Assembly (NCBI GenBank): GCA_012728115.1
Contig: JAAYFS010000023.1
Location: 30,049-94,048 of the forward strand
DNA: 64,000 nucleotides
Origin: Bacillota bacterium
GTDB taxonomy: Bacteria; Bacillota; Limnochordia; Darwinibacteriales; JAAYFS01
Direction: 5' to 3'
Position 1 is the stretch's first letter; every line of letters begins with the position of its first letter. Shown in pieces: positions 1 through 64,000 of the stretch. The position numbers and the translations under genes are program-made. The notes beneath the pieces are model-generated. The model had not been told where the DNA came from, did no database searches, and worked only from the letters and a program-made list of their open reading frames with translations.

Positions 1-600
1 TAAGGTAGAACCATTAGCCAGGATCCCAACGTCGGAAAACGCAACAGTTCCTGCCAATTCATATACAGCAATTATTCCAAAAAAGAGTGCTAAACCACCA
101 GCGATGGTCATTATTAAATAAAGATTTCCAGCCTTCATCGCTTTTTCTGTTCCTTCATGGATAACTAATACAAATGACGATAAAGACATTAACTCAAAAA
201 ATAGGAAGAGTGTAACCAAATCACCCGATAGGAACGTACCAATAGTAGCCCCTAAGGTAACTAACACGAAAGCATAATAACGATTTAAATTTGTATAGCT
301 CTTCATGTATTCTAGCGAATAAATAGAAATTAAGAACCAGACAAAAGAACCAATGGTAGCTAAAACAACACTCAACCAATCTAATCTAAACGACAAACCA
401 AATGGAGGTAATAATTTTGGATAAACGTATACTATCGAATCTGCATCCTTTAATCCAACATACATACCCAAAGCCATTAAAAAAGTGATCCCCGCAATTG
501 ATATAGAAAGTATATTGCGCATTTTTTCACTCTTTTGACCCACAAAATAAGCAAACACTCCGCCAATAATTGGTAAAAAAATCATAATCATTGCATACAT
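1..600 (-). CDS. NuoM/MrpD-like ion-translocating membrane subunit (partial, C-terminus off the left edge)
   Basis: This frame is open from an ATG at 600 to the window edge (200 codons). It is missing from the ORF track because it has no stop. It starts MYAMIMIFLP and follows GGGAGG at good spacing. The translation is strongly hydrophobic and contains DLVTLFLFFELMSLSS, the TM5 segment with the conserved glutamate (E136) of the NuoL/M/N and MrpA/D antiporter family. It lies 28 bp downstream of mrpD in the same operon and is therefore a second, paralogous antiporter-type subunit. Two such subunits in tandem occur in Mrp antiporters with split MrpA and in Mbh/Mbx-type complexes. The downstream genes outside the window would decide which. 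Family assignment is confident; the exact subunit name is not. Confidence 0.85.
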   Translation of the reverse strand, partial: MYAMIMIFLPIIGGVFAYFVGQKSEKMRNILSISIAGITFLMALGMYVGLKDADSIVYVYPKLLPPFGLSFRLDWLSVVLATIGSFVWFLISIYSLEYMKSYTNLNRYYAFVLVTLGATIGTFLSGDLVTLFLFFELMSLSSFVLVIHEGTEKAMKAGNLYLIMTIAGGLALFFGIIAVYELAGTVAFSDVGILANGSTL

Positions 601-628
601 TTTGACGTCCTCCCTACTAGCGTCTATA

Positions 629-2110
629 TTATAATCCAAACAAAGCCGAAACAGCTGGAGCAAGATATTCTAAAGGTATGCTGGAGAAAAAGCCAAAGAA
701 TACTGTTGATACCGATAGAATGATCAAGCTTAAACTTACACCCACAGATAGCGACTCCGGTTTTTGAATCCCTGAATCAGGTCCAAAAAATGCTCTGATT
801 ACGATCGGTAGATAGTACAATCCATTTAAAAAACTGCTAACTAAGAGCACTATCACATAAAACACCTGACCGCCATCCAAGGCACCAAGACCAAGATACC
901 ATTTACTCACAAATCCATTCAATGGTGGTATACCAACCATCGATAAAGCCCCTAAGGAAAAAGCAATCATCGGTAGCGGATAAACTCGGCCAATACCATT
1001 AAGTGAATCAACTCTGCGCCTTCCCGTCAGTTTTATTATAATCCCCGCAGACAGGAACAACATCGACTTCATTATAGCATGATTAAGGATGTGAAGTAAC
1101 GAGCCTATCAAACCATTATATGTTAATAAGCCTATCCCTAAAAAGATATATCCTACTTGAGCCACCGTTGAATAGGCAAGCATCTTCTTGATATCCTTTT
1201 GGCGCATTGCCAAGATCGATCCGATAAAAATTCCTAAAGTTGACATCAACAATAGACTAAACTCGAGTGGCACTTTATTCAAGTATTCTGGCGGTAAGAC
1301 TCGAAAGATAATTTTAATAAAGACGATTATATATACTTTCACGACTAACCCCGATAGAATAGCACTCGATGTGGTTGGTGCTGACCCATGAGCATCGGGT
1401 AACCAAACATGCAACGGATAAAGAGCTGCTTTAATTGTTAGGCCTACCAACACTAAACCAAGACTGGCTAACACATTGAGTGGGTATAAACTAAACGCCT
1501 CTGGCAATTTGGATGCAATGAAACTTAAGTTTAAATGCCCTGTAACCATGTAGATATTAGCTATTGCAAACAAGAATGCTCCCGAGCCAAGAGTACTTAA
1601 AATCAAGTACTTTACGCTTGCTTCAATGGAGAGTTTATTGCCCTGAACTGCAACTAAGGCTGCAGCTGCTACCGAAGATATTTCCAAGAAAACATAGATA
1701 TTAAAGATATCATTCGAGGCAGAAATTGCTATCAATGAAGCTATTAAAACCAAGAATAGAGCGTAATAATAATGGATTATTTTTGGTTTAACTTCACTTT
1801 CTAGCGTTCCTGAACCAAAAACTACAATTAAAAACCCGATACTAGAAACTATTAACAAAAAAAAAGCCGAAATGCGATCGATCACAAACTCAATTCCCCA
1901 AGGGGGATTCCACCCGCCAAAATGATAGAACACCTCACCATTTTTCGCTACCATTGCAGCTAAAAAGCCTGTGAAAACAACCAATAGGCCAGTAGATACT
2001 AACGCTATCTTGCTCGAACTCTTCCTATGTTTAACGCCTAGCATCAAAGTTAGATAAGTTCCAAAGAGAGGTACCACAACTATTAACGCTGGTAGATTAT
2101 TCACTATCAT
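629..2110 (-). CDS. mrpD: Mrp/Mbh complex subunit D (NuoN/NuoM-like antiporter subunit)
   Basis: This 493-residue polytopic membrane protein of the proton-conducting membrane transporter family moves H+ or Na+ across the cytoplasmic membrane as part of a multisubunit Mrp-type complex. The conserved TM5 glutamate is visible (E143 in NIYVFLEISS). So are the TM7 lysine (K227), H234 and the signature LPDAHGSAPTTSSAILSGLVVK with TM8 K258. Length matches MrpD/MbhH (about 490-500 aa). The ATG follows AAGGAG and the first codons overlap the end of mrpC by 14 bp, so the genes are probably translationally coupled. It is followed by another antiporter-like gene. NuoN itself is excluded by the surrounding mrpE-F-G-B-C genes. 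Confidence 0.93.
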   Translation of the reverse strand: MIVNNLPALIVVVPLFGTYLTLMLGVKHRKSSSKIALVSTGLLVVFTGFLAAMVAKNGEVFYHFGGWNPPWGIEFVIDRISAFFLLIVSSIGFLIVVFGSGTLESEVKPKIIHYYYALFLVLIASLIAISASNDIFNIYVFLEISSVAAAALVAVQGNKLSIEASVKYLILSTLGSGAFLFAIANIYMVTGHLNLSFIASKLPEAFSLYPLNVLASLGLVLVGLTIKAALYPLHVWLPDAHGSAPTTSSAILSGLVVKVYIIVFIKIIFRVLPPEYLNKVPLEFSLLLMSTLGIFIGSILAMRQKDIKKMLAYSTVAQVGYIFLGIGLLTYNGLIGSLLHILNHAIMKSMLFLSAGIIIKLTGRRRVDSLNGIGRVYPLPMIAFSLGALSMVGIPPLNGFVSKWYLGLGALDGGQVFYVIVLLVSSFLNGLYYLPIVIRAFFGPDSGIQKPESLSVGVSLSLIILSVSTVFFGFFSSIPLEYLAPAVSALFGL

Positions 2111-2474
2111 CGCTGATTCTCCTTAACTGCGCAATTTCATCTGCATCAACTGTGCCGTAATATGAGTGCAATTTAATAATCAACGCAAGGGCAAAAGCTG
2201 TTATACTTACCGAAACAACGATCCCAGTTAAAATCAATGCTGATGGCAAAGGATTTACAAAAGTCACTCCTTCTCTGCCAAGTATTGGAGCGCTACCTTG
2301 ATTTACATAACCGATTGCAACAAAAAACAGAAAGATCGCGGTTTCCATGATGTTCATTCCGATCACTTTCTTGATCAAATTTGAATGAGTCAGCATAACC
2401 CAAAATCCGATCAAGAACAGAATGATCGCCATCGCATAAAAAGAATTATCCCATAATTTCACGAAATCGAACAA
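2097..2474 (-). CDS. mrpC: Mrp complex subunit C (NuoK-like)
   Basis: This 125-residue protein has three hydrophobic segments and is of the NuoK/MnhC type. The motif GVTFVNPLPSALILTGIVVSVS is characteristic of MrpC/MbhG, and the preceding LIKKVIGMNIMETAIFLFFVAIGY matches the first conserved half. It packs beside the antiporter subunits in the membrane arm. The start is TTG at 2474, preceded by AGAGGG seven bases upstream. The gene overlaps mrpD by 14 bp and lies 2 bp after mrpB. Length fits the family (110-130 aa). Confidence 0.93.
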   Translation of the reverse strand: MFDFVKLWDNSFYAMAIILFLIGFWVMLTHSNLIKKVIGMNIMETAIFLFFVAIGYVNQGSAPILGREGVTFVNPLPSALILTGIVVSVSITAFALALIIKLHSYYGTVDADEIAQLRRISDDSE

Positions 2475-2476
2475 CT

Positions 2477-2908
2477 TTATCCCTCTTTCTCATCCTCAAT
2501 TAGATGATTAAATAACGTGATCATTGTACTAGCAACCTTGAACCCTATAGCGATTGTAAGAATAAGGATTGAACCGCTACTTAAAATTCGTCCTGGAACT
2601 CCTAGAGGAAAACCTGCGATTTTATTACCCAAAAACTGAGCACCAACTAAAACACCAACTAAACCAATTACTACGTAAACGATCGCACCGAGGCTTTCAA
2701 TAATCTGAGCAATTCTTTCAGGTACCCGCTTTTCTTCTGCAACTAATCCAAAAGCGAGTACATACAAAATCAAACTGGCAGCGATAATCGTTCCGCCAGC
2801 AAAACCGCCTCCTGGTGATAAATGGCCATGAAAAACAACATAAAATCCATACAATTGAATGAACGGAATAATAACGCGAGCAATAACTCTAACTATAATA
2901 TTACGCAT
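2477..2908 (-). CDS. mrpB: Mrp complex subunit B (MnhB domain)
   Basis: This 143-residue membrane protein has the MnhB hallmark YVVFHGHLSPGGGFAGG (residues about 23-40) followed by three more hydrophobic segments. It belongs to the small-subunit core of Mrp antiporters and of Mbh-type complexes, where it corresponds to MbhF. The ATG at 2908 follows AAAAGGAG. It lies between the MbhE-like gene and mrpC with very short gaps, consistent with one transcript. Confidence 0.93.
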   Translation of the reverse strand: MRNIIVRVIARVIIPFIQLYGFYVVFHGHLSPGGGFAGGTIIAASLILYVLAFGLVAEEKRVPERIAQIIESLGAIVYVVIGLVGVLVGAQFLGNKIAGFPLGVPGRILSSGSILILTIAIGFKVASTMITLFNHLIEDEKEG

Positions 2909-2922
2909 AAAGTACTCTCCTT

Positions 2923-3189
2923 TTAAGAGCGCAAAACAGCGAGTAAAGCTGCAATGGCAGTCAATAATACTGTTATTTCTCCTAACGTGTCAAAAGCCCG
3001 ATAATCAGTAATAATAGCCGAGACCGCATTTAGCGCGCCAGTATCCTTAACAGCATCTTCTAGATAGCGCTCTGCCACTTCATTATGAACTGGGTTATTA
3101 ATATCACCAAAGGTTGGCATCTCTTGAACAACTAATAGCAACATAACCCCTATCACCACTAATACAACGAAACCGACAAAGTTCTTCAT
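2923..3189 (-). CDS. MbhE-like subunit (equivalent of the MrpA C-terminal end)
   Basis: This small protein (88 residues) has an N-terminal and a C-terminal membrane helix and a short extracytoplasmic loop. The motif TDYRAFDTLGEITVLLTA matches the YRGFDTLGE signature of MbhE, which corresponds to the last segment of a full-length MrpA. A separate gene for this segment is typical of Mbh-type and split-MrpA clusters rather than of the Bacillus seven-gene Mrp operon. It overlaps the MbhD-like gene by 4 bp (ATGA-type junction) and precedes mrpB. Confidence 0.85.
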   Translation of the reverse strand: MKNFVGFVVLVVIGVMLLLVVQEMPTFGDINNPVHNEVAERYLEDAVKDTGALNAVSAIITDYRAFDTLGEITVLLTAIAALLAVLRS

Positions 3190-3425
3190 TTCTCCATCCT
3201 CCCAGTTCGACTAATAGCACCGAATAGTAGCAACGTTGTAACTCCTGCTCCGATCGCCGCCTCGGTAATCGCTACGTCTGGAGATGCTAATTGCTGCCAC
3301 AAAAGCGCCATAATCAGAGAATACGCAGCAAATACTATCACAGCACTAATTAGATCATTTGTGCGTCCTACCACAATCGCGCAAATGATTAGAAATAAGA
3401 GGAGGAGAAAATGCATTAAAGTCAT
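3186..3425 (-). CDS. MbhD-like subunit (DUF4040; MrpA C-terminal part)
   Basis: This 79-residue protein has three hydrophobic stretches and the DUF4040/MbhD signature SPDVAITEAAIGAGVTTLLL. In Bacillus-type Mrp systems this segment is fused into the C-terminal region of MrpA; here it is a free subunit as in Mbh complexes. The first codon directly abuts the end of mrpG, and the 3' end overlaps the MbhE-like gene by 4 bp. Function beyond membership of the membrane arm cannot be read from sequence. Confidence 0.87.
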   Translation of the reverse strand: MTLMHFLLLLFLIICAIVVGRTNDLISAVIVFAAYSLIMALLWQQLASPDVAITEAAIGAGVTTLLLFGAISRTGRMEK

Positions 3426-3776
3426 CTACTTGTCCTCCTTTTTACTAACATCATAGATATCAAAGTCGCCGTTAGCTGGTTTAATATTGGCTTGATAGGC
3501 AGATCTACCAATTAGATGGGCTGCAGTCGGATTAGTAAGCCAAATAAACCCTATTATTAAGAGTAATTTAAGGCTTTTGGGCGAGAATCCCAAATAAAGA
3601 GCTACTCCAAGTAAAGTAAGCCCAGCACCAAGAGTGTCGGCTTTAGCCGCGGCGTGCAAACGAGTATATACATCAGGAAGACGGAGGATGCCTATCGTGC
3701 TTACAATAAAAAAGAAAACTCCAGTTACAATAAGAATAATTGATATAAAATCCCTAAAAAAAAGAATGATTGGCAA
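3426..3776 (-). CDS. mrpG: Mrp complex subunit G
   Basis: This 116-residue membrane protein of the MnhG/PhaG family has the core GILRLPDVYTRLHAAAKADTLGAGLTLLG, a near-invariant family signature, followed by LTNPTAAHLIGRSAY. It is a small structural subunit needed for complex assembly. It sits 12 bp downstream of mrpF and immediately upstream of the MbhD-like gene. Confidence 0.95.
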   Translation of the reverse strand: MPIILFFRDFISIILIVTGVFFFIVSTIGILRLPDVYTRLHAAAKADTLGAGLTLLGVALYLGFSPKSLKLLLIIGFIWLTNPTAAHLIGRSAYQANIKPANGDFDIYDVSKKEDK

Positions 3777-3788
3777 ACCTAGCCCCTC

Positions 3789-4052
3789 CTACCCTAATCG
3801 GCCTTTTTCAAAATATTTTGCCATACCGACCGTCATTAAAAAACTAATCAGTGCATAAACAAGCGCCACATCGAAAAAGAAATGCTGTTCGGTAGCAATA
3901 GCTATTAAAACCAAAAGAGCCACAGTCTTTGTCCCAATCAAATTGATCGCAGCCACTCTATCTGGCACCGTGGGTCCTACAACAGCACGAAATAGGCAAA
4001 AAAATAGCATAAATACCAGCGCATATGCACTATAGGTAAACACCCTAATCAT
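3789..4052 (-). CDS. mrpF: Mrp complex subunit F
   Basis: This 87-residue protein has three hydrophobic helices and the MnhF signature RAVVGPTVPDRVAAINLIGTK, with the conserved Asp at about residue 34, followed by a short basic tail. It overlaps mrpE by 8 bp, indicating translational coupling. Order mrpE-mrpF-mrpG is the usual order at the start of both Mrp group 2 and Mbh clusters. Confidence 0.94.
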   Translation of the reverse strand: MIRVFTYSAYALVFMLFFCLFRAVVGPTVPDRVAAINLIGTKTVALLVLIAIATEQHFFFDVALVYALISFLMTVGMAKYFEKGRLG

Positions 4053-4539
4053 CGCTACCCTCCTCCAACTGGCGCAAATTATCGAGAATCTTCCAGCTTA
4101 CCAAGGATTCTGCACTTCGTATATCAATAGTGTGTACTGTGTAAACGTCCTTTTCAAGTTCCAATGTTAATGTACCTGGAGTAAGATTAATAGAATTGGC
4201 AAAAAGCACTTCATTCCACTCGTACTTTAAATCAGGTGAAAACACCACGAGTCCCTGGTGGATCTTTTCTTCCATTCCAGGACTCAAAACGATCTTCAAA
4301 ACAGAAATATTAGCCCTAATTATTTCTACTATCATTTGGCCAATATGCTTAAGAAGGATCTTAAGTCTTCTCCGATTAAAAACAGGAAACTCTTTTTCGT
4401 TTGGGAGAAGATCTTTATTAAATCTAATTATTAGCACACAAAAAATACCCCCTAGAACAAGACTATCTAGGGCTAGACTTTCTGTTATTATTAACCAAAA
4501 TAAAAATAGTACTGTAAACCAAAATCCATATGTTCTCAC
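4045..4539 (-). CDS. mrpE: Mrp complex subunit E
   Basis: This 164-residue protein of the MnhE family has N-terminal hydrophobic helices, then a cytoplasmic domain with LTPGTLTLELEKDVYTVHTID, the typical MrpE C-terminal signature. The start is GTG at 4539, nine bases after AGGAG. An upstream ATG seven bases away is out of frame and was rejected. It is the first gene of the Mrp/Mbh-like operon. The 79 bp upstream gap to the SpoVD-like gene holds a hairpin and presumably the promoter. Confidence 0.9.
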   Translation of the reverse strand: MRTYGFWFTVLFLFWLIITESLALDSLVLGGIFCVLIIRFNKDLLPNEKEFPVFNRRRLKILLKHIGQMIVEIIRANISVLKIVLSPGMEEKIHQGLVVFSPDLKYEWNEVLFANSINLTPGTLTLELEKDVYTVHTIDIRSAESLVSWKILDNLRQLEEGSDD

Positions 4540-4585
4540 GGATCATTTCTCCTAATCAAGACTCTACTTACATTTTACGGCAGAC

Positions 4586-4612
4586 AAGGTGCTCTGTCAA
4601 GGAGAGCACCTT
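4586..4612 (-). terminator. Hairpin between the SpoVD-like gene and mrpE
   Basis: There is a perfect 10-bp inverted repeat (AAGGTGCTCT / AGAGCACCTT) with a 7-base loop just after the stop of the SpoVD-like gene. It is placed like a transcription terminator. The minus-strand sequence after it (GTCTGCCGT) lacks a T-run, so it is either a weak terminator or an mRNA 3'-end stabiliser. Confidence 0.45.
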
Positions 4613-4618
4613 GCTATC

Positions 4619-6556
4619 TTACATACCGAATGGATTAGGCAAATCGCTTATTGTATTGATATAATCAACATCCGTGTATATTATCACATTTGTGCCACGC
4701 GGTACCCTAACACCTGCTTCTGGCACTAATCCTTCGATTCGACTTCCTTCCCCAACTATCATATGCACCTTTAATCCAACTTGCTCAAGTCGCTTGCTGG
4801 CCTCTTCTGGACTTAGTCCTAATACATCTGGGATTACGACTGTATTGGCTTGATCTATTCTACTACCAGTTTCAACACGTTTTACCCCTAAGTAAGGCAT
4901 CACTTGATCAACAAGTCTACTAAAAACGGGTGCGGCAATAATTCCGCCAAAAAATGCACCTTGGGGTTCCCATAAGATGAGAATTCCTGCCATTTTTGGA
5001 TCATCAGCGGGTGCAAAACCTGCAAATGAAGTGACTGTCTTGGAATGAGAATACCTTCCGTTTTCCACTAGCTGTGCTGTTCCAGTTTTTCCTGCTACAA
5101 AATACCCTGGTGACTCTGCTCGTTTACCAGAGCCATTTGCAATCACTGAACGAAGCGCATCCTTGGTCATCTTTGCGATCTCTGGATCCATTATTGGACG
5201 AGGTTCTGGGATATTAGGTCCTTGAACAGTGCCATCTAGGTGAATCTCTTTTACATAATGCGGAACGCTATAAATACCTTCATTAGCGATCGCCCCAAAA
5301 GCCGCTAATAATTGAATCGGTGTTACTGTCAAACCCTGGCCAAAACCAATATTTGCCCATGTCACAAGGGGAACTCCTGTTGATGGATGCCGAACCACTC
5401 CTGACGCTTCCCCTGGAAAATCAATACCCGTTTTAGATCCAAAATTGTAACGTGTTAGATACTCATAGAAGCGTTCCCCACCTATATCCATCCCCAACTT
5501 TGCATAAAAAGGATTACAGGAGTTTTCCAAAGTTTCAACAAAACTTTGCGAACCATGACCTCCACGCAACCAACACCGAATCGTCCAACCAGAAACATTA
5601 ATAAAACCAGGATCCGAAAAATATGTGTTTAAAGTTGCAACACCCGTATCTAAAGCAACAGCAGCAGTTACCGCTTTAAATGTGGAACCAGGTTCATAGG
5701 TATCAGTTACTGAAATGTTTCTCCGGTTTTCTAAAGGATAATCTTGATAGTTAAGTAGATCAAAAGACGGATAGATTGCATTGGCAAGTATTTCCCCAGT
5801 GGATGGATCCATAATAATAATAACCGCTAAACGCGAACCAGTTTCCCTGGCCGCTCTTTCCACCTCGCGTTGCGCTATTTGCTGGATATAGTAATCGATA
5901 GTCAATACAATATCGCTGCCGTCCTCACCAGGAATGTATTCCTGTATTCCACCAGGAATTTCTCGCCCCGCAGCATCCCGTTCAAAAACAGTTTTCCCTG
6001 GAGTGCCACGAAGAATATCATCATAATAAAGCTCTATTCCTTCTAGTCCTTGATTATCGATTCCAACTATTCCTAGTACTTGCGGAGCCACTGATCCATA
6101 AGGATAGAATCTTTCGGGGTTTTCAACAACCCCTATTCCAGGTAAATCTAGCGCAATAATCTTTCTGGCCACTTCGCTCGGAACTCGTTTCTTAATCCAT
6201 TCTGCGGCAGAGCGTTTTGATACCCGCGATAATACAAAGTCGTATTCAATCTCTAAAATTTCCGCTAATAGTCTGGCTGTCTCCTCTTTATCCTTAACTT
6301 GGGCAGGTATTGCATAAACCGCATTAGCACTAACACTTACAGCCAATGGAATTCCGTTACGATCATAAATCGTACCACGTTTCGCATCGACAGGAATAGC
6401 AAGCGAACGTTGATTAATTGCTTTGGCTCGATAAAAATTATTCTGGTAGATTTGAAGGTATATTAATCTAGCCCCCAAAATGATCGAACCAAAAATAGCG
6501 AAAAATAGAAGAATCAAAATACGTTTTTGAATCGTTAACCGCGATAAATGCGCCAT
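4619..6556 (-). CDS. spoVD: SpoVD/PBP2-like peptidoglycan DD-transpeptidase with PASTA domain
   Basis: This class B high-molecular-weight penicillin-binding protein cross-links peptidoglycan outside the cytoplasmic membrane. From the chosen start it has 645 residues: an N-terminal membrane anchor (about 12-35), a dimerisation domain, and a transpeptidase domain with S291 in STFK, SCN at about 346 and KTG at 490. A single PASTA repeat follows at about 578-640 (VVIPDVLGLSPEEASKRL). Length and single PASTA fit B. subtilis SpoVD (about 646 aa). I chose the ATG at 6556 over the ORF-track start at 6583 because GGGGAGGG lies six bases before it. Neighbouring dacF-like carboxypeptidase supports a cell-wall role. 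A vegetative PBP2B/FtsI role is possible, since no other division or sporulation genes flank it. Confidence 0.85.
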   Translation of the reverse strand: MAHLSRLTIQKRILILLFFAIFGSIILGARLIYLQIYQNNFYRAKAINQRSLAIPVDAKRGTIYDRNGIPLAVSVSANAVYAIPAQVKDKEETARLLAEILEIEYDFVLSRVSKRSAAEWIKKRVPSEVARKIIALDLPGIGVVENPERFYPYGSVAPQVLGIVGIDNQGLEGIELYYDDILRGTPGKTVFERDAAGREIPGGIQEYIPGEDGSDIVLTIDYYIQQIAQREVERAARETGSRLAVIIIMDPSTGEILANAIYPSFDLLNYQDYPLENRRNISVTDTYEPGSTFKAVTAAVALDTGVATLNTYFSDPGFINVSGWTIRCWLRGGHGSQSFVETLENSCNPFYAKLGMDIGGERFYEYLTRYNFGSKTGIDFPGEASGVVRHPSTGVPLVTWANIGFGQGLTVTPIQLLAAFGAIANEGIYSVPHYVKEIHLDGTVQGPNIPEPRPIMDPEIAKMTKDALRSVIANGSGKRAESPGYFVAGKTGTAQLVENGRYSHSKTVTSFAGFAPADDPKMAGILILWEPQGAFFGGIIAAPVFSRLVDQVMPYLGVKRVETGSRIDQANTVVIPDVLGLSPEEASKRLEQVGLKVHMIVGEGSRIEGLVPEAGVRVPRGTNVIIYTDVDYINTISDLPNPFGM

Positions 6557-6609
6557 AAACATCCCTCCCCACTTAAGTTCCATCTTTCATTACCTAAACA
6601 TAGCTAACA

Positions 6610-7770
6610 CTAGCTAAAAAGATTAATGAAAAACTTTCGCAAAACATTAAAGATCCTTCTTAGGAAGGAAGCCAAACCTGTTCCTTGAGCTGCAACTAAA
6701 TCCGCCCTTGCAAACTCTTCACCATTCCGTTCAAAAATGATTTCACCGACCTTATCGCCTTTGTCAACCGGAGCACGAATATTATCACGTAGTTCGATTC
6801 GTTGCTCAAACTCTCTTAAATCTTCCCAAGGGAAGAAAAACGAAATCTCTCGACTTGGTACAACATTTATTAGATGGTCCACTCCATCTGGAACCTCTAG
6901 TTGTTCAACTACTTCATTCGCTCTGATCACCACCTCTAAATTGCTGAATGCCCAATTCAGAAGTTGTTCACTTTCCTCATTGCGCACTTCTCTGCTTGGT
7001 GCACCCAGAACCACGATGATCAGATGACGATTATGTTTTATTACTGAAGTCACTAAAGTATGACCAGCGGGTGTGGTTGAGCCTGTCTTTATTCCGTTAA
7101 CTCCCTCTATGTCATGAAGTAATGAATTAGTATTTTTTATTGTTCGTCCTTGGGCTTTGAGCTCGTATTCTTTAGTGGAAACCAAGGTTCGAAATAAATC
7201 GTTCTGCATTGCAATCGTAGACAGAATCGCTAACTCATATGCGGTTGAGTAATTTCCATCATAAATTGACAGTAGCCCCGTAGCATCTACAAAATTCGTG
7301 TTATTTATGCCTAATTCCCTAGCTCTAGTTGACATCATTCGTGCAAACTCTTTTTCTGAACCAGCAATATATTCTGCTAACGCAACCGCGGCATCATTTG
7401 CTGATGATAAAGCTGTTGCGTAGAGAAGTTCCTCAACCGTAAACTTATCTCCAGCTTTCAAGCGAATTTGAGTCCCTTCTCTGCTCGCTGCATTCGCACT
7501 CGCAGTAACCACATCATCCAACGAAATCTTGCCGTTTTCAACAAGTTCACAAGCATACAAAAGAGTCATTATTTTCGTTAGACTCGCTATTGATCTTCTT
7601 GCGTGCATATTCTTTTCATACACTACCAAACCATAGTCAGCATCATAGACCACAATTGCTATTGAGCGTAGTTCTGGAAATTCTGTTTCAGCTAAGACTA
7701 TTTGGCTAAAGAAAACTAGTAAAGTGATCGTTGCCAAACATAATATTTTACCGCGTGTAATTGATGCCAA
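6610..7770 (-). CDS. Exported serine-type D-Ala-D-Ala carboxypeptidase (DacF/DacA type, family S11)
   Basis: This low-molecular-weight PBP trims the terminal D-Ala of peptidoglycan stems. The 386 residues show an N-terminal signal peptide (hydrophobic 8-27, AEA-like end), S63 in SLTK, the SAN motif at 123-125 and KTG at 228-230. A C-terminal beta domain follows, with an amphipathic basic tail (LRRIFNVLRKFFINLF) of the kind that anchors such enzymes to the membrane. The start is TTG at 7770 with GGGGAG six bases upstream. It lies 53 bp upstream of the SpoVD-like gene and is transcribed with it. It is divergent from the femX-like gene across a 104 bp AT-rich promoter region in which I could not fix a convincing -35/-10 pair. 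The DacF versus DacA name cannot be decided. Confidence 0.9.
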   Translation of the reverse strand: MASITRGKILCLATITLLVFFSQIVLAETEFPELRSIAIVVYDADYGLVVYEKNMHARRSIASLTKIMTLLYACELVENGKISLDDVVTASANAASREGTQIRLKAGDKFTVEELLYATALSSANDAAVALAEYIAGSEKEFARMMSTRARELGINNTNFVDATGLLSIYDGNYSTAYELAILSTIAMQNDLFRTLVSTKEYELKAQGRTIKNTNSLLHDIEGVNGIKTGSTTPAGHTLVTSVIKHNRHLIIVVLGAPSREVRNEESEQLLNWAFSNLEVVIRANEVVEQLEVPDGVDHLINVVPSREISFFFPWEDLREFEQRIELRDNIRAPVDKGDKVGEIIFERNGEEFARADLVAAQGTGLASFLRRIFNVLRKFFINLFS

Positions 7771-7874
7771 AGTAATCTCCCCTTTTATCTACCCTTTTTC
7801 TTTAATTACTCGCATATAGTATATTCCCGAAAAATACTTTATAGTAATTCAAACTATTTTGAGGAGGGATTATT

Positions 7875-8921
7875 TTGGAGTTAAAGGATTTTACTAATAA
7901 CGAAAAATTCTTCGATTCCTATGTATCCTCACATCCAAATGGTGACGTCCTCCAAACCACCTTCTGGGGTCATCTAAAGATAGGTACTGATTGGAAATAC
8001 CTCCCTTTAGCAGTGTTAGAAAAAGGTCAGATCATCGCTTCTGCGCTTATCCTAATTAGAAAGTTGCCCTTTATAGGCAAAACAATATTCTATTCACCTC
8101 GCGGTCCCCTATTTTCTAATATTGAATCACTTCATTTCCTATTGTCTGGTGTAAAAAAACTTGCCAAAAAACACAAAGCAATTCTCTGGAAAATGGATCC
8201 TGCCTTAGAAACTGGCCATGAGGATTGGCAGAAAATTGAGAACACGTTGGTCAAAGTTGACACTGGACTAGATTTTTTAGGAGTTCAGCCAAAATTCGTA
8301 ATGACGCTTGATATTACCCCATCACTAGATACCATTATGGAAAATATGAAGAGCAAGACTCGGTACAATATCCGCTATGCCCAAAGAAAGGGAGTCACAG
8401 TAAGTTTAGCTACTAAACGAAACGATATTGAAAAGTTTTATCCTCTACTTTTAGAAACCGCAAAACGCGACGGATTTACAGTTCGCTCCAAAGAATATTT
8501 CTATGGAATATGGGATTGTTTGGTTTCAAACAATATTGCTCAACTATTTTTAGCACACCATGAAGGAGACCTTCTTTCAGCCACGATTGCTTTTCGTTTA
8601 GGTAAACGTGCTTGGTATGTTTATGGTGCTTCCAGTAATCATAAACGAAATCTTCAACCAAATCATGCGATTCAATGGGAAATGATTAAGTGGGCCAAAG
8701 GATTTGGTTGCACTGTCTATGATTTTCGAGGGATTTCTGGCGATCTGAATCCCGAGAATCCACTTTACGGGCTTTATCGATTTAAGGATGGTTTTGGAGC
8801 AAAAGTGGTTGAATATGTAGGTGAATACGATTTAGTGTTTTCAAGAGCTTATTACCCGTTTTGGACTCGTTTACTTCCGTTATATAAGAATCTTAGGGGT
8901 AAACCAAGAAATGATACTTGA
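7875..8921 (+). CDS. FemX/FemAB-like peptidoglycan branch aminoacyltransferase
   Basis: This 348-residue protein of the FemABX (GNAT-fold) family uses aminoacyl-tRNA to add the first amino acid to the lysine or DAP side of the lipid II stem peptide. Two GNAT-like halves are discernible. The conserved C-terminal part YGASSNHKRNLQPNHAIQWE...YDFRGI...YRFKDGFG matches FemX/MurM proteins, and KSKTRYNIRYAQRKGV is the usual basic motif before it. There is no coiled-coil insert. The start is TTG at 7875 behind GAGGAGGG. The 3' end overlaps alr by 11 bp, linking bridge formation to D-Ala supply. The amino acid added is not predictable. Confidence 0.85.
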   Translation: MELKDFTNNEKFFDSYVSSHPNGDVLQTTFWGHLKIGTDWKYLPLAVLEKGQIIASALILIRKLPFIGKTIFYSPRGPLFSNIESLHFLLSGVKKLAKKHKAILWKMDPALETGHEDWQKIENTLVKVDTGLDFLGVQPKFVMTLDITPSLDTIMENMKSKTRYNIRYAQRKGVTVSLATKRNDIEKFYPLLLETAKRDGFTVRSKEYFYGIWDCLVSNNIAQLFLAHHEGDLLSATIAFRLGKRAWYVYGASSNHKRNLQPNHAIQWEMIKWAKGFGCTVYDFRGISGDLNPENPLYGLYRFKDGFGAKVVEYVGEYDLVFSRAYYPFWTRLLPLYKNLRGKPRNDT

Positions 8922-10161
8922 AAATTCCTCTGAATGGTTAGGTCCGAATTTTGTGGAAATATACCTAGATGCAATTGGAAACAATCTAAAGGAACTACAA
9001 AAAAGAACCACAGCTTCGATTTGCCCAATTCTCAAAGGGGATGCTTATGGTCACGGTCTTGAAATTATTGCACTATACTTAGAATCTCAAGGTATTCGGT
9101 ATCTCGGAGTTGGCGATTTACAAGAAGCTCTCAGTTTGAGAAAAGTGGGCGTAAAATGTCCTATTTTGGTACTTTGTCCCCCATTTCCATATCAAGTACA
9201 TAGTTTTGTTCGGGAACGCCTTACCGCAACTATCACTGATTTAAATATTGCTAAACTGCTAGCTCGAGAAGCCGAAAAACAAGGAAAGAAAGCTAACGTT
9301 CATTTAAAAATTGATAGTGGTTTGGGAAGAATTGGCGTTTTACCTGAAAATACTATCTCGTTATTTAAAGAAATTGTTAGCCTTAAAGATTTAGTGGTTG
9401 AGGGAGTTTACACTCATTTTGCTTCCGCTACTAATAATCTAGTTTTCACCAGAACACAGCTTGATACGTTTCTTCAATTAAAAAAAGAACTAGAAAGAAT
9501 TTCACGCGATAAGCTAATCTTTCATTGTGCAAATAGCGCTGCTTTCATACGCTTTTCACAATCACATCAAAATATGGAAATGGCTCGTATAGGAACACTA
9601 CTCTTTGGGCAAAGTCCTGTTAAAATTCCAAGGGACCTGAAGTTGGAACAAACATGGAAACTCTATTCTAGAATTGTTGAGGTGAAACGGTTACCAAAAG
9701 GTTCGTCAATCGGATACGGCCGAACCTTCATTACAAAGAGAGATTCTTTAATAGGGGTCATACCAATCGGATATAGCGATGGATTAGGAGTAATCCCAAC
9801 TCGAGAAAATCATTGGCAACATTTAAAAAGTTCCTTGAAAGAGCTTATGTTTTCCTCAAAGACCGTAAAGATAGACAAGAGCCTCTTGCCAATCGTAGGA
9901 AAAATTGCTATGGGTATGTGTTGTATCGACTTAACTAATTATCAACTCAAAGAAAATGTTTTCAACCTGGTGGGCAATAAAGTTGAACTATCTGCAAAAC
10001 GCGTCTTAACAAACCCAAGGATCCCTCGTGTTTACTATCTTAACGGAAACATAAAAACTATTTGGCGTAATAAGCAAGCTTTTCTGCCGTTATTAAAGGA
10101 AAATGAAGTTTTCTTGCAGGAGATTAGTGCTCGAACTGTGAAAAATACTGTATATTACTAA
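8911..10161 (+). CDS. alr: Alanine racemase
   Basis: This PLP enzyme interconverts L- and D-alanine for peptidoglycan. The 416 residues show the PLP-lysine motif as KGDAYGHG (K42), a slightly unusual variant of K-A-N/D-AYGHG. Y269 in SIGYGRTF is the second catalytic base, and ARIGTLLFG is the cofactor-pyridine arginine region. It is about 30 residues longer than most Alr proteins, with the excess in the C-terminal domain. The ATG lies inside the last codons of the femX-like gene (11 bp overlap). A broad-specificity racemase cannot be excluded, but the cell-wall neighbour supports alanine. Confidence 0.88.
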   Translation: MILENSSEWLGPNFVEIYLDAIGNNLKELQKRTTASICPILKGDAYGHGLEIIALYLESQGIRYLGVGDLQEALSLRKVGVKCPILVLCPPFPYQVHSFVRERLTATITDLNIAKLLAREAEKQGKKANVHLKIDSGLGRIGVLPENTISLFKEIVSLKDLVVEGVYTHFASATNNLVFTRTQLDTFLQLKKELERISRDKLIFHCANSAAFIRFSQSHQNMEMARIGTLLFGQSPVKIPRDLKLEQTWKLYSRIVEVKRLPKGSSIGYGRTFITKRDSLIGVIPIGYSDGLGVIPTRENHWQHLKSSLKELMFSSKTVKIDKSLLPIVGKIAMGMCCIDLTNYQLKENVFNLVGNKVELSAKRVLTNPRIPRVYYLNGNIKTIWRNKQAFLPLLKENEVFLQEISARTVKNTVYY

Positions 10162-10185
10162 GATAACACTGAACGGAGGGGAAGT

Positions 10186-11076
10186 ATGGTTCTCAACGGA
10201 AAAAAACTAGTTATAATTTTTATCGTTCTCTCAATTCTAGCAATTGTATTGAGGATCACTTTGGTTGGAAATATGAACACAGAATTTGGAGTTAGTGGCA
10301 CTATCGGGCTAATCCATGTGAATGGTACTATTAGCGAACAACGATCAGTACTCTCATCCCGTTCCACTGGCTCATACTTAGATTTATTTAGAGCCGCTAA
10401 GAAGGACGATCAGATCAGAGCTTTGGTAATTCGGGTCAATAGTCCAGGAGGAAGTGCTGCTGCTAGTCAAGAATTATACCATCTTGTCAAGTCGATATCT
10501 GAATCGGGTATCCCTGTTGTGGTTTCAATGGGCGATATAGCTGCTTCGGGTGCCTATTATTTGGCATCTGCCGCGGATTATGTTTTCGCGAATGGCTCTA
10601 CAATGACTGGCTCCATCGGTGTTATCATGGAGTTTACTAACTACCAAGAACTATATGAAAAAATAGGTATTAATGTTGAAGTGCTTACCGCTGGCGACCT
10701 AAAAGACGCTGGTCATCCAACAAAACCGCTATCGGAATTCGAACATGAAGTATTTTCCGAATTACTTCATGATTCATGGGATCAATTTGTAAGCGACATT
10801 GCTGCGGGCAGAAATCTACCACGTGAAAAGGTTGAAGAGTTAGCCGACGGGCGTATTTTTACTGGTAGGCAGGCTTTAGAGCATGGCTTAGTTGACGAAC
10901 TTGGAGGTATTGACAACGCGATAGAAAAAGCGAAAGAACTTGCTAATATTAGAGGCAAAGCTAAAATAAAGAATTATCAACAACAATCAAACCTTAGCCT
11001 TCTCGAAATGTTGCTATTTTCAATTATCGATATCCCAAGATTAACACCAGAACAATCAATACGCTTGGTTTATTAG
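10186..11076 (+). CDS. sppA: Signal peptide peptidase SppA (family S49)
   Basis: This membrane-anchored serine/lysine protease degrades cleaved signal peptides. Of its 296 residues, an N-terminal helix covers about 8-28. RVNSPGGSAAAS forms the oxyanion region. The nucleophile is S121 in DIAASGAYYLAS and the general base is K173 in GDLKDAG. Their spacing of 52 equals that of B. subtilis SppA (S147/K199). The ATG at 10186 follows CGGAGGGG. It lies 24 bp after alr and 16 bp before the Yip1-family gene, in the femX-to-csoR operon. Confidence 0.95.
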   Translation: MVLNGKKLVIIFIVLSILAIVLRITLVGNMNTEFGVSGTIGLIHVNGTISEQRSVLSSRSTGSYLDLFRAAKKDDQIRALVIRVNSPGGSAAASQELYHLVKSISESGIPVVVSMGDIAASGAYYLASAADYVFANGSTMTGSIGVIMEFTNYQELYEKIGINVEVLTAGDLKDAGHPTKPLSEFEHEVFSELLHDSWDQFVSDIAAGRNLPREKVEELADGRIFTGRQALEHGLVDELGGIDNAIEKAKELANIRGKAKIKNYQQQSNLSLLEMLLFSIIDIPRLTPEQSIRLVY

Positions 11077-11092
11077 CTTAGGAGGTACAAAA

Positions 11093-11665
11093 ATGTTAGA
11101 CATCGTTACTGGAATTATTCTCAAACCCGTTGAAACCTTTCGACAAATTAAGGGTAAAAAACTCTTTTGGCTGGCAACCTTGGTATTGATTGTATCCCTA
11201 TCACCGGTATGGAATATTAGTAACACAGAAGTTTGGATAGGACGTCCCACAGCGATTGTTTTATTCGAATATCTTGTCGGCTCCTTACTTGGATTTGTTA
11301 GTATGGGAATTTATGCTTTAATAGTTTTCCCAATCAGTAGGTTAATCAATGGTACGGGATCGTTTTTAGATACCTATCAAGCCCTTGGTTTCTCTGTCCT
11401 TCCATGTTTATTTACTGCTCCAGTGATGGTACTAAGATTTCTCACGGCGAGTTTAGGCTTCCTAACATCTGTTTTAGACTTAATAGAACTTGGTTTGATT
11501 TGTTGGACGATCGTGCTAGGCGTAATTGCACTCCGTGAAGTGCATCAATTAACGACTGGAAGGGCAGTTTCGGCTTATGTCTCGCCCTTCGTTGTGCTAT
11601 TTTTACTATTAGGGTTGGTAGTTTTCATAATTACCCTAGTTGCGGGGTCGCTGATCGGTATGTAA
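11093..11665 (+). CDS. Yip1-family integral membrane protein
   Basis: This 190-residue protein has five predicted membrane segments. The N-terminal signature (M)LDIVTGIILKPVETFRQI is typical of bacterial Yip1-domain (DUF1282-like) proteins, whose function is unknown. Arrangement of helices with a short N-terminal cytoplasmic amphipathic segment fits the family. The ATG follows AGGAGG at seven bases. It sits between sppA and csoR. Recognition is at fold/family level only. Confidence 0.75.
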   Translation: MLDIVTGIILKPVETFRQIKGKKLFWLATLVLIVSLSPVWNISNTEVWIGRPTAIVLFEYLVGSLLGFVSMGIYALIVFPISRLINGTGSFLDTYQALGFSVLPCLFTAPVMVLRFLTASLGFLTSVLDLIELGLICWTIVLGVIALREVHQLTTGRAVSAYVSPFVVLFLLLGLVVFIITLVAGSLIGM

Positions 11666-11692
11666 CCAATTTTCTTTTGAAGGAGGTCGTTT

Positions 11693-11971
11693 ATGGACAA
11701 ATCTGTGGAACAAAGAAAAAGTCTACTTAGGCGTCTTAAACGGATCGAGGGGCAGATTCGCGGAATTCATCGTATGATTGAGGAAGATAAATATTGTGTG
11801 GATATTTTAGTGCAGGTCGCGGCAGCACGTGCAGCTTTAGATAAAGTAGGGTTGGCTCTCCTTGAAGGTCACACCCGCGATTGTTTAATTGAAGCGATTA
11901 AGAAAGAGGAACATTCTGAGAAAGCTATTAATGAACTAATGGATTTACTCTTAAAGTTTGTCAAGAAATAA
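11693..11971 (+). CDS. csoR: CsoR-family metal-responsive repressor with Cu(I)-type ligands
   Basis: This 92-residue all-helical DNA-binding repressor (DUF156) has the family core LLRRLKRIEGQIRGIHRMI near the N-terminus. The ligands C35 (YCVDIL), H60 and C64 (EGHTRDC) form the Cys-His-Cys triad that binds Cu(I) in CsoR; RcnR/FrmR types use other residues. The start is ATG behind AAGGAGG. It is the last gene of the plus-strand operon and no copper ATPase or chaperone is adjacent. Its target is therefore elsewhere, or the sensed signal differs (for example persulfide sensing, which would keep both cysteines but not need the histidine). Confidence 0.85.
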   Translation: MDKSVEQRKSLLRRLKRIEGQIRGIHRMIEEDKYCVDILVQVAAARAALDKVGLALLEGHTRDCLIEAIKKEEHSEKAINELMDLLLKFVKK

Positions 11972-11974
11972 ATC

Positions 11975-12004
11975 AAGACCAGGAAGAACCATCCTGGTCT
12001 TTTC
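11975..12004. terminator. Bidirectional intrinsic terminator between csoR and the M23 peptidase gene
   Basis: There is a perfect 10-bp stem, AAGACCAGGA / TCCTGGTCTT, with a 7-base loop. T-rich sequence follows on the plus strand and an A-rich flank allows reading from the minus side. It sits exactly between the convergent stops of csoR and the peptidase gene. Confidence 0.88.
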
Positions 12005-12900
12005 TATTGAAGGTAATCTAATGGATTAACTGTCTCGCCGTATATTTTTATCCGAAAATCTAGATGTGGACCAGTTGCAAGTCCCGTACTACCTACCTCC
12101 GCGATTATTTCTCCAACGGCAACATAATCCTCCGCTTTGACTAGTAGGCGTGAATTATGGCCATACCAAGTTGAATATCCATCACCATGATCGATAACAA
12201 TACCTTGACCGTAAGAACCCATCCATCCAGCCGTAACAACTCTTCCTGATGCAGCTGCTCTTACAGCGGTACCTTTGGGAACTGCGATATCGATCCCACC
12301 GTGGAAATCTCTTTCCTTCGTAATCGGATGAGTCCTCCAACCATATGGTGAGCTGATCCTGCCAACCACTGGCCAACGAAACTGTATTTTGCTTCTTTGA
12401 TTCGATGTTGGTTGAGCCATAACTGATTGCACAGCATTGCTAGACATTCGTCCAGGAATCACCAAAGGCTGACCAGAATGGATGATGGAAGATTCCAAAC
12501 GATTCAGGGTTATAATCGCGTTGATACTTGTTTGAAAATTCCTGGCGATAATTGATAAATTATCCCCTGGCTTAACGATGTAGATCGACGAGTTTTCTTT
12601 TAAATCGTTGATAACTTTTAGGGTTTGACTACCCACAATACCATCAACAACTATCCCAAAGCATTCTTGAATTTGACGAACTATTGCTTCCGTTTGGGGA
12701 CCAAAAAAACCGTCGACTTGGACTGTAAAACCTATATCGAGAAAAATCTTTTGAAGTTGCGCAACATCTTCTCCAGCTACCCCATTGGATAATAGCCTTC
12801 GACCGAGATTTCCCGATGCGAGAATGGTACCAGTTGTAACGATTAATAAGCATACTAGTACGCACAAAGAAGCTAGTTTACACTTAGTTCTTAAACACAT
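12004..12900 (-). CDS. Exported PG-binding/LysM/M23 endopeptidase-like protein
   Basis: This 298-residue cell-wall protein has a signal peptide (hydrophobic 9-28), a PG_binding_1 domain (about 40-97), a LysM domain (about 106-149, IYIVKPGDNLSIIA) and an M23 LytM-type domain (about 180-298). In the M23 domain HGGID gives ligands H200 and D204, and YGH gives H248. The usual H-x-H motif reads GPHLDF, so H279 is present but the third zinc ligand is D281 instead of His. That could mean an Asp ligand, as in some M23 homologues, or an inactive regulator of amidases. The ATG follows GGAGG. It is transcribed after trxB with a 100 bp gap. Spore cortex or envelope remodelling are both plausible. Confidence 0.85.
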   Translation of the reverse strand: MCLRTKCKLASLCVLVCLLIVTTGTILASGNLGRRLLSNGVAGEDVAQLQKIFLDIGFTVQVDGFFGPQTEAIVRQIQECFGIVVDGIVGSQTLKVINDLKENSSIYIVKPGDNLSIIARNFQTSINAIITLNRLESSIIHSGQPLVIPGRMSSNAVQSVMAQPTSNQRSKIQFRWPVVGRISSPYGWRTHPITKERDFHGGIDIAVPKGTAVRAAASGRVVTAGWMGSYGQGIVIDHGDGYSTWYGHNSRLLVKAEDYVAVGEIIAEVGSTGLATGPHLDFRIKIYGETVNPLDYLQ

Positions 12901-13000
12901 GGCCTACCTCCGTTGATTGTTCCAAGCTTTGCCACCTTTATGAGTATGAGCTTTTGGGACAATTTCTATTCTAAAACGGAGGTATTAGCACAATAAATTA

Positions 13001-13912
13001 CTATTTCTGATCTTGAATATAATTATAAGCAGATATTGCAGCGATCGCTCCATCACTAGCAGCTGTAATTATTTGCCTCAATGGAGTATCGCGCATATCA
13101 CCTGCGCCAAAAACACCAGGAATCGTTGTTCTCATCCTGTTGTCAGTAATCAAATAACCCCATTCATTTAATAAATTGGTTTCTTTCAAATATGTAGTAT
13201 TTGGGATAAAACCAATGTAAATAAAGACACCTTGAACTGGGAGTTCTGTTATCTCGTTCGTCTCCCTATTGCGGATTTTCACACCAGTGACCACTTTGTC
13301 CCCAAGAATTTCCACAACCTCGCTATTCCAAATAAACTCGATCTTTTCGTTTTTAAAAGCTCTTTCTTGAAGAATTGGCTGAGCATTTAAGGTATCTCGG
13401 CGATGAACGATTTTGACTGTTTTAGCGAATTGAGTTAAATAAACGCTTTCTTCTACAGCTGAATCCCCGCCACCAACAACCACTATGTCCCTATTGCGAT
13501 AGAATGCTCCATCACATGTAGCACAATATGATACTCCCATTCCCGCAAATTCTTTTTCACCAGGAACGTCTAGGTACCTCGGATGTGCACCTGTAGCTAA
13601 AATTACTGTTTTGCCTGTGTATTCAGTGTCGCCAACATATACTTTCTTAAGCTCGCCTTCCAATTCGACCTTGGTAACATTGCCTACAACAAACTCTGCT
13701 CCAACCTCTAATACTTGCTGATGCATCTTATCTGATAGCTCAGCTCCACTGATTGATTTGATACCAGGATAGTTTTCAATACCAAGAGTATTTTGCATTT
13801 GACCACCTGGCATCCCTTTTTCAATAATTAATACTTTTAAATTGGATCGTGCAGCATAAATACCCGCGGTTAAACCCGCTGGGCCTCCTCCGAGAATAAG
13901 AACATCATACAT
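13001..13912 (-). CDS. trxB: Thioredoxin-disulfide reductase
   Basis: This 303-residue flavoprotein transfers electrons from NADPH to thioredoxin. It shows the FAD motif GGGPAGLTAGIYAARS at the N-terminus and the redox pair C130/C133 in CATCDGAFY. The NADPH site GGGDSAVEE and the C-terminal FAD motif GVFGAGDMRD are also present. Length is typical (about 305 aa). The ATG follows GGGGAGG. It lies 18 bp downstream of the aminomutase gene. Close relatives using ferredoxin or F420 exist but usually differ in the GGGDSAVEE/HRRD region; here HRRDTLNAQ is present, supporting a pyridine nucleotide donor. Confidence 0.93.
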   Translation of the reverse strand: MYDVLILGGGPAGLTAGIYAARSNLKVLIIEKGMPGGQMQNTLGIENYPGIKSISGAELSDKMHQQVLEVGAEFVVGNVTKVELEGELKKVYVGDTEYTGKTVILATGAHPRYLDVPGEKEFAGMGVSYCATCDGAFYRNRDIVVVGGGDSAVEESVYLTQFAKTVKIVHRRDTLNAQPILQERAFKNEKIEFIWNSEVVEILGDKVVTGVKIRNRETNEITELPVQGVFIYIGFIPNTTYLKETNLLNEWGYLITDNRMRTTIPGVFGAGDMRDTPLRQIITAASDGAIAAISAYNYIQDQK

Positions 13913-13930
13913 TTGTTTTCCTCCCCTCTC

Positions 13931-15205
13931 CTAATCGTCATCGCTACAAAATGCTTCTAAATGTGCGGGAAGCTCACCTAAAAAGTTCGGATATTTCACC
14001 ACTTTTCCTTCCCAGGTTCTAATCATTACATAATCCTCACCCCACCCAATTAAATATTGCGGAAGAATTGGGGTTTTCCCAAGTCCACCTGGAGCGTTAA
14101 TAATATATGTCGGGATTGCCATTCCAGAGGTGTATCCTCTGAGGCCCTCCATGATTTCTAAACCTGTTTCGACACGCGGATGAAAATGCAATGTTCCTTT
14201 GATGACTTTTGCATGGAAAACATAGTATGGACGTACACGAATCTTTAATAGTTCATGATTGAGTTTTTTCATCACATGTACACATGAGTTTATTCCATTT
14301 AACAAAACAGCTTGATTGCCCAACGGAACACCCGCTCGGCTCAAACGATCACATGCCTCAGCTGCTTCGGGAGTAACTTCCAACGGGTGATTAAAATGAG
14401 TGTTGACGTAAACTGGATGATATTTGCTAAGAATTTCACAAAGATTGGGAGTTATCCGCTGTGGCAGAGTTACTAAAGTTCTACTTCCGAATCTAACCAT
14501 TTCTACATGATCGATAGCAGTTAATTTTTCTAAAAGCCATTCGATCAATTCATCCTCTAGCATAAAGGCATCTCCTCCAGTGATTAAGACGTCCCTAATC
14601 TCTGGATTCTCTTTTATATATTTGATCGCTTCCTGTAAACGTTCCTCCGTTGTATGCCTATCTATTTCCCCGATCTGTCTACGCCGTTGGCAATGACGGC
14701 AATACATTGCACATTGATTAGTGACCTTTACGATCAAGCGATCGGGATACCGACGCGTAATCGCTGGCACTGGAGAAGTTTCTGTTTCCGCCATTGGATC
14801 TAACTCTCCTTCTTCGGAATACTCAAAAGCGGAAGGAACAGCCAACCATCTAACAGGGCATGAGCGATCATGAGGATGCATTAAAGAAGCATAGTATGGG
14901 GAAATTGCCCAGCGGTATCTTTTCTGAATATCTAGGATAATGTCGTATTCGTCCTCTGACAGTTCGATGATTTTTGCTAGTGTTTCTACATCAGTAATTC
15001 GCTTGCTCATTTGCCACTTCCAGTCATTCCAGTCATCTTGAGTGCCACCCAGGAGGTTTAAGATCTTCTGTTTTTGAGCTTCGATTCGATCTCTTACCTT
15101 GAAACCAGTCTCAATATCCTTTTGTACCTGTAGATAATCTGAGATCCGACTCTTCAGTTCTTGAGCCCGCTCTAATGAGATTTCTCTAGCGTTTCGTTTA
15201 TTCAC
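13931..15205 (-). CDS. Radical-SAM 2,3-aminomutase, probably glutamate 2,3-aminomutase
   Basis: This PLP- and SAM-dependent enzyme of the KamA family has 424 residues. It shows the cluster motif C165-x3-C169-x2-C172 (CAMYCRHC) and the PLP lysine K377 in GLGKTP. In lysine 2,3-aminomutase, Asp293 and Asp330 hold the substrate epsilon-amine. Aligning through YY-x10-HF and APGG-x-GKTP puts K333 (FHAKVIKG) and N370 (YIINAPGG) at these places, with a constant offset of 40. The Lys/Asn pair is what has been described for glutamate 2,3-aminomutase, which makes beta-glutamate, a compatible solute. The start is GTG at 15205 behind a G-rich Shine-Dalgarno. It sits 18 bp upstream of trxB. Automatic annotation will probably say lysine 2,3-aminomutase. 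Confidence 0.85.
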   Translation of the reverse strand: MNKRNAREISLERAQELKSRISDYLQVQKDIETGFKVRDRIEAQKQKILNLLGGTQDDWNDWKWQMSKRITDVETLAKIIELSEDEYDIILDIQKRYRWAISPYYASLMHPHDRSCPVRWLAVPSAFEYSEEGELDPMAETETSPVPAITRRYPDRLIVKVTNQCAMYCRHCQRRRQIGEIDRHTTEERLQEAIKYIKENPEIRDVLITGGDAFMLEDELIEWLLEKLTAIDHVEMVRFGSRTLVTLPQRITPNLCEILSKYHPVYVNTHFNHPLEVTPEAAEACDRLSRAGVPLGNQAVLLNGINSCVHVMKKLNHELLKIRVRPYYVFHAKVIKGTLHFHPRVETGLEIMEGLRGYTSGMAIPTYIINAPGGLGKTPILPQYLIGWGEDYVMIRTWEGKVVKYPNFLGELPAHLEAFCSDDD

Positions 15206-15230
15206 TTATAATCATCCCCCCCATCACTTT

Positions 15231-15266
15231 TAGAAAAAGGCTAATTAACACAGTTAGTTAGCCTTT
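15231..15266 (-). terminator. Intrinsic terminator of the rnf-apbE operon
   Basis: On the minus strand AAAGGCTAACTAAC pairs with GTTAATTAGCCTTT across a three-base loop, with one mismatch, and runs into TTTTTCT. It lies 19 bp after the apbE stop and before the aminomutase gene, so it ends the rnfCDGEAB-apbE transcript. Confidence 0.85.
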
Positions 15267-15284
15267 GACAGTATCAATCCCCTT

Positions 15285-16307
15285 TTATAGATAATATACT
15301 GAATCAATTAACCCAGAAGAAATCCAGACTTGACCGTTTGTATCCACAATAACGGCTTCGATTTCTTTAAGTGATTCTACCAGCTCCTTACCTTTATCCA
15401 AACCAAGTACAAAGATGGCTGTCGAATAAAGGTCAGCTTCTGTTGCAGAGGGTGCAACAACAGTTACACTTGTTAGCCCTTTTGCGGGATAGCCCGTACG
15501 TGGATCAATAATATGATGATACCTCACATTATCTTCGATAAAGAATCTCTGATAATCACCAGATGTCACTATTGCGCTATCTTTCATTGGGATTACTAAC
15601 AGGATTTCTGTCGTGTTGATCGGATCTTGCACTCCAACTCGCCATAACGATCCATCCACTTTGGGACCAATGGTTACAATATCGCCACCTGCATTGACCA
15701 TGCCATGCTTAATCCCATTCGTTTTTAAAACCCCCGTAGCACGATCCACAGCATATCCTTTGGCGACTCCCCCCAGATCTATTACAAAACCTTCTGGAAT
15801 AAAGACCTCATTAGTTTTCTTGTTGATCTGAATCTTATTATAGTCAATTTTTAGAAGTGCTTGCTCTAATTCTTCTTCGCTAGGAACGCGATAATCTCCT
15901 GTTCCAAAACCCCAGAGTGTAACCAAGCTTCCTATCGTTACATCAAAGGCACCGTTAGTTATTCCGCTAATTTTTAGGCCTATTTCAATTACTTCAATAA
16001 CCTCTGGCGAAACTCCTACCCATTTTCCAGCATTTACATTAATTTTATAAACATCACTGGCGGGAAGAAAACGGGAGAACAATTCCTCAACACGCTTAAT
16101 TTCATTAAAAGCCTGCTCAACTATCTCTGAGGAGTTTGCTCCAGTAGCACTAATGGTTACAAAAGTATCCATATAAAAACGCGTTTCGCTGGTAGTAGTA
16201 GATTTCGCACTAACGTAGTATTCATAGCCAAAATATCCACCAACACATACTACCAAAGCGGCTATTAGTACCATAATTAAATACTTTGGGCGCCTAAAAC
16301 TAGACAT
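15285..16307 (-). CDS. apbE: FAD:protein FMN transferase ApbE
   Basis: This 340-residue enzyme has an N-terminal membrane anchor (about 8-28). It attaches FMN covalently to threonines of RnfG and RnfD on the outer face of the membrane. Family motifs are MDTFVTISA near residue 46, TNGAFDVTIGSLVTLWGFG, VIDLGGVAKGYAVDRA, VNAGGDI and HIIDPRTGYPA with ATEADLYSTA. The anchor has no lipobox cysteine. The ATG follows GAGGAGG. It lies 23 bp after rnfB as the last gene of the operon, which identifies its substrates. Confidence 0.95.
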   Translation of the reverse strand: MSSFRRPKYLIMVLIAALVVCVGGYFGYEYYVSAKSTTTSETRFYMDTFVTISATGANSSEIVEQAFNEIKRVEELFSRFLPASDVYKINVNAGKWVGVSPEVIEVIEIGLKISGITNGAFDVTIGSLVTLWGFGTGDYRVPSEEELEQALLKIDYNKIQINKKTNEVFIPEGFVIDLGGVAKGYAVDRATGVLKTNGIKHGMVNAGGDIVTIGPKVDGSLWRVGVQDPINTTEILLVIPMKDSAIVTSGDYQRFFIEDNVRYHHIIDPRTGYPAKGLTSVTVVAPSATEADLYSTAIFVLGLDKGKELVESLKEIEAVIVDTNGQVWISSGLIDSVYYL

Positions 16308-16330
16308 AAGCTTTCCTCCTCAATTAGATC

Positions 16331-17167
16331 TTAGGCCTTTATCGCAACCTTTGGCTTAATAATGGGTTTACCCTCTTGTTCCTCAATGGTGTTTGTTGGA
16401 CAAACCTTAACGCATTTGCGACACACTATACACTTATCATAGTTTATCTCTGCCAAATTGTTTTCCACAGTAATAGCGCCTGTTGGGCATTCCTTCTCGC
16501 AGCGTCGGCAAGCAATACAACCTACTTGACATACCGAGCGAACTTCTTTTCCTTTCGCTAATGAACGACAACGAATATGAACTCCATATTCTTCTCCAGC
16601 TAAGATAATAATATCACGCGGACAAGCTTCAACGCATTTGTTGCAACCTGTACATTTATCCTCAAATACTACTGGTAAACCATTTTCATTCATTTCCATT
16701 GCACCAAACGGACAAGCGGCTACACAAGTACCAAAACCTAGACAGCCGTAGGTACAACCTTTATCGCCACCTTGGGTAACATTTGCAATTCGGCAATCCT
16801 TTGGTCCATTGTATTCGGCCCGTTGGGTCGCTTCGGCATGGCCGCCCTTACATAAAACTTGGGCCACTTTGCGGCTCGGTACTTCTCCAGTTTCGACACC
16901 AAGAATTTCAGCAATCTTTTTGGCAACCGCAGCTCCGCCGACGGGACAACCGTTAGGTTGTGCTTGCCCACCAGCAACAGATTCAGCAAAGTTGCGGCAA
17001 CCAGCAAAACCGCAGGCACCACAATTAGCGCCTGGTAGCGCTTCATTAATCTGATCAACCCTTGGATCACCTTCAACCGCTAACTTCTTAGCAGCAACGG
17101 CCAAACCTACCGAAAAAACAAATCCTAAAGCCCCCAAACTTATTAACGAGATAATAGTACCATTCAA
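16331..17167 (-). CDS. rnfB: Rnf complex subunit B (iron-sulfur)
   Basis: This 278-residue subunit accepts electrons from ferredoxin at the cytoplasmic side. There is one N-terminal membrane helix (about 5-25). A four-cysteine [4Fe-4S] domain follows (GANCGACGFAGC, then NGCP), and then several CxxCxxCxxxCP ferredoxin motifs: one pair at about residues 142-205 and a second ferredoxin-like pair near the C-terminus. Cysteine content is appropriate for a multi-cluster electron wire. The start is TTG at 17167 with GAGGG six bases before. Order C-D-G-E-A-B is the Firmicutes order; proteobacterial rnf starts with A-B-C. Confidence 0.95.
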   Translation of the reverse strand: MNGTIISLISLGALGFVFSVGLAVAAKKLAVEGDPRVDQINEALPGANCGACGFAGCRNFAESVAGGQAQPNGCPVGGAAVAKKIAEILGVETGEVPSRKVAQVLCKGGHAEATQRAEYNGPKDCRIANVTQGGDKGCTYGCLGFGTCVAACPFGAMEMNENGLPVVFEDKCTGCNKCVEACPRDIIILAGEEYGVHIRCRSLAKGKEVRSVCQVGCIACRRCEKECPTGAITVENNLAEINYDKCIVCRKCVKVCPTNTIEEQEGKPIIKPKVAIKA

Positions 17168-17187
17168 CGAAAACCCTCACCTTCCAT

Positions 17188-17760
17188 CTAAACTAAACCC
17201 TCAAAACCTTTGAAAGCTAATGCAAGAATTCCTGCTATGATAAAAGCAATAGCAGCACCTCTTAGTGGTTTGGGAATATCTGCAAATTCCAACTCTTCTC
17301 TGATAGCTGCCAAAATAATTAAGGCAAGGGAAAAACCAACTCCAGCTCCAATTGCAAAAATAATCGACTCACCTAGATTGTATGATCCTTGAGCCAAAAG
17401 TACCGCCATACCTAAAATAGCACAGTTTGTCGTAATTAATGGCAAATAGATACCTAAGGCACGATAAAGAGCAGGACTTGCCTTGTGTAAAAACATCTCA
17501 ACTAGTTGTACCAATGACGCGATCGTTAAAATGAACGCAACCGTTTGCAAATACTCTATTCCAAAAGGTGCAAGAATAAAATGTTGGATTAACCAAGTGA
17601 CAGTTGAAGCAACAACCATTACGAAAGTCGTTGCTAGTCCCATCCCTATCGACGTTTCAAATTTGGTGGAGACACCAATGAATGGGCAGATGCCCAAAAA
17701 TCTGACCAACACAAAGTTATTAACAAATGCCGCACCTAGAAAAATCAGAAATAGTTCCAT
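17188..17760 (-). CDS. rnfA: Rnf complex subunit A
   Basis: This 190-residue integral membrane protein with six helices is homologous to NqrE. NNFVLVRFLGICPFIGVS near the N-terminus and LPLITTNCAILGMAV in the middle carry the conserved cysteines shared by RnfA and RnfE, which hold an intramembrane iron-sulfur centre. The ATG follows AGGAGG. It lies 11 bp after rnfE. Confidence 0.95.
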   Translation of the reverse strand: MELFLIFLGAAFVNNFVLVRFLGICPFIGVSTKFETSIGMGLATTFVMVVASTVTWLIQHFILAPFGIEYLQTVAFILTIASLVQLVEMFLHKASPALYRALGIYLPLITTNCAILGMAVLLAQGSYNLGESIIFAIGAGVGFSLALIILAAIREELEFADIPKPLRGAAIAFIIAGILALAFKGFEGLV

Positions 17761-17771
17761 TGCTCCACCTC

Positions 17772-18395
17772 CTATTCAGCCTTACTCGATTTGGATTTAA
17801 ATTTGTTTATCATAATCGGTATTAAGTTCATTAACCCAAGCAAGAGACCAAGAGTTATAAATGCGCCAGGCGCTTGGCCCATTATCTTCCAAGGTGTAAA
17901 TCCATCTCCTAAAACAGAATAACCTAGCAACTTTCCTTCTCCGAGTAGCTCCCGAATAGAGCTAAGAAGAACTAATGCCCAAGTGAAACCTAATCCCATA
18001 CCTAGAGCATCAAAACCAGACCAAATAACTGGCATCTTGGAAGCATATGCTTCAGCTCTACCGAGTACGATACAGTTCACTGCAATCAATGGAATGAACA
18101 CTCCTAAAACCGAATGAATATCGGGCATAAACGCTTTCATCACTAATTCAACAATTGTAACAAAGGTTGAAATAAGAACGATATAAGCGGGAATACGAAC
18201 TCCAGATGGGATAACCTTTTTTAGTAAGCTGATTATCAAACTCGAACATACTAAAACAAAAGTAGTTGCCACTCCCATAGAGACTCCATTCACAACACTT
18301 GTTGTAACACCCAGCACTGGACAAAGACCGATAAGCAACCGAAAAGTCGGATTCTCTGCCCAAAGTCCCTTAGTGAAATCCTTAAACATTCTCAC
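17772..18395 (-). CDS. rnfE: Rnf complex subunit E
   Basis: This integral membrane subunit is paralogous to RnfA, with six helices, the motif NPTFRLLIGLCPVLGVTTSV near the start and FIPLIAVNCIVLGRAEA in the middle. I chose GTG at 18395 rather than the ORF-track start at 18413. GTG lies eight bases after GGAGG and one base after the rnfG stop (TAAAGTG). An ATG six bases further on (18389) is the alternative. With this start it has 207 residues, usual for the family. The C-terminal tail is lysine/serine rich. Confidence 0.94.
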   Translation of the reverse strand: MRMFKDFTKGLWAENPTFRLLIGLCPVLGVTTSVVNGVSMGVATTFVLVCSSLIISLLKKVIPSGVRIPAYIVLISTFVTIVELVMKAFMPDIHSVLGVFIPLIAVNCIVLGRAEAYASKMPVIWSGFDALGMGLGFTWALVLLSSIRELLGEGKLLGYSVLGDGFTPWKIMGQAPGAFITLGLLLGLMNLIPIMINKFKSKSSKAE

Positions 18396-18396
18396 T

Positions 18397-18993
18397 TTAC
18401 CGCCCTCCTTCATAAGCAGGAACAGCTATTTCAAGCCCTAATCGTACTGCATCTGTAACTGCTTTTGCTGAAACCGTAGCACCAGTTAAATTATCGATAT
18501 CTCTATTAAGTGTTATCGGATCATTAGTTGTCAACCCGATAAACTGATCACGAAACTCCGCTCCTTCAATTCTTGAACCTATTCCTGGGGTTTCTCCATG
18601 TTCCAGTATCGTTATCGAACTAATTTTCATTTCAGGTACATGTACCCCAACTAAAACCTTCAAAACACCGCCATAACCACTTTCCTCAGTCACAAATGCA
18701 AAACCAACTGGCTCTTCACTCTCATCGAGCGATTCAATAATCATACTGACGCGTTCTTTGTTTTTCTGATCTGCACCAGGCGAAGGGTGATCAGAACTTG
18801 GTGATTGTGCAGGCAATTCGACACTTCGTACAGATTTTGTTCCAGGAAGAACCTCTAGAACAGATTCCTGCAAACGACGAGCTAAGTTATCTTGAATGAT
18901 TGGTTGGGTCCAACTATTTGTTAGGCTTAACACCAATCCCGAAACCATTCCAATTACGGTTAGGACGATAATCATTCTAAGCGTTTCACGCAT
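18397..18993 (-). CDS. rnfG: Rnf complex subunit G (covalent FMN)
   Basis: This 198-residue subunit has one N-terminal helix (about 7-26) and an extracytoplasmic FMN-binding domain. The flavinylation motif NLTGATVSAKAV contains T173, the expected FMN-phosphothreonyl site, which ApbE encoded downstream would modify. GYGGVLKVLVGV and HGETPGIGS are further family motifs. It overlaps rnfD by 8 bp. A low-complexity Ser/Pro-rich stretch (about 63-75) interrupts the N-terminal part. Confidence 0.95.
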   Translation of the reverse strand: MRETLRMIIVLTVIGMVSGLVLSLTNSWTQPIIQDNLARRLQESVLEVLPGTKSVRSVELPAQSPSSDHPSPGADQKNKERVSMIIESLDESEEPVGFAFVTEESGYGGVLKVLVGVHVPEMKISSITILEHGETPGIGSRIEGAEFRDQFIGLTTNDPITLNRDIDNLTGATVSAKAVTDAVRLGLEIAVPAYEGGR

Positions 18994-19918
18994 TCCCCTT
19001 CACCCCCTGACCATAAATCCGCGGTCTAGTAAATCTATTAATCAACGGTGTTAACATATTCATCAACAAGATCGAATACATTACGCCTTCGGGAGCCTTC
19101 GCCCACAACCGGATGATAACAAGGATTAATCCAGCCCCAATTCCAAATATCCAGCGACCCTTTGGTGTTACTGGGCTTGTTACCATATCTGTAGCCATAA
19201 AAATGGCTCCGAATAATAAACTACCAGCTAAGAGATGATAAACAGGGTCATGACCAAGTACTAAAGTTAATACAAATACAGTACCAAGATATCCCGCGCA
19301 GATGCGGTAATCCAGCACTCCCCTGTACAGCAAATAAACCCCTCCGAGTAAAATCGCAAGCGCAGATGTTTCACCCAATGAACCAGCAATATTTCCGAAG
19401 AAAAGCTCTGCGTAAGGAACTACACCAGAGCCAAGCTGAAGAGGGGTAGCTACTGTTACAGCGTCAAAAGGTGATACCCAAGTAGCCATTAAATTGGCAA
19501 AGGAAACACTTAAAAATGCCCTGCCAACTAATGCAGGATTGAAAGGATTGTACCCTAGTCCACCAAAAATCTGCTTACCAATAACGATAGCTACAATAGC
19601 GCCTAAAACAACCGCAAAACTAGGAATTTGTGGTGGTAGAGTAAATGCTAGCAATATACCAGTAACTAAAGCACTTCCATCATAAATAGTTACTGGTTTT
19701 TTACGTAGCGATTGACAAGCCGCTTCGGCAGCGACTGCTGTCACAGAACTTATAACAAGAATTCTTAATGCATCAAGTCCAAAAAAATAAATCGATGCAA
19801 AAATTACTGGAAAGAGTGCTAAGACAACTGAAAACATTATTTTCGGAGTAGTATCCCCATCACGTACATGAGGTGAAGGTGATACTACTAATAACCGCTT
19901 GTTTGCATTATTTTCCAT
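18986..19918 (-). CDS. rnfD: Rnf complex subunit D (covalent FMN)
   Basis: This integral membrane subunit of about 310 residues is homologous to NqrB. It starts near VVSPSPHVRDGDTT, typical of RnfD, and has about nine helices including GLGYNPFNPALVGRAFL. The flavinylation region reads DAVTVATPLQ, with the threonine before Pro conserved but S-G replaced by T-V. I chose ATG at 19918, seven bases after GGAGG, rather than the overlapping TTG one codon earlier. Confidence 0.94.
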   Translation of the reverse strand: MENNANKRLLVVSPSPHVRDGDTTPKIMFSVVLALFPVIFASIYFFGLDALRILVISSVTAVAAEAACQSLRKKPVTIYDGSALVTGILLAFTLPPQIPSFAVVLGAIVAIVIGKQIFGGLGYNPFNPALVGRAFLSVSFANLMATWVSPFDAVTVATPLQLGSGVVPYAELFFGNIAGSLGETSALAILLGGVYLLYRGVLDYRICAGYLGTVFVLTLVLGHDPVYHLLAGSLLFGAIFMATDMVTSPVTPKGRWIFGIGAGLILVIIRLWAKAPEGVMYSILLMNMLTPLINRFTRPRIYGQGVKGNA

Positions 19919-19933
19919 CAAAACCCCTCCTTG

Positions 19934-21256
19934 CTAACTGTTTTGTCGACGTTGTGCGCTGACAATTTCATTTTTCGCCAATCTAATCCAATGGAGCAAG
20001 TGTCTTTTGGATGGGCAAATATACGTACAACATCCACATTCGATACAATCCATAGCACCATAATCCGCTGCCTCATCCCAAAGATCATACATTCCATATT
20101 TCTCAAGACGCAATGGCAATAAATATGCGGGACAAACATCAACACAGCGAGAACATTTAATGCAAGGCATAGGATCGTATTGGACAGTTTCATCTTGGGT
20201 AAATACCAAAACCCCGCCAGTAGCTTTCATAATTGGAGCATCCAAATCAAACTGGGCTAGCCCCATCATCGGACCACCAATAATTACTTTACCTGGTTCA
20301 CCGTTAAACCCACCACAAGCTTCGATTACGTCCTTGATCGGAGTTCCTATTCTAACATACAAGTTATCTGGTTCAGAAACTCCACTACCTGTGACGGTAA
20401 CAACTCTGCCGATCAATGGGCGCCCATCTCGAGTTGCCTCAACTGTAGCTATCGCAGTTCCAATGTTATGAACAATCACTCCAACTTGGAATGGAAGTCC
20501 ATGGGAAGGTACTTCTCGGCCAGTTAAGGCTTTTATCAGTTGTTTTTCTCCGCCTTGAGGATACTTTGTATCTAAGGCAACGATCGAAATAGCATCTGAA
20601 CCTTTCTTTTCTTCCAGAACTTTGATCGCGTCCAATTTATTATCTTCAACACCGATAATGATCTTACTAGCCCCAACTGCTTTGGCAAGAAGTTTTGCAC
20701 CAAGGATTACATCATCGGGTGATTCAATCATCATACGATGATCAGCTGTGAGATAAGGCTCACACTCACTACCATTGATAATTAAAAAGTCGATCTTAGC
20801 TTGTCCAGGTGGTTTTAATTTTACTGATGTTGGGAAGGCAGCTCCCCCCATACCAACGATTCCTGCTTCGAATATTTTGGCTAAAATCTCTTCCCTGCTT
20901 AACTGGATAGGATCGAAATGTGTATCTAATTTAACCCATCTGTCTTGTTCATCGTTCTCGATCACCACAGAGAGGACAGATCTGCCACTTATGTGTGGGC
21001 GCGGTTCAATGGCGATGACCTTGCCCGAAACAGGCGAATGAACCTTCGCACTAACTGGTTGGTCTGTTTCACCAATAACCTGACCCATTAAAACTTCGTC
21101 CCCTGGTTTCACAACTGCTTTCGTGGGTGCTCCGATATGTTGCTGCAATGGTACTACAAGTATGGATGGAGCCTTCATCTCTCTTATACTTTTGTGAGAC
21201 GTCAACTCTTTAGCATAGAGCGGATGCACTCCACCTCTAAACGTCTTTAGCTTCAA
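19934..21256 (-). CDS. rnfC: Rnf complex subunit C (NADH-side, FMN and iron-sulfur)
   Basis: This 440-residue peripheral subunit links the complex to NAD. The N-terminal FRGGVHP motif is near-invariant in RnfC. A NuoF-like flavin/NADH domain follows (GAGIVGMGGAAFPTSVK, INGSECEPYLTADHRMM), and then two [4Fe-4S] motifs: CIKCSRCVDVCP (about 373-384) and CIECGCCTYICPSKR (about 412-426). The start is TTG at 21256 behind GTGAGGG. It is the first gene of the operon. The 98 bp upstream region to trmL is AT-rich but I could not fix a confident promoter. Confidence 0.96.
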   Translation of the reverse strand: MKLKTFRGGVHPLYAKELTSHKSIREMKAPSILVVPLQQHIGAPTKAVVKPGDEVLMGQVIGETDQPVSAKVHSPVSGKVIAIEPRPHISGRSVLSVVIENDEQDRWVKLDTHFDPIQLSREEILAKIFEAGIVGMGGAAFPTSVKLKPPGQAKIDFLIINGSECEPYLTADHRMMIESPDDVILGAKLLAKAVGASKIIIGVEDNKLDAIKVLEEKKGSDAISIVALDTKYPQGGEKQLIKALTGREVPSHGLPFQVGVIVHNIGTAIATVEATRDGRPLIGRVVTVTGSGVSEPDNLYVRIGTPIKDVIEACGGFNGEPGKVIIGGPMMGLAQFDLDAPIMKATGGVLVFTQDETVQYDPMPCIKCSRCVDVCPAYLLPLRLEKYGMYDLWDEAADYGAMDCIECGCCTYICPSKRHLLHWIRLAKNEIVSAQRRQNS

Positions 21257-21354
21257 TTACCCTCACCTCACACATCTTTGTACATTTATGCACAACAAGT
21301 ACATACTTCGAGACTAAATCAAATTTTCCTGTATCAAATTTTTTTATCTTAAGC

Positions 21355-21801
21355 TTAACTAAATCCATGCTGACGCCATGCTTCATAAATCACTATTGCA
21401 ACCGTATTCGAAAGATTTAATGACCTGGGATTCTTCATCGGTAAAGTTACATGACTTTGGGAGTATTGAGCTAAGATATCCTTGTCTATACCCTTGCTCT
21501 CGCTTCCGAAGACCAAGAAACTTCCTTTCGGATATTGGACATCAGTATAAAGGTGTGTTCCATCGGTTTCTACTAAAAAAATATTCTGAGGATTCTCGGT
21601 TGAAATAAAGTCGCCCCAGCTATCATGAATCTTATATTCAAGATGTTCCCAGTAATCCAATCCAGCTCTTTTTAATCTTTTGTTGTCAAGAAAAAATCCC
21701 AAAGGACGAATTAGATGGAGGCGACATCCTGTGATCACACATAATCGAGCAATATTTCCAGTGTTTTCGGGTATTTCTGGTTGAAATAAAACTACGTTCA
21801 C
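21355..21801 (-). CDS. trmL: tRNA (cytidine(34)-2'-O)-methyltransferase TrmL
   Basis: This 148-residue SPOUT-class enzyme methylates the wobble nucleotide of tRNA-Leu. The motifs QPEIPENTGNIARLC at the N-terminus, LVFGSESKGI in the middle and LPMKNPRSLNLSNTVAIVIYEAWRQ at the C-terminus form the SAM-binding knot and are diagnostic for TrmL. The start is GTG at 21801 with only a weak GGATGTGAT upstream. It follows the envelope block and precedes rnfC on the same strand. Confidence 0.92.
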   Translation of the reverse strand: MNVVLFQPEIPENTGNIARLCVITGCRLHLIRPLGFFLDNKRLKRAGLDYWEHLEYKIHDSWGDFISTENPQNIFLVETDGTHLYTDVQYPKGSFLVFGSESKGIDKDILAQYSQSHVTLPMKNPRSLNLSNTVAIVIYEAWRQHGFS

Positions 21802-21841
21802 TTAATATCACATCCAATAAAAATACTTCCAAACGCGAATA

Positions 21842-21871
21842 CAGGATCTTTGACTAGATCCTGCTGTTTTT
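21842..21871. terminator. Hairpin after the envelope gene block
   Basis: There is an 8-bp stem, CAGGATCT / AGATCCTG, with a 6-base loop. The T-run (CTGTTTTTT) is on the plus strand, whereas the genes that end here are on the minus strand. It could block antisense transcription or be a weak terminator for the block. Confidence 0.5.
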
Positions 21872-21881
21872 TAGTATCAAA

Positions 21882-22568
21882 CTAGAAAAAGTAACGAACA
21901 TACACTTGAAGAAGTTGTTCACGCCAATGGGCCCCAAAATGAACAACATCAGGAATAAGGATGGTTTCGGCAGAAAGTTCCCAGTCTGTAAAAGCATAAT
22001 AATAAATCTGGGACGAAAAATCGCGTTTTTCTGCAACGTAACCTAACCCAGCAAAAAAGGTGTCCGAGTTTATTCCCATACTCAATCGCCAGGTACCAGA
22101 TCTTCTAAACTCCATAAATGGTTCGAGCTCAAAATGATTCGTAAGATCCATCGCTATCCGAAAAGTCCCTTCTACTCCGAAAAGACTTCCACCGAAACGT
22201 TGTGAGTATTTACCATAAGCACCAATACTCATTTCGAACGATTCATAGAATGGATCAAAATCACGCACCCAGCCATTTCCTGTATATCCCAAAAATGTAT
22301 ACTGAATATTTCCAGCAGACACAGTTCTACCTATCGAAAGCCAACCTGAAATCTCTTGGGAATGCACAGTTCGCCTTATAAAGCCCTCGACAAAATCTTC
22401 TTGAAATCCAAAAAAACTGATCGGAGTTAATTCCCTCATATAAGCTCCGATTCCAACTGCCCACTCTTGGCTATCATAACCGATCAGTAGTTGATTACTC
22501 ATACTAGCCGTAGCTGACTGGCCAACCAAGATTATTAGTACTGCTACCAATAACCCCCTAAGTTTCAT
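21882..22568 (-). CDS. Probable outer-membrane beta-barrel protein
   Basis: I do not recognise the family. The 228 residues begin with a signal peptide (hydrophobic 5-20, then SATAS). The rest is almost continuous alternating polar/aromatic beta strands (for example TWRLSMGINSDTFFAGLGYV and SSQIYYYAFTDWELSAETI). It ends ...LLQVYVRYFF, an aromatic strand with C-terminal Phe like the beta-signal recognised by BamA. About ten strands would fit. It is the last gene of a four-gene block of exported proteins that includes LolA-like and BepA-like proteins. An outer-membrane location is inference from this pattern. The ATG follows AAAGGGG. Confidence 0.6.
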   Translation of the reverse strand: MKLRGLLVAVLIILVGQSATASMSNQLLIGYDSQEWAVGIGAYMRELTPISFFGFQEDFVEGFIRRTVHSQEISGWLSIGRTVSAGNIQYTFLGYTGNGWVRDFDPFYESFEMSIGAYGKYSQRFGGSLFGVEGTFRIAMDLTNHFELEPFMEFRRSGTWRLSMGINSDTFFAGLGYVAEKRDFSSQIYYYAFTDWELSAETILIPDVVHFGAHWREQLLQVYVRYFF

Positions 22569-22587
22569 AAAAATTCCCCTTTAAACT

Positions 22588-23253
22588 TTAAAAACGTACT
22601 TCCCGTACATTGGGGAGTGCAGCTATATCGCTAGCATCGAAGTTTTCATTTAATTTGACATCGGATAGTTTAATACACCCTACATAAACTCCCTGATCAT
22701 AAATCTGAATGTTTACGGGCAACCAAAGATGGGAATCTACAGTTACCTCTAAGTATTGCGTTTCACTAACATCTATACGAAGAATATACTTTAAACCCTG
22801 ATCAGAAACAGTTATATTGTCAATCTTCGCTTCCATACCTTCAAACGTAAACAAGGTAGTGATATCACCAGTTATACTGAAGGAAAACTCACCTTGCATA
22901 TCCATATTCTCTAAATCGCTCACCATAATCAAATCAGATACTGGATTATAGGTTTTGGAAATCTTCTCATTTTGATCTACTACAGTAATGCTTCCAGCAA
23001 GAAATACAGGTTCTACTAATTCAAAGCGAAGCAACCCATGTTGACCACTATATTTTAAATTCGCTACCGATACGTTTTCTCTATTGTTTTGAAGGTACGA
23101 AATTGTAATTTGGGCACTAATCCCTGGTGATTCAAATACAGATTGATAAATCTTTTCTAAAACTTGATCCACATCGTAAGCTTCTTCGTTTGCTAGAGCA
23201 GTTACTCCATAAAAGACTAAACAAAAAACTAATAGAGAAATGATCTTTTTCAC
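22588..23253 (-). CDS. Exported LolA/LolB-fold protein (outer-membrane lipoprotein carrier-like)
   Basis: This 221-residue protein has a signal peptide (MKKIISLLVFCLVFYGVTALA). The remainder resembles the LolA fold: an N-terminal helix (VDQVLEKIYQSVFES) followed by long beta strands (FRLRF-like LLRFELVEPVF, KISKTYNPVSDLIMVSD, YLEVTVDSHLWLPVNIQIYD). The LWLPV segment near the C-terminus is common in LolA-like and sigma-E regulator proteins. The start is GTG behind AAAAGGAG. It lies 19 bp before the beta-barrel gene and 67 bp after the M48 gene. Function in lipoprotein transport is inferred from fold and neighbours. Confidence 0.6.
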   Translation of the reverse strand: MKKIISLLVFCLVFYGVTALANEEAYDVDQVLEKIYQSVFESPGISAQITISYLQNNRENVSVANLKYSGQHGLLRFELVEPVFLAGSITVVDQNEKISKTYNPVSDLIMVSDLENMDMQGEFSFSITGDITTLFTFEGMEAKIDNITVSDQGLKYILRIDVSETQYLEVTVDSHLWLPVNIQIYDQGVYVGCIKLSDVKLNENFDASDIAALPNVREVRF

Positions 23254-23320
23254 TACTACCTCTCTCCTTTTGTCTTTTTTACAAAATTCGGCTTAGTACT
23301 TTTTCTTATTGGGGCAAAAT

Positions 23321-24706
23321 TTAAGGAAGTACCACACCTTTGTAATCTATTTGGATACGGAACTTACCATTCTCCTGAACTATACTTGGGGTTAGATTTG
23401 ATCGTCTTTGTATCACTTGCGGAATTGGGTTAGAAATCGTTAACGGAACGAAATCTGGAACCTTAATCAAGTAAAACTGGGCTTCATCGTGGAGATTCTG
23501 GATTACCAAACCATTTTCATTCCAAAGTAAATTTGTTCCTAGGATAGCGCGACCAACTGGGATGGTGGAACTTCCTTCTATGTAACCTACAAAAACTTCG
23601 CCATCTTTTGTGTAAGCAAGCATTCTTCCATCTGGCGACCATGTAGGATTGGTGAAGTTAGCTCTACTGTTGATGTCATTAATTCTCCACTTGATTGCCA
23701 CATTTCCTAAACGGTTTAATAACCATATTTCCCAATATCCGTTGATTTCAACTACCACAGCTAGATACTTCCCGTTGGGAGACCATTGTGCCTGTTTTAC
23801 CTTATGATCTACTAACCAGGCAAAATCTTTTTCAAGTTGATGATCATACCCCCTCAGCTGGTAATCATTATTCTCAGGATTTGTGTAAACATCATAGCGT
23901 CCTTTTGGATCAGAGTTCACATCTTTAGTTTCCAAGATTACTGGCGCAATTGGCTCAGGTTCGCCCCAAAAATTAAGCAAAGCTTCTTCTAATCTAGCCC
24001 GTCTTTGAGGTGTTGGGGGATGAGTTTGAAAAAGAGATTTTGGTTGGTCATCCCCTTCTATGGCAAGTAAATGGTCAACTAAATGAACAGCACCACTAGG
24101 GTCAAATCCAGCTTTGGCGGCATACACCTGTCCATAAAAATCTGCTTCATATTCTGCCTCTCTGCCCCAGCCAGATTGGAGCAAATCCATTAATACCGTG
24201 CTTGCAGTTCTCAGCAATTCATTGTTCGATTCTTTTAACCACAAGAGACTAACTTCTATTAAGACAAAAAGACCAAGTTGTTTTAAGACTGCATTCAAAC
24301 CATGCTTTTTCTCCACGTGCGCCAATTCATGTCCTAATACGGCTGCTAGAACATGTTCGTCATCACCAATATTTCTTAACATTCCCTTAGTAATAAAGAT
24401 GAATCCGCCTGGCAAGGCAAAAGCATTAACATCATAAGTATCTAAAACAGTAAGTGAATATGTAAGCTCTTTGCGGTCAGTTACCGCAACTACCCGGGCA
24501 AAAACCTCATTTAACCTTTGTCGTTGATGAAGTGGTAGTTCATAGATTCCTCCATACTGTTCGACCAGCGCTGGAAAAGTAGAGGTACCGATGCTGATTT
24601 CAAATTGATCCATCAAACTTAGGTTTTCTTTCTCAGCTCTTACTATACCTGTGCTGGAAAACACAATAGCTATTATAAGTAAAACCGATATCGTTCTATT
24701 AGTCAA
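23321..24706 (-). CDS. Exported M48 metalloprotease fused to TolB-like beta-propeller repeats
   Basis: From the TTG at 24706 the protein has 461 residues: signal peptide, an M48 domain (about 25-240) with zinc motif HELAH (H126, E127, H130) and third-ligand helix EAEYEADFYG, then the motif FQTHPPTPQRRARLEEAL typical of BepA/LoiP-like M48 proteases. The C-terminal half carries PD40/TolB-like repeats (VKQAQWSPNGKYLAVV, NPTWSPDGRMLAYT). BepA normally carries TPRs here, so a propeller is unusual. The chosen start lies ten bases after GGAGG and overlaps the upstream gene by 8 bp; the ORF-track start would precede the Shine-Dalgarno. It may degrade or help assemble outer-membrane proteins. Confidence 0.8.
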   Translation of the reverse strand: MTNRTISVLLIIAIVFSSTGIVRAEKENLSLMDQFEISIGTSTFPALVEQYGGIYELPLHQRQRLNEVFARVVAVTDRKELTYSLTVLDTYDVNAFALPGGFIFITKGMLRNIGDDEHVLAAVLGHELAHVEKKHGLNAVLKQLGLFVLIEVSLLWLKESNNELLRTASTVLMDLLQSGWGREAEYEADFYGQVYAAKAGFDPSGAVHLVDHLLAIEGDDQPKSLFQTHPPTPQRRARLEEALLNFWGEPEPIAPVILETKDVNSDPKGRYDVYTNPENNDYQLRGYDHQLEKDFAWLVDHKVKQAQWSPNGKYLAVVVEINGYWEIWLLNRLGNVAIKWRINDINSRANFTNPTWSPDGRMLAYTKDGEVFVGYIEGSSTIPVGRAILGTNLLWNENGLVIQNLHDEAQFYLIKVPDFVPLTISNPIPQVIQRRSNLTPSIVQENGKFRIQIDYKGVVLP

Positions 24707-25226
24707 CTCCCAACCACCTCCAAGATGCGAGAATCTCATCTAACACTCCTACTGTATCGAAGAAGGCGGCGGCATCATCACCGATCGTAATTGTAAACAA
24801 CCATTCTTCAACTCGAACAAAGACTCGTTTTTCATACAACCTTTGTTTATTCTCCCCTTGGTAAGAATAAATAACACTTACAGCTGGAAAGCGGGCGACC
24901 TCGATATCCTGCACCGAATCAACTTCAAACCTAGCTAAACCCCCTAGTCCAGCATAAGCATCGATAATTCCCTGAACATAGTCTGGAAGAACCAACTCAG
25001 ATTGTTTCCCCAAATTCTCGATATACAAAATACTTGCTTCGCCTGGTCCATAAAAAACAGTCAAATAATCTGTACTAAGGCGGGCTTGAAAAATCCATCG
25101 ATGTGGTAGTGCAAAGCTAAAAAGCTCAAAATCATCAATATATGTAGAACCAAATGCACTTACAGGTAAAAAAACCAAGATTATTACGCAAAAAATTAAT
25201 CTCATTCTTCCGATACCAGGCCTCAA
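24699..25226 (-). CDS. Exported PsbP-like protein of unknown function
   Basis: This 175-residue protein has an arginine-containing signal peptide (RMRLIFCVIILVFLPVSAFG). The mature part resembles PsbP/DUF1795 domains: FSFALPHRWIFQ at the start, a central Tyr/Glu-rich sheet, and a final FFDTVGVLDEILASWRW helix typical of that fold. It is the first gene of the four-gene envelope block and overlaps the M48 gene by 8 bp. The start is TTG at 25226 after AAGGT; an ATG at codon 8 is the alternative. No specific role can be assigned. Confidence 0.6.
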   Translation of the reverse strand: MRPGIGRMRLIFCVIILVFLPVSAFGSTYIDDFELFSFALPHRWIFQARLSTDYLTVFYGPGEASILYIENLGKQSELVLPDYVQGIIDAYAGLGGLARFEVDSVQDIEVARFPAVSVIYSYQGENKQRLYEKRVFVRVEEWLFTITIGDDAAAFFDTVGVLDEILASWRWLGVD

Positions 25227-25351
25227 TCAATCTTACCTTCTTTCTCTTAGGGTATCTTTTATTTCTTGAAAACAATAACCAAATCCTTCATGTTTTTTCC
25301 CCTAATCAGATGGGAAAATTAATCAAAAGACTGGAATTTGGAGTGAAAGTA

Positions 25352-26758
25352 TTGAGCTCGATATCCAAATATTTAAAATATCTCGGTCTCGGAATCATAG
25401 GAACAACGGGAGCGATTGCTGCTAGTCGATTTGCAATAAAACAAGCAACCAGGTACGTTGGTACGCAATTAATGAACGATGATTATGAACACAACCTGCT
25501 TGAATTCTACAGCGCAGCTAAGCGCGTTGGTCTGCAAACGATTGCCGAAACAAACCTGCGAGCTGAATTTGGAAAGACTATCGAACGACCGTTGGGCAGC
25601 CCACGCCAATTGACCCATTTCGACGATCTAATGTTTAGAACAGCGGTTCTATCTAAAGCACCTACCCCAATAACGTGTGAAGTGGATACCACGACCGTGA
25701 TCGGTAAACGATGTAAACGACCCATGACTTTATCAATGCCGATCATAGTATCGGGAATGGCAGCAGGTTTAGGACTATCTAAACAAGCGAAGTATGCTTT
25801 GGCAAAAGGTGCCGCTATTGCGGGTACAGCTTCGAATACTGGCGAAGGTCCAGTCCTTCCATTTGAAAGGAGGCTTGCCAAAAACCTAATTATTCAATAC
25901 GGACGTGGTACATGGTCCAAGGATCCCGCAGTTTTTCAGCAAGCAGATATGATTGAAATTCATCTCGGTCAAGGGGCTAGTGCTAGTATTGGTTATATAA
26001 TTGACTCTAAATTTATCGATGAAGAACTACGAAAAATGCTTGAACTCCAACCTGGCGAGCGAGCGATTGTAGAATCCACCGATCCTAAAAGGTTTAGGCG
26101 GCTTGTACCCTATCTCAAGGAAATAAGCGATGGAATCCCGATCGGTTGCAAATTCGGTTTTTCTGATCATCTCGAAGAGGACATCGATATTGCTTTAGAA
26201 GCAGGTGTTGATATTTTAGCCTTAGAAGGATCCCAAGCGGCCACTAAGGGCGCCCCCCCGATATTATCAGATGATTTTGGATTACCTACAATCATCGGTT
26301 TAACTAGAGCGGTCAAACACCTTAAATTAAGGGGTATGAAAGATAAAGTCGACCTAATTGTTTCAGGTGGGCTCTTTACCCCAGGACATTTTTTAAAAGC
26401 TATCGCTCTCGGAGCTGATGCAGTCTATATCGGTTCGATCGCTCTTTTTGCTATGACCCATAAACAAGTATTTAAATCTCTGCCATGGGAACCGCCCACC
26501 CAGGTTGTCTGGTACAGCGGCAAACATAAGAATAGATTTAATTGGAGTGAAGGCGCAAAAGCACTTTCACGATTTTTGATCGCTTGTAATGAGGAAATCA
26601 AAGAAGGGATCATGGCACTGGGCAAAACCTCAATCAAAGAAGTTGACCGAAACGACTTAGTGGCGATCGATCCTAAGGCCGCCAAAATTTGTGATCTTCC
26701 CTTAGCTTATGAGGACATCCCTATTCGGAATCGCACTCCGTTAAAAGATCTTGAGTGA
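25352..26758 (+). CDS. Membrane-anchored GltB-like FMN-binding protein lacking the [3Fe-4S] cluster
   Basis: This protein of the FMN-binding glutamate synthase central/FMN domain family has the motifs PMTLSMPIIVSGMAAGLGLS, GTASNTGEGPVLPFE, YGRGTWSKDPAVFQQADMIEI and IVSGGLFTPGHFLKAIALGADAVYIG, an FMN phosphate site. The CxxxxxCxxxxC cluster that normally follows is absent. There is no amidotransferase domain. I chose TTG at 25352, eight bases after GGAG, rather than 25154, which would run through the divergent promoter region. The protein then starts with a hydrophobic segment (YLGLGIIGTTGAIAASRF), so it is membrane-tethered. With no cluster, glutamate synthase activity is doubtful. Alternative start: ATG at 25310. 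Confidence 0.75.
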   Translation: MSSISKYLKYLGLGIIGTTGAIAASRFAIKQATRYVGTQLMNDDYEHNLLEFYSAAKRVGLQTIAETNLRAEFGKTIERPLGSPRQLTHFDDLMFRTAVLSKAPTPITCEVDTTTVIGKRCKRPMTLSMPIIVSGMAAGLGLSKQAKYALAKGAAIAGTASNTGEGPVLPFERRLAKNLIIQYGRGTWSKDPAVFQQADMIEIHLGQGASASIGYIIDSKFIDEELRKMLELQPGERAIVESTDPKRFRRLVPYLKEISDGIPIGCKFGFSDHLEEDIDIALEAGVDILALEGSQAATKGAPPILSDDFGLPTIIGLTRAVKHLKLRGMKDKVDLIVSGGLFTPGHFLKAIALGADAVYIGSIALFAMTHKQVFKSLPWEPPTQVVWYSGKHKNRFNWSEGAKALSRFLIACNEEIKEGIMALGKTSIKEVDRNDLVAIDPKAAKICDLPLAYEDIPIRNRTPLKDLE

Positions 26759-28421
26759 GAAAATAAGAGATTCCTAGATCCGAATCAACAGGATAATGAA
26801 ATAGGATCCACCTATCTAAAGAATCAAAGTACTCGATCTTAATCTGTTTTCCGATTTCTCTTGGTGAAAGCGATTTCAGTTCAGGCAAGACTTCAAATAT
26901 TTTCCCTGATCGTATTATCTGATTCTCTAGCTTAAAGTCGTCCCTTGTTCCCATCCATTCAGGAGTAGGCCTTTTCCGTTCGTTTTTTCGATAATCAAGT
27001 TTAAGAAGATCTCTTAGTTTCACGTCTTTTTCGCCCATCAAGTCGTAAAACAACTTGTATAGCTTCTCTTGAGTGTGGGAAACCAAATGACAACCTTCGT
27101 CCACCCAATGTTGAGCGAATTGATCGAAAAACTTAAATCCACTATTTCCATACTTTTCTGTGATATAAGCCAACGAATCGTTAAACCGATGAGAGTTATA
27201 GTACTTGTCCACCAAATCCTTAATAACATGTAACCGTTGCAACTCCTGATAAGAAATTGCATCAGTTTGTAAAACTTCATACGGTGCTTTGTCAGTAAAG
27301 ACACATCCAAATTCCTCCGCCTTTTCTCTTAAAGAGGAGCCTTTAAGTAACTTCAAGAAACCCAAATGAATCGTTGTTGGTTGAAGATCATAAACATAGT
27401 CAAAGGATCTGCCAAAGGAGTTATAATCCTCATATGGTAAGCCAGCAATAAGGTCGAGCAGAACTCTGACATTAGTTTCCTCTCGCAACTTCCGTAAATT
27501 GCATGCTAATTTTTCTAAGTCTGTCTTTCTTGAAATCGCTTCCAAAGTAGCTGGATTGGTTGATTGAACCCCTATTTCAAACTGAAAACGACCAGGAGGA
27601 GCCTTTTTGAGAATCTCAATCATCTCATCCGTTAATAAATCTCCTGCTATTTCCAATTGAAAACGAGTTCTGGTCTCTAGCTCTGCCATGAAAGCAAGCA
27701 ATTCTGTTGCTCTTTTAGGATGACAATTGAAGGTACGATCTATGAAACGAACTTGTTCAATGTTTTTATCAGCTAAAATCCTTAGTTCTCGCTTCACTCG
27801 TTCCAAAGGAAAATATCGTACCGCACCAGTTCGTGAAGACAAACAGTATTCACAACGAAAAGGACAACCACGAGATGATTCATAGTAAACAATCTTGTGC
27901 TCTAAATCATCGTTTGGATGGTACACATTAGGAATTTTCGCTAAATCAACAGTTGGATTCGGGCTTAGCTTGATAGTTCCTCGGTCGCGGTATACTAGTC
28001 CTGGAACTTTTCGTAACTGTTCTTTATTTCCATCAGTTGTCAATACATGAAGAAGCTTTAAAAACGCCTCTTCACCTTCGCCGCTAACCACAAAATCAAT
28101 AAACGGATGCTCCTTCAGTAATGGTTCGAAATCATACGAAACCTCTGGTCCGCCAAGGATTATTGTGGTTTGAGGAAGAACCTTTTTAATATTTCCTGCG
28201 ATCTCAAGAGTCTGTTCGATATTCCAAATATAGCATGAAAACCCAATAATATCTGGTTTTTGAGCTACAATTTCTGCCATTATCAGCGGCAAAGGCTGAT
28301 TAATGTTGTATTCCAGCGTTATTATTTCGGGAAAGTCTTGTTGGCAATATTCCTTTAGATATCTTAAAGCCAGACTTAAATGAGTAAATTTTGCATTTAA
28401 CGTTGTTAGAACTATCTGCAT
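26721..28421 (-). CDS. B12-binding radical SAM protein (DUF4080 type)
   Basis: The N-terminal cobalamin-binding-like domain (about 1-130, with PDIIGFSCYIWNIEQ and ILGGPEVS) precedes a radical SAM core with C186-x3-C190-x2-C193 (CPFRCEYC) and FIDRTFNCHPKRA. A C-terminal DUF4080 region (about 380-565) follows. Members are widespread in Firmicutes and have no established substrate. The ATG at 28421 follows AGAAGGTG; the ORF-track start lies seven codons earlier and would include the Shine-Dalgarno. The 3' end overlaps the convergent GltB-like gene by 38 bp. The gene follows the kinase gene with a 22 bp gap. Confidence 0.85.
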   Translation of the reverse strand: MQIVLTTLNAKFTHLSLALRYLKEYCQQDFPEIITLEYNINQPLPLIMAEIVAQKPDIIGFSCYIWNIEQTLEIAGNIKKVLPQTTIILGGPEVSYDFEPLLKEHPFIDFVVSGEGEEAFLKLLHVLTTDGNKEQLRKVPGLVYRDRGTIKLSPNPTVDLAKIPNVYHPNDDLEHKIVYYESSRGCPFRCEYCLSSRTGAVRYFPLERVKRELRILADKNIEQVRFIDRTFNCHPKRATELLAFMAELETRTRFQLEIAGDLLTDEMIEILKKAPPGRFQFEIGVQSTNPATLEAISRKTDLEKLACNLRKLREETNVRVLLDLIAGLPYEDYNSFGRSFDYVYDLQPTTIHLGFLKLLKGSSLREKAEEFGCVFTDKAPYEVLQTDAISYQELQRLHVIKDLVDKYYNSHRFNDSLAYITEKYGNSGFKFFDQFAQHWVDEGCHLVSHTQEKLYKLFYDLMGEKDVKLRDLLKLDYRKNERKRPTPEWMGTRDDFKLENQIIRSGKIFEVLPELKSLSPREIGKQIKIEYFDSLDRWILFHYPVDSDLGISYFLTQDLLTECDSE

Positions 28422-28443
28422 AACACACCTTCTTTCTACCACC

Positions 28444-30102
28444 CTAAAACAAGCAAGACCCTCCTATGAATTCCCGAATAATCGAATTATTAGGAATCAG
28501 ATGCTCGTCCTCGATCGGCTGAAAATGACTTAGGAACCTCAGTAATCTTCTAGCTTCTGAATATTCTGGGTAACTTCGATCGATTTCTAACAATAACGGT
28601 TCAATATGCCTTTTAAGGACGCCTAACTCATAATCTAAAGCTGAGTTAAACATTACATCTGCATCTTCTTGGAATGGAAAGATATGCCGTTCCTCACCGC
28701 GACGAACCAAAGGCCACCTTCTTAAAGTGTCAATGATACTAGCAGAACGGAATTGATTATCTCTTACCATTCTCCTAATTAGCCGAGCATCTGTTGTCGG
28801 TATTCTTATGTGATCATCAATATTTAGATTTGTTAAGGCACTAATGTAGATCTTAAATTTTCTTCCCTTAGGAATGGCCGAAGTCAACTTATCGTTCAAT
28901 CCATGGATTCCCTCGATAATAATGGGTTGGTCTTCAGAAACTTGTAGAGTCTCCCCAAGCCACTCTCGCCTTCCAGTCAAGAAATTGAATCGGGGTAATT
29001 CAATCGCTTCTCCTTGAATTAACTTACTAAGATGTTCATTAAATAAAGGAATATCGATCGCTTCTAACGCTTCAAAATCATAATTTCCATCTTCATCCTT
29101 TGGTGTATCTTCACGATTTAGGAAGTAATCGTCTAAACCAATCGCAATGGGCTCAAGTCCATTTACTCGTAACTGAGTCGCAAGACGCTGGGCAAATGAC
29201 GTCTTACCTGATGATGAAGGTCCAGCAATCAAAATAAGTCTGAGTCGATCCTTATTTAAAGCAATTCGATCCGCGATCGCAGCAATTTGTTTTTCATGGT
29301 ATGCTTCAGAAACACGGATAAGGTTACCAATTTGCCCAGATAGGATAACCGCATTGAGTTCTGCCGCGTTGGTCACTCTGATATTCTTACCCCATTTTTC
29401 AGCCTTAAAATAAACATTTGCTAATTTACCTTGCTCTACAAATGGAGCGACTACGGTCGGATTGTGTTTTTTGGGAAACTCAATAATAAATCCAGGTAAG
29501 TAGAATCTTAACTTAAAAGTTTTTAAATAACCCGTTGAGGGAACAGTGATACCTGATAAATAGTCGTAATAATCATCGCATTTGTAGACCGTTATCTCCT
29601 TATGAGGCGAAAATTTGAGTAGGTTAACCTTATCATAAAGATCCTGACCACGGAAGAGTTCAATACCCTCCTCAATAGGGATTTTTTTGCGTTCAAAGGG
29701 AAGATTTTGATCAACTAGCTGCTGCATCATATTCTCAATTTCTTTAATATCCTTCTCCACTAAGGGTCGTCCAAACTCGATCTCACCATAGATTCCATTA
29801 CTCAACGAATGTTTGATATGAATCCGAGACTTCGGTAACACTTTCTTGGTTGCAACGATTAGGAGAAAAACAAGACTATTACGATAGATTCGCATCCCTT
29901 CATCGGTTGTCACACTAATAAGCTCTATCACGCTATTTTCTGTAACTTCATGAGAATACATCCTCACGGAATTATTTACCTTTACCGCCACATTTGGGAA
30001 ACTAGCTTCTTGCTCAGACAATAACTCAAAAACAGTAGTGCCCTCTTCAATCTCTAGATGTCGCTCACCAATTCTTACACTAACTTTTTTTGTTTTTGTC
30101 AT
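28444..30102 (-). CDS. TGS domain-uridine kinase family fusion protein
   Basis: The 552 residues comprise a TGS domain (about 5-65), a threonyl-tRNA-synthetase-like second additional domain (about 75-165, IKHSLSNGIYGEIEF), a linker, and a phosphoribulokinase/uridine kinase domain (about 285-480). That last domain has Walker A GPSSSGKT at 294-301 and LDDYFLNREDTPKDEDGNYDFE, the usual Udk substrate loop. Such fusions are widespread in Clostridia and Thermotogae and are annotated as nucleoside or uridine kinases; the role of the tRNA-synthetase-like part is unknown. The ATG follows AGGAGG. The C-terminal tail is Cys-containing (GGSCLF). Confidence 0.88.
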   Translation of the reverse strand: MTKTKKVSVRIGERHLEIEEGTTVFELLSEQEASFPNVAVKVNNSVRMYSHEVTENSVIELISVTTDEGMRIYRNSLVFLLIVATKKVLPKSRIHIKHSLSNGIYGEIEFGRPLVEKDIKEIENMMQQLVDQNLPFERKKIPIEEGIELFRGQDLYDKVNLLKFSPHKEITVYKCDDYYDYLSGITVPSTGYLKTFKLRFYLPGFIIEFPKKHNPTVVAPFVEQGKLANVYFKAEKWGKNIRVTNAAELNAVILSGQIGNLIRVSEAYHEKQIAAIADRIALNKDRLRLILIAGPSSSGKTSFAQRLATQLRVNGLEPIAIGLDDYFLNREDTPKDEDGNYDFEALEAIDIPLFNEHLSKLIQGEAIELPRFNFLTGRREWLGETLQVSEDQPIIIEGIHGLNDKLTSAIPKGRKFKIYISALTNLNIDDHIRIPTTDARLIRRMVRDNQFRSASIIDTLRRWPLVRRGEERHIFPFQEDADVMFNSALDYELGVLKRHIEPLLLEIDRSYPEYSEARRLLRFLSHFQPIEDEHLIPNNSIIREFIGGSCLF

Positions 30103-30154
30103 TAAAGCTCCCTCCTAAAGCGTCTCTTTTCTTTCAGCTAAGCCTATTTCCAGG

Positions 30155-30586
30155 TTATCCTATCTTCGCTAACCGATTTCGACTGAATCTGAATACAGAG
30201 CTTACCACAATTATTCCCCCTGCTATAGCACCTGCCATAAATACTGTTGATGCAAGTTCTTCGATCCCTGTAACATAATCATTGCGTAAAAAACTTAACA
30301 TAGTCATGTATGCTTTACCCCCAGGAACCAAGGGGAAAATGCCAGGAATAAGGAAAAGAATTGAAGGTTCGCGAATCCAACGAGCAAAGAGTTCACTAAT
30401 AAGTGCCGTGGTTGTTGCACCAATAAAGATCGCTGTCACCTGATTTACATATAAAGCTGCCATTTCTGATGTCGCCATACCTAACATTCCAACTAAGCCT
30501 GAGATAATTAGCAGCCTTTTTGGAATTCTATAGAGAACAGCGAATGCGATCGATCCAATGAAACTCGCTATCATAATAATAATCAT
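30155..30586 (-). CDS. Threonine/serine exporter family, small subunit (ThrE_2/DUF3815)
   Basis: This protein of about 143 residues has four hydrophobic helices and the motif FLIPGIFPLVPGGKAYMTMLSFLRND, the C-terminal half signature of ThrE-type transporters. In Corynebacterium this half is fused to the larger one; here it is separate. I chose ATG at 30586, six bases after GGAG and one base after the stop of the partner gene. The ORF-track GTG lies within the Shine-Dalgarno. It must work with the following protein. Confidence 0.85.
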   Translation of the reverse strand: MIIIMIASFIGSIAFAVLYRIPKRLLIISGLVGMLGMATSEMAALYVNQVTAIFIGATTTALISELFARWIREPSILFLIPGIFPLVPGGKAYMTMLSFLRNDYVTGIEELASTVFMAGAIAGGIIVVSSVFRFSRNRLAKIG

Positions 30587-30587
30587 T

Positions 30588-31337
30588 CTAAGCTCCACCC
30601 CATCCCAATACTAAGGCAACTCCTGCTGCAACCGCAACAGCAATGGTTGCCGCTTCAGCACTTCTAGCTACTCCTGATAAAAGTTCCCCGCTTATAACGT
30701 CACGTACCGCAGTAGTAATTAAAACTCCAGGCACCAGCACCATCACACCAGAGAGAATGATAATGTCGCGATCAAGGTCGAAAAACAACACAAATATTTT
30801 ACACATAATTGCAGCCAAGGCTCCCCCAGCCATCGTTAAAAGAAATCTCGGTACCCGATGTTCCCCAATTACATCTACCATGGTTAGAATGGTAAATCCG
30901 ATGATAGCACCTAAAATCGCTTCCCATGTATTACCACCGAAAAGGTAAGCAAAACTACCGCTACCTATTCCGCCAATAGCACGAATCTTCCAATTATATT
31001 TGTTCTCGGTAGCCTGGATCTTCTTTAGTTCCTCTAACACTTCTTCGATAGGCATACCATCCATAAAAGCACGCGACAAAGAATTAATCTGTGCTATTTT
31101 CGAAAGATCATTATCTACCCTTCTTATTCTTCTTACCCTTGTATAAACTCTATCTTCTGGCGATTTGGCTGTCATAAATATTCCAGTTGGGGTAGCAAAC
31201 ACTTCTACATTACTTAGTCCAGCCTTGCGTGCCATTAATTCCATTGTTTCTTCAACTCGGTGGATTTCTGCACCACTAGTAAGCAACAAGGAACCTGCAA
31301 GCATCACTGTATCAAAGATTTGTTCGTTATTTAACAT
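30588..31337 (-). CDS. Threonine/serine exporter family, large subunit (ThrE/DUF1212)
   Basis: This protein of about 249 residues has a cytoplasmic N-terminal domain (LLLTSGAEIHRVEETM, FATPTGIFMTA) and five helices including MVLVPGVLITTAVRDVISGELLSGVAR, the DUF1212 signature. It is partner of the small subunit. The ATG at 31337 follows GAGGTG; the ORF-track start 29 codons upstream has no Shine-Dalgarno and overlaps the divergent peptidase promoter region. The pair likely exports amino acids such as threonine or serine. Confidence 0.87.
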   Translation of the reverse strand: MLNNEQIFDTVMLAGSLLLTSGAEIHRVEETMELMARKAGLSNVEVFATPTGIFMTAKSPEDRVYTRVRRIRRVDNDLSKIAQINSLSRAFMDGMPIEEVLEELKKIQATENKYNWKIRAIGGIGSGSFAYLFGGNTWEAILGAIIGFTILTMVDVIGEHRVPRFLLTMAGGALAAIMCKIFVLFFDLDRDIIILSGVMVLVPGVLITTAVRDVISGELLSGVARSAEAATIAVAVAAGVALVLGWGGA

Positions 31338-31442
31338 TATATCACCTCTATTACGGCGGATTCCAAAAAGGAAGAAGATATCCTTTTGTGGAAAGAATAC
31401 TTTGTTGTAACACGATATCATCAAGTCAGGAGGACAAAGATT

Positions 31443-32576
31443 ATGAATATTAACAAAACACGATTGATTGAAGAGTTCATCGAACTAGTATCAACCGATA
31501 GTGGTACTGGCGAGGAAAGAGAGATCGCTGATAAACTTACCGCAAAACTTAAAGCTCTTGGCTGTAGCGTCTACGAAGACGATGCATGGAAAACACTCAA
31601 GGAACGCTCAATCGAGAGCAATACAGGAAATCTAGTTGCCAAACTCGACGGCACCCAGAAAGATGTACCAACTTTACTATTTTGTGCCCATATGGATAGA
31701 GTAACCCCTGGAAAAGGAATAAAACCTATCATCGAAAATGATATTATCAAAAGTGATGGCACTACAATCCTAGCTGCAGACGATGTTGCTGGTATCGTCG
31801 CTATCCTTGAAGGTGTGCGCACCATTCAAGAAAATGGCATCGAACATGGGGATATCGAAATCGTGTTTACTATTGCCGAGGAAGGTGGCCTCAATGGTGC
31901 GAAGGGATTAGATCCTTCAAGACTTGCTGCCACCCATGGATACTGTCTCGATGCAAATGGGACGGTAGGAACCATCGTTACTAGTGCTCCAGCACAAAAA
32001 GGACTGAAAGTAAATATTTATGGAAAAGCTGCTCATGCTGGTATTAGTCCAGAATCAGGAATTAGCGCCATTTTAGTAGCTGCTAACGCACTCACCAGAA
32101 TGCAACTGGGCAGAATCGACGAGGAAACTACTGCCAATATTGGAATATTCCAGGCTGGTGTTGCTACTAACATTATAACAGAACAAGCCTACTTAGAGGG
32201 TGAAATCCGATCACGAAATCCAGAAAAACTTAAAAAACATACCCAACATATTAAAGATGTTCTTACTGAGGTCGCTAATGAATTTGGTGCAAAAGTGGAA
32301 ATCGAAATCAATGACTTATATCCTAGTTTCAACCTTACAGAAAACGATGCGGTTGTTCAATTAGCACTGCGTGCAGCAGCAAAAATCGACCTCCAACCAA
32401 TTCTTGGAAAAACTGGTGGTGGAAGTGATGCCAATATCATCAATGGTAAAGGAATTCCTTCCGTAGTTCTTGGCCTTGGCTTTGAAGATGTTCATTCCAC
32501 CAAGGAACGAATCGCTATTAGTGAATTGGAAAATGCTGCTCGATTAGTGGCTTCTTTAATAAAGGAAAATAAATAA
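31443..32576 (+). CDS. M20-family peptidase, PepT-like
   Basis: This zinc aminopeptidase has 377 residues from the ATG at 31443, which follows AGGAGG; the ORF-track start has no such site. Metal ligands are visible in FCAHMDRV (His), AADD (bridging Asp), TIAEEGGL (catalytic and metal Glu), CLDANG (Asp) and EDVHSTKE (His). The dimerisation domain contains GKAAHAGISPESG. Similarity is to the PepT2/tripeptidase branch, which cleaves short peptides in the cytoplasm. It is a plus-strand island of one gene, ending in a strong terminator. Confidence 0.9.
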   Translation: MNINKTRLIEEFIELVSTDSGTGEEREIADKLTAKLKALGCSVYEDDAWKTLKERSIESNTGNLVAKLDGTQKDVPTLLFCAHMDRVTPGKGIKPIIENDIIKSDGTTILAADDVAGIVAILEGVRTIQENGIEHGDIEIVFTIAEEGGLNGAKGLDPSRLAATHGYCLDANGTVGTIVTSAPAQKGLKVNIYGKAAHAGISPESGISAILVAANALTRMQLGRIDEETTANIGIFQAGVATNIITEQAYLEGEIRSRNPEKLKKHTQHIKDVLTEVANEFGAKVEIEINDLYPSFNLTENDAVVQLALRAAAKIDLQPILGKTGGGSDANIINGKGIPSVVLGLGFEDVHSTKERIAISELENAARLVASLIKENK

Positions 32577-32583
32577 GAAAAAC

Positions 32584-32634
32584 AAGAGCCTATTAACTTT
32601 ATTCGTCGGACAGGTGAATTGTTAATAGGCTCTT
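32584..32634. terminator. Long bidirectional terminator hairpin
   Basis: A perfect 14-bp inverted repeat, AAGAGCCTATTAAC / GTTAATAGGCTCTT, encloses a 23-base loop with an inner ATTC/GAAT pair. It lies precisely between the convergent peptidase and MATE genes, with A/T-rich flanks on both sides. Confidence 0.85.
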
Positions 32635-32640
32635 ATTTAA

Positions 32641-34005
32641 TTATACCTTTAACAATTTCCATTTGCCGCGTCTAAAAGTGATCCACATAAGTCCAGATCT
32701 GGTCACTAAATCAACAACCATCGCGATCCAGGCGCCTACCAAGCCAAGTTTAAAGGTAATTGCCAATAGATACGCAAGTGTTATTCTCAGACCTAAGAAG
32801 CCCATGGTAGTAATCTTCATAATAGTCTTGGTATCTCCTGCACCTCGCAACCCACCTGAGTAAGTTTGCAGAAACGCCAAAGGCGGTTGAGCGATCGCCA
32901 CAAGTCTTAAACAGACCGCTGCTAAATCGATAACTTCTGGATCGGAAGTAAAAAGCGCAACGATTTGGTATGGGAAAAGGAAAAACAATGCCCCCATAAT
33001 ACTCATCACCACAAACGCCATTCTTGCTGAAATATTACCCGACTTTTCAGCAAGATCAGGATCATTAGCACCAAGGCTCTGCCCTACTAAGGTAGTTGCT
33101 GCCAAGGCGAATCCCCAGCCAGGCATGTAAGACAAGGATTCGGCATTAATTGCCACTTGGTGGGCAGCATACGATACTGTTCCTAAAGACGCTACAATCA
33201 TGGTATACAAAAGTTGCCCGATCCTCATTGTTCCTTGCTCAAAAGCTGCTGGTAAACCGATGGTAAGAATTCTTTTGATAATTTTTTTATCGAATCTATA
33301 AGGACCCTTGAGGTTAACGCTAAGTAAAGGGCTACGCAACAATACCACTAAAGCGATTATTCCACCTACCACTTGAGCAAGTGTTGTACCAAGAGCGGCT
33401 CCATTTACCCCCATCGCAGGGAACGGTCCATTACCATAAATGAAGAAATAGTTACCTACCAAATTTAAAATATTTACGGTCATGGTAACAAGCATTGGAG
33501 TTCTAGTATTTCCCGCCCCTCGCAGAACCGCATTAGTTATCATCAAAAAGAAATTCATAATGACTGCAGCAGAAACAATCTTAACATATCCTGTACTTAA
33601 ACTAAGTACCTCAGGTTCACTATTTTTAAATAATAGATGAAGGATATTTTGACCAAAGAGCAGCAATATCGCCATCACTGATCCTGCAAGCACAATACCC
33701 ATAAAGATTGACTGCCGTGCGACATCCCCTGCTTCTTTCGGTTCGCGTGCACCAATGTGTCTAGCTACCAAGGCGGTACTTCCTGTCGATACAGCAGCAA
33801 AAACAGTGGTTGCAAACCAATTTATTTGGTTTGCCAAACCAACAGAAGCTAATGCTTCTTTACCCAAACGCCCAACCATAATAGTATCCACTATTCCAAC
33901 CGTCATCTGTAAACTCATTTCAATGATCGCTGGCCACGCTAAAATGAATACTTTCTTCCATAAAGCACTACGTTCTTGTGCTACAACTTGGTGCTCAACA
34001 CTCAT
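32641..34005 (-). CDS. MATE-family multidrug/sodium antiporter
   Basis: This protein of about 454 residues has twelve helices arranged as two homologous halves: AWPAIIEMSLQMTVGIVDTIMVGRLG opening the first and LTIGLPAAFEQGTMRIGQLLYTMI the second. GRLGKEALASVGLANQ and RGAGDTKTIMKIT are family motifs of the NorM/DinF type. The ATG at 34005 lies eight bases after GGGAG. It is downstream of leuD, but a terminator-like hairpin separates them. The substrate is unknown. Confidence 0.9.
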   Translation of the reverse strand: MSVEHQVVAQERSALWKKVFILAWPAIIEMSLQMTVGIVDTIMVGRLGKEALASVGLANQINWFATTVFAAVSTGSTALVARHIGAREPKEAGDVARQSIFMGIVLAGSVMAILLLFGQNILHLLFKNSEPEVLSLSTGYVKIVSAAVIMNFFLMITNAVLRGAGNTRTPMLVTMTVNILNLVGNYFFIYGNGPFPAMGVNGAALGTTLAQVVGGIIALVVLLRSPLLSVNLKGPYRFDKKIIKRILTIGLPAAFEQGTMRIGQLLYTMIVASLGTVSYAAHQVAINAESLSYMPGWGFALAATTLVGQSLGANDPDLAEKSGNISARMAFVVMSIMGALFFLFPYQIVALFTSDPEVIDLAAVCLRLVAIAQPPLAFLQTYSGGLRGAGDTKTIMKITTMGFLGLRITLAYLLAITFKLGLVGAWIAMVVDLVTRSGLMWITFRRGKWKLLKV

Positions 34006-34033
34006 TGCATTCACTCCCAAAACAAAAAGACAA

Positions 34034-34067
34034 CCCAATAAGGAAGTTAATCACTTCCCTCTTGGGA
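34034..34067 (-). terminator. Terminator of the ilv-leu operon
   Basis: On the minus strand CCCAAGAGGGAAGT pairs with AACTTCCTTATTGGG around a short loop, followed by TTGTCTTTTTGTT. It lies about 70 bp after the leuD stop and ends about 30 bp before the MATE start codon. A second, weaker inverted repeat (CGATAG/CTATCG) lies between it and leuD. Confidence 0.7.
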
Positions 34068-34134
34068 TGTTTTTAGTAATCATCGAGTCAACAGGACGAA
34101 CGATAGACCCAAGTATGAGCCTATCGCTCGAAAA

Positions 34135-34626
34135 TTACGCCTTTTGCTTTATATAATTGATAAGCCCATCAGCGACCATAATCTCCTGCATAAAGTCAGG
34201 AAATGGTTGTGCTTGATATTTTTGACCCTTAGTTTCATTGTATATTGTTCCAGTCCCAAAGTCAACTTGAACAATATCTCCAGCGTCGATATTCTCAACC
34301 GCTTCGGCACACTCCAAAATCGGAAAGCCGATATTGATTGAATTGCGATAAAAAATGCGAGCAAATGTTGTAGCAATTACACATGAAACTCCAGCAGCTT
34401 TGATAGCTATTGGGGCGTGTTCCCGTGAACTGCCACAACCAAAGTTCTTACCAGCAACAATGATATCCCCAGGTTCTACTTTCTCCACAAAGCTGCTATC
34501 TATATCTTCCATACAATGTTTCGCAAGTTCTGCTGGGTCCGAAGTATTTAAATACCTTGCTGGTATGATCACGTCCGTATCTACATTATTTCCGTATTTA
34601 AAAACCTTTCCCTTCGCTCTCATCAT
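34135..34626 (-). CDS. leuD: 3-isopropylmalate dehydratase small subunit
   Basis: This 163-residue small subunit of the LeuCD isomerase belongs to the short LeuD/DmdB branch. Motifs are [17 protein letters not shown] and [22 protein letters not shown], the latter the swivelling-domain signature. It acts in leucine synthesis and, with citramalate synthase in the same operon, probably also on citramalate/citraconate/methylmalate. The two consecutive ATGs both follow GGAGG; the second (34623) has the better spacing. It is the last gene of the operon. Confidence 0.94.
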
Positions 34627-34634
34627 TACCCTCC

Positions 34635-35897
34635 TTACGCTACCTCTTCAGGATTTGAAATCTTACCTGTTAAGGCTGAAGCTGCTGCCACTGCAGGGCT
34701 AGCTAGATAGACTTCGGATTCTTCGTGTCCCATTCTTCCCACAAAGTTCCTATTAGTAGTAGCTACAGCACGTTCGCCTTTTGCCAAAATTCCCATATGC
34801 CCACCTAAACAAGGTCCGCAAGTAGGAGTGCTTACAATTGCGCCAGCCTCTATAAAGATCTCGATCAGACCTTCTCTCAAAGCTTGAAGGTAAATATTTT
34901 GTGTTGCGGGGAAAATTATGGTCCGTACCCCTTTCGCTACTTTTCTACCTTTAAGGATTTCTGCAGCGGCACGAAGATCGCTAATGCGTCCATTGGTACA
35001 CGAACCAATGACTACCTGATCGATTTTAATATCTCCAACCTCATCAATTGTCCTGGTATTATCAGGTAGATGTGGGAAAGATACAGTTGGCCGGATACTT
35101 GCCAGATCGATCTCGATTACTTGATGATACTCTGCATCTTCATCAGGTTCATAAATTACATATTCCTTGGTAGAATGAGCTTTCACATACTCTAATGTTT
35201 TCTCATCAACTAAGAAAATACCGTTTTTCGCTCCCGCTTCAATCGCCATATTCGCCATTGTGAATCGATCATCCATTGAAAGGTATTGCAATCCATCACC
35301 AACAAACTCCATGGATTTATACAAGGCACCATCAACACCGATGAGACCGATAATGTGTAAAATAATATCTTTACCACTCACCCATTCGGATGGCTTACCA
35401 GTTAACACGAACTTGATCGCTGCTGGTACTCTAAACCACGCCTGTCCTGTAGCCATACCTGCAGCCATATCTGTACTTCCAATTCCTGTCGAAAAAGCGC
35501 CTAGTGCGCCATAGGTACAAGTATGAGAATCCGCTCCGATTACCACATCACCTGGTACAACCAAACCCTTTTCTGGAATTAAAGCATGCTCAATACCCAT
35601 TTCGCCGACTTCAAAGTAATTCTCAATATCTTTGTCATAGGCAAATTCTCGAATGAATCGGCATTGTTCAGCGGACTTAATGTCTTTGTTAGGAGTAAAG
35701 TGATCAGGTACAATTGCTACTTTACTTTTATCAAAAACTTCAGTGAAACCCGCCTTATTAAACTCTTTTATCGCAACTGGTGAAGTGATATCGTTGCCCA
35801 AAACTAAATCGAGATTGGCTTGGATCAACTGTCCCACTTCAACTTTATCTAAGCCAGCATGAGCAGCAAGAATCTTCTGTGTCATGGTCATTCCCAT
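34635..35897 (-). CDS. leuC: 3-isopropylmalate dehydratase large subunit
   Basis: This aconitase-family subunit of about 420 residues shows the [4Fe-4S] cysteines in [12 protein letters not shown] and [11 protein letters not shown]. It also has [28 protein letters not shown], a substrate-binding signature. Length (about 420) places it in the archaeal/Firmicutes short LeuC branch, which often serves both isopropylmalate and methylmalate. The ATG at 35897 lies six bases after GGAGGG; the ORF-track TTG two codons earlier is too close. It sits 8 bp upstream of leuD. Confidence 0.94.
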
Positions 35898-35920
35898 GAA
35901 CAACCCTCCCTTACCCTTAT

Positions 35921-37525
35921 CTATAAATACGGTTTTATCTTTCGCTCCAGATCCTTTAAGAGTTTGTACTCAATCGAATCTACTAAGGCTATCCAACTTG
36001 CACCAATAATGTCCGTCGATACTCCAACCGTAGTCCAGACATCTTCTCCATCTGTTGATTCAATCAACACTCGAACTTTCGCTGCTGTTGCAGCCGTTGA
36101 TTCAAGAACGCGAACTTTATAATCCGTCAGATGCAAACTCTTTAATTCTGGATAGAATACTTCCAAAGCTTTTCTCAATGCCTTGTCCAAAGCATTAACA
36201 GGTCCATTACCCTCAGCAGCAGTTATTTCTTCTCGATCCTCTACTTTTACTTTAATCATTGCTGCCGAGCTAAACTCTTGATCTTGCGAAAGCTGCTCAC
36301 CCACGATTTTGAAGTGACCGAGTTCAAAAAACGGACGATGCTTTCCTAAATGTTTTCTGATAATCAATTCAAAAGAGCTTTCAGCCCCCTCAAACTGATA
36401 ACCCAGATGCTCTAATTCTTTCAGTTTGGACATGATTTCTTTTGTTTCGGGTGAATCCTTGCTTAGTCGCGGAGCTATTTTTTGGATCTTAGCTAGGATT
36501 GTACTTCGACCCGCGACTTCAGACATTAAGAAACGACGTTCATTTCCTACTAGCTCTGGAGAAATATGTTCAAACGAATGTGGGGCTTTATTAACCCCAT
36601 CAATGTGCATGCCGCCTTTGTGGGCGAAAGCGCTTCGACCAACATAAGGGTCGCGCTCATTGAGAGAAACATTGGCTATTTCCGCAACTAAGCGCGCTGT
36701 GGAAGTTAGATTTGCTAATTGACTAGACTCAACGCAATAATAATTCTTTTTTAATTGTAAATTAGGAATAATCGTGCATAGATTGGCATTACCACAGCGT
36801 TCTCCAATCCCATTAAAAGTTCCCTGAACATGGGTGGCGCCAGCATCCACCGCCATAATGCTGTTGGCAACCGCCATTCCCCCGTCATTATGGCAGTGGA
36901 TGCCGATTATTGCCTGTTGACCAAATTGCTTTACTACCTTCGAGGTTATCTCATAAACTTCAAAAGGAAAGGCACCACCATTTGTTTCACATAAAACTAA
37001 AACATCTGCTCCGCCATCTATAGCAGCCTGAAGAGCCTTAAAAGCATATTCTGGATCATCTTTATATCCATCAAAAAAATGTTCGGCATCAAAGATAACT
37101 TCCTTACCTTTCGATTTAAAGAAGGATATTGTGTCCTTGATCATATTTAGGTTCTCTTCAGGTGATGTTTGAATAATATCAGTTACATGGAACTTCCAGC
37201 TTTTTCCAAAAATAGCTACAGCGGGAGTATTGGCATTTAACAATGACTGAACGTTTTGGTCACCTGTTACAGCGATATCTCGCCTTCTAGTACTCCCGAA
37301 AGCAGTTATCTTGGCATTTTTTAACTCCAACATATTTACTCGTTTAAAAAACTCAAGATCCTTAGGATTAGAGCCAGGATTCCCTGCCTCGATATATTTG
37401 ACTCCGAGTTTATCAAGTGCGGTGACGATATTCAGTTTATCTTGTACCGAAAACGAAATCCCTTCCGCTTGCGCCCCATCTCTTAAAGTGGAATCAAATA
37501 TCGCAATGTCCCTATGAAATGACAT
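35921..37525 (-). CDS. cimA: (R)-citramalate synthase
   Basis: This 534-residue enzyme condenses pyruvate with acetyl-CoA to citramalate, opening a threonine-independent route to isoleucine. The HMGL-like TIM barrel has [16 protein letters not shown] (metal Asp and catalytic Arg), HCHNDGG and [11 protein letters not shown]. The C-terminal regulatory domain (about 400-530) contains [22 protein letters not shown], typical of the CimA class related to Geobacter and Leptospira. The ATG shares its A with the TAA of leuA (TAATG), so translation is coupled. GAQAEGI rather than GEQAPG distinguishes it from LeuA. Confidence 0.93.
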
Positions 37526-39063
37526 TATTCTCCTACCTCACTTAGCAATGAAAATTCGTAGAGCATTTTGTTTTTTGCGTTTAAATAAGCTTTAACACTA
37601 GCTTCCACAATATCTGTACTCAAGCCACGGCCAGTGAAATGTTGATCAGCCTTGCGAATTTTCACTAAGACTTCACCCTGGGCATCCTTACCCTCAGTTA
37701 CGGAACGCAGGGAGTAATCCACCAACTCAAATTCCAAATCTACAATTCGATCGATAGCCTTAAACGCAGCATCGACTGGTCCATCCCCTGTAGACACTTC
37801 TTCAATTTCCTTTTGCTGATCTGATTTAGTTAGTTTCACTGTAGCAGTAGAGGTAATTGTATTCCCACTATTAATTACCAATCTGCTTAATTGGTAAGCC
37901 TCTGGAAAACTACCTACTCCGCCTGCAACCAATGCTTCAATATCGCGATCTGAAACAACTTTTTTCCTATCAGCTAATTCCTTAAAGGATTGAAATACTT
38001 CATCAAGCTTTTCTTTACTTAATTGATATCCTAAGCTCTTTAATCTATCTTCAAAGGCATGTCGACCAGAGTGTTTCCCCAAAACCATTCGATTGGTCGA
38101 TAGCCCGATCGATTCGGGTGTCATTATCTCATAGGTACTCTTATTGGCCAAAACGCCATGTTGGTGAATACCTGATTCATGAGCAAAAGCATTAGCACCT
38201 ACAATCGCTTTATTTGGCTGGACTTGCACACCTGTAAGCGAGCTAATTAGCCTACTAGAACGGTAGATTTGAGTGGTATCAATAGCATGTTCAAGTTGAT
38301 AAATGTCGCGCCTGGTGTATAAATTCATTACAATCTCTTCTAAGGCAGCGTTTCCAGCTCGCTCACCAAGCCCATTGATAGTACATTCGAGCTGAGTCGC
38401 TCCAGCTTGAGCTGCTGCTAGAGTGTTAGCAACTGCTAAACCAAGGTCGTTATGACAATGCACCGAAATATCGACTTTATCGATATTCGGAACATTATTC
38501 CTAATTTTGGTAATCAACTCAAAAAACTCATTTGGTGTTGTATATCCAACGGTATCGGGCACATTTATTACTGTTGCACCTGCATCGATCACTGCTTCAA
38601 AGATCCGATAAAGAAACTCGGGATTACTACGAGATGCATCTTCTGCTGAGAATTCAATATCATGACAATATTTCTTAGCATATCGAACAGCATCAACTGC
38701 TTGTTCTAACACTTTATCTGGCGACATTCTTAATTTATATTGCATATGGATATCGGAAGTAGCAATAAAAGTATGAATCCGTGGATTTACTGCACCCTTT
38801 ACTGCTTCGTATGCAGCATCGATATCCTTTGGTAAAGCTCTTGCTAAACTCGCAACCGTACAATTCTTAATCATATCTGCTACTTCTTTTACCGCTGCGA
38901 AATCGCCTGGTGATGCAATCGCAAATCCAGCTTCAATCACATCTACCCCGAGCCGTTCGAGCTGTTTGGCAACCTCAAGTTTTTCCTGTAAGTTCATACT
39001 ACAGCCAGGAGCTTGTTCTCCATCCCGTAGTGTGGTATCGAAAATTTTAACCCTCCGTGCCAC
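37525..39063 (-). CDS. leuA: 2-isopropylmalate synthase
   Basis: This 512-residue enzyme condenses 2-ketoisovalerate with acetyl-CoA as the first committed step of leucine synthesis. Motifs are DTTLRDGEQAPGCSMN, HCHNDLGLAVANTLAA, NGLGERAGNAALEE and HESGIHQHG. The C-terminal domain (about 390-510) is the leucine-binding regulatory domain. The start is GTG behind GGTGGAGGG. It overlaps cimA by one base and lies 15 bp after ilvC. Confidence 0.95.
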   Translation of the reverse strand: MARRVKIFDTTLRDGEQAPGCSMNLQEKLEVAKQLERLGVDVIEAGFAIASPGDFAAVKEVADMIKNCTVASLARALPKDIDAAYEAVKGAVNPRIHTFIATSDIHMQYKLRMSPDKVLEQAVDAVRYAKKYCHDIEFSAEDASRSNPEFLYRIFEAVIDAGATVINVPDTVGYTTPNEFFELITKIRNNVPNIDKVDISVHCHNDLGLAVANTLAAAQAGATQLECTINGLGERAGNAALEEIVMNLYTRRDIYQLEHAIDTTQIYRSSRLISSLTGVQVQPNKAIVGANAFAHESGIHQHGVLANKSTYEIMTPESIGLSTNRMVLGKHSGRHAFEDRLKSLGYQLSKEKLDEVFQSFKELADRKKVVSDRDIEALVAGGVGSFPEAYQLSRLVINSGNTITSTATVKLTKSDQQKEIEEVSTGDGPVDAAFKAIDRIVDLEFELVDYSLRSVTEGKDAQGEVLVKIRKADQHFTGRGLSTDIVEASVKAYLNAKNKMLYEFSLLSEVGE

Positions 39064-39078
39064 GGAAATCCCTCCACC

Positions 39079-40585
<1,507 letters not shown>

Positions 40586-40597
40586 TTTCATTTCCCC

Positions 40598-42268
40598 TTA
40601 AACTTCCTCCGTAATCAAATCTTCGATGGCTTCTCCCGGTGGTACGATTGGAAAGACCTTTTCATCTCGATCAATCTCGCAATTAATTACCACAGTCTTG
40701 TTGGCTGCTATCGCCTTTTTCAAAACATCCTCAACTTCTTCAGTTCTCGTGAGGTTAAAGCCAATAGCTCCATATGCTTCCGCTAGTTTGACAAAATCAG
40801 TTCCCCTATTCAAATCTGATTGGGCAAAACGCTTGTCGTAAAACAAGTCTTGCCATTGACGTACCATTCCAAGCGCATGGTTATTAAGAATGACGATTAT
40901 GATCGGCAAATTATATTCCACAGCAGTAGCCAACTCAATGCAGTTCATTCTAAAACTACCGTCTCCAGCAATGTTTATCACCAATTTGTCTGGATTTCCC
41001 AACTTTGCCCCGATCGAAGCGCCTAAGCCAAAACCCATTGTTCCTAATCCACCAGAAGATATCAGCGTCCGTGGTTTGGTAAATTTATAAAACTGGGCCG
41101 TCCAAATTTGATGTTGTCCAACCTCAGTTGCGATTATCGCATCTCCACCAGTGAGTTCATAGATTTTTTCAATAACGTAGTGAGGTTTAAGTCCATTTTC
41201 CTGGTTGTATTTTAATGGGAATCTCTCTTTCCAGTCATTAATCTGTTTTAACCACTCGTCCCGCTTAGATTTTGCTAACTTAGAATTCAAAGCCTGTAAT
41301 ACTTCAGTAACATCGCCAATAATCGCTTTTTGACAGCGAATATTCTTATTGATTTCTGCTGGATCGATATCGATGTGGAGAATCTGTGCTTCTGGCGCAA
41401 ACCTCTTGGCGTTACTCACAACTCGATTGCTAAATCTAGCTCCGATAGCGATCAATAGATCACATTGAGTTGCAGCAAAGTTTGATGTTTTCGTGCCATG
41501 CATTCCGATCATTCCCGTATACAATGGGTGCGTGGCAGGAAAGGCACCAAGGCCCATCAGCGTGCAAGTTACAGGCGCTTGAAGTGTCTCAGCAAAAGTC
41601 AGAAGTTCTTCTGCTGCACCATAGGAATTTGCACCTCCACCAGCACAGATGAGTGGTCTCTGACAGGTTTCTAGTAAGGCTAATGCATCCTGAATATCCC
41701 TGTTATTCACTCTGTTTTTCGATTTGATAATCTGCTCTGGTTCGTGGTAGACATACTCGGCGATTTGCGCCGTAATATCTTTTGGAATATCAATTAACAC
41801 TGGTCCTGGTCGACCTTCTTGAGCGATCTTAAATGCTCGACGAAAAACAGGAGCAAGTTCATTAACATCTCGAATGATGAAATTATGCTTAGTTATCGGC
41901 ATAGTAATGCCAGCGATATCTACTTCTTGGAAGCTATCCTTGCCGAGCAGTGACAAGTTTACGTTTCCTGTAATAGCCACCATCGGAACTGAGTCCATGT
42001 ATGCAGTAGCTATTCCTGTCACCAGATTAGTAGCACCTGGTCCCGAAGTAGCTAGGCATACTCCAACCTTACCAGTTGCTCTAGCATATCCATCAGCTGC
42101 ATGTGCCGCACCTTGTTCATGCGAAGTGAGAATGTGCCTGATCTCCTTTTGGTACTTGCTTAACGCGTCATATATATTTAAAACAGCACCTCCAGGATAC
42201 CCAAAAATGGTATCCACTCCTTGTTCTATCAAGCATTTTACAATTATCTCTGCTCCAGTCAATTTCAT
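40598..42268 (-). CDS. ilvB: Acetolactate synthase large (catalytic) subunit
   Basis: This ThDP enzyme of 556 residues forms acetolactate and acetohydroxybutyrate from pyruvate. Motifs are GYPGGAVLNIYDAL, the activating glutamate in LTSHEQGAAHAADGYARATG, GKDSFQEVD (FAD region) and the ThDP-binding GDGSFRMNCIELATAVEYNLPIIIVILNN. The full set argues for the anabolic rather than the catabolic enzyme, as does the adjacent ilvN. The ATG at 42268 follows GGAGGG; the ORF-track start lies upstream of that site. Confidence 0.95.
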   Translation of the reverse strand: MKLTGAEIIVKCLIEQGVDTIFGYPGGAVLNIYDALSKYQKEIRHILTSHEQGAAHAADGYARATGKVGVCLATSGPGATNLVTGIATAYMDSVPMVAITGNVNLSLLGKDSFQEVDIAGITMPITKHNFIIRDVNELAPVFRRAFKIAQEGRPGPVLIDIPKDITAQIAEYVYHEPEQIIKSKNRVNNRDIQDALALLETCQRPLICAGGGANSYGAAEELLTFAETLQAPVTCTLMGLGAFPATHPLYTGMIGMHGTKTSNFAATQCDLLIAIGARFSNRVVSNAKRFAPEAQILHIDIDPAEINKNIRCQKAIIGDVTEVLQALNSKLAKSKRDEWLKQINDWKERFPLKYNQENGLKPHYVIEKIYELTGGDAIIATEVGQHQIWTAQFYKFTKPRTLISSGGLGTMGFGLGASIGAKLGNPDKLVINIAGDGSFRMNCIELATAVEYNLPIIIVILNNHALGMVRQWQDLFYDKRFAQSDLNRGTDFVKLAEAYGAIGFNLTRTEEVEDVLKKAIAANKTVVINCEIDRDEKVFPIVPPGEAIEDLITEEV

Positions 42269-42293
42269 AAATTTCCCTCCAACAAAGCAAACA

Positions 42294-43958
42294 TCATTTA
42301 ACAACTGCTCCAGTACTTGCAGACGTCACCATCCTTGCATATCTTGCTAGATATCCACCTTTTATCTTTGGTTCGGGTACTTTCCAATCTGTTTTTCGTC
42401 TAGTTAATTCCTCATCCGAAACCTTTAACGTAATAGTACATTCTACCATGTCGATCGAAATTAAATCACCGTCTTTAACTAACGCAATAGGTCCTCCTTC
42501 GGCTGCTTCTGGTGAAATATGTCCAATTGACGCGCCTCTTGTTGCGCCACTGAATCTACCATCGGTGATAAGAGCCACATCCTCATCAAGACCCATTCCA
42601 GCTAAAGAAGATGTAGGAGCAAGCATTTCACGCATACCTGGTCCACCTTTTGGCCCTTCATATCTAATTACAACAACATCACCTTTTTTGATTTCACCGT
42701 TTAAAATAGCTTGACTTACAGCTTCCTCGGAATCAAATACTCGTGCTGGTCCTTCGTGTTTTAGCATTTTTGGCGAAACTGCTGAACGCTTAACCACACA
42801 ACCATCAGGTGCTAGATTTCCTCTTAAAACTGCAATTCCACCGGTCTCACTGTAGGGTTGATCGATTGGACGAATAACTTCAGGATTCCTATTTACCGCA
42901 TTTGCGATAACTTCTCCGATCGATTTTTGCGAAACTGTTGGTAGATCAAGATATAGCAAGTCTTTTTTCGCTAGTTCTTTCATAACCGCTTGAACTCCAC
43001 CTGCCGCATAAAGGTCCTCAATATGTTGAGGTCCTGCAGGACTTAATTTACAAAGGTTGGGAGTCCGAGCACTGATTTCGTTTGCTAAATCTAAATTTAA
43101 AAAAACACCCGCTTCGTATGCGATAGCGGGTAGATGTAACATACTATTTGTACTGCACCCGAGTGCCATATCTACCGTTAACGCATTTATGAAGCTTTTT
43201 TCCGTCATAATATCTCTAGGTAAAATGTTGTTCTTTAATAAATTAATTACTGCTTTTCCAGCCTCTTTAGCAAGTCTAATTCGCTCAGCATAAACAGCTG
43301 GGATGGTTCCGTTTCCAGGTAAACCCATTCCTAACACTTCTGTTAAGCAATTCATGCTATTAGCAGTAAACATCCCTGAACAGGAACCACAGCTAGGACA
43401 AGCACTATTTTCATAGTCTAAAAGTTCTGCCTCGGTCATAATCCCAGCATTCACCGCTCCAACAGCTTCAAAAACGCTAGATAAACTTAAATGATTATTG
43501 TTTGTTGTACCAGCAAGCATTGGTCCACCGCTTACAACTACAGTTGGAATATTGAGTCTGGCTGCAGCCATCAACATTCCAGGCACAACTTTATCACAAT
43601 TAGGAACCATTACTAAAGCGTCGAAACCGTGAGCCAAAGCCATGGTTTCGATCGAATCTGCAATTAGCTCTCTGCTAGCTAACGAATAATGCATTCCTAA
43701 GTGTCCCATTGCAATCCCATCACATACTGCGATCGCAGGAAAGACGATCGGAGTTCCCCCACTTGAGCGAACGCCAGCCTTGACAGCCTCTACGATCGTA
43801 TCTAAATGAATATGCCCTGGAACAATATCATTCTGAGAATTCACGATACCAATTAATGGCGCCTTAATCTCTTCCTCTGTATAGCCCATGGCCTTGAATA
43901 GAGAACGATGGGGCGCACGTTCAATACCAGTTTTTACTCGATCGCTACGCAATCCCAT
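42294..43958 (-). CDS. ilvD: Dihydroxy-acid dehydratase
   Basis: This Fe-S dehydratase of 554 residues makes the 2-keto acid precursors of valine and isoleucine. Cluster and active-site motifs include [48 protein letters not shown] and [21 protein letters not shown]. The ATG at 43958 is placed after AAGGAG; the longer ORF-track start runs through the leader hairpins. It is the first gene of the ilvD-B-N-C-leuA-cimA-leuC-leuD operon and is preceded by a structured leader. Confidence 0.95.
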
Positions 43959-44198
43959 ATTTATATCAACTCCTTGTCTTAAACTAAAGACCACCTTCCG
44001 ATAATGAACGGTGGTCTTTAGCAAAACAACCCTTTCGGGTTGTTTGAAATTTATCCGCTCAGAAGGTAGGAAATAGGTCCCATTGAAGTTAATTTTAACT
44101 ATGATTCTCCAGGATTCCTAAAATACCTTCTGAATTTGATAAAAAAATTCACATTCCTAACGATTTTACATGGGTTTAACACATAACCTTGCGAAAAA
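43959..44198 (-). promoter_or_regulatory. Structured leader region upstream of ilvD
   Basis: This is a 240 bp non-coding region between fprA and ilvD. In transcript order it contains a long-range perfect 10-bp pairing (TCAGAAGGTA at 44124-44133 with TACCTTCTGA at 44059-44068). Next come a tetraloop hairpin (AAACAACCC-GAAA-GGGTTGTTT, 44024-44045) with a short T-run, and a perfect 12-bp hairpin (CTAAAGACCACC / GGTGGTCTTTAG, 43984-44021) just before the Shine-Dalgarno. A possible 10-codon leader ORF (44083-44051, [10 protein letters not shown]) covers the 3' arm of the long-range pairing, but it has no convincing Shine-Dalgarno. No T-box consensus was found. An attenuation-type control of the operon is inferred. 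Part of it may instead terminate the upstream transcript. Confidence 0.6.
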
Positions 44199-45404
44199 TT
44201 ATTGATTTAGAATTTCTTTTGCTATTTTTCGCCCCATCTCCCGTGCCTGATCTAGTTCCTCAGGAGTGGGTCGCCATTTAACACTTAAACTCTCACCTAA
44301 CGGCTTCATACCAGCCTCCGTAAGTTTTTTCTCAATAGTTTTAATAGCTCCACCAGCCCAACCTTGAGAACCAAAGGCGAAAAATAGGCGATCGCCAAGT
44401 TTTAAACTAACTAATTCATCAAGCAAAGGACTAAGGGTGGGCAGAATATCATTGTGAATCGTTGAGGAACCGATCAATACTGCCTTTGCATCGCGGATCT
44501 CGGTAATTAAGTCATTTTCATCAGTTTTAGGAACTTGGTAGAGACGAGCTTCGATTCCTTCATCAGTTAACCCATCCAACAATGCATGTGCAAGCATAGC
44601 AGTACTTTCCCACATGGTGTCATATGCGATAACTGCCTTATTTTTTACTTCTCCTTGGGCCCATTTTTGGTATGCGGCAATAATTTCACCCACACCTTGG
44701 CGCCAAATAATTCCATGGCTCGGTGCGATCATGTCGATTTCCCAACCAAGTTTCTGAATTTCTGCTAACTTATTAAGCACCAATTTGCCGAAAGGATTTA
44801 GGATATTGGCGTAGTACTTGGCCGCTTCAGCAAGCAACATCTTAATATCATTTTCATCATCGAAAAGCTTGTTCGATGCCAAATGCTGCCCAAAAGCATC
44901 ATTAGGCAATAATAGCTTTACCTCTTTAATATACGTAAACATACTGTCTGGCCAATGCAACATTGGGGCTTCCAAAAACTCAAGCGATAGTCTACCAAGA
45001 TTAATCCTATCGCCTGATTTGACTATATTAATATCCCATTCATTATCCCACTGTTCGTGAAAATACTTTTCTAAGCCAAGTTTAGCGTTTCTAGTGCAGT
45101 AAACTTTAGCCTGTGGATACTTATTCATTATTGTAGGAAAAGAACCAGAGTGATCGATCTCGATATGATTAACTATGAAATAATCGATCGCGCGACCACC
45201 AATTATCTCGACGATTTTTTTGATTTGCTCTTCAGCAAAAGGTGTATAAACTCCATCTACTAAAGTTACTTGATCATCAACAATCAAGTATGAATTATAG
45301 GTTGTACCTTTATGAGTTGAAAAGGTTTCCCCATGAAAGGAACGAAGATTCCAGTCAACAGCACCAACCCAGTAGATTCCTTTTTTAATCTCGGTAACTG
45401 ACAT
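44199..45404 (-). CDS. fprA: Flavodiiron protein (O2/NO reductase)
   Basis: This 401-residue A-type flavoprotein reduces O2 (or NO) to water (or N2O) and protects anaerobes. The beta-lactamase-like domain has the diiron ligands H80-x-E82-x-D84-H85 (HIEIDHSG), with further ligands in LHWPDS and SHGIIW. The C-terminal flavodoxin domain (about 255-400) begins VIAYDTMWESTAMLA. There is no rubredoxin extension. The ATG follows AAAGGAG. It lies 13 bp after purD, so it probably belongs to the pur transcript. Confidence 0.93.
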   Translation of the reverse strand: MSVTEIKKGIYWVGAVDWNLRSFHGETFSTHKGTTYNSYLIVDDQVTLVDGVYTPFAEEQIKKIVEIIGGRAIDYFIVNHIEIDHSGSFPTIMNKYPQAKVYCTRNAKLGLEKYFHEQWDNEWDINIVKSGDRINLGRLSLEFLEAPMLHWPDSMFTYIKEVKLLLPNDAFGQHLASNKLFDDENDIKMLLAEAAKYYANILNPFGKLVLNKLAEIQKLGWEIDMIAPSHGIIWRQGVGEIIAAYQKWAQGEVKNKAVIAYDTMWESTAMLAHALLDGLTDEGIEARLYQVPKTDENDLITEIRDAKAVLIGSSTIHNDILPTLSPLLDELVSLKLGDRLFFAFGSQGWAGGAIKTIEKKLTEAGMKPLGESLSVKWRPTPEELDQAREMGRKIAKEILNQ

Positions 45405-45417
45405 TATTTCCTCTCCT

Positions 45418-46713
45418 TTACAGGTAATTTAATGCCTTGTTGCCAATGTCTTTGCGATAATACATTCCATTAAAGTTAATTTTGGTGATATTGGAGTATA
45501 CTTGCTCTCGGCAGCTCTGCAAGTCATCACCGATTGCAGTTACTGCCAATACACGCCCGCTTGCGGTAAATACTTTATCCTTTTGGTAAGAAGTTCCTGC
45601 ATGAAAGATTAAATTTCTTGGATCTTTCTTTTTAAATGAACTCAATCCATTGATTTCAAAACCAGTTTGATACTTGCCAGGATAGCCTCCCGAAACAAGT
45701 ACTACTGCTAAGGCGCTCTGGTGTGACCAAATGATCGGAACTTCGTGTAGTCTTTGTTCAAAAGATGCGATAATTATATCTATAATGTCCGTTTTTAAGA
45801 GTGGTAATACGACCTGGGCTTCAGGATCACCAAAACGCGCATTAAACTCGATTACTTTTGGTCCCTGTGCTGTTAACATCAATCCTGCATATAAAATTCC
45901 CGTAAAACTTCTGCCCTCCGCCACCATCGCTTTAGCAGTTGGAACTAAGATCTTCTCTACGGCTTGTTTTAAATCTCGATCTGTAACAAAAGGTACAGGC
46001 GCGTAAGCACCCATTCCTCCAGTATTAGGACCCTGATCATTGTCGTAGGCAGCCTTGTGATCTTGAGCAGTAATCATTGGAACAACGGTTTCACCGTCAA
46101 CAAAAGCCATCAACGAGATTTCTTTGCCTTCCAGGTATTCTTCAATCACGATTTGGTTTCCAGCTTCCCCTAAAGCTTTTTCCTCCATAATGTGCTCAAT
46201 CGCTTGGAATGCCTCATCATGAGTATAGGGGATAATTACACCCTTGCCAGCTGCCAATCCATCAGCTTTAATCACAATCGGAGTTTTCTGTGATTTCACA
46301 TACTCTATGGCCTCTTCTTTTAAATCAAAAATTTCATACGCAGCAGTTGGGATATTATATTTTTTCATTAACTGCTTAGCAAAAGACTTACTACCTTCAA
46401 TTTGAGCAGCATCCTTAGTTGGTCCATAAGCCTTCAATCCAGCCGCTTTAAAGGCATCCACAATCCCAGAAATCAGTGGTGCTTCTGAACCGACAACTGT
46501 AATATCAATCTGATTGTTTTTGGCAAATTGAATCAATGCATCTATGTTATTCTCTGTGATATCGACTGTGGTAGCGATCTCACTTATTCCTGCATTTCCA
46601 GGCGCACAATATACTTCCTTTACTTTTGGACTTTGAGAAATTTTCCACACCAAAGCGTGTTCGCGCCCACCGCGACCGATAACCAGAACTTTTAACCCAT
46701 TCTCCTTACCCAC
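45418..46713 (-). CDS. purD: Phosphoribosylamine-glycine ligase
   Basis: This ATP-grasp enzyme of 431 residues forms GAR in purine synthesis. Motifs are VLVIGRGGREHALVW, YGPTKDAAQIEGSKSFAKQLM, IKADGLAAGKGVIIP and RFGDPEAQVVLPLL. The start is GTG at 46713, inside the last codons of purN (22 bp overlap), with AAGGTGG nine bases upstream. Both 3' and 5' junctions are tight, and fprA follows. Confidence 0.95.
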   Translation of the reverse strand: MGKENGLKVLVIGRGGREHALVWKISQSPKVKEVYCAPGNAGISEIATTVDITENNIDALIQFAKNNQIDITVVGSEAPLISGIVDAFKAAGLKAYGPTKDAAQIEGSKSFAKQLMKKYNIPTAAYEIFDLKEEAIEYVKSQKTPIVIKADGLAAGKGVIIPYTHDEAFQAIEHIMEEKALGEAGNQIVIEEYLEGKEISLMAFVDGETVVPMITAQDHKAAYDNDQGPNTGGMGAYAPVPFVTDRDLKQAVEKILVPTAKAMVAEGRSFTGILYAGLMLTAQGPKVIEFNARFGDPEAQVVLPLLKTDIIDIIIASFEQRLHEVPIIWSHQSALAVVLVSGGYPGKYQTGFEINGLSSFKKKDPRNLIFHAGTSYQKDKVFTASGRVLAVTAIGDDLQSCREQVYSNITKINFNGMYYRKDIGNKALNYL

Positions 46714-47288
46714 TTTACTTTGCCACCTTCCAAAACAAAATCCTTGTTAACCAAAGCTTGGACAATTATCGGATAAATTCTATGTTCGAGTGTATGTATC
46801 TTTTCTTCTACTGCTTCGTAAGTATCGTTATCGTCAACTATCACTGGTTCTTGATAAATGATCGGCCCTGAATCAAGGCCTTCGTCGACAAAATGAACCG
46901 TTACTCCCGTAACCTTTACCCCATATTCAAATGCCTGCAAAATAGCGTCTTTACCAGGAAAAGCAGGTAGTAAAGATGGATGAATATTAATAATCCTATT
47001 TGCATAGGCGGTAAGTAATGTTGAACCAATAAGCCTCATATAACCAGCAAGAACGAGGTAATCTACCTGATATTCCTCTAATTTTTTCAAGATTTCTTCT
47101 TCGTACTCTAATTTTGATTTATAGTTTCTCGGGGAAAATACAAAAGTATCGATCTGGGATTTTTCCGCTCGTTTTAGTACATAGGCATCAGGGTTATCAC
47201 ATACTAATAAACTCACTTGCCCATAATTGTTAACAATGGCTTCGAAGTTCGAGCCGTTTCCCGAAGCAAAAACTGCAATTTTCGCCAT
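46692..47288 (-). CDS. purN: Phosphoribosylglycinamide formyltransferase
   Basis: This 198-residue 10-formyl-THF-dependent GAR transformylase has the N-terminal VFASGNGSNFEAIV. The catalytic set is visible: Asn/His in INIHPSLLPAFPGKDAILQAFEYGVKVTGVTVHFVDEGLDSGP (Asn, His and Asp residues). The ATG immediately follows the purM stop. Formate-dependent PurT is not present in the window. Confidence 0.95.
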   Translation of the reverse strand: MAKIAVFASGNGSNFEAIVNNYGQVSLLVCDNPDAYVLKRAEKSQIDTFVFSPRNYKSKLEYEEEILKKLEEYQVDYLVLAGYMRLIGSTLLTAYANRIINIHPSLLPAFPGKDAILQAFEYGVKVTGVTVHFVDEGLDSGPIIYQEPVIVDDNDTYEAVEEKIHTLEHRIYPIIVQALVNKDFVLEGGKVKWVRRMG

Positions 47289-48317
47289 TTACTTACCTCC
47301 AAAAACTACGTGGGCTTCGCCAGCAACAATTCTACCGATCATGGACCCTTGCTCATTGCATGTCGCTAAATAATCCAGAATTGAAGACGCTGTTTCGTCT
47401 GATACCACTAATGCTAGTCCAATACCCATGTTAAACGTATTAAACATATCTTTTTCTGAAATATTGCCGAGATCTTGTAGATAAGAAAAAATGCTGGGAA
47501 TCTGCCAACTACCTGGTTTTATCTCCACACCACATCCCTCTGGAAGAATCCGTGGAAGGTTTTCATAGAACCCACCACCCGTGATATGGGCCATTCCTTT
47601 AATGGTAAATTTGGAAATTAAATCGAGAATCAGTTTGACGTAAATCTTGGTCGGGGTTAACAACACTTCGCCCAGGTTCTTTCCTTCAAAAAAAACTTCT
47701 TTAATATCTATTTTATTGTCCTCTAGCACTTTTCGAACTAAGGAAAAACCATTGCTATGGAGCCCACTAGAAGCAATACCAATAACTACATCTCCTGGAA
47801 CGATAGATGAACCATCAATGATCTGATCTTTTTCTACAATGCCTACCGCAAAGCCCGCAATATCATATTCGTCTTCTTTATAAAAACCAGGCATTTCAGC
47901 GGTTTCCCCGCCAATTAAGGAGCAACCAGCTTGCTCACATCCTTCTGCCACTCCTTTTACAATAGCTTCTATTCGCCATGGTTCGTTTTTCCCACAAGCT
48001 AAATAATCTAAGAAGTACAATGGTTCCGCACCCAAGACAGCGATATCGTTTACACACATCGCCACAACATCTATTCCGATGGTATCATGTTTTTTCATTT
48101 GAAAGGCAAGATTAAGTTTAGTGCCAACGCCATCTGTCCCAGATACTAGTACTGGGTTTTTGTACTTTTTTATAGGTAGTTCAAATAAAGCACCGAAGCC
48201 ACCTAGTCCAGTTAAAACCTCTGGTCGTTTTGTGGCTGCCGCGTACTTCTTAATTCGTTTAACAACCTCGTAACCAGCCTCAATATCTACACCAGCTTGT
48301 TTATACGCATCGTTCAT
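47289..48317 (-). CDS. purM: Phosphoribosylformylglycinamidine cyclo-ligase
   Basis: This 342-residue AIR synthetase has the motifs [45 protein letters not shown] and [14 protein letters not shown], ending with the [13 protein letters not shown] nucleotide region. The ATG follows AGGAGG. It lies between purF and purN, the usual Firmicutes order. Confidence 0.96.
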
Positions 48318-48330
48318 TTACCCTTTCCTC

Positions 48331-49716
48331 CTAATTGTCAGGGAATATATCAGTCGGATATTTTCCATTAAAACAAGCTAAACACAGCCCGTTTTCACCG
48401 ATATTTTCATTAATTTCAGCATCGATCGCTTCGATCAAACCTTCCTCACTCAAGAAGTGAAGAGAATCTGCTCCAATATATTCACAAATTTCATCCATCG
48501 TTTTACGGGTAACAATCAATTCACCAGGGCTGGAGGTGTCGATTCCATAAAAACATGAATGACGGATAGGAGGAGAGCTGATCCGTACGTGTACTTCTGT
48601 CGCCCCAGCTTGTCTCAGTATCCTGACGATCCGACTACTTGTTGTACCCCTCACCATAGAATCATCAATCATTACCACTCTTTTACCTTCTACCACTTTC
48701 CGAATCGCATTCAATTTTATTTGCACGCCCCGAGTCCGTAGTTCTTCGGTTGGCTGAATGAACGTCCTTCCGACATAACGATTTTTTATCAAACCTAATT
48801 CATAAGGAATTCCAGTTGTCTCAGCGTACCCGATGGCAGCTGACATACTTGAATCAGGTACTCCAGTAACTACATCAGCTTCCACTGGAAATTCTTTGGC
48901 CAACTGCACACCAAGTCTTCGTCTAATTTGATGAACATTAGCACCATGAATATTGCTATCTGGACGAGCGAAATAAATATACTCGAAACTACAAATGGAA
49001 TACCTGCCATTATGGGAGAATCGCTCTGAGCGAACTCCGTTTTCATCTATGATCACCAACTCGCCCGGCTCAATTTCCCGAATATATTCAGCACCGATAA
49101 CATCAAAGGCACATGTTTCTGAAGAGAATACATATCCATCGCCTAGCTTGCCCAAAGCGAGAGGACGGATCGCATTTGGATCAAGCACACCGATGACCTT
49201 ATCTAAAGTCATGATCAATAAAGCATAGGCACCTTTAACCATACTCAAAGCTTCTTTGATAGCATCCACTATATCATCATAGGCAGAACGGGCGATCAGG
49301 TGAGCGATGACTTCTGTATCGCTAGTAGTTTGAAAGATCGAACCTTGTTTTTCTAAATAACGGCGAATTTGACTAGCGTTCACTAAACTACCGTTATGGG
49401 CGAGAGCAAGTGGTCCTTCGCGATACTTAAAGACTAAGGGTTGGGCATCAGCAATCTTAGCCTCACTAGTGCCAGAATATCGAACATGACCGATCGCATT
49501 CTCACCAGTTAGCTTTGCCAGCGACTCGTTACCAAAGACTTCTGAAACTAATCCCATTCCTTTATGATACGTAAAATCGTTTTTATCAGAAACAACTATT
49601 CCTGCACTTTCCTGACCTCTATGCTGCAAAGACATCAGACCGAAATAGGTAACCTGACTTGCATAAGGGTGCCCAAAGACACCGAAAACCCCACATTCTT
49701 CTCTTAATTTGTCCAT
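48331..49716 (-). CDS. purF: Amidophosphoribosyltransferase (Fe-S type)
   Basis: This 461-residue enzyme makes phosphoribosylamine, the committed step of purine synthesis. The N-terminal MDKLREECGVFGV contains the nucleophile C8, which needs propeptide removal, then the glutamine amidotransferase domain (SLQHRGQESAGI). The phosphoribosyl domain has VMIDDSMVRGTTSSRIV. Cysteines in CSFEYIYFARPDS, HSCFYGID and CLACFNGKYP match the four [4Fe-4S] ligands of the B. subtilis enzyme, an oxygen-sensitive type. The ATG follows GAGGAGG. Confidence 0.96.
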   Translation of the reverse strand: MDKLREECGVFGVFGHPYASQVTYFGLMSLQHRGQESAGIVVSDKNDFTYHKGMGLVSEVFGNESLAKLTGENAIGHVRYSGTSEAKIADAQPLVFKYREGPLALAHNGSLVNASQIRRYLEKQGSIFQTTSDTEVIAHLIARSAYDDIVDAIKEALSMVKGAYALLIMTLDKVIGVLDPNAIRPLALGKLGDGYVFSSETCAFDVIGAEYIREIEPGELVIIDENGVRSERFSHNGRYSICSFEYIYFARPDSNIHGANVHQIRRRLGVQLAKEFPVEADVVTGVPDSSMSAAIGYAETTGIPYELGLIKNRYVGRTFIQPTEELRTRGVQIKLNAIRKVVEGKRVVMIDDSMVRGTTSSRIVRILRQAGATEVHVRISSPPIRHSCFYGIDTSSPGELIVTRKTMDEICEYIGADSLHFLSEEGLIEAIDAEINENIGENGLCLACFNGKYPTDIFPDN

Positions 49717-49730
49717 GCTGTGCCTCCTCT

Positions 49731-50858
49731 CTATCCCAAACCTAATTCCTTGATCAAACGGATACTCTCTTCGAGTGAATCAGTAACTACATTTAAATGA
49801 CCCATTTTTCTTAGTGAACGCGCTTCTGCTTTTCCATATATATGCACCTTAATTCTTGGATCCATACTAGGCATCGCTTTTAATACCAGTGGCAAATCTT
49901 TTCCTAGGATATTTACCATTACCGTTGGTCTTATAATCTCAGGATCGCCCAAAGGCAGATTGCATACCGCTCTTATATGTTGCTCAAATTGGGATGTTAA
50001 ACAACCTTGTTGCGTAAAATGTCCCGAATTATGCGGTCTTGGTGCTAACTCGTTAACAAAGATTTCCCCATTTTCCTGAAGAAACATTTCGATAGCCAAC
50101 AAACCAACTAAATTTAAATGTTCAGCAATTTTTCTGGCGATATTTTCAGCTTCAATCGCAATTTCTTTGCAAACCCTCGCAGGGGCAATAGACATGTGTA
50201 AGATATTGTCGCGATGAATATTCTCAACTACAGGAAAAGCTTTTTGCTCACCTGAAGGGCGGCGAGCAATTATCACCGAAAACTCCATTACGTAAGGAAT
50301 AAATTTTTCCAGAATATATATTCCATCATTAAAATCGAGCTCGTTTTGAACTTTCAAAGCATCCCCGCTCGTTTTCAGTACTTTTTGACCTTTGCCATCA
50401 TATCCACCCTCTACGGTTTTTATAACGGCTGGAAGCCCAAGAGAAACTATCCCTTGTTGAAAATCATTTAGCGATTTTATCTCAACATAAGGGGCTACTT
50501 TACAGCCCGCTTGTTCCACTGCTCTCTTTTCACGCAGCCTGTTCTGGGTGGTATAAAGAAGTGAATATCCTTGGGGAAGATAACTATTTCTCTGGATAAT
50601 TTTGGCAACGTCACTGCTTACGTTTTCAAACTCATAAGTAACAATATCGGCAATCTTACCTAATGATTCCGCGGCTCGTAAGTCATCAAAATCCGCGATG
50701 ATTTGTTGATCAGCAACTTGTCCACATGGGGAATCGTTAGTCGGATCTAAGGTAACCACTCTATATCCCATAGCCTTAGCCTCTAACGCCATCATTCGAC
50801 CAAGTTGACCTCCACCCAAAATTCCAATCACCGCTGGAGGAACTATAGTCTTTTTCAA
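49731..50858 (-). CDS. purK: 5-(carboxyamino)imidazole ribonucleotide synthase
   Basis: This ATP-grasp enzyme of 375 residues carboxylates AIR with bicarbonate. Motifs are GILGGGQLGRMMALEAKAMGY, KTVEGGYDGKGQKVLK and NELAPRPHNSGHFTQQGCLTSQFEQH. Together with class I PurE it gives the bacterial two-step route to CAIR. The start is TTG at 50858, about eleven bases after AGGAG, 7 bp after purE. Confidence 0.95.
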   Translation of the reverse strand: MKKTIVPPAVIGILGGGQLGRMMALEAKAMGYRVVTLDPTNDSPCGQVADQQIIADFDDLRAAESLGKIADIVTYEFENVSSDVAKIIQRNSYLPQGYSLLYTTQNRLREKRAVEQAGCKVAPYVEIKSLNDFQQGIVSLGLPAVIKTVEGGYDGKGQKVLKTSGDALKVQNELDFNDGIYILEKFIPYVMEFSVIIARRPSGEQKAFPVVENIHRDNILHMSIAPARVCKEIAIEAENIARKIAEHLNLVGLLAIEMFLQENGEIFVNELAPRPHNSGHFTQQGCLTSQFEQHIRAVCNLPLGDPEIIRPTVMVNILGKDLPLVLKAMPSMDPRIKVHIYGKAEARSLRKMGHLNVVTDSLEESIRLIKELGLG

Positions 50859-50865
50859 GATATAA

Positions 50866-51363
50866 CTAGCTCCTTTCTTCTAGATCAGCTTCTTGAAGCA
50901 CCTTTTTTCGTATTGCTTCTCGTCTTTGTCTTAATCTTGTCTGAATATCTGGATACTTGATTCCTAGTATCTGTGCCGCTAATAGTCCAGCGTTTATTGC
51001 CCCAGCTTTACCGATAGCGACTGTTGCAACTGGCACGCCACCTGGCATTTGAACTATCGAGAGCAACGAATCTAATCCATTGAGAGTCGAAGATTTAACT
51101 GGTACCCCAATTACTGGTAGTTCCGTCTTTGCGGCAACCATACCAGGTAAATGCGCTGCGCCTCCAGCGCCTGCGATAATTACTTCCAGACCGCGCTCAA
51201 TAGCTTGTTCAGCATATAGAAACATCTCATCTGGTGTCCGATGAGCAGAGACCACTCGCTTTTCGTAGGGAATTTCCAATTCATCTAAAACCTCACAGGC
51301 ATTTTTCATCGTTTCCCAATCAGAAACACTTCCCATTATCACTCCAACCATTGGATACCGCAT
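50866..51363 (-). CDS. purE: N5-carboxyaminoimidazole ribonucleotide mutase
   Basis: This 165-residue class I PurE has [12 protein letters not shown] and the catalytic His region [11 protein letters not shown], then [17 protein letters not shown] and [23 protein letters not shown]. It is the first gene of the pur operon; a sigma-A promoter lies 21 bp upstream of its ATG. GGAGGG precedes the start. The presence of purK confirms class I. Confidence 0.96.
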
Positions 51364-51383
51364 TATTGACCCTCCTCAAATCA

Positions 51384-51412
51384 AGTTTACCAAGTACTCG
51401 AACACCCGTCAA
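51384..51412 (-). promoter_or_regulatory. Sigma-A promoter of the pur operon with possible PurR-like repeats
   Basis: The -35 TTGACG (51407-51412) and -10 TAAACT (51384-51389) have 17-bp spacing on the minus strand. The predicted start leaves a 5' leader of only about 15 bases, so no riboswitch can fit. Two TGTTCGNG repeats in the same orientation lie upstream of the -35 (ATGTTCGTG) and inside the spacer (GTGTTCGAG). They resemble half of the Firmicutes PurBox, but they are direct rather than inverted. Confidence 0.75.
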
Positions 51413-51459
51413 TGAAAATCACGAACATTAAATCCTTTTTCGCCTTAATTATTCGCTAT

Positions 51460-52698
51460 TTATTCGGTATATCCTGCTGCAAAAATCGCTTCAGCCTCTT
51501 TAAGATCATAACCACTTGGCTTTTGGTATACCCTCAAGCCAAATTCCGGAACAACCGCAAAAATATGGTCAAAAACATCTGCCTGAATGCTTTCATAATT
51601 AACCCACGCAGTATCATTCGTGAAAAAATAGACTTCTACTGGCAAACCCTCTGTGGTTGGTTGTAAATGGCGCACAATGATCAACATATCTTGACGAATT
51701 TTCGGGTGTTGTTTTAAATAATTGGTCAAATATGCCCTAAATGTCCCTAAATTTGTCATTCTCCTGCCGTGTACAGGACTGGAGGGGTCTATGTTATGCT
51801 GCTTATTGTATTCCTCTATTTCTTTTTCTTTCGCTTCAACATAGCCTTTAAGAAGATGGATCTTTTTATAACGCTCGATCATCTCTCGATCACAGAATTT
51901 AACACTTGTTTGATCGATTAGAATTGAACGTTTCACCCTTCTTCCGCCCACCTCCCTCATCCCACGCCAGTTAATGAAATATTCATCCATCAATTTATGG
52001 GTGGGGATAACTGTTATAGTTTTATCCCAGTTTTGAACGCGAATCGTGTGAAGGCCGATTTCTATCACGTCACCATCAGCACCAAATTTGGGCATCTCGA
52101 TCCAGTCTCCAACACGAATGAGATCGTTATTTATTAACCGAATTCCTGTAACAAATGAGAGAATAGTGCTTTGAAATACTATTGTTAAAATCGCGGTCAT
52201 TGCTCCCAGACCACTAAGAATAAACCAAGGAGGCTGATCGATGAGAATCGAAACTAAAATAACACCGCCTACGGCGTATAAACCGATTTTTAGAATTTGA
52301 ACAACTCCAGTTAATGGTCGTTTTAACGAAATCGGAAAAGTATTGTAAATATACAAACCTGCATCCAATGCCTTAACAAAGACCGCGACAATTATAATCA
52401 CCAAGGCTAGTTCCAAAAATTTCTGGATGGATTCACCGATCGTCGGAAGTATAGCCACACTCCGATAAAGCATAATGGTTGGGATGAATCTAGCAACATT
52501 ATCAAAAACCCCTTGCTCAAATAACATTTGGTCCCATTTATTCTTCGTGCGCTTAAAAAATCTGTATAAATATTGGAGAATGTATTTTCTTAGTACTACG
52601 TAAAAAAGGACGCTTACCAAAAACAACCCAAACAAATAGATAAACTCCATAAAGAGAGGATGGGTATTAAAATAATCCACTACTTTTTGAAATTTCAT
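51460..52698 (-). CDS. ybdG: YbdG-type miniconductance mechanosensitive channel
   Basis: This 412-residue protein has five N-terminal helices, the pore-domain helix (GLGAMTAILTIVFQSTILSFVTGIRL), the MscS beta domain (RVGDWIEMPKFGADGDVIEIGLHTIRVQNWDKT) and a long C-terminal domain with GRRMTNLGTFRAYLTNYL and ADVFDHIFAVVPEFGLRVYQ. The C-terminal domain is diagnostic of YbdG/YnaI-like osmotic channels, distinct from short MscS. The ATG at 52698 lies eight bases after GGAGG. It is a single gene upstream of the pur promoter with no visible terminator between. Confidence 0.92.
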   Translation of the reverse strand: MKFQKVVDYFNTHPLFMEFIYLFGLFLVSVLFYVVLRKYILQYLYRFFKRTKNKWDQMLFEQGVFDNVARFIPTIMLYRSVAILPTIGESIQKFLELALVIIIVAVFVKALDAGLYIYNTFPISLKRPLTGVVQILKIGLYAVGGVILVSILIDQPPWFILSGLGAMTAILTIVFQSTILSFVTGIRLINNDLIRVGDWIEMPKFGADGDVIEIGLHTIRVQNWDKTITVIPTHKLMDEYFINWRGMREVGGRRVKRSILIDQTSVKFCDREMIERYKKIHLLKGYVEAKEKEIEEYNKQHNIDPSSPVHGRRMTNLGTFRAYLTNYLKQHPKIRQDMLIIVRHLQPTTEGLPVEVYFFTNDTAWVNYESIQADVFDHIFAVVPEFGLRVYQKPSGYDLKEAEAIFAAGYTE

Positions 52699-52771
52699 TT
52701 TCCAGACCTCCAAAATTTTTTCGCTTAAGGCAATTATAACTTAAGAGGCTCCTTCCTGGATAGCAAATTAA

Positions 52772-52802
52772 AGAAAAAAGCCCGCAGCTTCACTGCGGAC
52801 TT
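52772..52802 (-). terminator. Intrinsic terminator of the TrpX-like ABC operon
   Basis: The minus strand shows AGTCCGCAG paired with CTGCGGGCT around a 5-base loop, followed directly by TTTTTTC. It lies 13 bp after the stop of the ATPase gene. Confidence 0.9.
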
Positions 52803-52814
52803 CCTTTTCCGATT

Positions 52815-53612
52815 CTAGCACCCTGCCAGGAGAGAGCGGTCGTCTAGCATCGCTTCCTTTCGTAATTGAGTAAACTTCTGAATCAAACCTTCAACCGTTG
52901 CGTTTTCTCGTTCTTCTCCACTAATATCTAAAACAATTTCACCTTCATGCATCATAATGGTGCGATCACCAATTTCAAGGGCATGACGCATATTGTGAGT
53001 AACCATCAGGGTGGTTAAATTATTTTCACGAATGATTTTATCCGTTAACTCCATAATCTTCTCAGCGGTCTTTGGATCTAAAGCTGCGGTATGCTCGTCA
53101 AGAAGCAATACTTCTGGTTTGGTGATGGTCGCTAAAACAAGGGCTAGAGCCTGCCTTTGGCCTCCAGACAATTCCCTTACTTTAGTGAACAAGCGTTTTT
53201 CAAGCCCTAAGTCCAATGGTTCAAGAGTCTCTTCAAACAGTTTGATATTCTTCCTGGTTAGACCCCAGCGCAGATTCTTCCTTTTACCTCTTAAAAAAGC
53301 CAATAAAAGGTTTTCGGCGATACTCATATCACCTGCTGTGCCCACTAAAGGATTTTGGAACACCCGACCGATCCATTTCGCTCTTTCATGTTCTGGTTTG
53401 TTACTAATCTCGATGTCATTTAGTGAAATCGTGCCAGCGCATTGAGAATATACTCCAGCTAACACATTTAAGAGAGTAGATTTACCCGCTCCATTACTTC
53501 CCACAATGGTAAGAAACTCTCCCGCTTCCAAAGTAAGATTGATTCCGTTTAACGCATTGGTTTTGCGACCTTCCACATCAAATTCTTTGTGGAGACTCGT
53601 TATCTTAAGCAT
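52815..53612 (-). CDS. ABC transporter ATPase (TrpX-like uptake system)
   Basis: This ATPase of about 265 residues shows Walker [13 protein letters not shown], the signature [11 protein letters not shown] and Walker [16 protein letters not shown]; the residue after DE is His as in this subfamily. It energises uptake by the permease encoded immediately upstream. I chose ATG at 53612, eight bases after AGGTGA and overlapping the permease gene by 8 bp, rather than GTG at 53624. It is the last gene of the operon. Confidence 0.92.
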
Positions 53613-54531
53613 GTTCAGTATCACCTGCCTTCTTACCGAAAAAATTCACAAACTTTCTCTCTTTTAAGAAAGCAGGAGCAAATTTCCCCTTAAGTTGAGG
53701 TAATACCAGAGCAATCACTACTAAAACGGCCGTAATTAAACGTAAATCAGTAACTGGGACATCCATTCTAAGCACAAAATAGATTGCGGAGCGATAAATA
53801 AATGCTCCAAGCACCACACCGAGTACTTGTTTGAGTACACTTCCATTCAAAATCGCTTGCCCGATAATCACACAAGCTAAACCTTGAACCACCATTCCTA
53901 AACCCATATTTACATCCGCAAAGCCTTGGTACTGCCCAAATAAAGACCCAGAAAAAGCTATTAGTGCATTAGACAAGGCTAAACCAATAATCTTCATATT
54001 ATCAGTGTTTACGCCTAGGGCATTCATCATCGCACTATTATTTCCCGTTGCTCGCATTGCGATCCCAAACTGAGTATTTAACAAATAAAAAAGAAATACT
54101 CCGACCAAAACCAGGGCGACAACAAAAATTATTAAACCTGTGTATTGGCGAGCTACTCCTAGATCCTCAACCCAACGCAAAAGAGTGGGCTGTCTCGATA
54201 GTGGTACATTAGGACGGCCCATTATTCGTAAGTTAACCGAATATAACCCTGTCATTGTTAAAATACCTGATAATAACGGGGTAATATTTAGTTTTGTGCT
54301 CAAAATACCTGTAATAGCTCCAGCTAACATTCCTGCGACAACTGCTACTAAAACTGCTGTCCAGGGAGAGTAGCCGCTAACGATCATAGTTGCGGACACT
54401 GCAGCACCAAGTGGAAAACTACTGTCCACCGTCAAGTCCGCGGTATTTAGAACTCTAAAAGAAATGTAAACCCCCAAAGCCATTAGCGCAAAAACTAAAC
54501 TTTGTTCAATTGCTGGAAGCCATGTTAGCAT
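53605..54531 (-). CDS. ABC transporter permease (TrpX-like uptake system)
   Basis: This 308-residue protein with about eight to nine helices belongs to the branched-chain/ribose-type permease family. It has [20 protein letters not shown] near the start and [43 protein letters not shown], the coupling region of this subfamily. It pairs with the substrate-binding protein upstream and the ATPase downstream. The ATG follows AAAGGAGG. Confidence 0.92.
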
Positions 54532-54555
54532 AGCTACCCCCTCCTTTCAAAATTT

Positions 54556-55530
54556 TTAGTCTTGTATTACTTTGCTTGCTGAATCAATAATCTCTGGAGA
54601 AACATTTACTCCCATTCGCTTAGCAGCATCTAAGTTAACTACGATCATGGTTTCTTCTTGGAATCCAACTGGAATCTTTGCAGGCGAAGCCCCATCGAGG
54701 ATTTTTGCAGCCATTTCACCAGTTTGAACACCAATATCGTAGTAACTAATTCCAACTGTAGCCAAAGCTCCCTTTTCCACAGAGTTATCTTCACCCGCAA
54801 TTAGCGGAATCTTGAAATCTTCTGCAATCATGATCATGGACTCGATAGCGGTTACCACCGCATTATCAGTCCAAACATAAAACGCATCTACCCTACCAAC
54901 TAGCGATTGAGCAGCTTGATAAACTTCGGCAGTGCTACTAACACCTGCTGTAATCAATCTTAGCCCGTATTCTTTGCATACTTGTTCAGCAATCGCTTTT
55001 TGAACTGCGGAGTTAGCTTCACCAGGATTATATACAGCACCGATTGTTTTTACATTTGGAAACATTTTTTTCAATAATTCAATTTGAAGTGCGATTGGAG
55101 TAAGATCAGAAACTCCAGTAATATTGCCACCAGGTTCTTGAAGACTTTTTACTAGGCCAGCTTGCACTGGATCTGTAACAGCTGTAAAAACGATAGGAAT
55201 CGTGCTTGTCGCATGAGCGGCAGCTTGAGCGGCAGGAGTTGCTATTGCTAAAATCAAATCAACTCCCGAATTGACAAACTGTTGGCTAATCATCGACGCG
55301 GTTGCAAAATCACCTTGAGCGTTTTGATATTCGATCTTTACCTTGTCAACGCCATACCCATTTTTCTCTAGTCCATCTAAGAACCCAATCCTTGCAGCAT
55401 CCAATGATGGATGTTCCACTAACTGAACAATCCCGACTTTTACTTGTTTTGCCTGTCCTAAAGTAACAAGTCCCAATACCAACACCATTGTTAAAGTCGC
55501 TAATCCAATGATTCTAAGCCTTGCTTGCAT
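54556..55530 (-). CDS. ABC transporter substrate-binding protein (TrpX-like, ABC_sub_bind family)
   Basis: This 324-residue exported binding protein has a signal peptide (hydrophobic about 7-26), then KVGIVQLVEHPSLDAARIGFLDGLEKNGY, VDLILAIATPAAQAAA and IPIVFTAVTDPVQAGLV, typical of family PF04392. Members such as TrpX bind aromatic amino acids, others bind unknown ligands. A lipobox cysteine is absent. The ATG follows GGGGAGAGAGG. It is the first gene of the operon, behind a strong promoter and a leader with a terminator, so its ligand or a related metabolite may be sensed by the RNA. Confidence 0.9.
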   Translation of the reverse strand: MQARLRIIGLATLTMVLVLGLVTLGQAKQVKVGIVQLVEHPSLDAARIGFLDGLEKNGYGVDKVKIEYQNAQGDFATASMISQQFVNSGVDLILAIATPAAQAAAHATSTIPIVFTAVTDPVQAGLVKSLQEPGGNITGVSDLTPIALQIELLKKMFPNVKTIGAVYNPGEANSAVQKAIAEQVCKEYGLRLITAGVSSTAEVYQAAQSLVGRVDAFYVWTDNAVVTAIESMIMIAEDFKIPLIAGEDNSVEKGALATVGISYYDIGVQTGEMAAKILDGASPAKIPVGFQEETMIVVNLDAAKRMGVNVSPEIIDSASKVIQD

Positions 55531-55692
55531 TTTCCTCTCTCCCCAACGAAAAATTATATAAAAAAAGAACTCCGCCTAATGGAGCCCTTGGTTCCCAAGG
55601 TTCCGTTTAAGATTCAGCGTTTTTTATCCGTTTTTTGCTTATTAAAAAAAGATTTATGTTTGTTTTTCGTACAGAAACGCAAAATAATTGAT
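55531..55692 (-). ncRNA. Candidate cis-regulatory leader RNA (terminator/anti-terminator type)
   Basis: The transcript predicted from the promoter at 55699-55727 has a leader of about 160 bases. In order it shows GCGTTT and AAACGC closing a large AT-rich loop, a hairpin GGAACCTTGG-GAA-CCAAGGGCTCC (55581-55604), and an intrinsic terminator GGGCTCC-attaggc-GGAGTTC with a run of seven Ts (55567-55587). The two hairpins share the GGGCTCC arm and exclude one another, as in riboswitches and attenuators. There is no ATG for a leader peptide and no T-box consensus. It matches no riboswitch class that I recognise. Confidence 0.6.
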
Positions 55693-55698
55693 GTATCT

Positions 55699-55727
55699 AT
55701 TATATTAACATAATTACAACCCGTCAA
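55699..55727 (-). promoter_or_regulatory. Sigma-A promoter of the TrpX-like ABC operon
   Basis: The -35 TTGACG (55722-55727) and a perfect -10 TATAAT (55699-55704) are separated by 17 bp on the minus strand, with an AT-rich spacer. Transcription would start near 55692, giving the leader annotated separately. Confidence 0.9.
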
Positions 55728-55765
55728 GCCCATTATTTCAAATAATGGTCCGAGATATAAAAAAT

Positions 55766-55790
55766 GATACCTCCATCCTCGAGAGGTATC
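55766..55790 (-). terminator. Intrinsic terminator of the tetR-opp operon
   Basis: The minus strand has GATACCTC / GAGGTATC with a 9-base loop followed by ATTTTTTATA. It lies about 40 bp after the permease (OppC-like) stop and before the ABC operon promoter. Confidence 0.9.
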
Positions 55791-55831
55791 ACTAAACACA
55801 CTATATCCACTTTATTATTTACAAACTCGAG

Positions 55832-56644
55832 CTATTTTCCTTGCAATCCATCTCCCAATAAATTAAATCCTAGTACAGTAATCCCTATAGCTAACCCAGG
55901 ATAAAGAATTGTCCATGGCGCTATTCCAGCAACCGCTTGAGAGTCTTTTAACATTCTTCCCCAACTAACGTCTGGAGGCTGGGTTCCTACTCCTAAAAAA
56001 CTTAATGAAGCTTCTGCCAAAACCGCAATAGCAAAACTTACTGATGCTTGAACTAGGAGTGCAGGTAGCGTATTAGGCAACAAATGCTTAGCTATAATAC
56101 GAAAATCGGTCGCTCCCATCGCCCTGGCTGCTTCAACAAAATTCGTCTCTCTCAGACTTAAAAAATTCGAGCGAGTAATTCGCATAAATACTGGGACATT
56201 GGCAACGGCGATCGCTGCCAAAGCGGTGTTTTGACCAGGACCAAGGAGAGTAACCGCTAATAGAGCAAGTAAGAAAGCGGGAAACGAGTACAAACCATCC
56301 GCAATTCTCATAAGAACTTCATCCCATAGCCCTCCATAGTACCCTGCCAAAGCGCCTAAAAACACGCCTACTACCATCCCTAGCAGTACCGCACTTAATC
56401 CAACAAGAAGGGTAATTTGACCACCGATCATCACCCTACTTAGAACATCCCTGCCATACTGATCAGTTCCAAGAGGATTAGTAAGTGAAGGCTTTGCTAA
56501 TCTATTATTGATCACCATATCGATCGGATCGTATGGAGTGTAAAATATACTTACAAACGTGATTAGAAACACCACAGAAACCAGGACTATACCGATAAGT
56601 AGGGCCCAATTAATTTGTTTTAAACGTTCCATAAACTTTGCCAC
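55832..56644 (-). CDS. Oligopeptide/dipeptide ABC transporter permease, OppC/DppC type
   Basis: This 270-residue inner-membrane permease has one N-terminal helix, then the OppC-specific segment (NPLGTDQYGRDVLSRVMIGGQITL) and the EAA coupling motif EAARAMGATDFRIIAKHLLPNTLP. The start is GTG at 56644, seven bases after GGAGG. It is the last gene of the operon; no ATPase genes follow before the terminator. Substrate could be peptides or nickel. Confidence 0.92.
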   Translation of the reverse strand: MAKFMERLKQINWALLIGIVLVSVVFLITFVSIFYTPYDPIDMVINNRLAKPSLTNPLGTDQYGRDVLSRVMIGGQITLLVGLSAVLLGMVVGVFLGALAGYYGGLWDEVLMRIADGLYSFPAFLLALLAVTLLGPGQNTALAAIAVANVPVFMRITRSNFLSLRETNFVEAARAMGATDFRIIAKHLLPNTLPALLVQASVSFAIAVLAEASLSFLGVGTQPPDVSWGRMLKDSQAVAGIAPWTILYPGLAIGITVLGFNLLGDGLQGK

Positions 56645-56657
56645 ATCTACTCCTCCT

Positions 56658-57602
56658 CTAGTCTAAACGAATCCGTGGATCAATTACTCCTAGAATAGAA
56701 TCGAAAATTAAGTTGCTAAACAAAATTAAGCCCGCGCCGACAACAACAAGCCCTTGTACCAAAGGAAGGTCGCGTTGTAATACCCCGTTTAATAACAGTT
56801 GACCTAAGCCTGGAAGACTGAAGACTTGTTCAATAACGATCGTACCTGCAAGCAACTGAGTTAATTGAATGCCCGCAACCGTAAAGATATTTACGGAAGC
56901 ATTCCGCAAAGCATGTTTATATAGAACCAGGTAATGCGGTAATCCTTTACTCCTAGCGGTACGAATATAATCTTGATCTAAAGTTTGTAAGATACTTGCT
57001 CGCACCATGCGTGCTAAAATTGCTGCTCGTGGCAAACTTAAAGCAAGTGCTGGAAGAAACAATGACGATAAGAACGGACCGACACCAGTTGTTGTTACCG
57101 AGACAAATCCCCCTGGTGGGAATAATCCTAACTTTACTGCGAAGAAATTGATTAACAGAATCCCCAACCAAAATGGGGGCATCGCCATTCCTAATTGAGA
57201 AAAAATCAATCCGAAACTATCCCAAGCGCTACCCTTCTTCACAGCACACGTTATTCCTAACGGTATAGCGATCAATACAGCTAATAGTACGGAAAAGAAC
57301 GCTAAACTAAGTGTGACTGGAATCGCATTTTTCAGCAAGACGGATACAGGAGTGGAATATCGGATCGATTCGCCGAAATCACCTTTAAACACACCACTGA
57401 TCCATTTAAAATATCGAGTTAAAGGGGGATCGTCTAGCCCTAGTTTCTCTCTTAAGATTTCAACAGCCATCGGATCCCCTTCTGTTCCAAGTACTAATAA
57501 CGCTGGATCGCCAGGGAGAATTTGTAACGCACCGAATGTAATCGCTGTTATAACAAAGAGACTAACAACAAAACTTATTGTTTTTCTCGCATAATACTTC
57601 AT
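56658..57602 (-). CDS. Oligopeptide/dipeptide ABC transporter permease, OppB/DppB type
   Basis: This 314-residue permease starts with RKTISFVVSLFVITAITFGALQILPGDPA, typical of OppB. The EAA-like loop reads RTARSKGLPHYLVLYKHALRNA, and the C-terminal GLPGLGQLLLNGVLQRDLPLVQG is a family signature. It partners the OppC-type permease 13 bp downstream. Confidence 0.93.
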   Translation of the reverse strand: MKYYARKTISFVVSLFVITAITFGALQILPGDPALLVLGTEGDPMAVEILREKLGLDDPPLTRYFKWISGVFKGDFGESIRYSTPVSVLLKNAIPVTLSLAFFSVLLAVLIAIPLGITCAVKKGSAWDSFGLIFSQLGMAMPPFWLGILLINFFAVKLGLFPPGGFVSVTTTGVGPFLSSLFLPALALSLPRAAILARMVRASILQTLDQDYIRTARSKGLPHYLVLYKHALRNASVNIFTVAGIQLTQLLAGTIVIEQVFSLPGLGQLLLNGVLQRDLPLVQGLVVVGAGLILFSNLIFDSILGVIDPRIRLD

Positions 57603-57626
57603 GGTGCATACTCCTTAATAAAAAAC

Positions 57627-59132
57627 TTAACGAGAAAGTTTAGCTACATCGACAACATAAATCGGGTAATTTAGCCATCCTTGAATATCCTTTTGCATAA
57701 CCGCTAATTGGTTTGGATCCATCACAAAAACACCCGCCACTTCTTTAGCCAAAATTTCTTGAGCTTCATGATAGATTGCAATCCGTTCTTCACCACTGGT
57801 AACTAATCCTTGGGCAATCAATTCATCATAACGTTCATTCTTAAAGTTAAAGAAATTTCGGCTTGAGTTAGTTTGATATCTTACTAAGATCAAATGGGGA
57901 TCCATCCTGCCCGCCAATCCTACGATTGTAGCATCATAGTCCCTTTGAGAATAAATTCGTTCTAACCAAGTTCCCCATTCAACTATTCGTATCTCAACGT
58001 CCACTCCAATCTTAGCCCATTGTTGCGCTACTATTTCACCAGCATTAACGTGTAACGGATAGGGGGCTGGTAGTTCAAACGTAAAGGAAAGATTACTATA
58101 TCCCGCCTCCTCTAAAAGAGCTTTCGCCCGTTCAGGATCATAAGCATTTACTTCGGCAAGTTCCTCATTGAAGAAAGTAGCCATTGCAGGACTAATAGCA
58201 CTATACAAGGGATCGCCAAGACCCCATGCCGCACCAGTGATTACTTCCTGTTTATCAATAGCTAAGGCAAGTGCTTGCCGAACTCTTGGATCATTAAATG
58301 GCGGTCGAGAGTTATTGAGAGCAATTATCTGAACCAAATTCATCGGGCCAGGAATTACTTTTAAATCTTCCTCATCCACTACCTGATGATGAAAACTAGG
58401 ATCTAGGCGCGGAATCAAATCTACATGCCCTGCTTTTAAGCTGATTACCGCACTAGCCATTTCAGGAATAATCTTAAAATACACTTCTTCGAAGTGCGGT
58501 TGTTCACCTGACCAATGATCATCGAATCTTACTAGTTTAACATACTGATTTGCTCGCCACTCTTCAAACTTATATGGACCAGTTCCGATCGGGTTAGCGT
58601 CCAACCCAGTAGCATCTTTTGGATAAATCGAAGCCGCAAAATCAGCCAAATTAAAAAGGAAAGGCCCGTATGGCTGAGACAATTTTATCTGAATCGTATT
58701 CTCATCCAAAGGCGTAATCGACTCAATAACTTGATACTCATCTGCTTTTCCTTGAGCAATCTGTGGATCTCTAACTCGTTCTAAGGCGTTTACTACGTCC
58801 TCAACTGTCAAAGGTTGCCCATTATGAAATATTGCCTCTCGTAAATAGAAAGTATAGACCGTCTCAGTTTCGTCAACCTCCCAATGAGTTGCTAAAGCGC
58901 CAACGACATTACCATCAGCTGTTGCCTTAACTAACCCTTCATAAATATTAAACGCAATTTCCACAGTAGCAGCTGCGACAGACTGATTCGGATCGAATGA
59001 ATCAGGATCCGTTTCGATCGCAATATTTATTACCCTAGAATTATCAACATTTTTTCCTTGGAAAAGGTAATAAGCTCCACCCGCAACGAGTAAGACTACC
59101 AAAGCGATAATTATTACTCGATTTGTTTTCAT
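57627..59132 (-). CDS. Extracellular solute-binding protein family 5 (OppA/DppA type)
   Basis: This 501-residue binding protein has an N-terminal membrane anchor/uncleaved signal (hydrophobic 6-22) with no lipobox cysteine. Family motifs are NIAIETDPDSFDPNQ, FYLREAIFHNGQPLTVEDVV (the HDG-type motif), NPIGTGPYKFEEWRANQYVKLVRFDDHW and PPFNDPRVRQALALAIDKQEV. The ATG overlaps the tetR stop (ATGA), so the repressor and binding protein are translationally coupled. The ligand is unknown. Confidence 0.92.
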   Translation of the reverse strand: MKTNRVIIIALVVLLVAGGAYYLFQGKNVDNSRVINIAIETDPDSFDPNQSVAAATVEIAFNIYEGLVKATADGNVVGALATHWEVDETETVYTFYLREAIFHNGQPLTVEDVVNALERVRDPQIAQGKADEYQVIESITPLDENTIQIKLSQPYGPFLFNLADFAASIYPKDATGLDANPIGTGPYKFEEWRANQYVKLVRFDDHWSGEQPHFEEVYFKIIPEMASAVISLKAGHVDLIPRLDPSFHHQVVDEEDLKVIPGPMNLVQIIALNNSRPPFNDPRVRQALALAIDKQEVITGAAWGLGDPLYSAISPAMATFFNEELAEVNAYDPERAKALLEEAGYSNLSFTFELPAPYPLHVNAGEIVAQQWAKIGVDVEIRIVEWGTWLERIYSQRDYDATIVGLAGRMDPHLILVRYQTNSSRNFFNFKNERYDELIAQGLVTSGEERIAIYHEAQEILAKEVAGVFVMDPNQLAVMQKDIQGWLNYPIYVVDVAKLSR

Positions 59133-59758
59133 CCTTGATCTTCTCCCTTCCCTTTCAGCATCAAACCATCCTTAAGAATATTGAGTACATTATTAATAAA
59201 CCGTAGATGTTCTTCCACTTGTTCACCAGTTAAATGCTGAAAACTATCGATTAACTCTTTTCCAACCGAATGATACACAAAAAAGGCTGCTTCCATACAT
59301 ATATCTGGCCGTACTATCCCTTGCTTAATCGCGTTCTCTAAGTGTTCTTGAAAGTCGCTAGCACGCAACTCTTTATTATCAAGAATATATTGTCGTAAAC
59401 TCTGATCCTTACTATCCCAGAAGTTATTGATCACTCGATGATATAAAGGATATTGAAGCGAAAACTGAAACGACTTCTGGTAGTAATTTGCTAAGGTTGT
59501 AAAGAAATCGTCTCCTCTTTCAAATACATCGACAAGAAATTCTTTCTTTACGGAGTACACTAATTCTATAATGTAGAAATAAATCGCCCGTTTGTTTTCA
59601 AAGTATTGATACATACTCCCTTTAGCGATCCCTAGCTTACTTACCACCCGGGAAATCGAAGCGGTTTCAAAAGGATTTTCCGCAAATTCTTGAATTATAG
59701 CATTGATTATTTCCTCTTGTTTTGCTTGTGGCAAATTCCAAAAGGTCTCCTTTGGCAT
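59129..59758 (-). CDS. TetR-family transcriptional repressor of the opp operon
   Basis: This 209-residue protein has an N-terminal helix-turn-helix: EEIINAIIQEFAENPFETASISRVVSKLGIAKGSMYQYFENKRAIYFYIIEL, a clear TetR signature. A variable ligand-binding domain follows. I chose ATG at 59758, seven bases after GGGAGG. The ORF-track start 11 codons upstream would read through the operator palindrome. Two operators between the promoter and the gene indicate autoregulation of the whole tetR-oppABC operon. The ligand is unknown. Confidence 0.9.
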   Translation of the reverse strand: MPKETFWNLPQAKQEEIINAIIQEFAENPFETASISRVVSKLGIAKGSMYQYFENKRAIYFYIIELVYSVKKEFLVDVFERGDDFFTTLANYYQKSFQFSLQYPLYHRVINNFWDSKDQSLRQYILDNKELRASDFQEHLENAIKQGIVRPDICMEAAFFVYHSVGKELIDSFQHLTGEQVEEHLRFINNVLNILKDGLMLKGKGEDQG

Positions 59759-59773
59759 CAACACACCTCCCAT

Positions 59774-59793
59774 ATATGACCGCCCAGTCATAT
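59774..59793. promoter_or_regulatory. TetR operator, proximal copy
   Basis: This 20-bp inverted repeat ATATGACCGCCCAGTCATAT has one mismatch and sits immediately upstream of the tetR Shine-Dalgarno. It shares the core TGACYGCCCAGTCA with the distal copy. Confidence 0.8.
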
Positions 59794-59825
59794 TAGAGAA
59801 AAAGAAAGCGGGCAGTTTTAGCCAG

Positions 59826-59839
59826 TGACTGCCCAGTCA
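59826..59839. promoter_or_regulatory. TetR operator, distal copy
   Basis: This perfect palindrome TGACTGCCCAGTCA starts about ten bases downstream of the predicted transcription start. Its centre is 49 bp from the proximal copy. Confidence 0.82.
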
Positions 59840-59852
59840 TTTTTATGTTTTG

Positions 59853-59881
59853 ATTATAACATGGAAATTTATCCAGTTCAA
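59853..59881 (-). promoter_or_regulatory. Sigma-A promoter of tetR-opp
   Basis: The -35 TTGAAC (59876-59881) and a perfect -10 TATAAT (59853-59858) have 17-bp spacing on the minus strand. The -35 overlaps the stop codon of the upstream chrA gene. Both operators lie downstream of the predicted start, so bound repressor would act as a roadblock to initiation or elongation. Confidence 0.88.
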
Positions 59882-60435
59882 CCCATAAAGACAAAAAAAC
59901 CAACTGCGGCTGAAACCAAAATTGTTTTGATCGGATCAACTTTATAGCGCCACACAGCTACAAATACTCCAATCGCAATCAAGATACTCCGAAAATCAAT
60001 AGCTAGTCCACTATTAGCAAGCAAAGGTTCCGAAAATAAAGCTGCTTTCGCAATAAAGATTGCGGCAGAAGCAATTAGTCCTGCCATCACTGGTCGTATT
60101 CCTGAAAAAATAGCCACCATGACTGGATGGTCCTTATACTTTTCCCAGAACTTACTCAAAGCAACGATAATTATGAATGAGGGCAATGATACACCTAAGG
60201 TTGCCACAATCGATCCTATTACCCCTGCATTTCGAAAGCCAACAAAAGTAGCTGCATTGATAGCAATTGGACCAGGAGTCATTTCTGCAATCGCCACTAT
60301 ATCCACGAACTCTTGGACAGTTAACCAACCGTACTTCTCGATCTCATATTGAATCAACGGAAGCATAGCGTAGCCTCCACCGATAGTAAAGAAGCCTATC
60401 TTAAAAAAGGCGAGAAATATATGCAGTAAAACCAT
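59878..60435 (-). CDS. Half-size chromate transporter ChrA (second subunit)
   Basis: This 185-residue six-helix protein of the short-chain CHR family has FFTIGGGYAMLPLIQYEIEKYGWLTVQEFVDIVAIAEMTPGPIAINAATFVGF, the CHR signature. I prefer ATG at 60435, eight bases after GAGAG; GTG at 60444 touches the Shine-Dalgarno. It works with the adjacent paralogue. Substrate of short-chain CHR pairs is often chromate but may be another oxyanion. Confidence 0.88.
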   Translation of the reverse strand: MVLLHIFLAFFKIGFFTIGGGYAMLPLIQYEIEKYGWLTVQEFVDIVAIAEMTPGPIAINAATFVGFRNAGVIGSIVATLGVSLPSFIIIVALSKFWEKYKDHPVMVAIFSGIRPVMAGLIASAAIFIAKAALFSEPLLANSGLAIDFRSILIAIGVFVAVWRYKVDPIKTILVSAAVGFFVFMG

Positions 60436-60454
60436 TCTTGTCACTCTCTCTAAA

Positions 60455-61018
60455 TTATTTTCCTGAAGTTTTTAACACATAATTGAGTATAAAACCGCAG
60501 GCCGCTCCACCGACAATGAGCCATACCGCATGGATATCGGTAAAAACATTGAGGGCAAAGGCGATTAACCCAAGGATAATCGCTGTACGACTAATTGCAG
60601 TTTGAAGAACTACCCTTAATGCCGCTGAAGCTACCAAACCAGCGACTGCTGCTCTAATCCCATTAAAAATCCTTAGAATAATATCGCTTCCTTGGATCTG
60701 GACAAAAAGACTTGCGATAGTCATGATGACTAGTAGCGATGGTAGAATTACGCCTGTGGTTGCCGCAATCGCTCCCCAAAAACCACCACGTCTATTACCA
60801 AAGAAGGTCGCTGTGTTAACGGCTATCACTCCAGGAACAGATTGAGATAGCGCATAAATATCCAAAATTTCTTCCTTCGTTGACCAATTACGTTTTTCAA
60901 TGATTTCTTTTTCAATCAAAGGTAGCATTGCTAATCCGCCACCAAAAGTGAAAAGACCGATCTTAAAGAAAGCTACGAATAATTCCCCCATCTCAGCAAG
61001 GGTAATACTTTTTTTCAT
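60455..61018 (-). CDS. Half-size chromate transporter ChrA (first subunit)
   Basis: This 187-residue paralogue of the neighbouring ChrA half has FTFGGGLAMLPLIEKEIIEKRNWSTKEEILDIYALSQSVPGVIAVNTATFFG. The two genes are about 20 bp apart with separate Shine-Dalgarno sites, so they are genuine separate subunits, not a frameshifted long ChrA. The ATG follows AAAGGA. Confidence 0.9.
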   Translation of the reverse strand: MKKSITLAEMGELFVAFFKIGLFTFGGGLAMLPLIEKEIIEKRNWSTKEEILDIYALSQSVPGVIAVNTATFFGNRRGGFWGAIAATTGVILPSLLVIMTIASLFVQIQGSDIILRIFNGIRAAVAGLVASAALRVVLQTAISRTAIILGLIAFALNVFTDIHAVWLIVGGAACGFILNYVLKTSGK

Positions 61019-61048
61019 TTTGATTTCCTTTCAGTTAAAAGTCTTTTT

Positions 61049-62782
61049 CTATGCAATATTGGCAAATTGTTGTGTATAGAGCCTTCGATACATACCATCC
61101 TGCTTAATCAACTCATCATGCGTTCCATACTGAATGATCTGGCCATCCTGTAAAACCGCAATTGCATCCGCATTTTTTATCGTGGAAAGGCGATGAGCAA
61201 TAATGATCGCTGTTCTATCTTGCATCAGTTTATTCAAAGCCTCTTGAATTAAATGTTCGGTTTCGGTGTCAACACTTGAAGTAGCTTCATCAAGTATCAA
61301 GATCGGGGCATTCTTTAAAATTGCCCGAGCGATACTTAACCGTTGTTTTTGTCCACCTGATAGCTTAACACCTCGTTCGCCAATATGAGTGTTATATCCT
61401 TCTGGAAGTTCAGCAATAAACTCGTGAGCATTAGCTAATTGCGCCGCCGCAAACACTTCTTCGTCAGTTGCATGGGGATTTCCATAAAGAATGTTATCTT
61501 TCACCGTACCATTAAACAAGAATACATCTTGAAGCACGATACTAATTTGTTCACGAAGTGATTTTAAACTCAAATCTCTAACGTCAATATCATCAATTAC
61601 CACTCTACCCGACTTTACATCATAAAATCTTGGAATCAGACTAGCAATTGTGGTTTTACCTACACCAGTTGGCCCAACTAAGGCTAAAGTCTTACCTGGT
61701 TCTACTTCAAAACTGATTCCTTTTAACACAGGCTCATTGGGTATATAGGAAAAATGAACGTCTTCAAATTTTATTCGACCTTGAGAGTTCTTTAATTCTA
61801 TCGGTGATGCTTTCTCTATAAGATCTGGTTGGGTATCCAACACCTCAAAAATTCGCTCGCTACTAGCTAAAGCTTGCTGTATTCCTTCATTTAAACGCGC
61901 TAGAACAACTATTGGTTGATAAAACATTCCAAGATACAACAAGAAAGCAACTATATCCTCCAGAGGCATTGATCCCTGCAACGCTTGTCTACCACCAAAA
62001 AACAATACGATAACCGTTCCGATCGAGGCAAACCATTCGATCGCTGGATAATGTAATGCATTCAGTTTAAGAGCATATAAAAGGTCTTCTGTATAGGTTT
62101 TCGCTCTTTTTGCAACTCTTGTGGCTTCCCGTTTTTCCCGAGTGAAGATTTGAATTTCTTTTATACCCGAAATATTATCTTGTAAGAGAGCGTTTAACTC
62201 CGCAATACTTTCCTGTGCCAATCTGAAAGCGGGACGAACAAGTCTACTAAAATTAAGTGCCAAAAGCACGATAAATGGCATTGGAAGTAAAGTATACAGT
62301 GTTAACCTCGGATTAAGAGTAAACAGAATAATGGCTACTCCAATGAATAGTAAGGTGTTTACAATTAAATCTGGAACAGCGTGAGCTAAAAGCGGCTCTA
62401 GCTTCTCAGTATCGTTAATAATCCGTGACATTAGTTGCCCAGTTTGCTTATCGTGATAGTATCGTAAGGATAACTTTTGCATGCTTTCATAGATACTAAC
62501 TCTCAGTTTCTCAACAAGTTCCCACGCCACACGGTGAGAAACATAGCTAGTGATAAACTGAAACACCGCTCTGACAATATATACTCCGATTAAGATCAAG
62601 CTCATCCAACCAATTTTCTCAAGCATATCAGAACTGTTTTCTTGAAACAAACTGATCAATGTTCGAATGATCCAAGGAGAATAGAGATTTGCTACCGTAA
62701 CACCGATCGTTGCAAAAATAACTAACACCACTCGACCACGATAGTCTTTTAACAAGCTAAGTAATCGCCCTAATGTGTTCAA
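61049..62782 (-). CDS. ABC-type exporter (fused membrane and ATPase domains)
   Basis: This 577-residue half-transporter has six helices in about 1-310 and an ATPase domain with GPTGVGKTTIASLIPRFYDV (Walker A), LSGGQKQRLSIARAILKNAPILILDEATSSVD (signature and Walker B) and IAHRLSTI (His switch). All catalytic residues are intact, so it can work as a homodimer. It resembles MsbA/BmrA-type exporters. The start is TTG at 62782, nine bases after GGAGG. The substrate is unknown; lipid or drug export is plausible. Confidence 0.9.
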   Translation of the reverse strand: MNTLGRLLSLLKDYRGRVVLVIFATIGVTVANLYSPWIIRTLISLFQENSSDMLEKIGWMSLILIGVYIVRAVFQFITSYVSHRVAWELVEKLRVSIYESMQKLSLRYYHDKQTGQLMSRIINDTEKLEPLLAHAVPDLIVNTLLFIGVAIILFTLNPRLTLYTLLPMPFIVLLALNFSRLVRPAFRLAQESIAELNALLQDNISGIKEIQIFTREKREATRVAKRAKTYTEDLLYALKLNALHYPAIEWFASIGTVIVLFFGGRQALQGSMPLEDIVAFLLYLGMFYQPIVVLARLNEGIQQALASSERIFEVLDTQPDLIEKASPIELKNSQGRIKFEDVHFSYIPNEPVLKGISFEVEPGKTLALVGPTGVGKTTIASLIPRFYDVKSGRVVIDDIDVRDLSLKSLREQISIVLQDVFLFNGTVKDNILYGNPHATDEEVFAAAQLANAHEFIAELPEGYNTHIGERGVKLSGGQKQRLSIARAILKNAPILILDEATSSVDTETEHLIQEALNKLMQDRTAIIIAHRLSTIKNADAIAVLQDGQIIQYGTHDELIKQDGMYRRLYTQQFANIA

Positions 62783-62805
62783 CTATCTCACCCTCCATTT
62801 CCCAA

Positions 62806-64000
62806 CTATTGATTAAGACCCTCGAAAACTAATGAATCAATATGTTCTTCGAATGCTACCAATTTGCTCTCAGCTTCGCTTTGTTCAGTTGCTACTACAC
62901 CTACATAACGTTTCATCTTTGGCTCGGTTCCCGAAGGTCTTAGAGTGATTCTGTCACCCTCTACCGTCTCCCACTGGACAATATTCTCTCGTGGAAAATC
63001 CATTCTTCTAACCTGGTCGGTCAGCAAATCATGTTCCTCACCAACGGCGAAGTTACGTACAAACCGTATTTTTTTTCCTGCGATTTCAGTTAGTGATCTT
63101 TCTAGTAAGTATGCGAGGATATTCTTACTCTTTTCTGATTCTGAACTACTACCAAAATTGAAGGAACGTAAAGTTTCTAGATAGTATCCATGCTCTTCAA
63201 ATAATTCGTAAATCCGTTCCTCCAAGTTCAGTCCATTATTTTTATAGAAATTCGCCATTTCGGCGATAAGCAAACAAGCAAGAACTGCATCTTTGTCCCT
63301 AATGAATGTTCCTGCTAAATATCCATAACTTTCTTCAAAACCAAACAGGAATCTCTTGCCTTCTTGCTCTAAACGTCCGATTCGATCGCCAATATACTTA
63401 AAACCGATCAAGGTGTTTTCCACACTAACACCATATTTCTTAGCAATCGGTTCAATCATTTCTGTAGACACAACCGTTTTAATAACAACAGAATCACTTA
63501 GATCTTCCTTAGCTTTAATTGTGAGTAAATAATCAGTAAGTAAAACCCCTACTTGATTGCCCGACAAAAGCACATAGCGTTCGCCATTCCAAACTGCAAT
63601 ACCCACTCGATCTCCATCAGGATCAGTGGCCAAGATCAAGTCGTAGATACCATCTTTAGCTTTTTTAAATGCTAAACTAAAACTTTCCGCATCCTCAGGG
63701 TTTGGTGAAGTCACTGTTGGAAAATTTCCATCCGCAATCATTTGTTCCTCAACACAATCGACATTCACAAATCGAGCTAGTTCAAGCAGTCTCGGAACTA
63801 AATTTCTACCTGTACCATGAAGCGGAGTATAAAGTATTTTAATTTTTTTCTCGCCCGCAGAGATTACTTCCAACTCGTTAACAGCTTGAAAATATGCTTG
63901 ATATGTCTCTTCTCCTAGAACATGCCAAAGCGGATGTACATCAGGCTGAGATTCTACTCTAACATCGGATAGACTAAGAGTTTTCATCTGGTCACTTACA
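62806..64000 (-). CDS. pgcA: Phosphoglucomutase/phosphomannomutase (partial, N-terminus off the right edge)
   Basis: The frame is open to the window edge beyond the ORF-track start, so the 5' part is missing. Visible parts are KIKILYTPLHGTGRNLVPRLLE, the metal-binding loop ATDPDGDRVGIAVW, GFKYIGDRIG, FEESYGYLAGTFIRDKDAV and the C-terminal phosphate-binding RPSGTEPKMKRYVGV. This matches long alpha-phosphoglucomutases of the PgcA type (about 570-580 aa). The phosphoserine loop lies outside the window. It interconverts glucose 1- and 6-phosphate. Confidence 0.92.
   Translation of the reverse strand, partial: VSDQMKTLSLSDVRVESQPDVHPLWHVLGEETYQAYFQAVNELEVISAGEKKIKILYTPLHGTGRNLVPRLLELARFVNVDCVEEQMIADGNFPTVTSPNPEDAESFSLAFKKAKDGIYDLILATDPDGDRVGIAVWNGERYVLLSGNQVGVLLTDYLLTIKAKEDLSDSVVIKTVVSTEMIEPIAKKYGVSVENTLIGFKYIGDRIGRLEQEGKRFLFGFEESYGYLAGTFIRDKDAVLACLLIAEMANFYKNNGLNLEERIYELFEEHGYYLETLRSFNFGSSSESEKSKNILAYLLERSLTEIAGKKIRFVRNFAVGEEHDLLTDQVRRMDFPRENIVQWETVEGDRITLRPSGTEPKMKRYVGVVATEQSEAESKLVAFEEHIDSLVFEGLNQ

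Follow-up and report, generated by a model that had tools for sequence, protein, structure and literature searches.

A putative attenuator leader before a predicted L-tyrosine importer operon in a Limnochordia bacterium

In the genome of a Bacillota bacterium of the class Limnochordia, a promoter and a long untranslated leader stand before the genes of an ABC importer, and an intrinsic terminator lies within that leader. The locus raises the question of whether, and by what, passage of RNA polymerase into the importer genes is controlled, and which substrate the importer would carry. The original prediction, made from the letters of the 64,000-nucleotide stretch of contig JAAYFS010000023.1 that was analysed (hereafter the window), took the leader for a ligand-controlled terminator, which it could not assign to a known riboswitch class, in front of a TrpX-type transporter of unknown substrate.

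A separate transcription unit for a predicted tyrosine importer

On the minus strand, a promoter with 11 of 12 matches (TTGACG-17-TATAAT, 55727–55699), the top one of seven in the region, comprises a −35 box TTGACG (55722–55727) and a −10 box TATAAT (55699–55704) separated by a 17-bp spacer. From a start at about 55692, the leader runs for ~160 untranslated nucleotides up to the ATG at 55530, which is preceded by a strong Shine–Dalgarno sequence (GGGGAGAGAGG, 55534–55544, minus strand). The near-consensus promoter and the untranslated stretch that had been described here are both real. Because the Opp-type operon upstream ends in a 12-bp terminator of its own (55793–55763, minus strand), the leader constitutes a separate unit, and because the leader terminator lies downstream of the promoter, the architecture is that of an attenuator and not of the upstream operon's tail. 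Elsewhere in the window, two chromate-transporter-type genes lie side by side (59878–61018; the first with a PF02417 match), near a TetR-family regulator (59129–59791) and the Opp-type operon.

The importer operon, also on the minus strand, encodes a PF04392 substrate-binding protein (54556–55530), a BPD_transp_2 permease (53605–54531) and an ABC ATPase (52815–53624). Scored against the TrpX equivalog (NF041285), the binding protein reached 311.9 bits, below the cut-off of 390 bits, and its specificity residues differ, so that TrpX was rejected as the substrate class. Among relatives of the protein with known structures, CD0873 (6hni) binds tyrosine, 3lkv phenylalanine and 3lft tryptophan. For CD0873 of Clostridioides difficile, a member of the same family (PDB 6hni), specificity is set at two positions, Glu263/Ala and Tyr279/Gln (PMC6816091). 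Glu247 and Tyr263 of the window protein correspond to Glu263 and Tyr279 of CD0873, the tyrosine pair, and are unlike the residues of the tryptophan binder SP1069; the two proteins differ in that Pro236 of CD0873 is a Trp in the window protein. Judged by this pair, the operon is predicted to encode an L-tyrosine ABC importer, which replaces the earlier assignment as TrpX-type with unknown substrate.

A leader terminator with a competing hairpin

The leader ends in an intrinsic terminator (AAGGGCTCC-ATTAGGC-GGAGTTCTT; 55565–55589, minus strand) with nine pairs, four of them G–C, and a T run that extends to 55560. An imperfect, antiterminator-like hairpin (CUUAA..GGA.CCUUGG GAA CCAAGG..UCC.UUAGG; 55611–55575, minus strand) takes the terminator's 5′ arm and loop (GGAACC...GGGCTCC), and the sharing of one arm by the two structures, as originally proposed, was borne out. 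Constrained folding of the 3′ part of the leader gave −13.1 kcal/mol for the full terminator and −13.8 kcal/mol for the antiterminator; the best state, at −13.9 kcal/mol, combined the 6-bp core of the hairpin with a terminator shortened to 5 bp. The two structures thus compete for the 5′ arm but are not mutually exclusive in the strict sense that had been claimed, and since the shortened terminator coexists with the core hairpin, any switch formed by them may leak or lack regulation.

Among 75 terminators predicted in 421 kb of this genome, only three, this leader included, have a competitor that equals or exceeds the terminator in stability and sequesters at least 75% of its arm. When the arm was held fixed and the upstream 45 nt were shuffled, equal energy together with arm sequestration was reached by 5% of shuffles; the competing hairpin is therefore marginally above chance (P ~0.05). 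With a promoter, a leader that is not translated, an intrinsic terminator ahead of the coding sequence and a hairpin competing for that terminator's 5′ arm, the locus is a transcription attenuator in the broad sense, and the order of promoter and terminator, together with the competing hairpin, supports the attenuator-type arrangement that had been noted before this ABC transporter.

Our leading interpretation, which we advance tentatively and would not yet call probable, is that the stretch comprises the promoter and attenuator leader of the predicted L-tyrosine importer operon, with readthrough set by alternative folds. RNA polymerase would start near 55692 and make ~130 nt, after which transcription would end at 55565–55560 if the RNA adopts the terminator, or continue into the importer genes if it adopts the overlapping hairpin (55611–55575), the two being nearly equal in energy. 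As the 5′ half of the leader is A/U-rich and unstructured, we infer that the balance would be set by something that binds there or travels along it, be it an RNA-binding protein or a ribosome, and not by a metabolite aptamer; the signal would likely be tyrosine supply. The leader would probably throttle importer expression. The promoter, terminator, alternative pairing, palindrome (below) and tyrosine-type residues lie in the sequence itself, whereas the regulation of termination, and its agent, we infer. The interpretation draws on the scarcity of terminators with so stable a competitor and, by analogy, on homologous importers that appear to bear attenuators tuned to aromatic amino acids.

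Control could instead act on the DNA. A perfect 19-bp palindrome (CCATTATTTGAAATAATGG, 55730–55748), which the original prediction did not mention, occurs once in the window and ends 2 bp upstream of the −35 box. In 421 kb of this genome, few palindromes have arms of at least 9 bp and a spacer of 0–1, and the other genome copies of this one carry two mismatches (one copy, in a coding region) or three (two copies). The palindrome is a candidate operator, and its position so near the −35 box points to a possible additional layer of control acting on the DNA. A CodY-like site was considered and rejected, a comparison by hand with the consensus giving ~8/15 matches. It is possible, although in our judgement doubtful, that a transcription factor at this palindrome exerts the control and that the terminator is an incidental, partial and unregulated one, the overlapping hairpin being due to chance. 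Such an account would accommodate the rare perfect palindrome, the shuffle values (P ~0.05 for the hairpin and 0.06 for the outer arm), folding z-scores of about −0.5 and the coexistence of the hairpin core with a short terminator; it would also suit the importer orthologues of the class, in most of which no leader terminator was detected and several of which, by eye, seem to lie directly after an Lrp/AsnC-type gene (L007, L009, L011–L016, L018, L021, L022). It has to contend with the fact that only 4% of the genome's terminators (421 kb) have such a competitor, that a constitutive terminator ~35 nt before a gene needs a means of passage, and that neither a second copy of the operator nor a cognate regulator was found.

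The 5′ half of the leader

If alternative folding is regulated as the attenuator interpretation supposes, the 5′ half would be the part that receives the signal. This A/U-rich region (55617–55680, minus strand) has no stable fold. Its GCGTTT (55680–55675) is complementary to AAACGC (55622–55617), as had been pointed out; the pairing built on this complementarity fared less well, with a predicted probability of ~0.3 for the arm and a 6-mer pair as good in 5.9% of shuffled leaders. Neither the whole leader (z −0.62) nor its 5′ 83 nt (z −0.49) folded better than shuffled sequences, and the comparison yields no evidence for an aptamer.

The absence of a leader peptide, also part of the original prediction, holds for peptides with a Shine–Dalgarno sequence or a run of aromatic codons, but a weak candidate exists in a UUG-start ORF of 22 codons (LRFCTKNKHKSFFNKQKTDKKR, then the stop; 55682–55614, minus strand). 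Were it translated, attenuation could be mediated by the ribosome, which at the UGA would cover the CUUAA/GGA arm and favour the terminator and, when stalled upstream, would leave the arm free and permit readthrough. We regard this as unlikely. The stop does lie 9 nt before the GGA arm, an ORF as long arises in only 2.6% of shuffles and homologous importers do use leader peptides; however, the UUG is ~10 nt from the 5′ end with no Shine–Dalgarno sequence, there is no tyrosine codon and only three for phenylalanine, and the Lys-rich codons are expected by chance in an A-rich leader. The leader thus lacks both the Shine–Dalgarno sequence and the codons for the regulating amino acid that mark ribosome-mediated leader-peptide attenuators. 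A Tyr/Phe-rich frame in the leader (N-Y-F-A-F-L-Y) has no start codon and was discarded.

A metabolite-binding element was sought among known RNA classes and by homology. Rfam 15 covariance models gave no match above the gathering score in the window and, on the leader strand at E up to 10, nothing meaningful, the best being an insignificant 22.4 bits against 90 for Ref1C; the statement that the leader matches no known riboswitch class is confirmed to that extent. When the leader was used as query in DNA searches, its own genome yielded no second copy and 72 further genomes of the class yielded no orthologue; a single 30-nt match, in G021, falls within a short ORF in another gene neighbourhood and was set aside as chance. 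The window's genome is the sole member of its family among the genomes compared, and the binding protein's nearest homologues, in a scan of the genome collection with the protein alignment, are ~57–58% identical, so that there is no alignable orthologous leader from which to build a covariance model and, consequently, conservation is shown for none of the pairings. A new riboswitch for tyrosine or another aromatic compound, folded by the originally proposed pairing scheme, would be in keeping with a terminator/antiterminator arrangement before a transporter and with the empty Rfam search. We nevertheless consider it very improbable, because the 5′ domain has ~25% G+C and folds like shuffled sequence, and because the leader recurs neither in the 72 other genomes of the class that were searched nor elsewhere in its own; the claim of ligand control is left unsupported.

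T-boxes carry a stem I with a specifier and a bulge UGGNACC. Nine were found in the window's genome, the hairpin's GGGAACC faintly resembles the bulge, and promoter and terminator alone would give a ~130-nt RNA, yet a degenerate T-box or a small RNA ending at the terminator is the least credible account of all: the T-box model (RF00230) found no match even at E up to 10, stem I, specifier and T-box sequence are absent, in agreement with the earlier statement that this is no T-box, and the best small-RNA match is the insignificant one to Ref1C.

Devices before homologous importers

Leaders of homologous importers carry several kinds of transcription control. Five (L023, L024, L025, L027, L029) matched the T-box model RF00230; read by eye, the specifier is UAC (Tyr) in three of them (L023, L025, L027), while that of L029 is probably UUC (Phe). 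A T-box also stands before trpXYZ of Streptococcus suis (RF00230; PMC9382623), where, as in the window, attenuation precedes a PF04392-type aromatic importer; stem I, specifier and T-box sequence are, however, all missing from the leader in the window.

Leader peptides form a second kind. In Bacillota MAGs (L049:3740–3937, L067:640–843, L089:3705–3913), Phe/Tyr-rich peptides of ~22 codons, such as MGRQNSFFTSSYYSYYYYPRKRE, are followed by a terminator and by binding proteins with the tyrosine pair, and their alignment shows a length difference of 3 nt that keeps the frame. In two Leptolinea importers (L081, L082), a Phe7 leader peptide and a terminator lie ~190–25 nt before the binding-protein gene, whose product has the phenylalanine-type Ala/Tyr pair. 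These five attenuators of the pheL/trpL kind share with the window a short leader and a terminator ~60 nt before the gene, but theirs are ATG-started peptides with runs of Phe/Tyr codons, whereas the window offers an ORF that starts with UUG, lacks a Shine–Dalgarno sequence and contains no Tyr codons. Where both could be read, the putative sensor and the substrate predicted from the residues agree: Tyr T-boxes go with Glu/Tyr, and the Phe7 peptide with Ala/Tyr. Separately, a match to the c-di-GMP-I-GGC riboswitch (L028:3015–3106) was seen near a PF04392 gene with an unusual Asp/Phe pair.

A third kind consists of GUAG motifs that recur at a period of 8, seen before importers of the tyrosine type in seven leaders (L058, L064, L070, L075, L083, L084, L086) and more weakly in L010, L056 and L096. 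In L084 and L086 the repeats extend over the start region, and most of the UAG-repeat leaders also have a terminator. Across the homologue leaders, TAG pairs 8 apart number 23, against 1–13 for the other spacings from 4 to 20, and the second-commonest spacing is 16, twice 8. Four genomes have a second site of the GUAG pattern directly before a DAHP synthase gene (L191, L195, L196, L197).

A PF09021 (HutP) protein is encoded in 10 of 10 genomes of the GUAG group as against 12 of the 36 other genomes that bear homologues (Fisher P ~1e-4 with G080, common to both groups, removed), the group having been picked out by visual inspection of leaders ahead of the HutP test and its genomes being partly related. 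Among the HutP-like genes examined (L203–L212 and L215), three lie directly before the importer (L204, L210, L211), one before DAHP synthase (L215) and two beside an AroH chorismate mutase (L203, L207). No NCBIfam equivalog claims the two HutP-like proteins tested, and phmmer returned no PDB match for that of L211. Together these observations suggest that the HutP-like proteins regulate aromatic amino acid genes by binding RNA, although the GUAG repeats could be a DNA site instead. None of the papers searched connected HutP with chorismate mutase, a result that does not establish novelty. The link of a HutP-like protein to aromatic amino acid genes by way of period-8 UAG repeats offers a testable role for HutP homologues outside histidine use.

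HutP-type antitermination does not extend to the window, where the importer has neither of the two features seen in its homologues: PF09021 found no match in the window's genome and the leader sequence contains no UAG. One could go further and suppose that the importer family has exchanged its sensors from lineage to lineage (Tyr T-boxes in some, Phe/Tyr leader peptides in others, and in others again UAG repeats together with a HutP-like protein), and that the window's lineage, devoid of HutP, has yet another sensor type without known relatives, which would make its leader a tyrosine-responsive attenuator unlike those described; we hold this wider reading to be a long shot. Taken alone, the leader merely adds to the orphan attenuator candidates. 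It gains weight beside the differing devices of transcription control before orthologous importers of aromatic amino acids, which make a good family in which to study the replacement of regulatory RNAs.

Among the T-boxes of the window's genome, one (L139; G000:C49:6787–7011), with a UAC (Tyr) specifier by eye, precedes a tryptophanase/tyrosine phenol-lyase-like gene, the reading frame of which is broken after ~100 codons and resumes in a different one. It is odd for a gene of degradative type to stand behind a leader induced by starvation.
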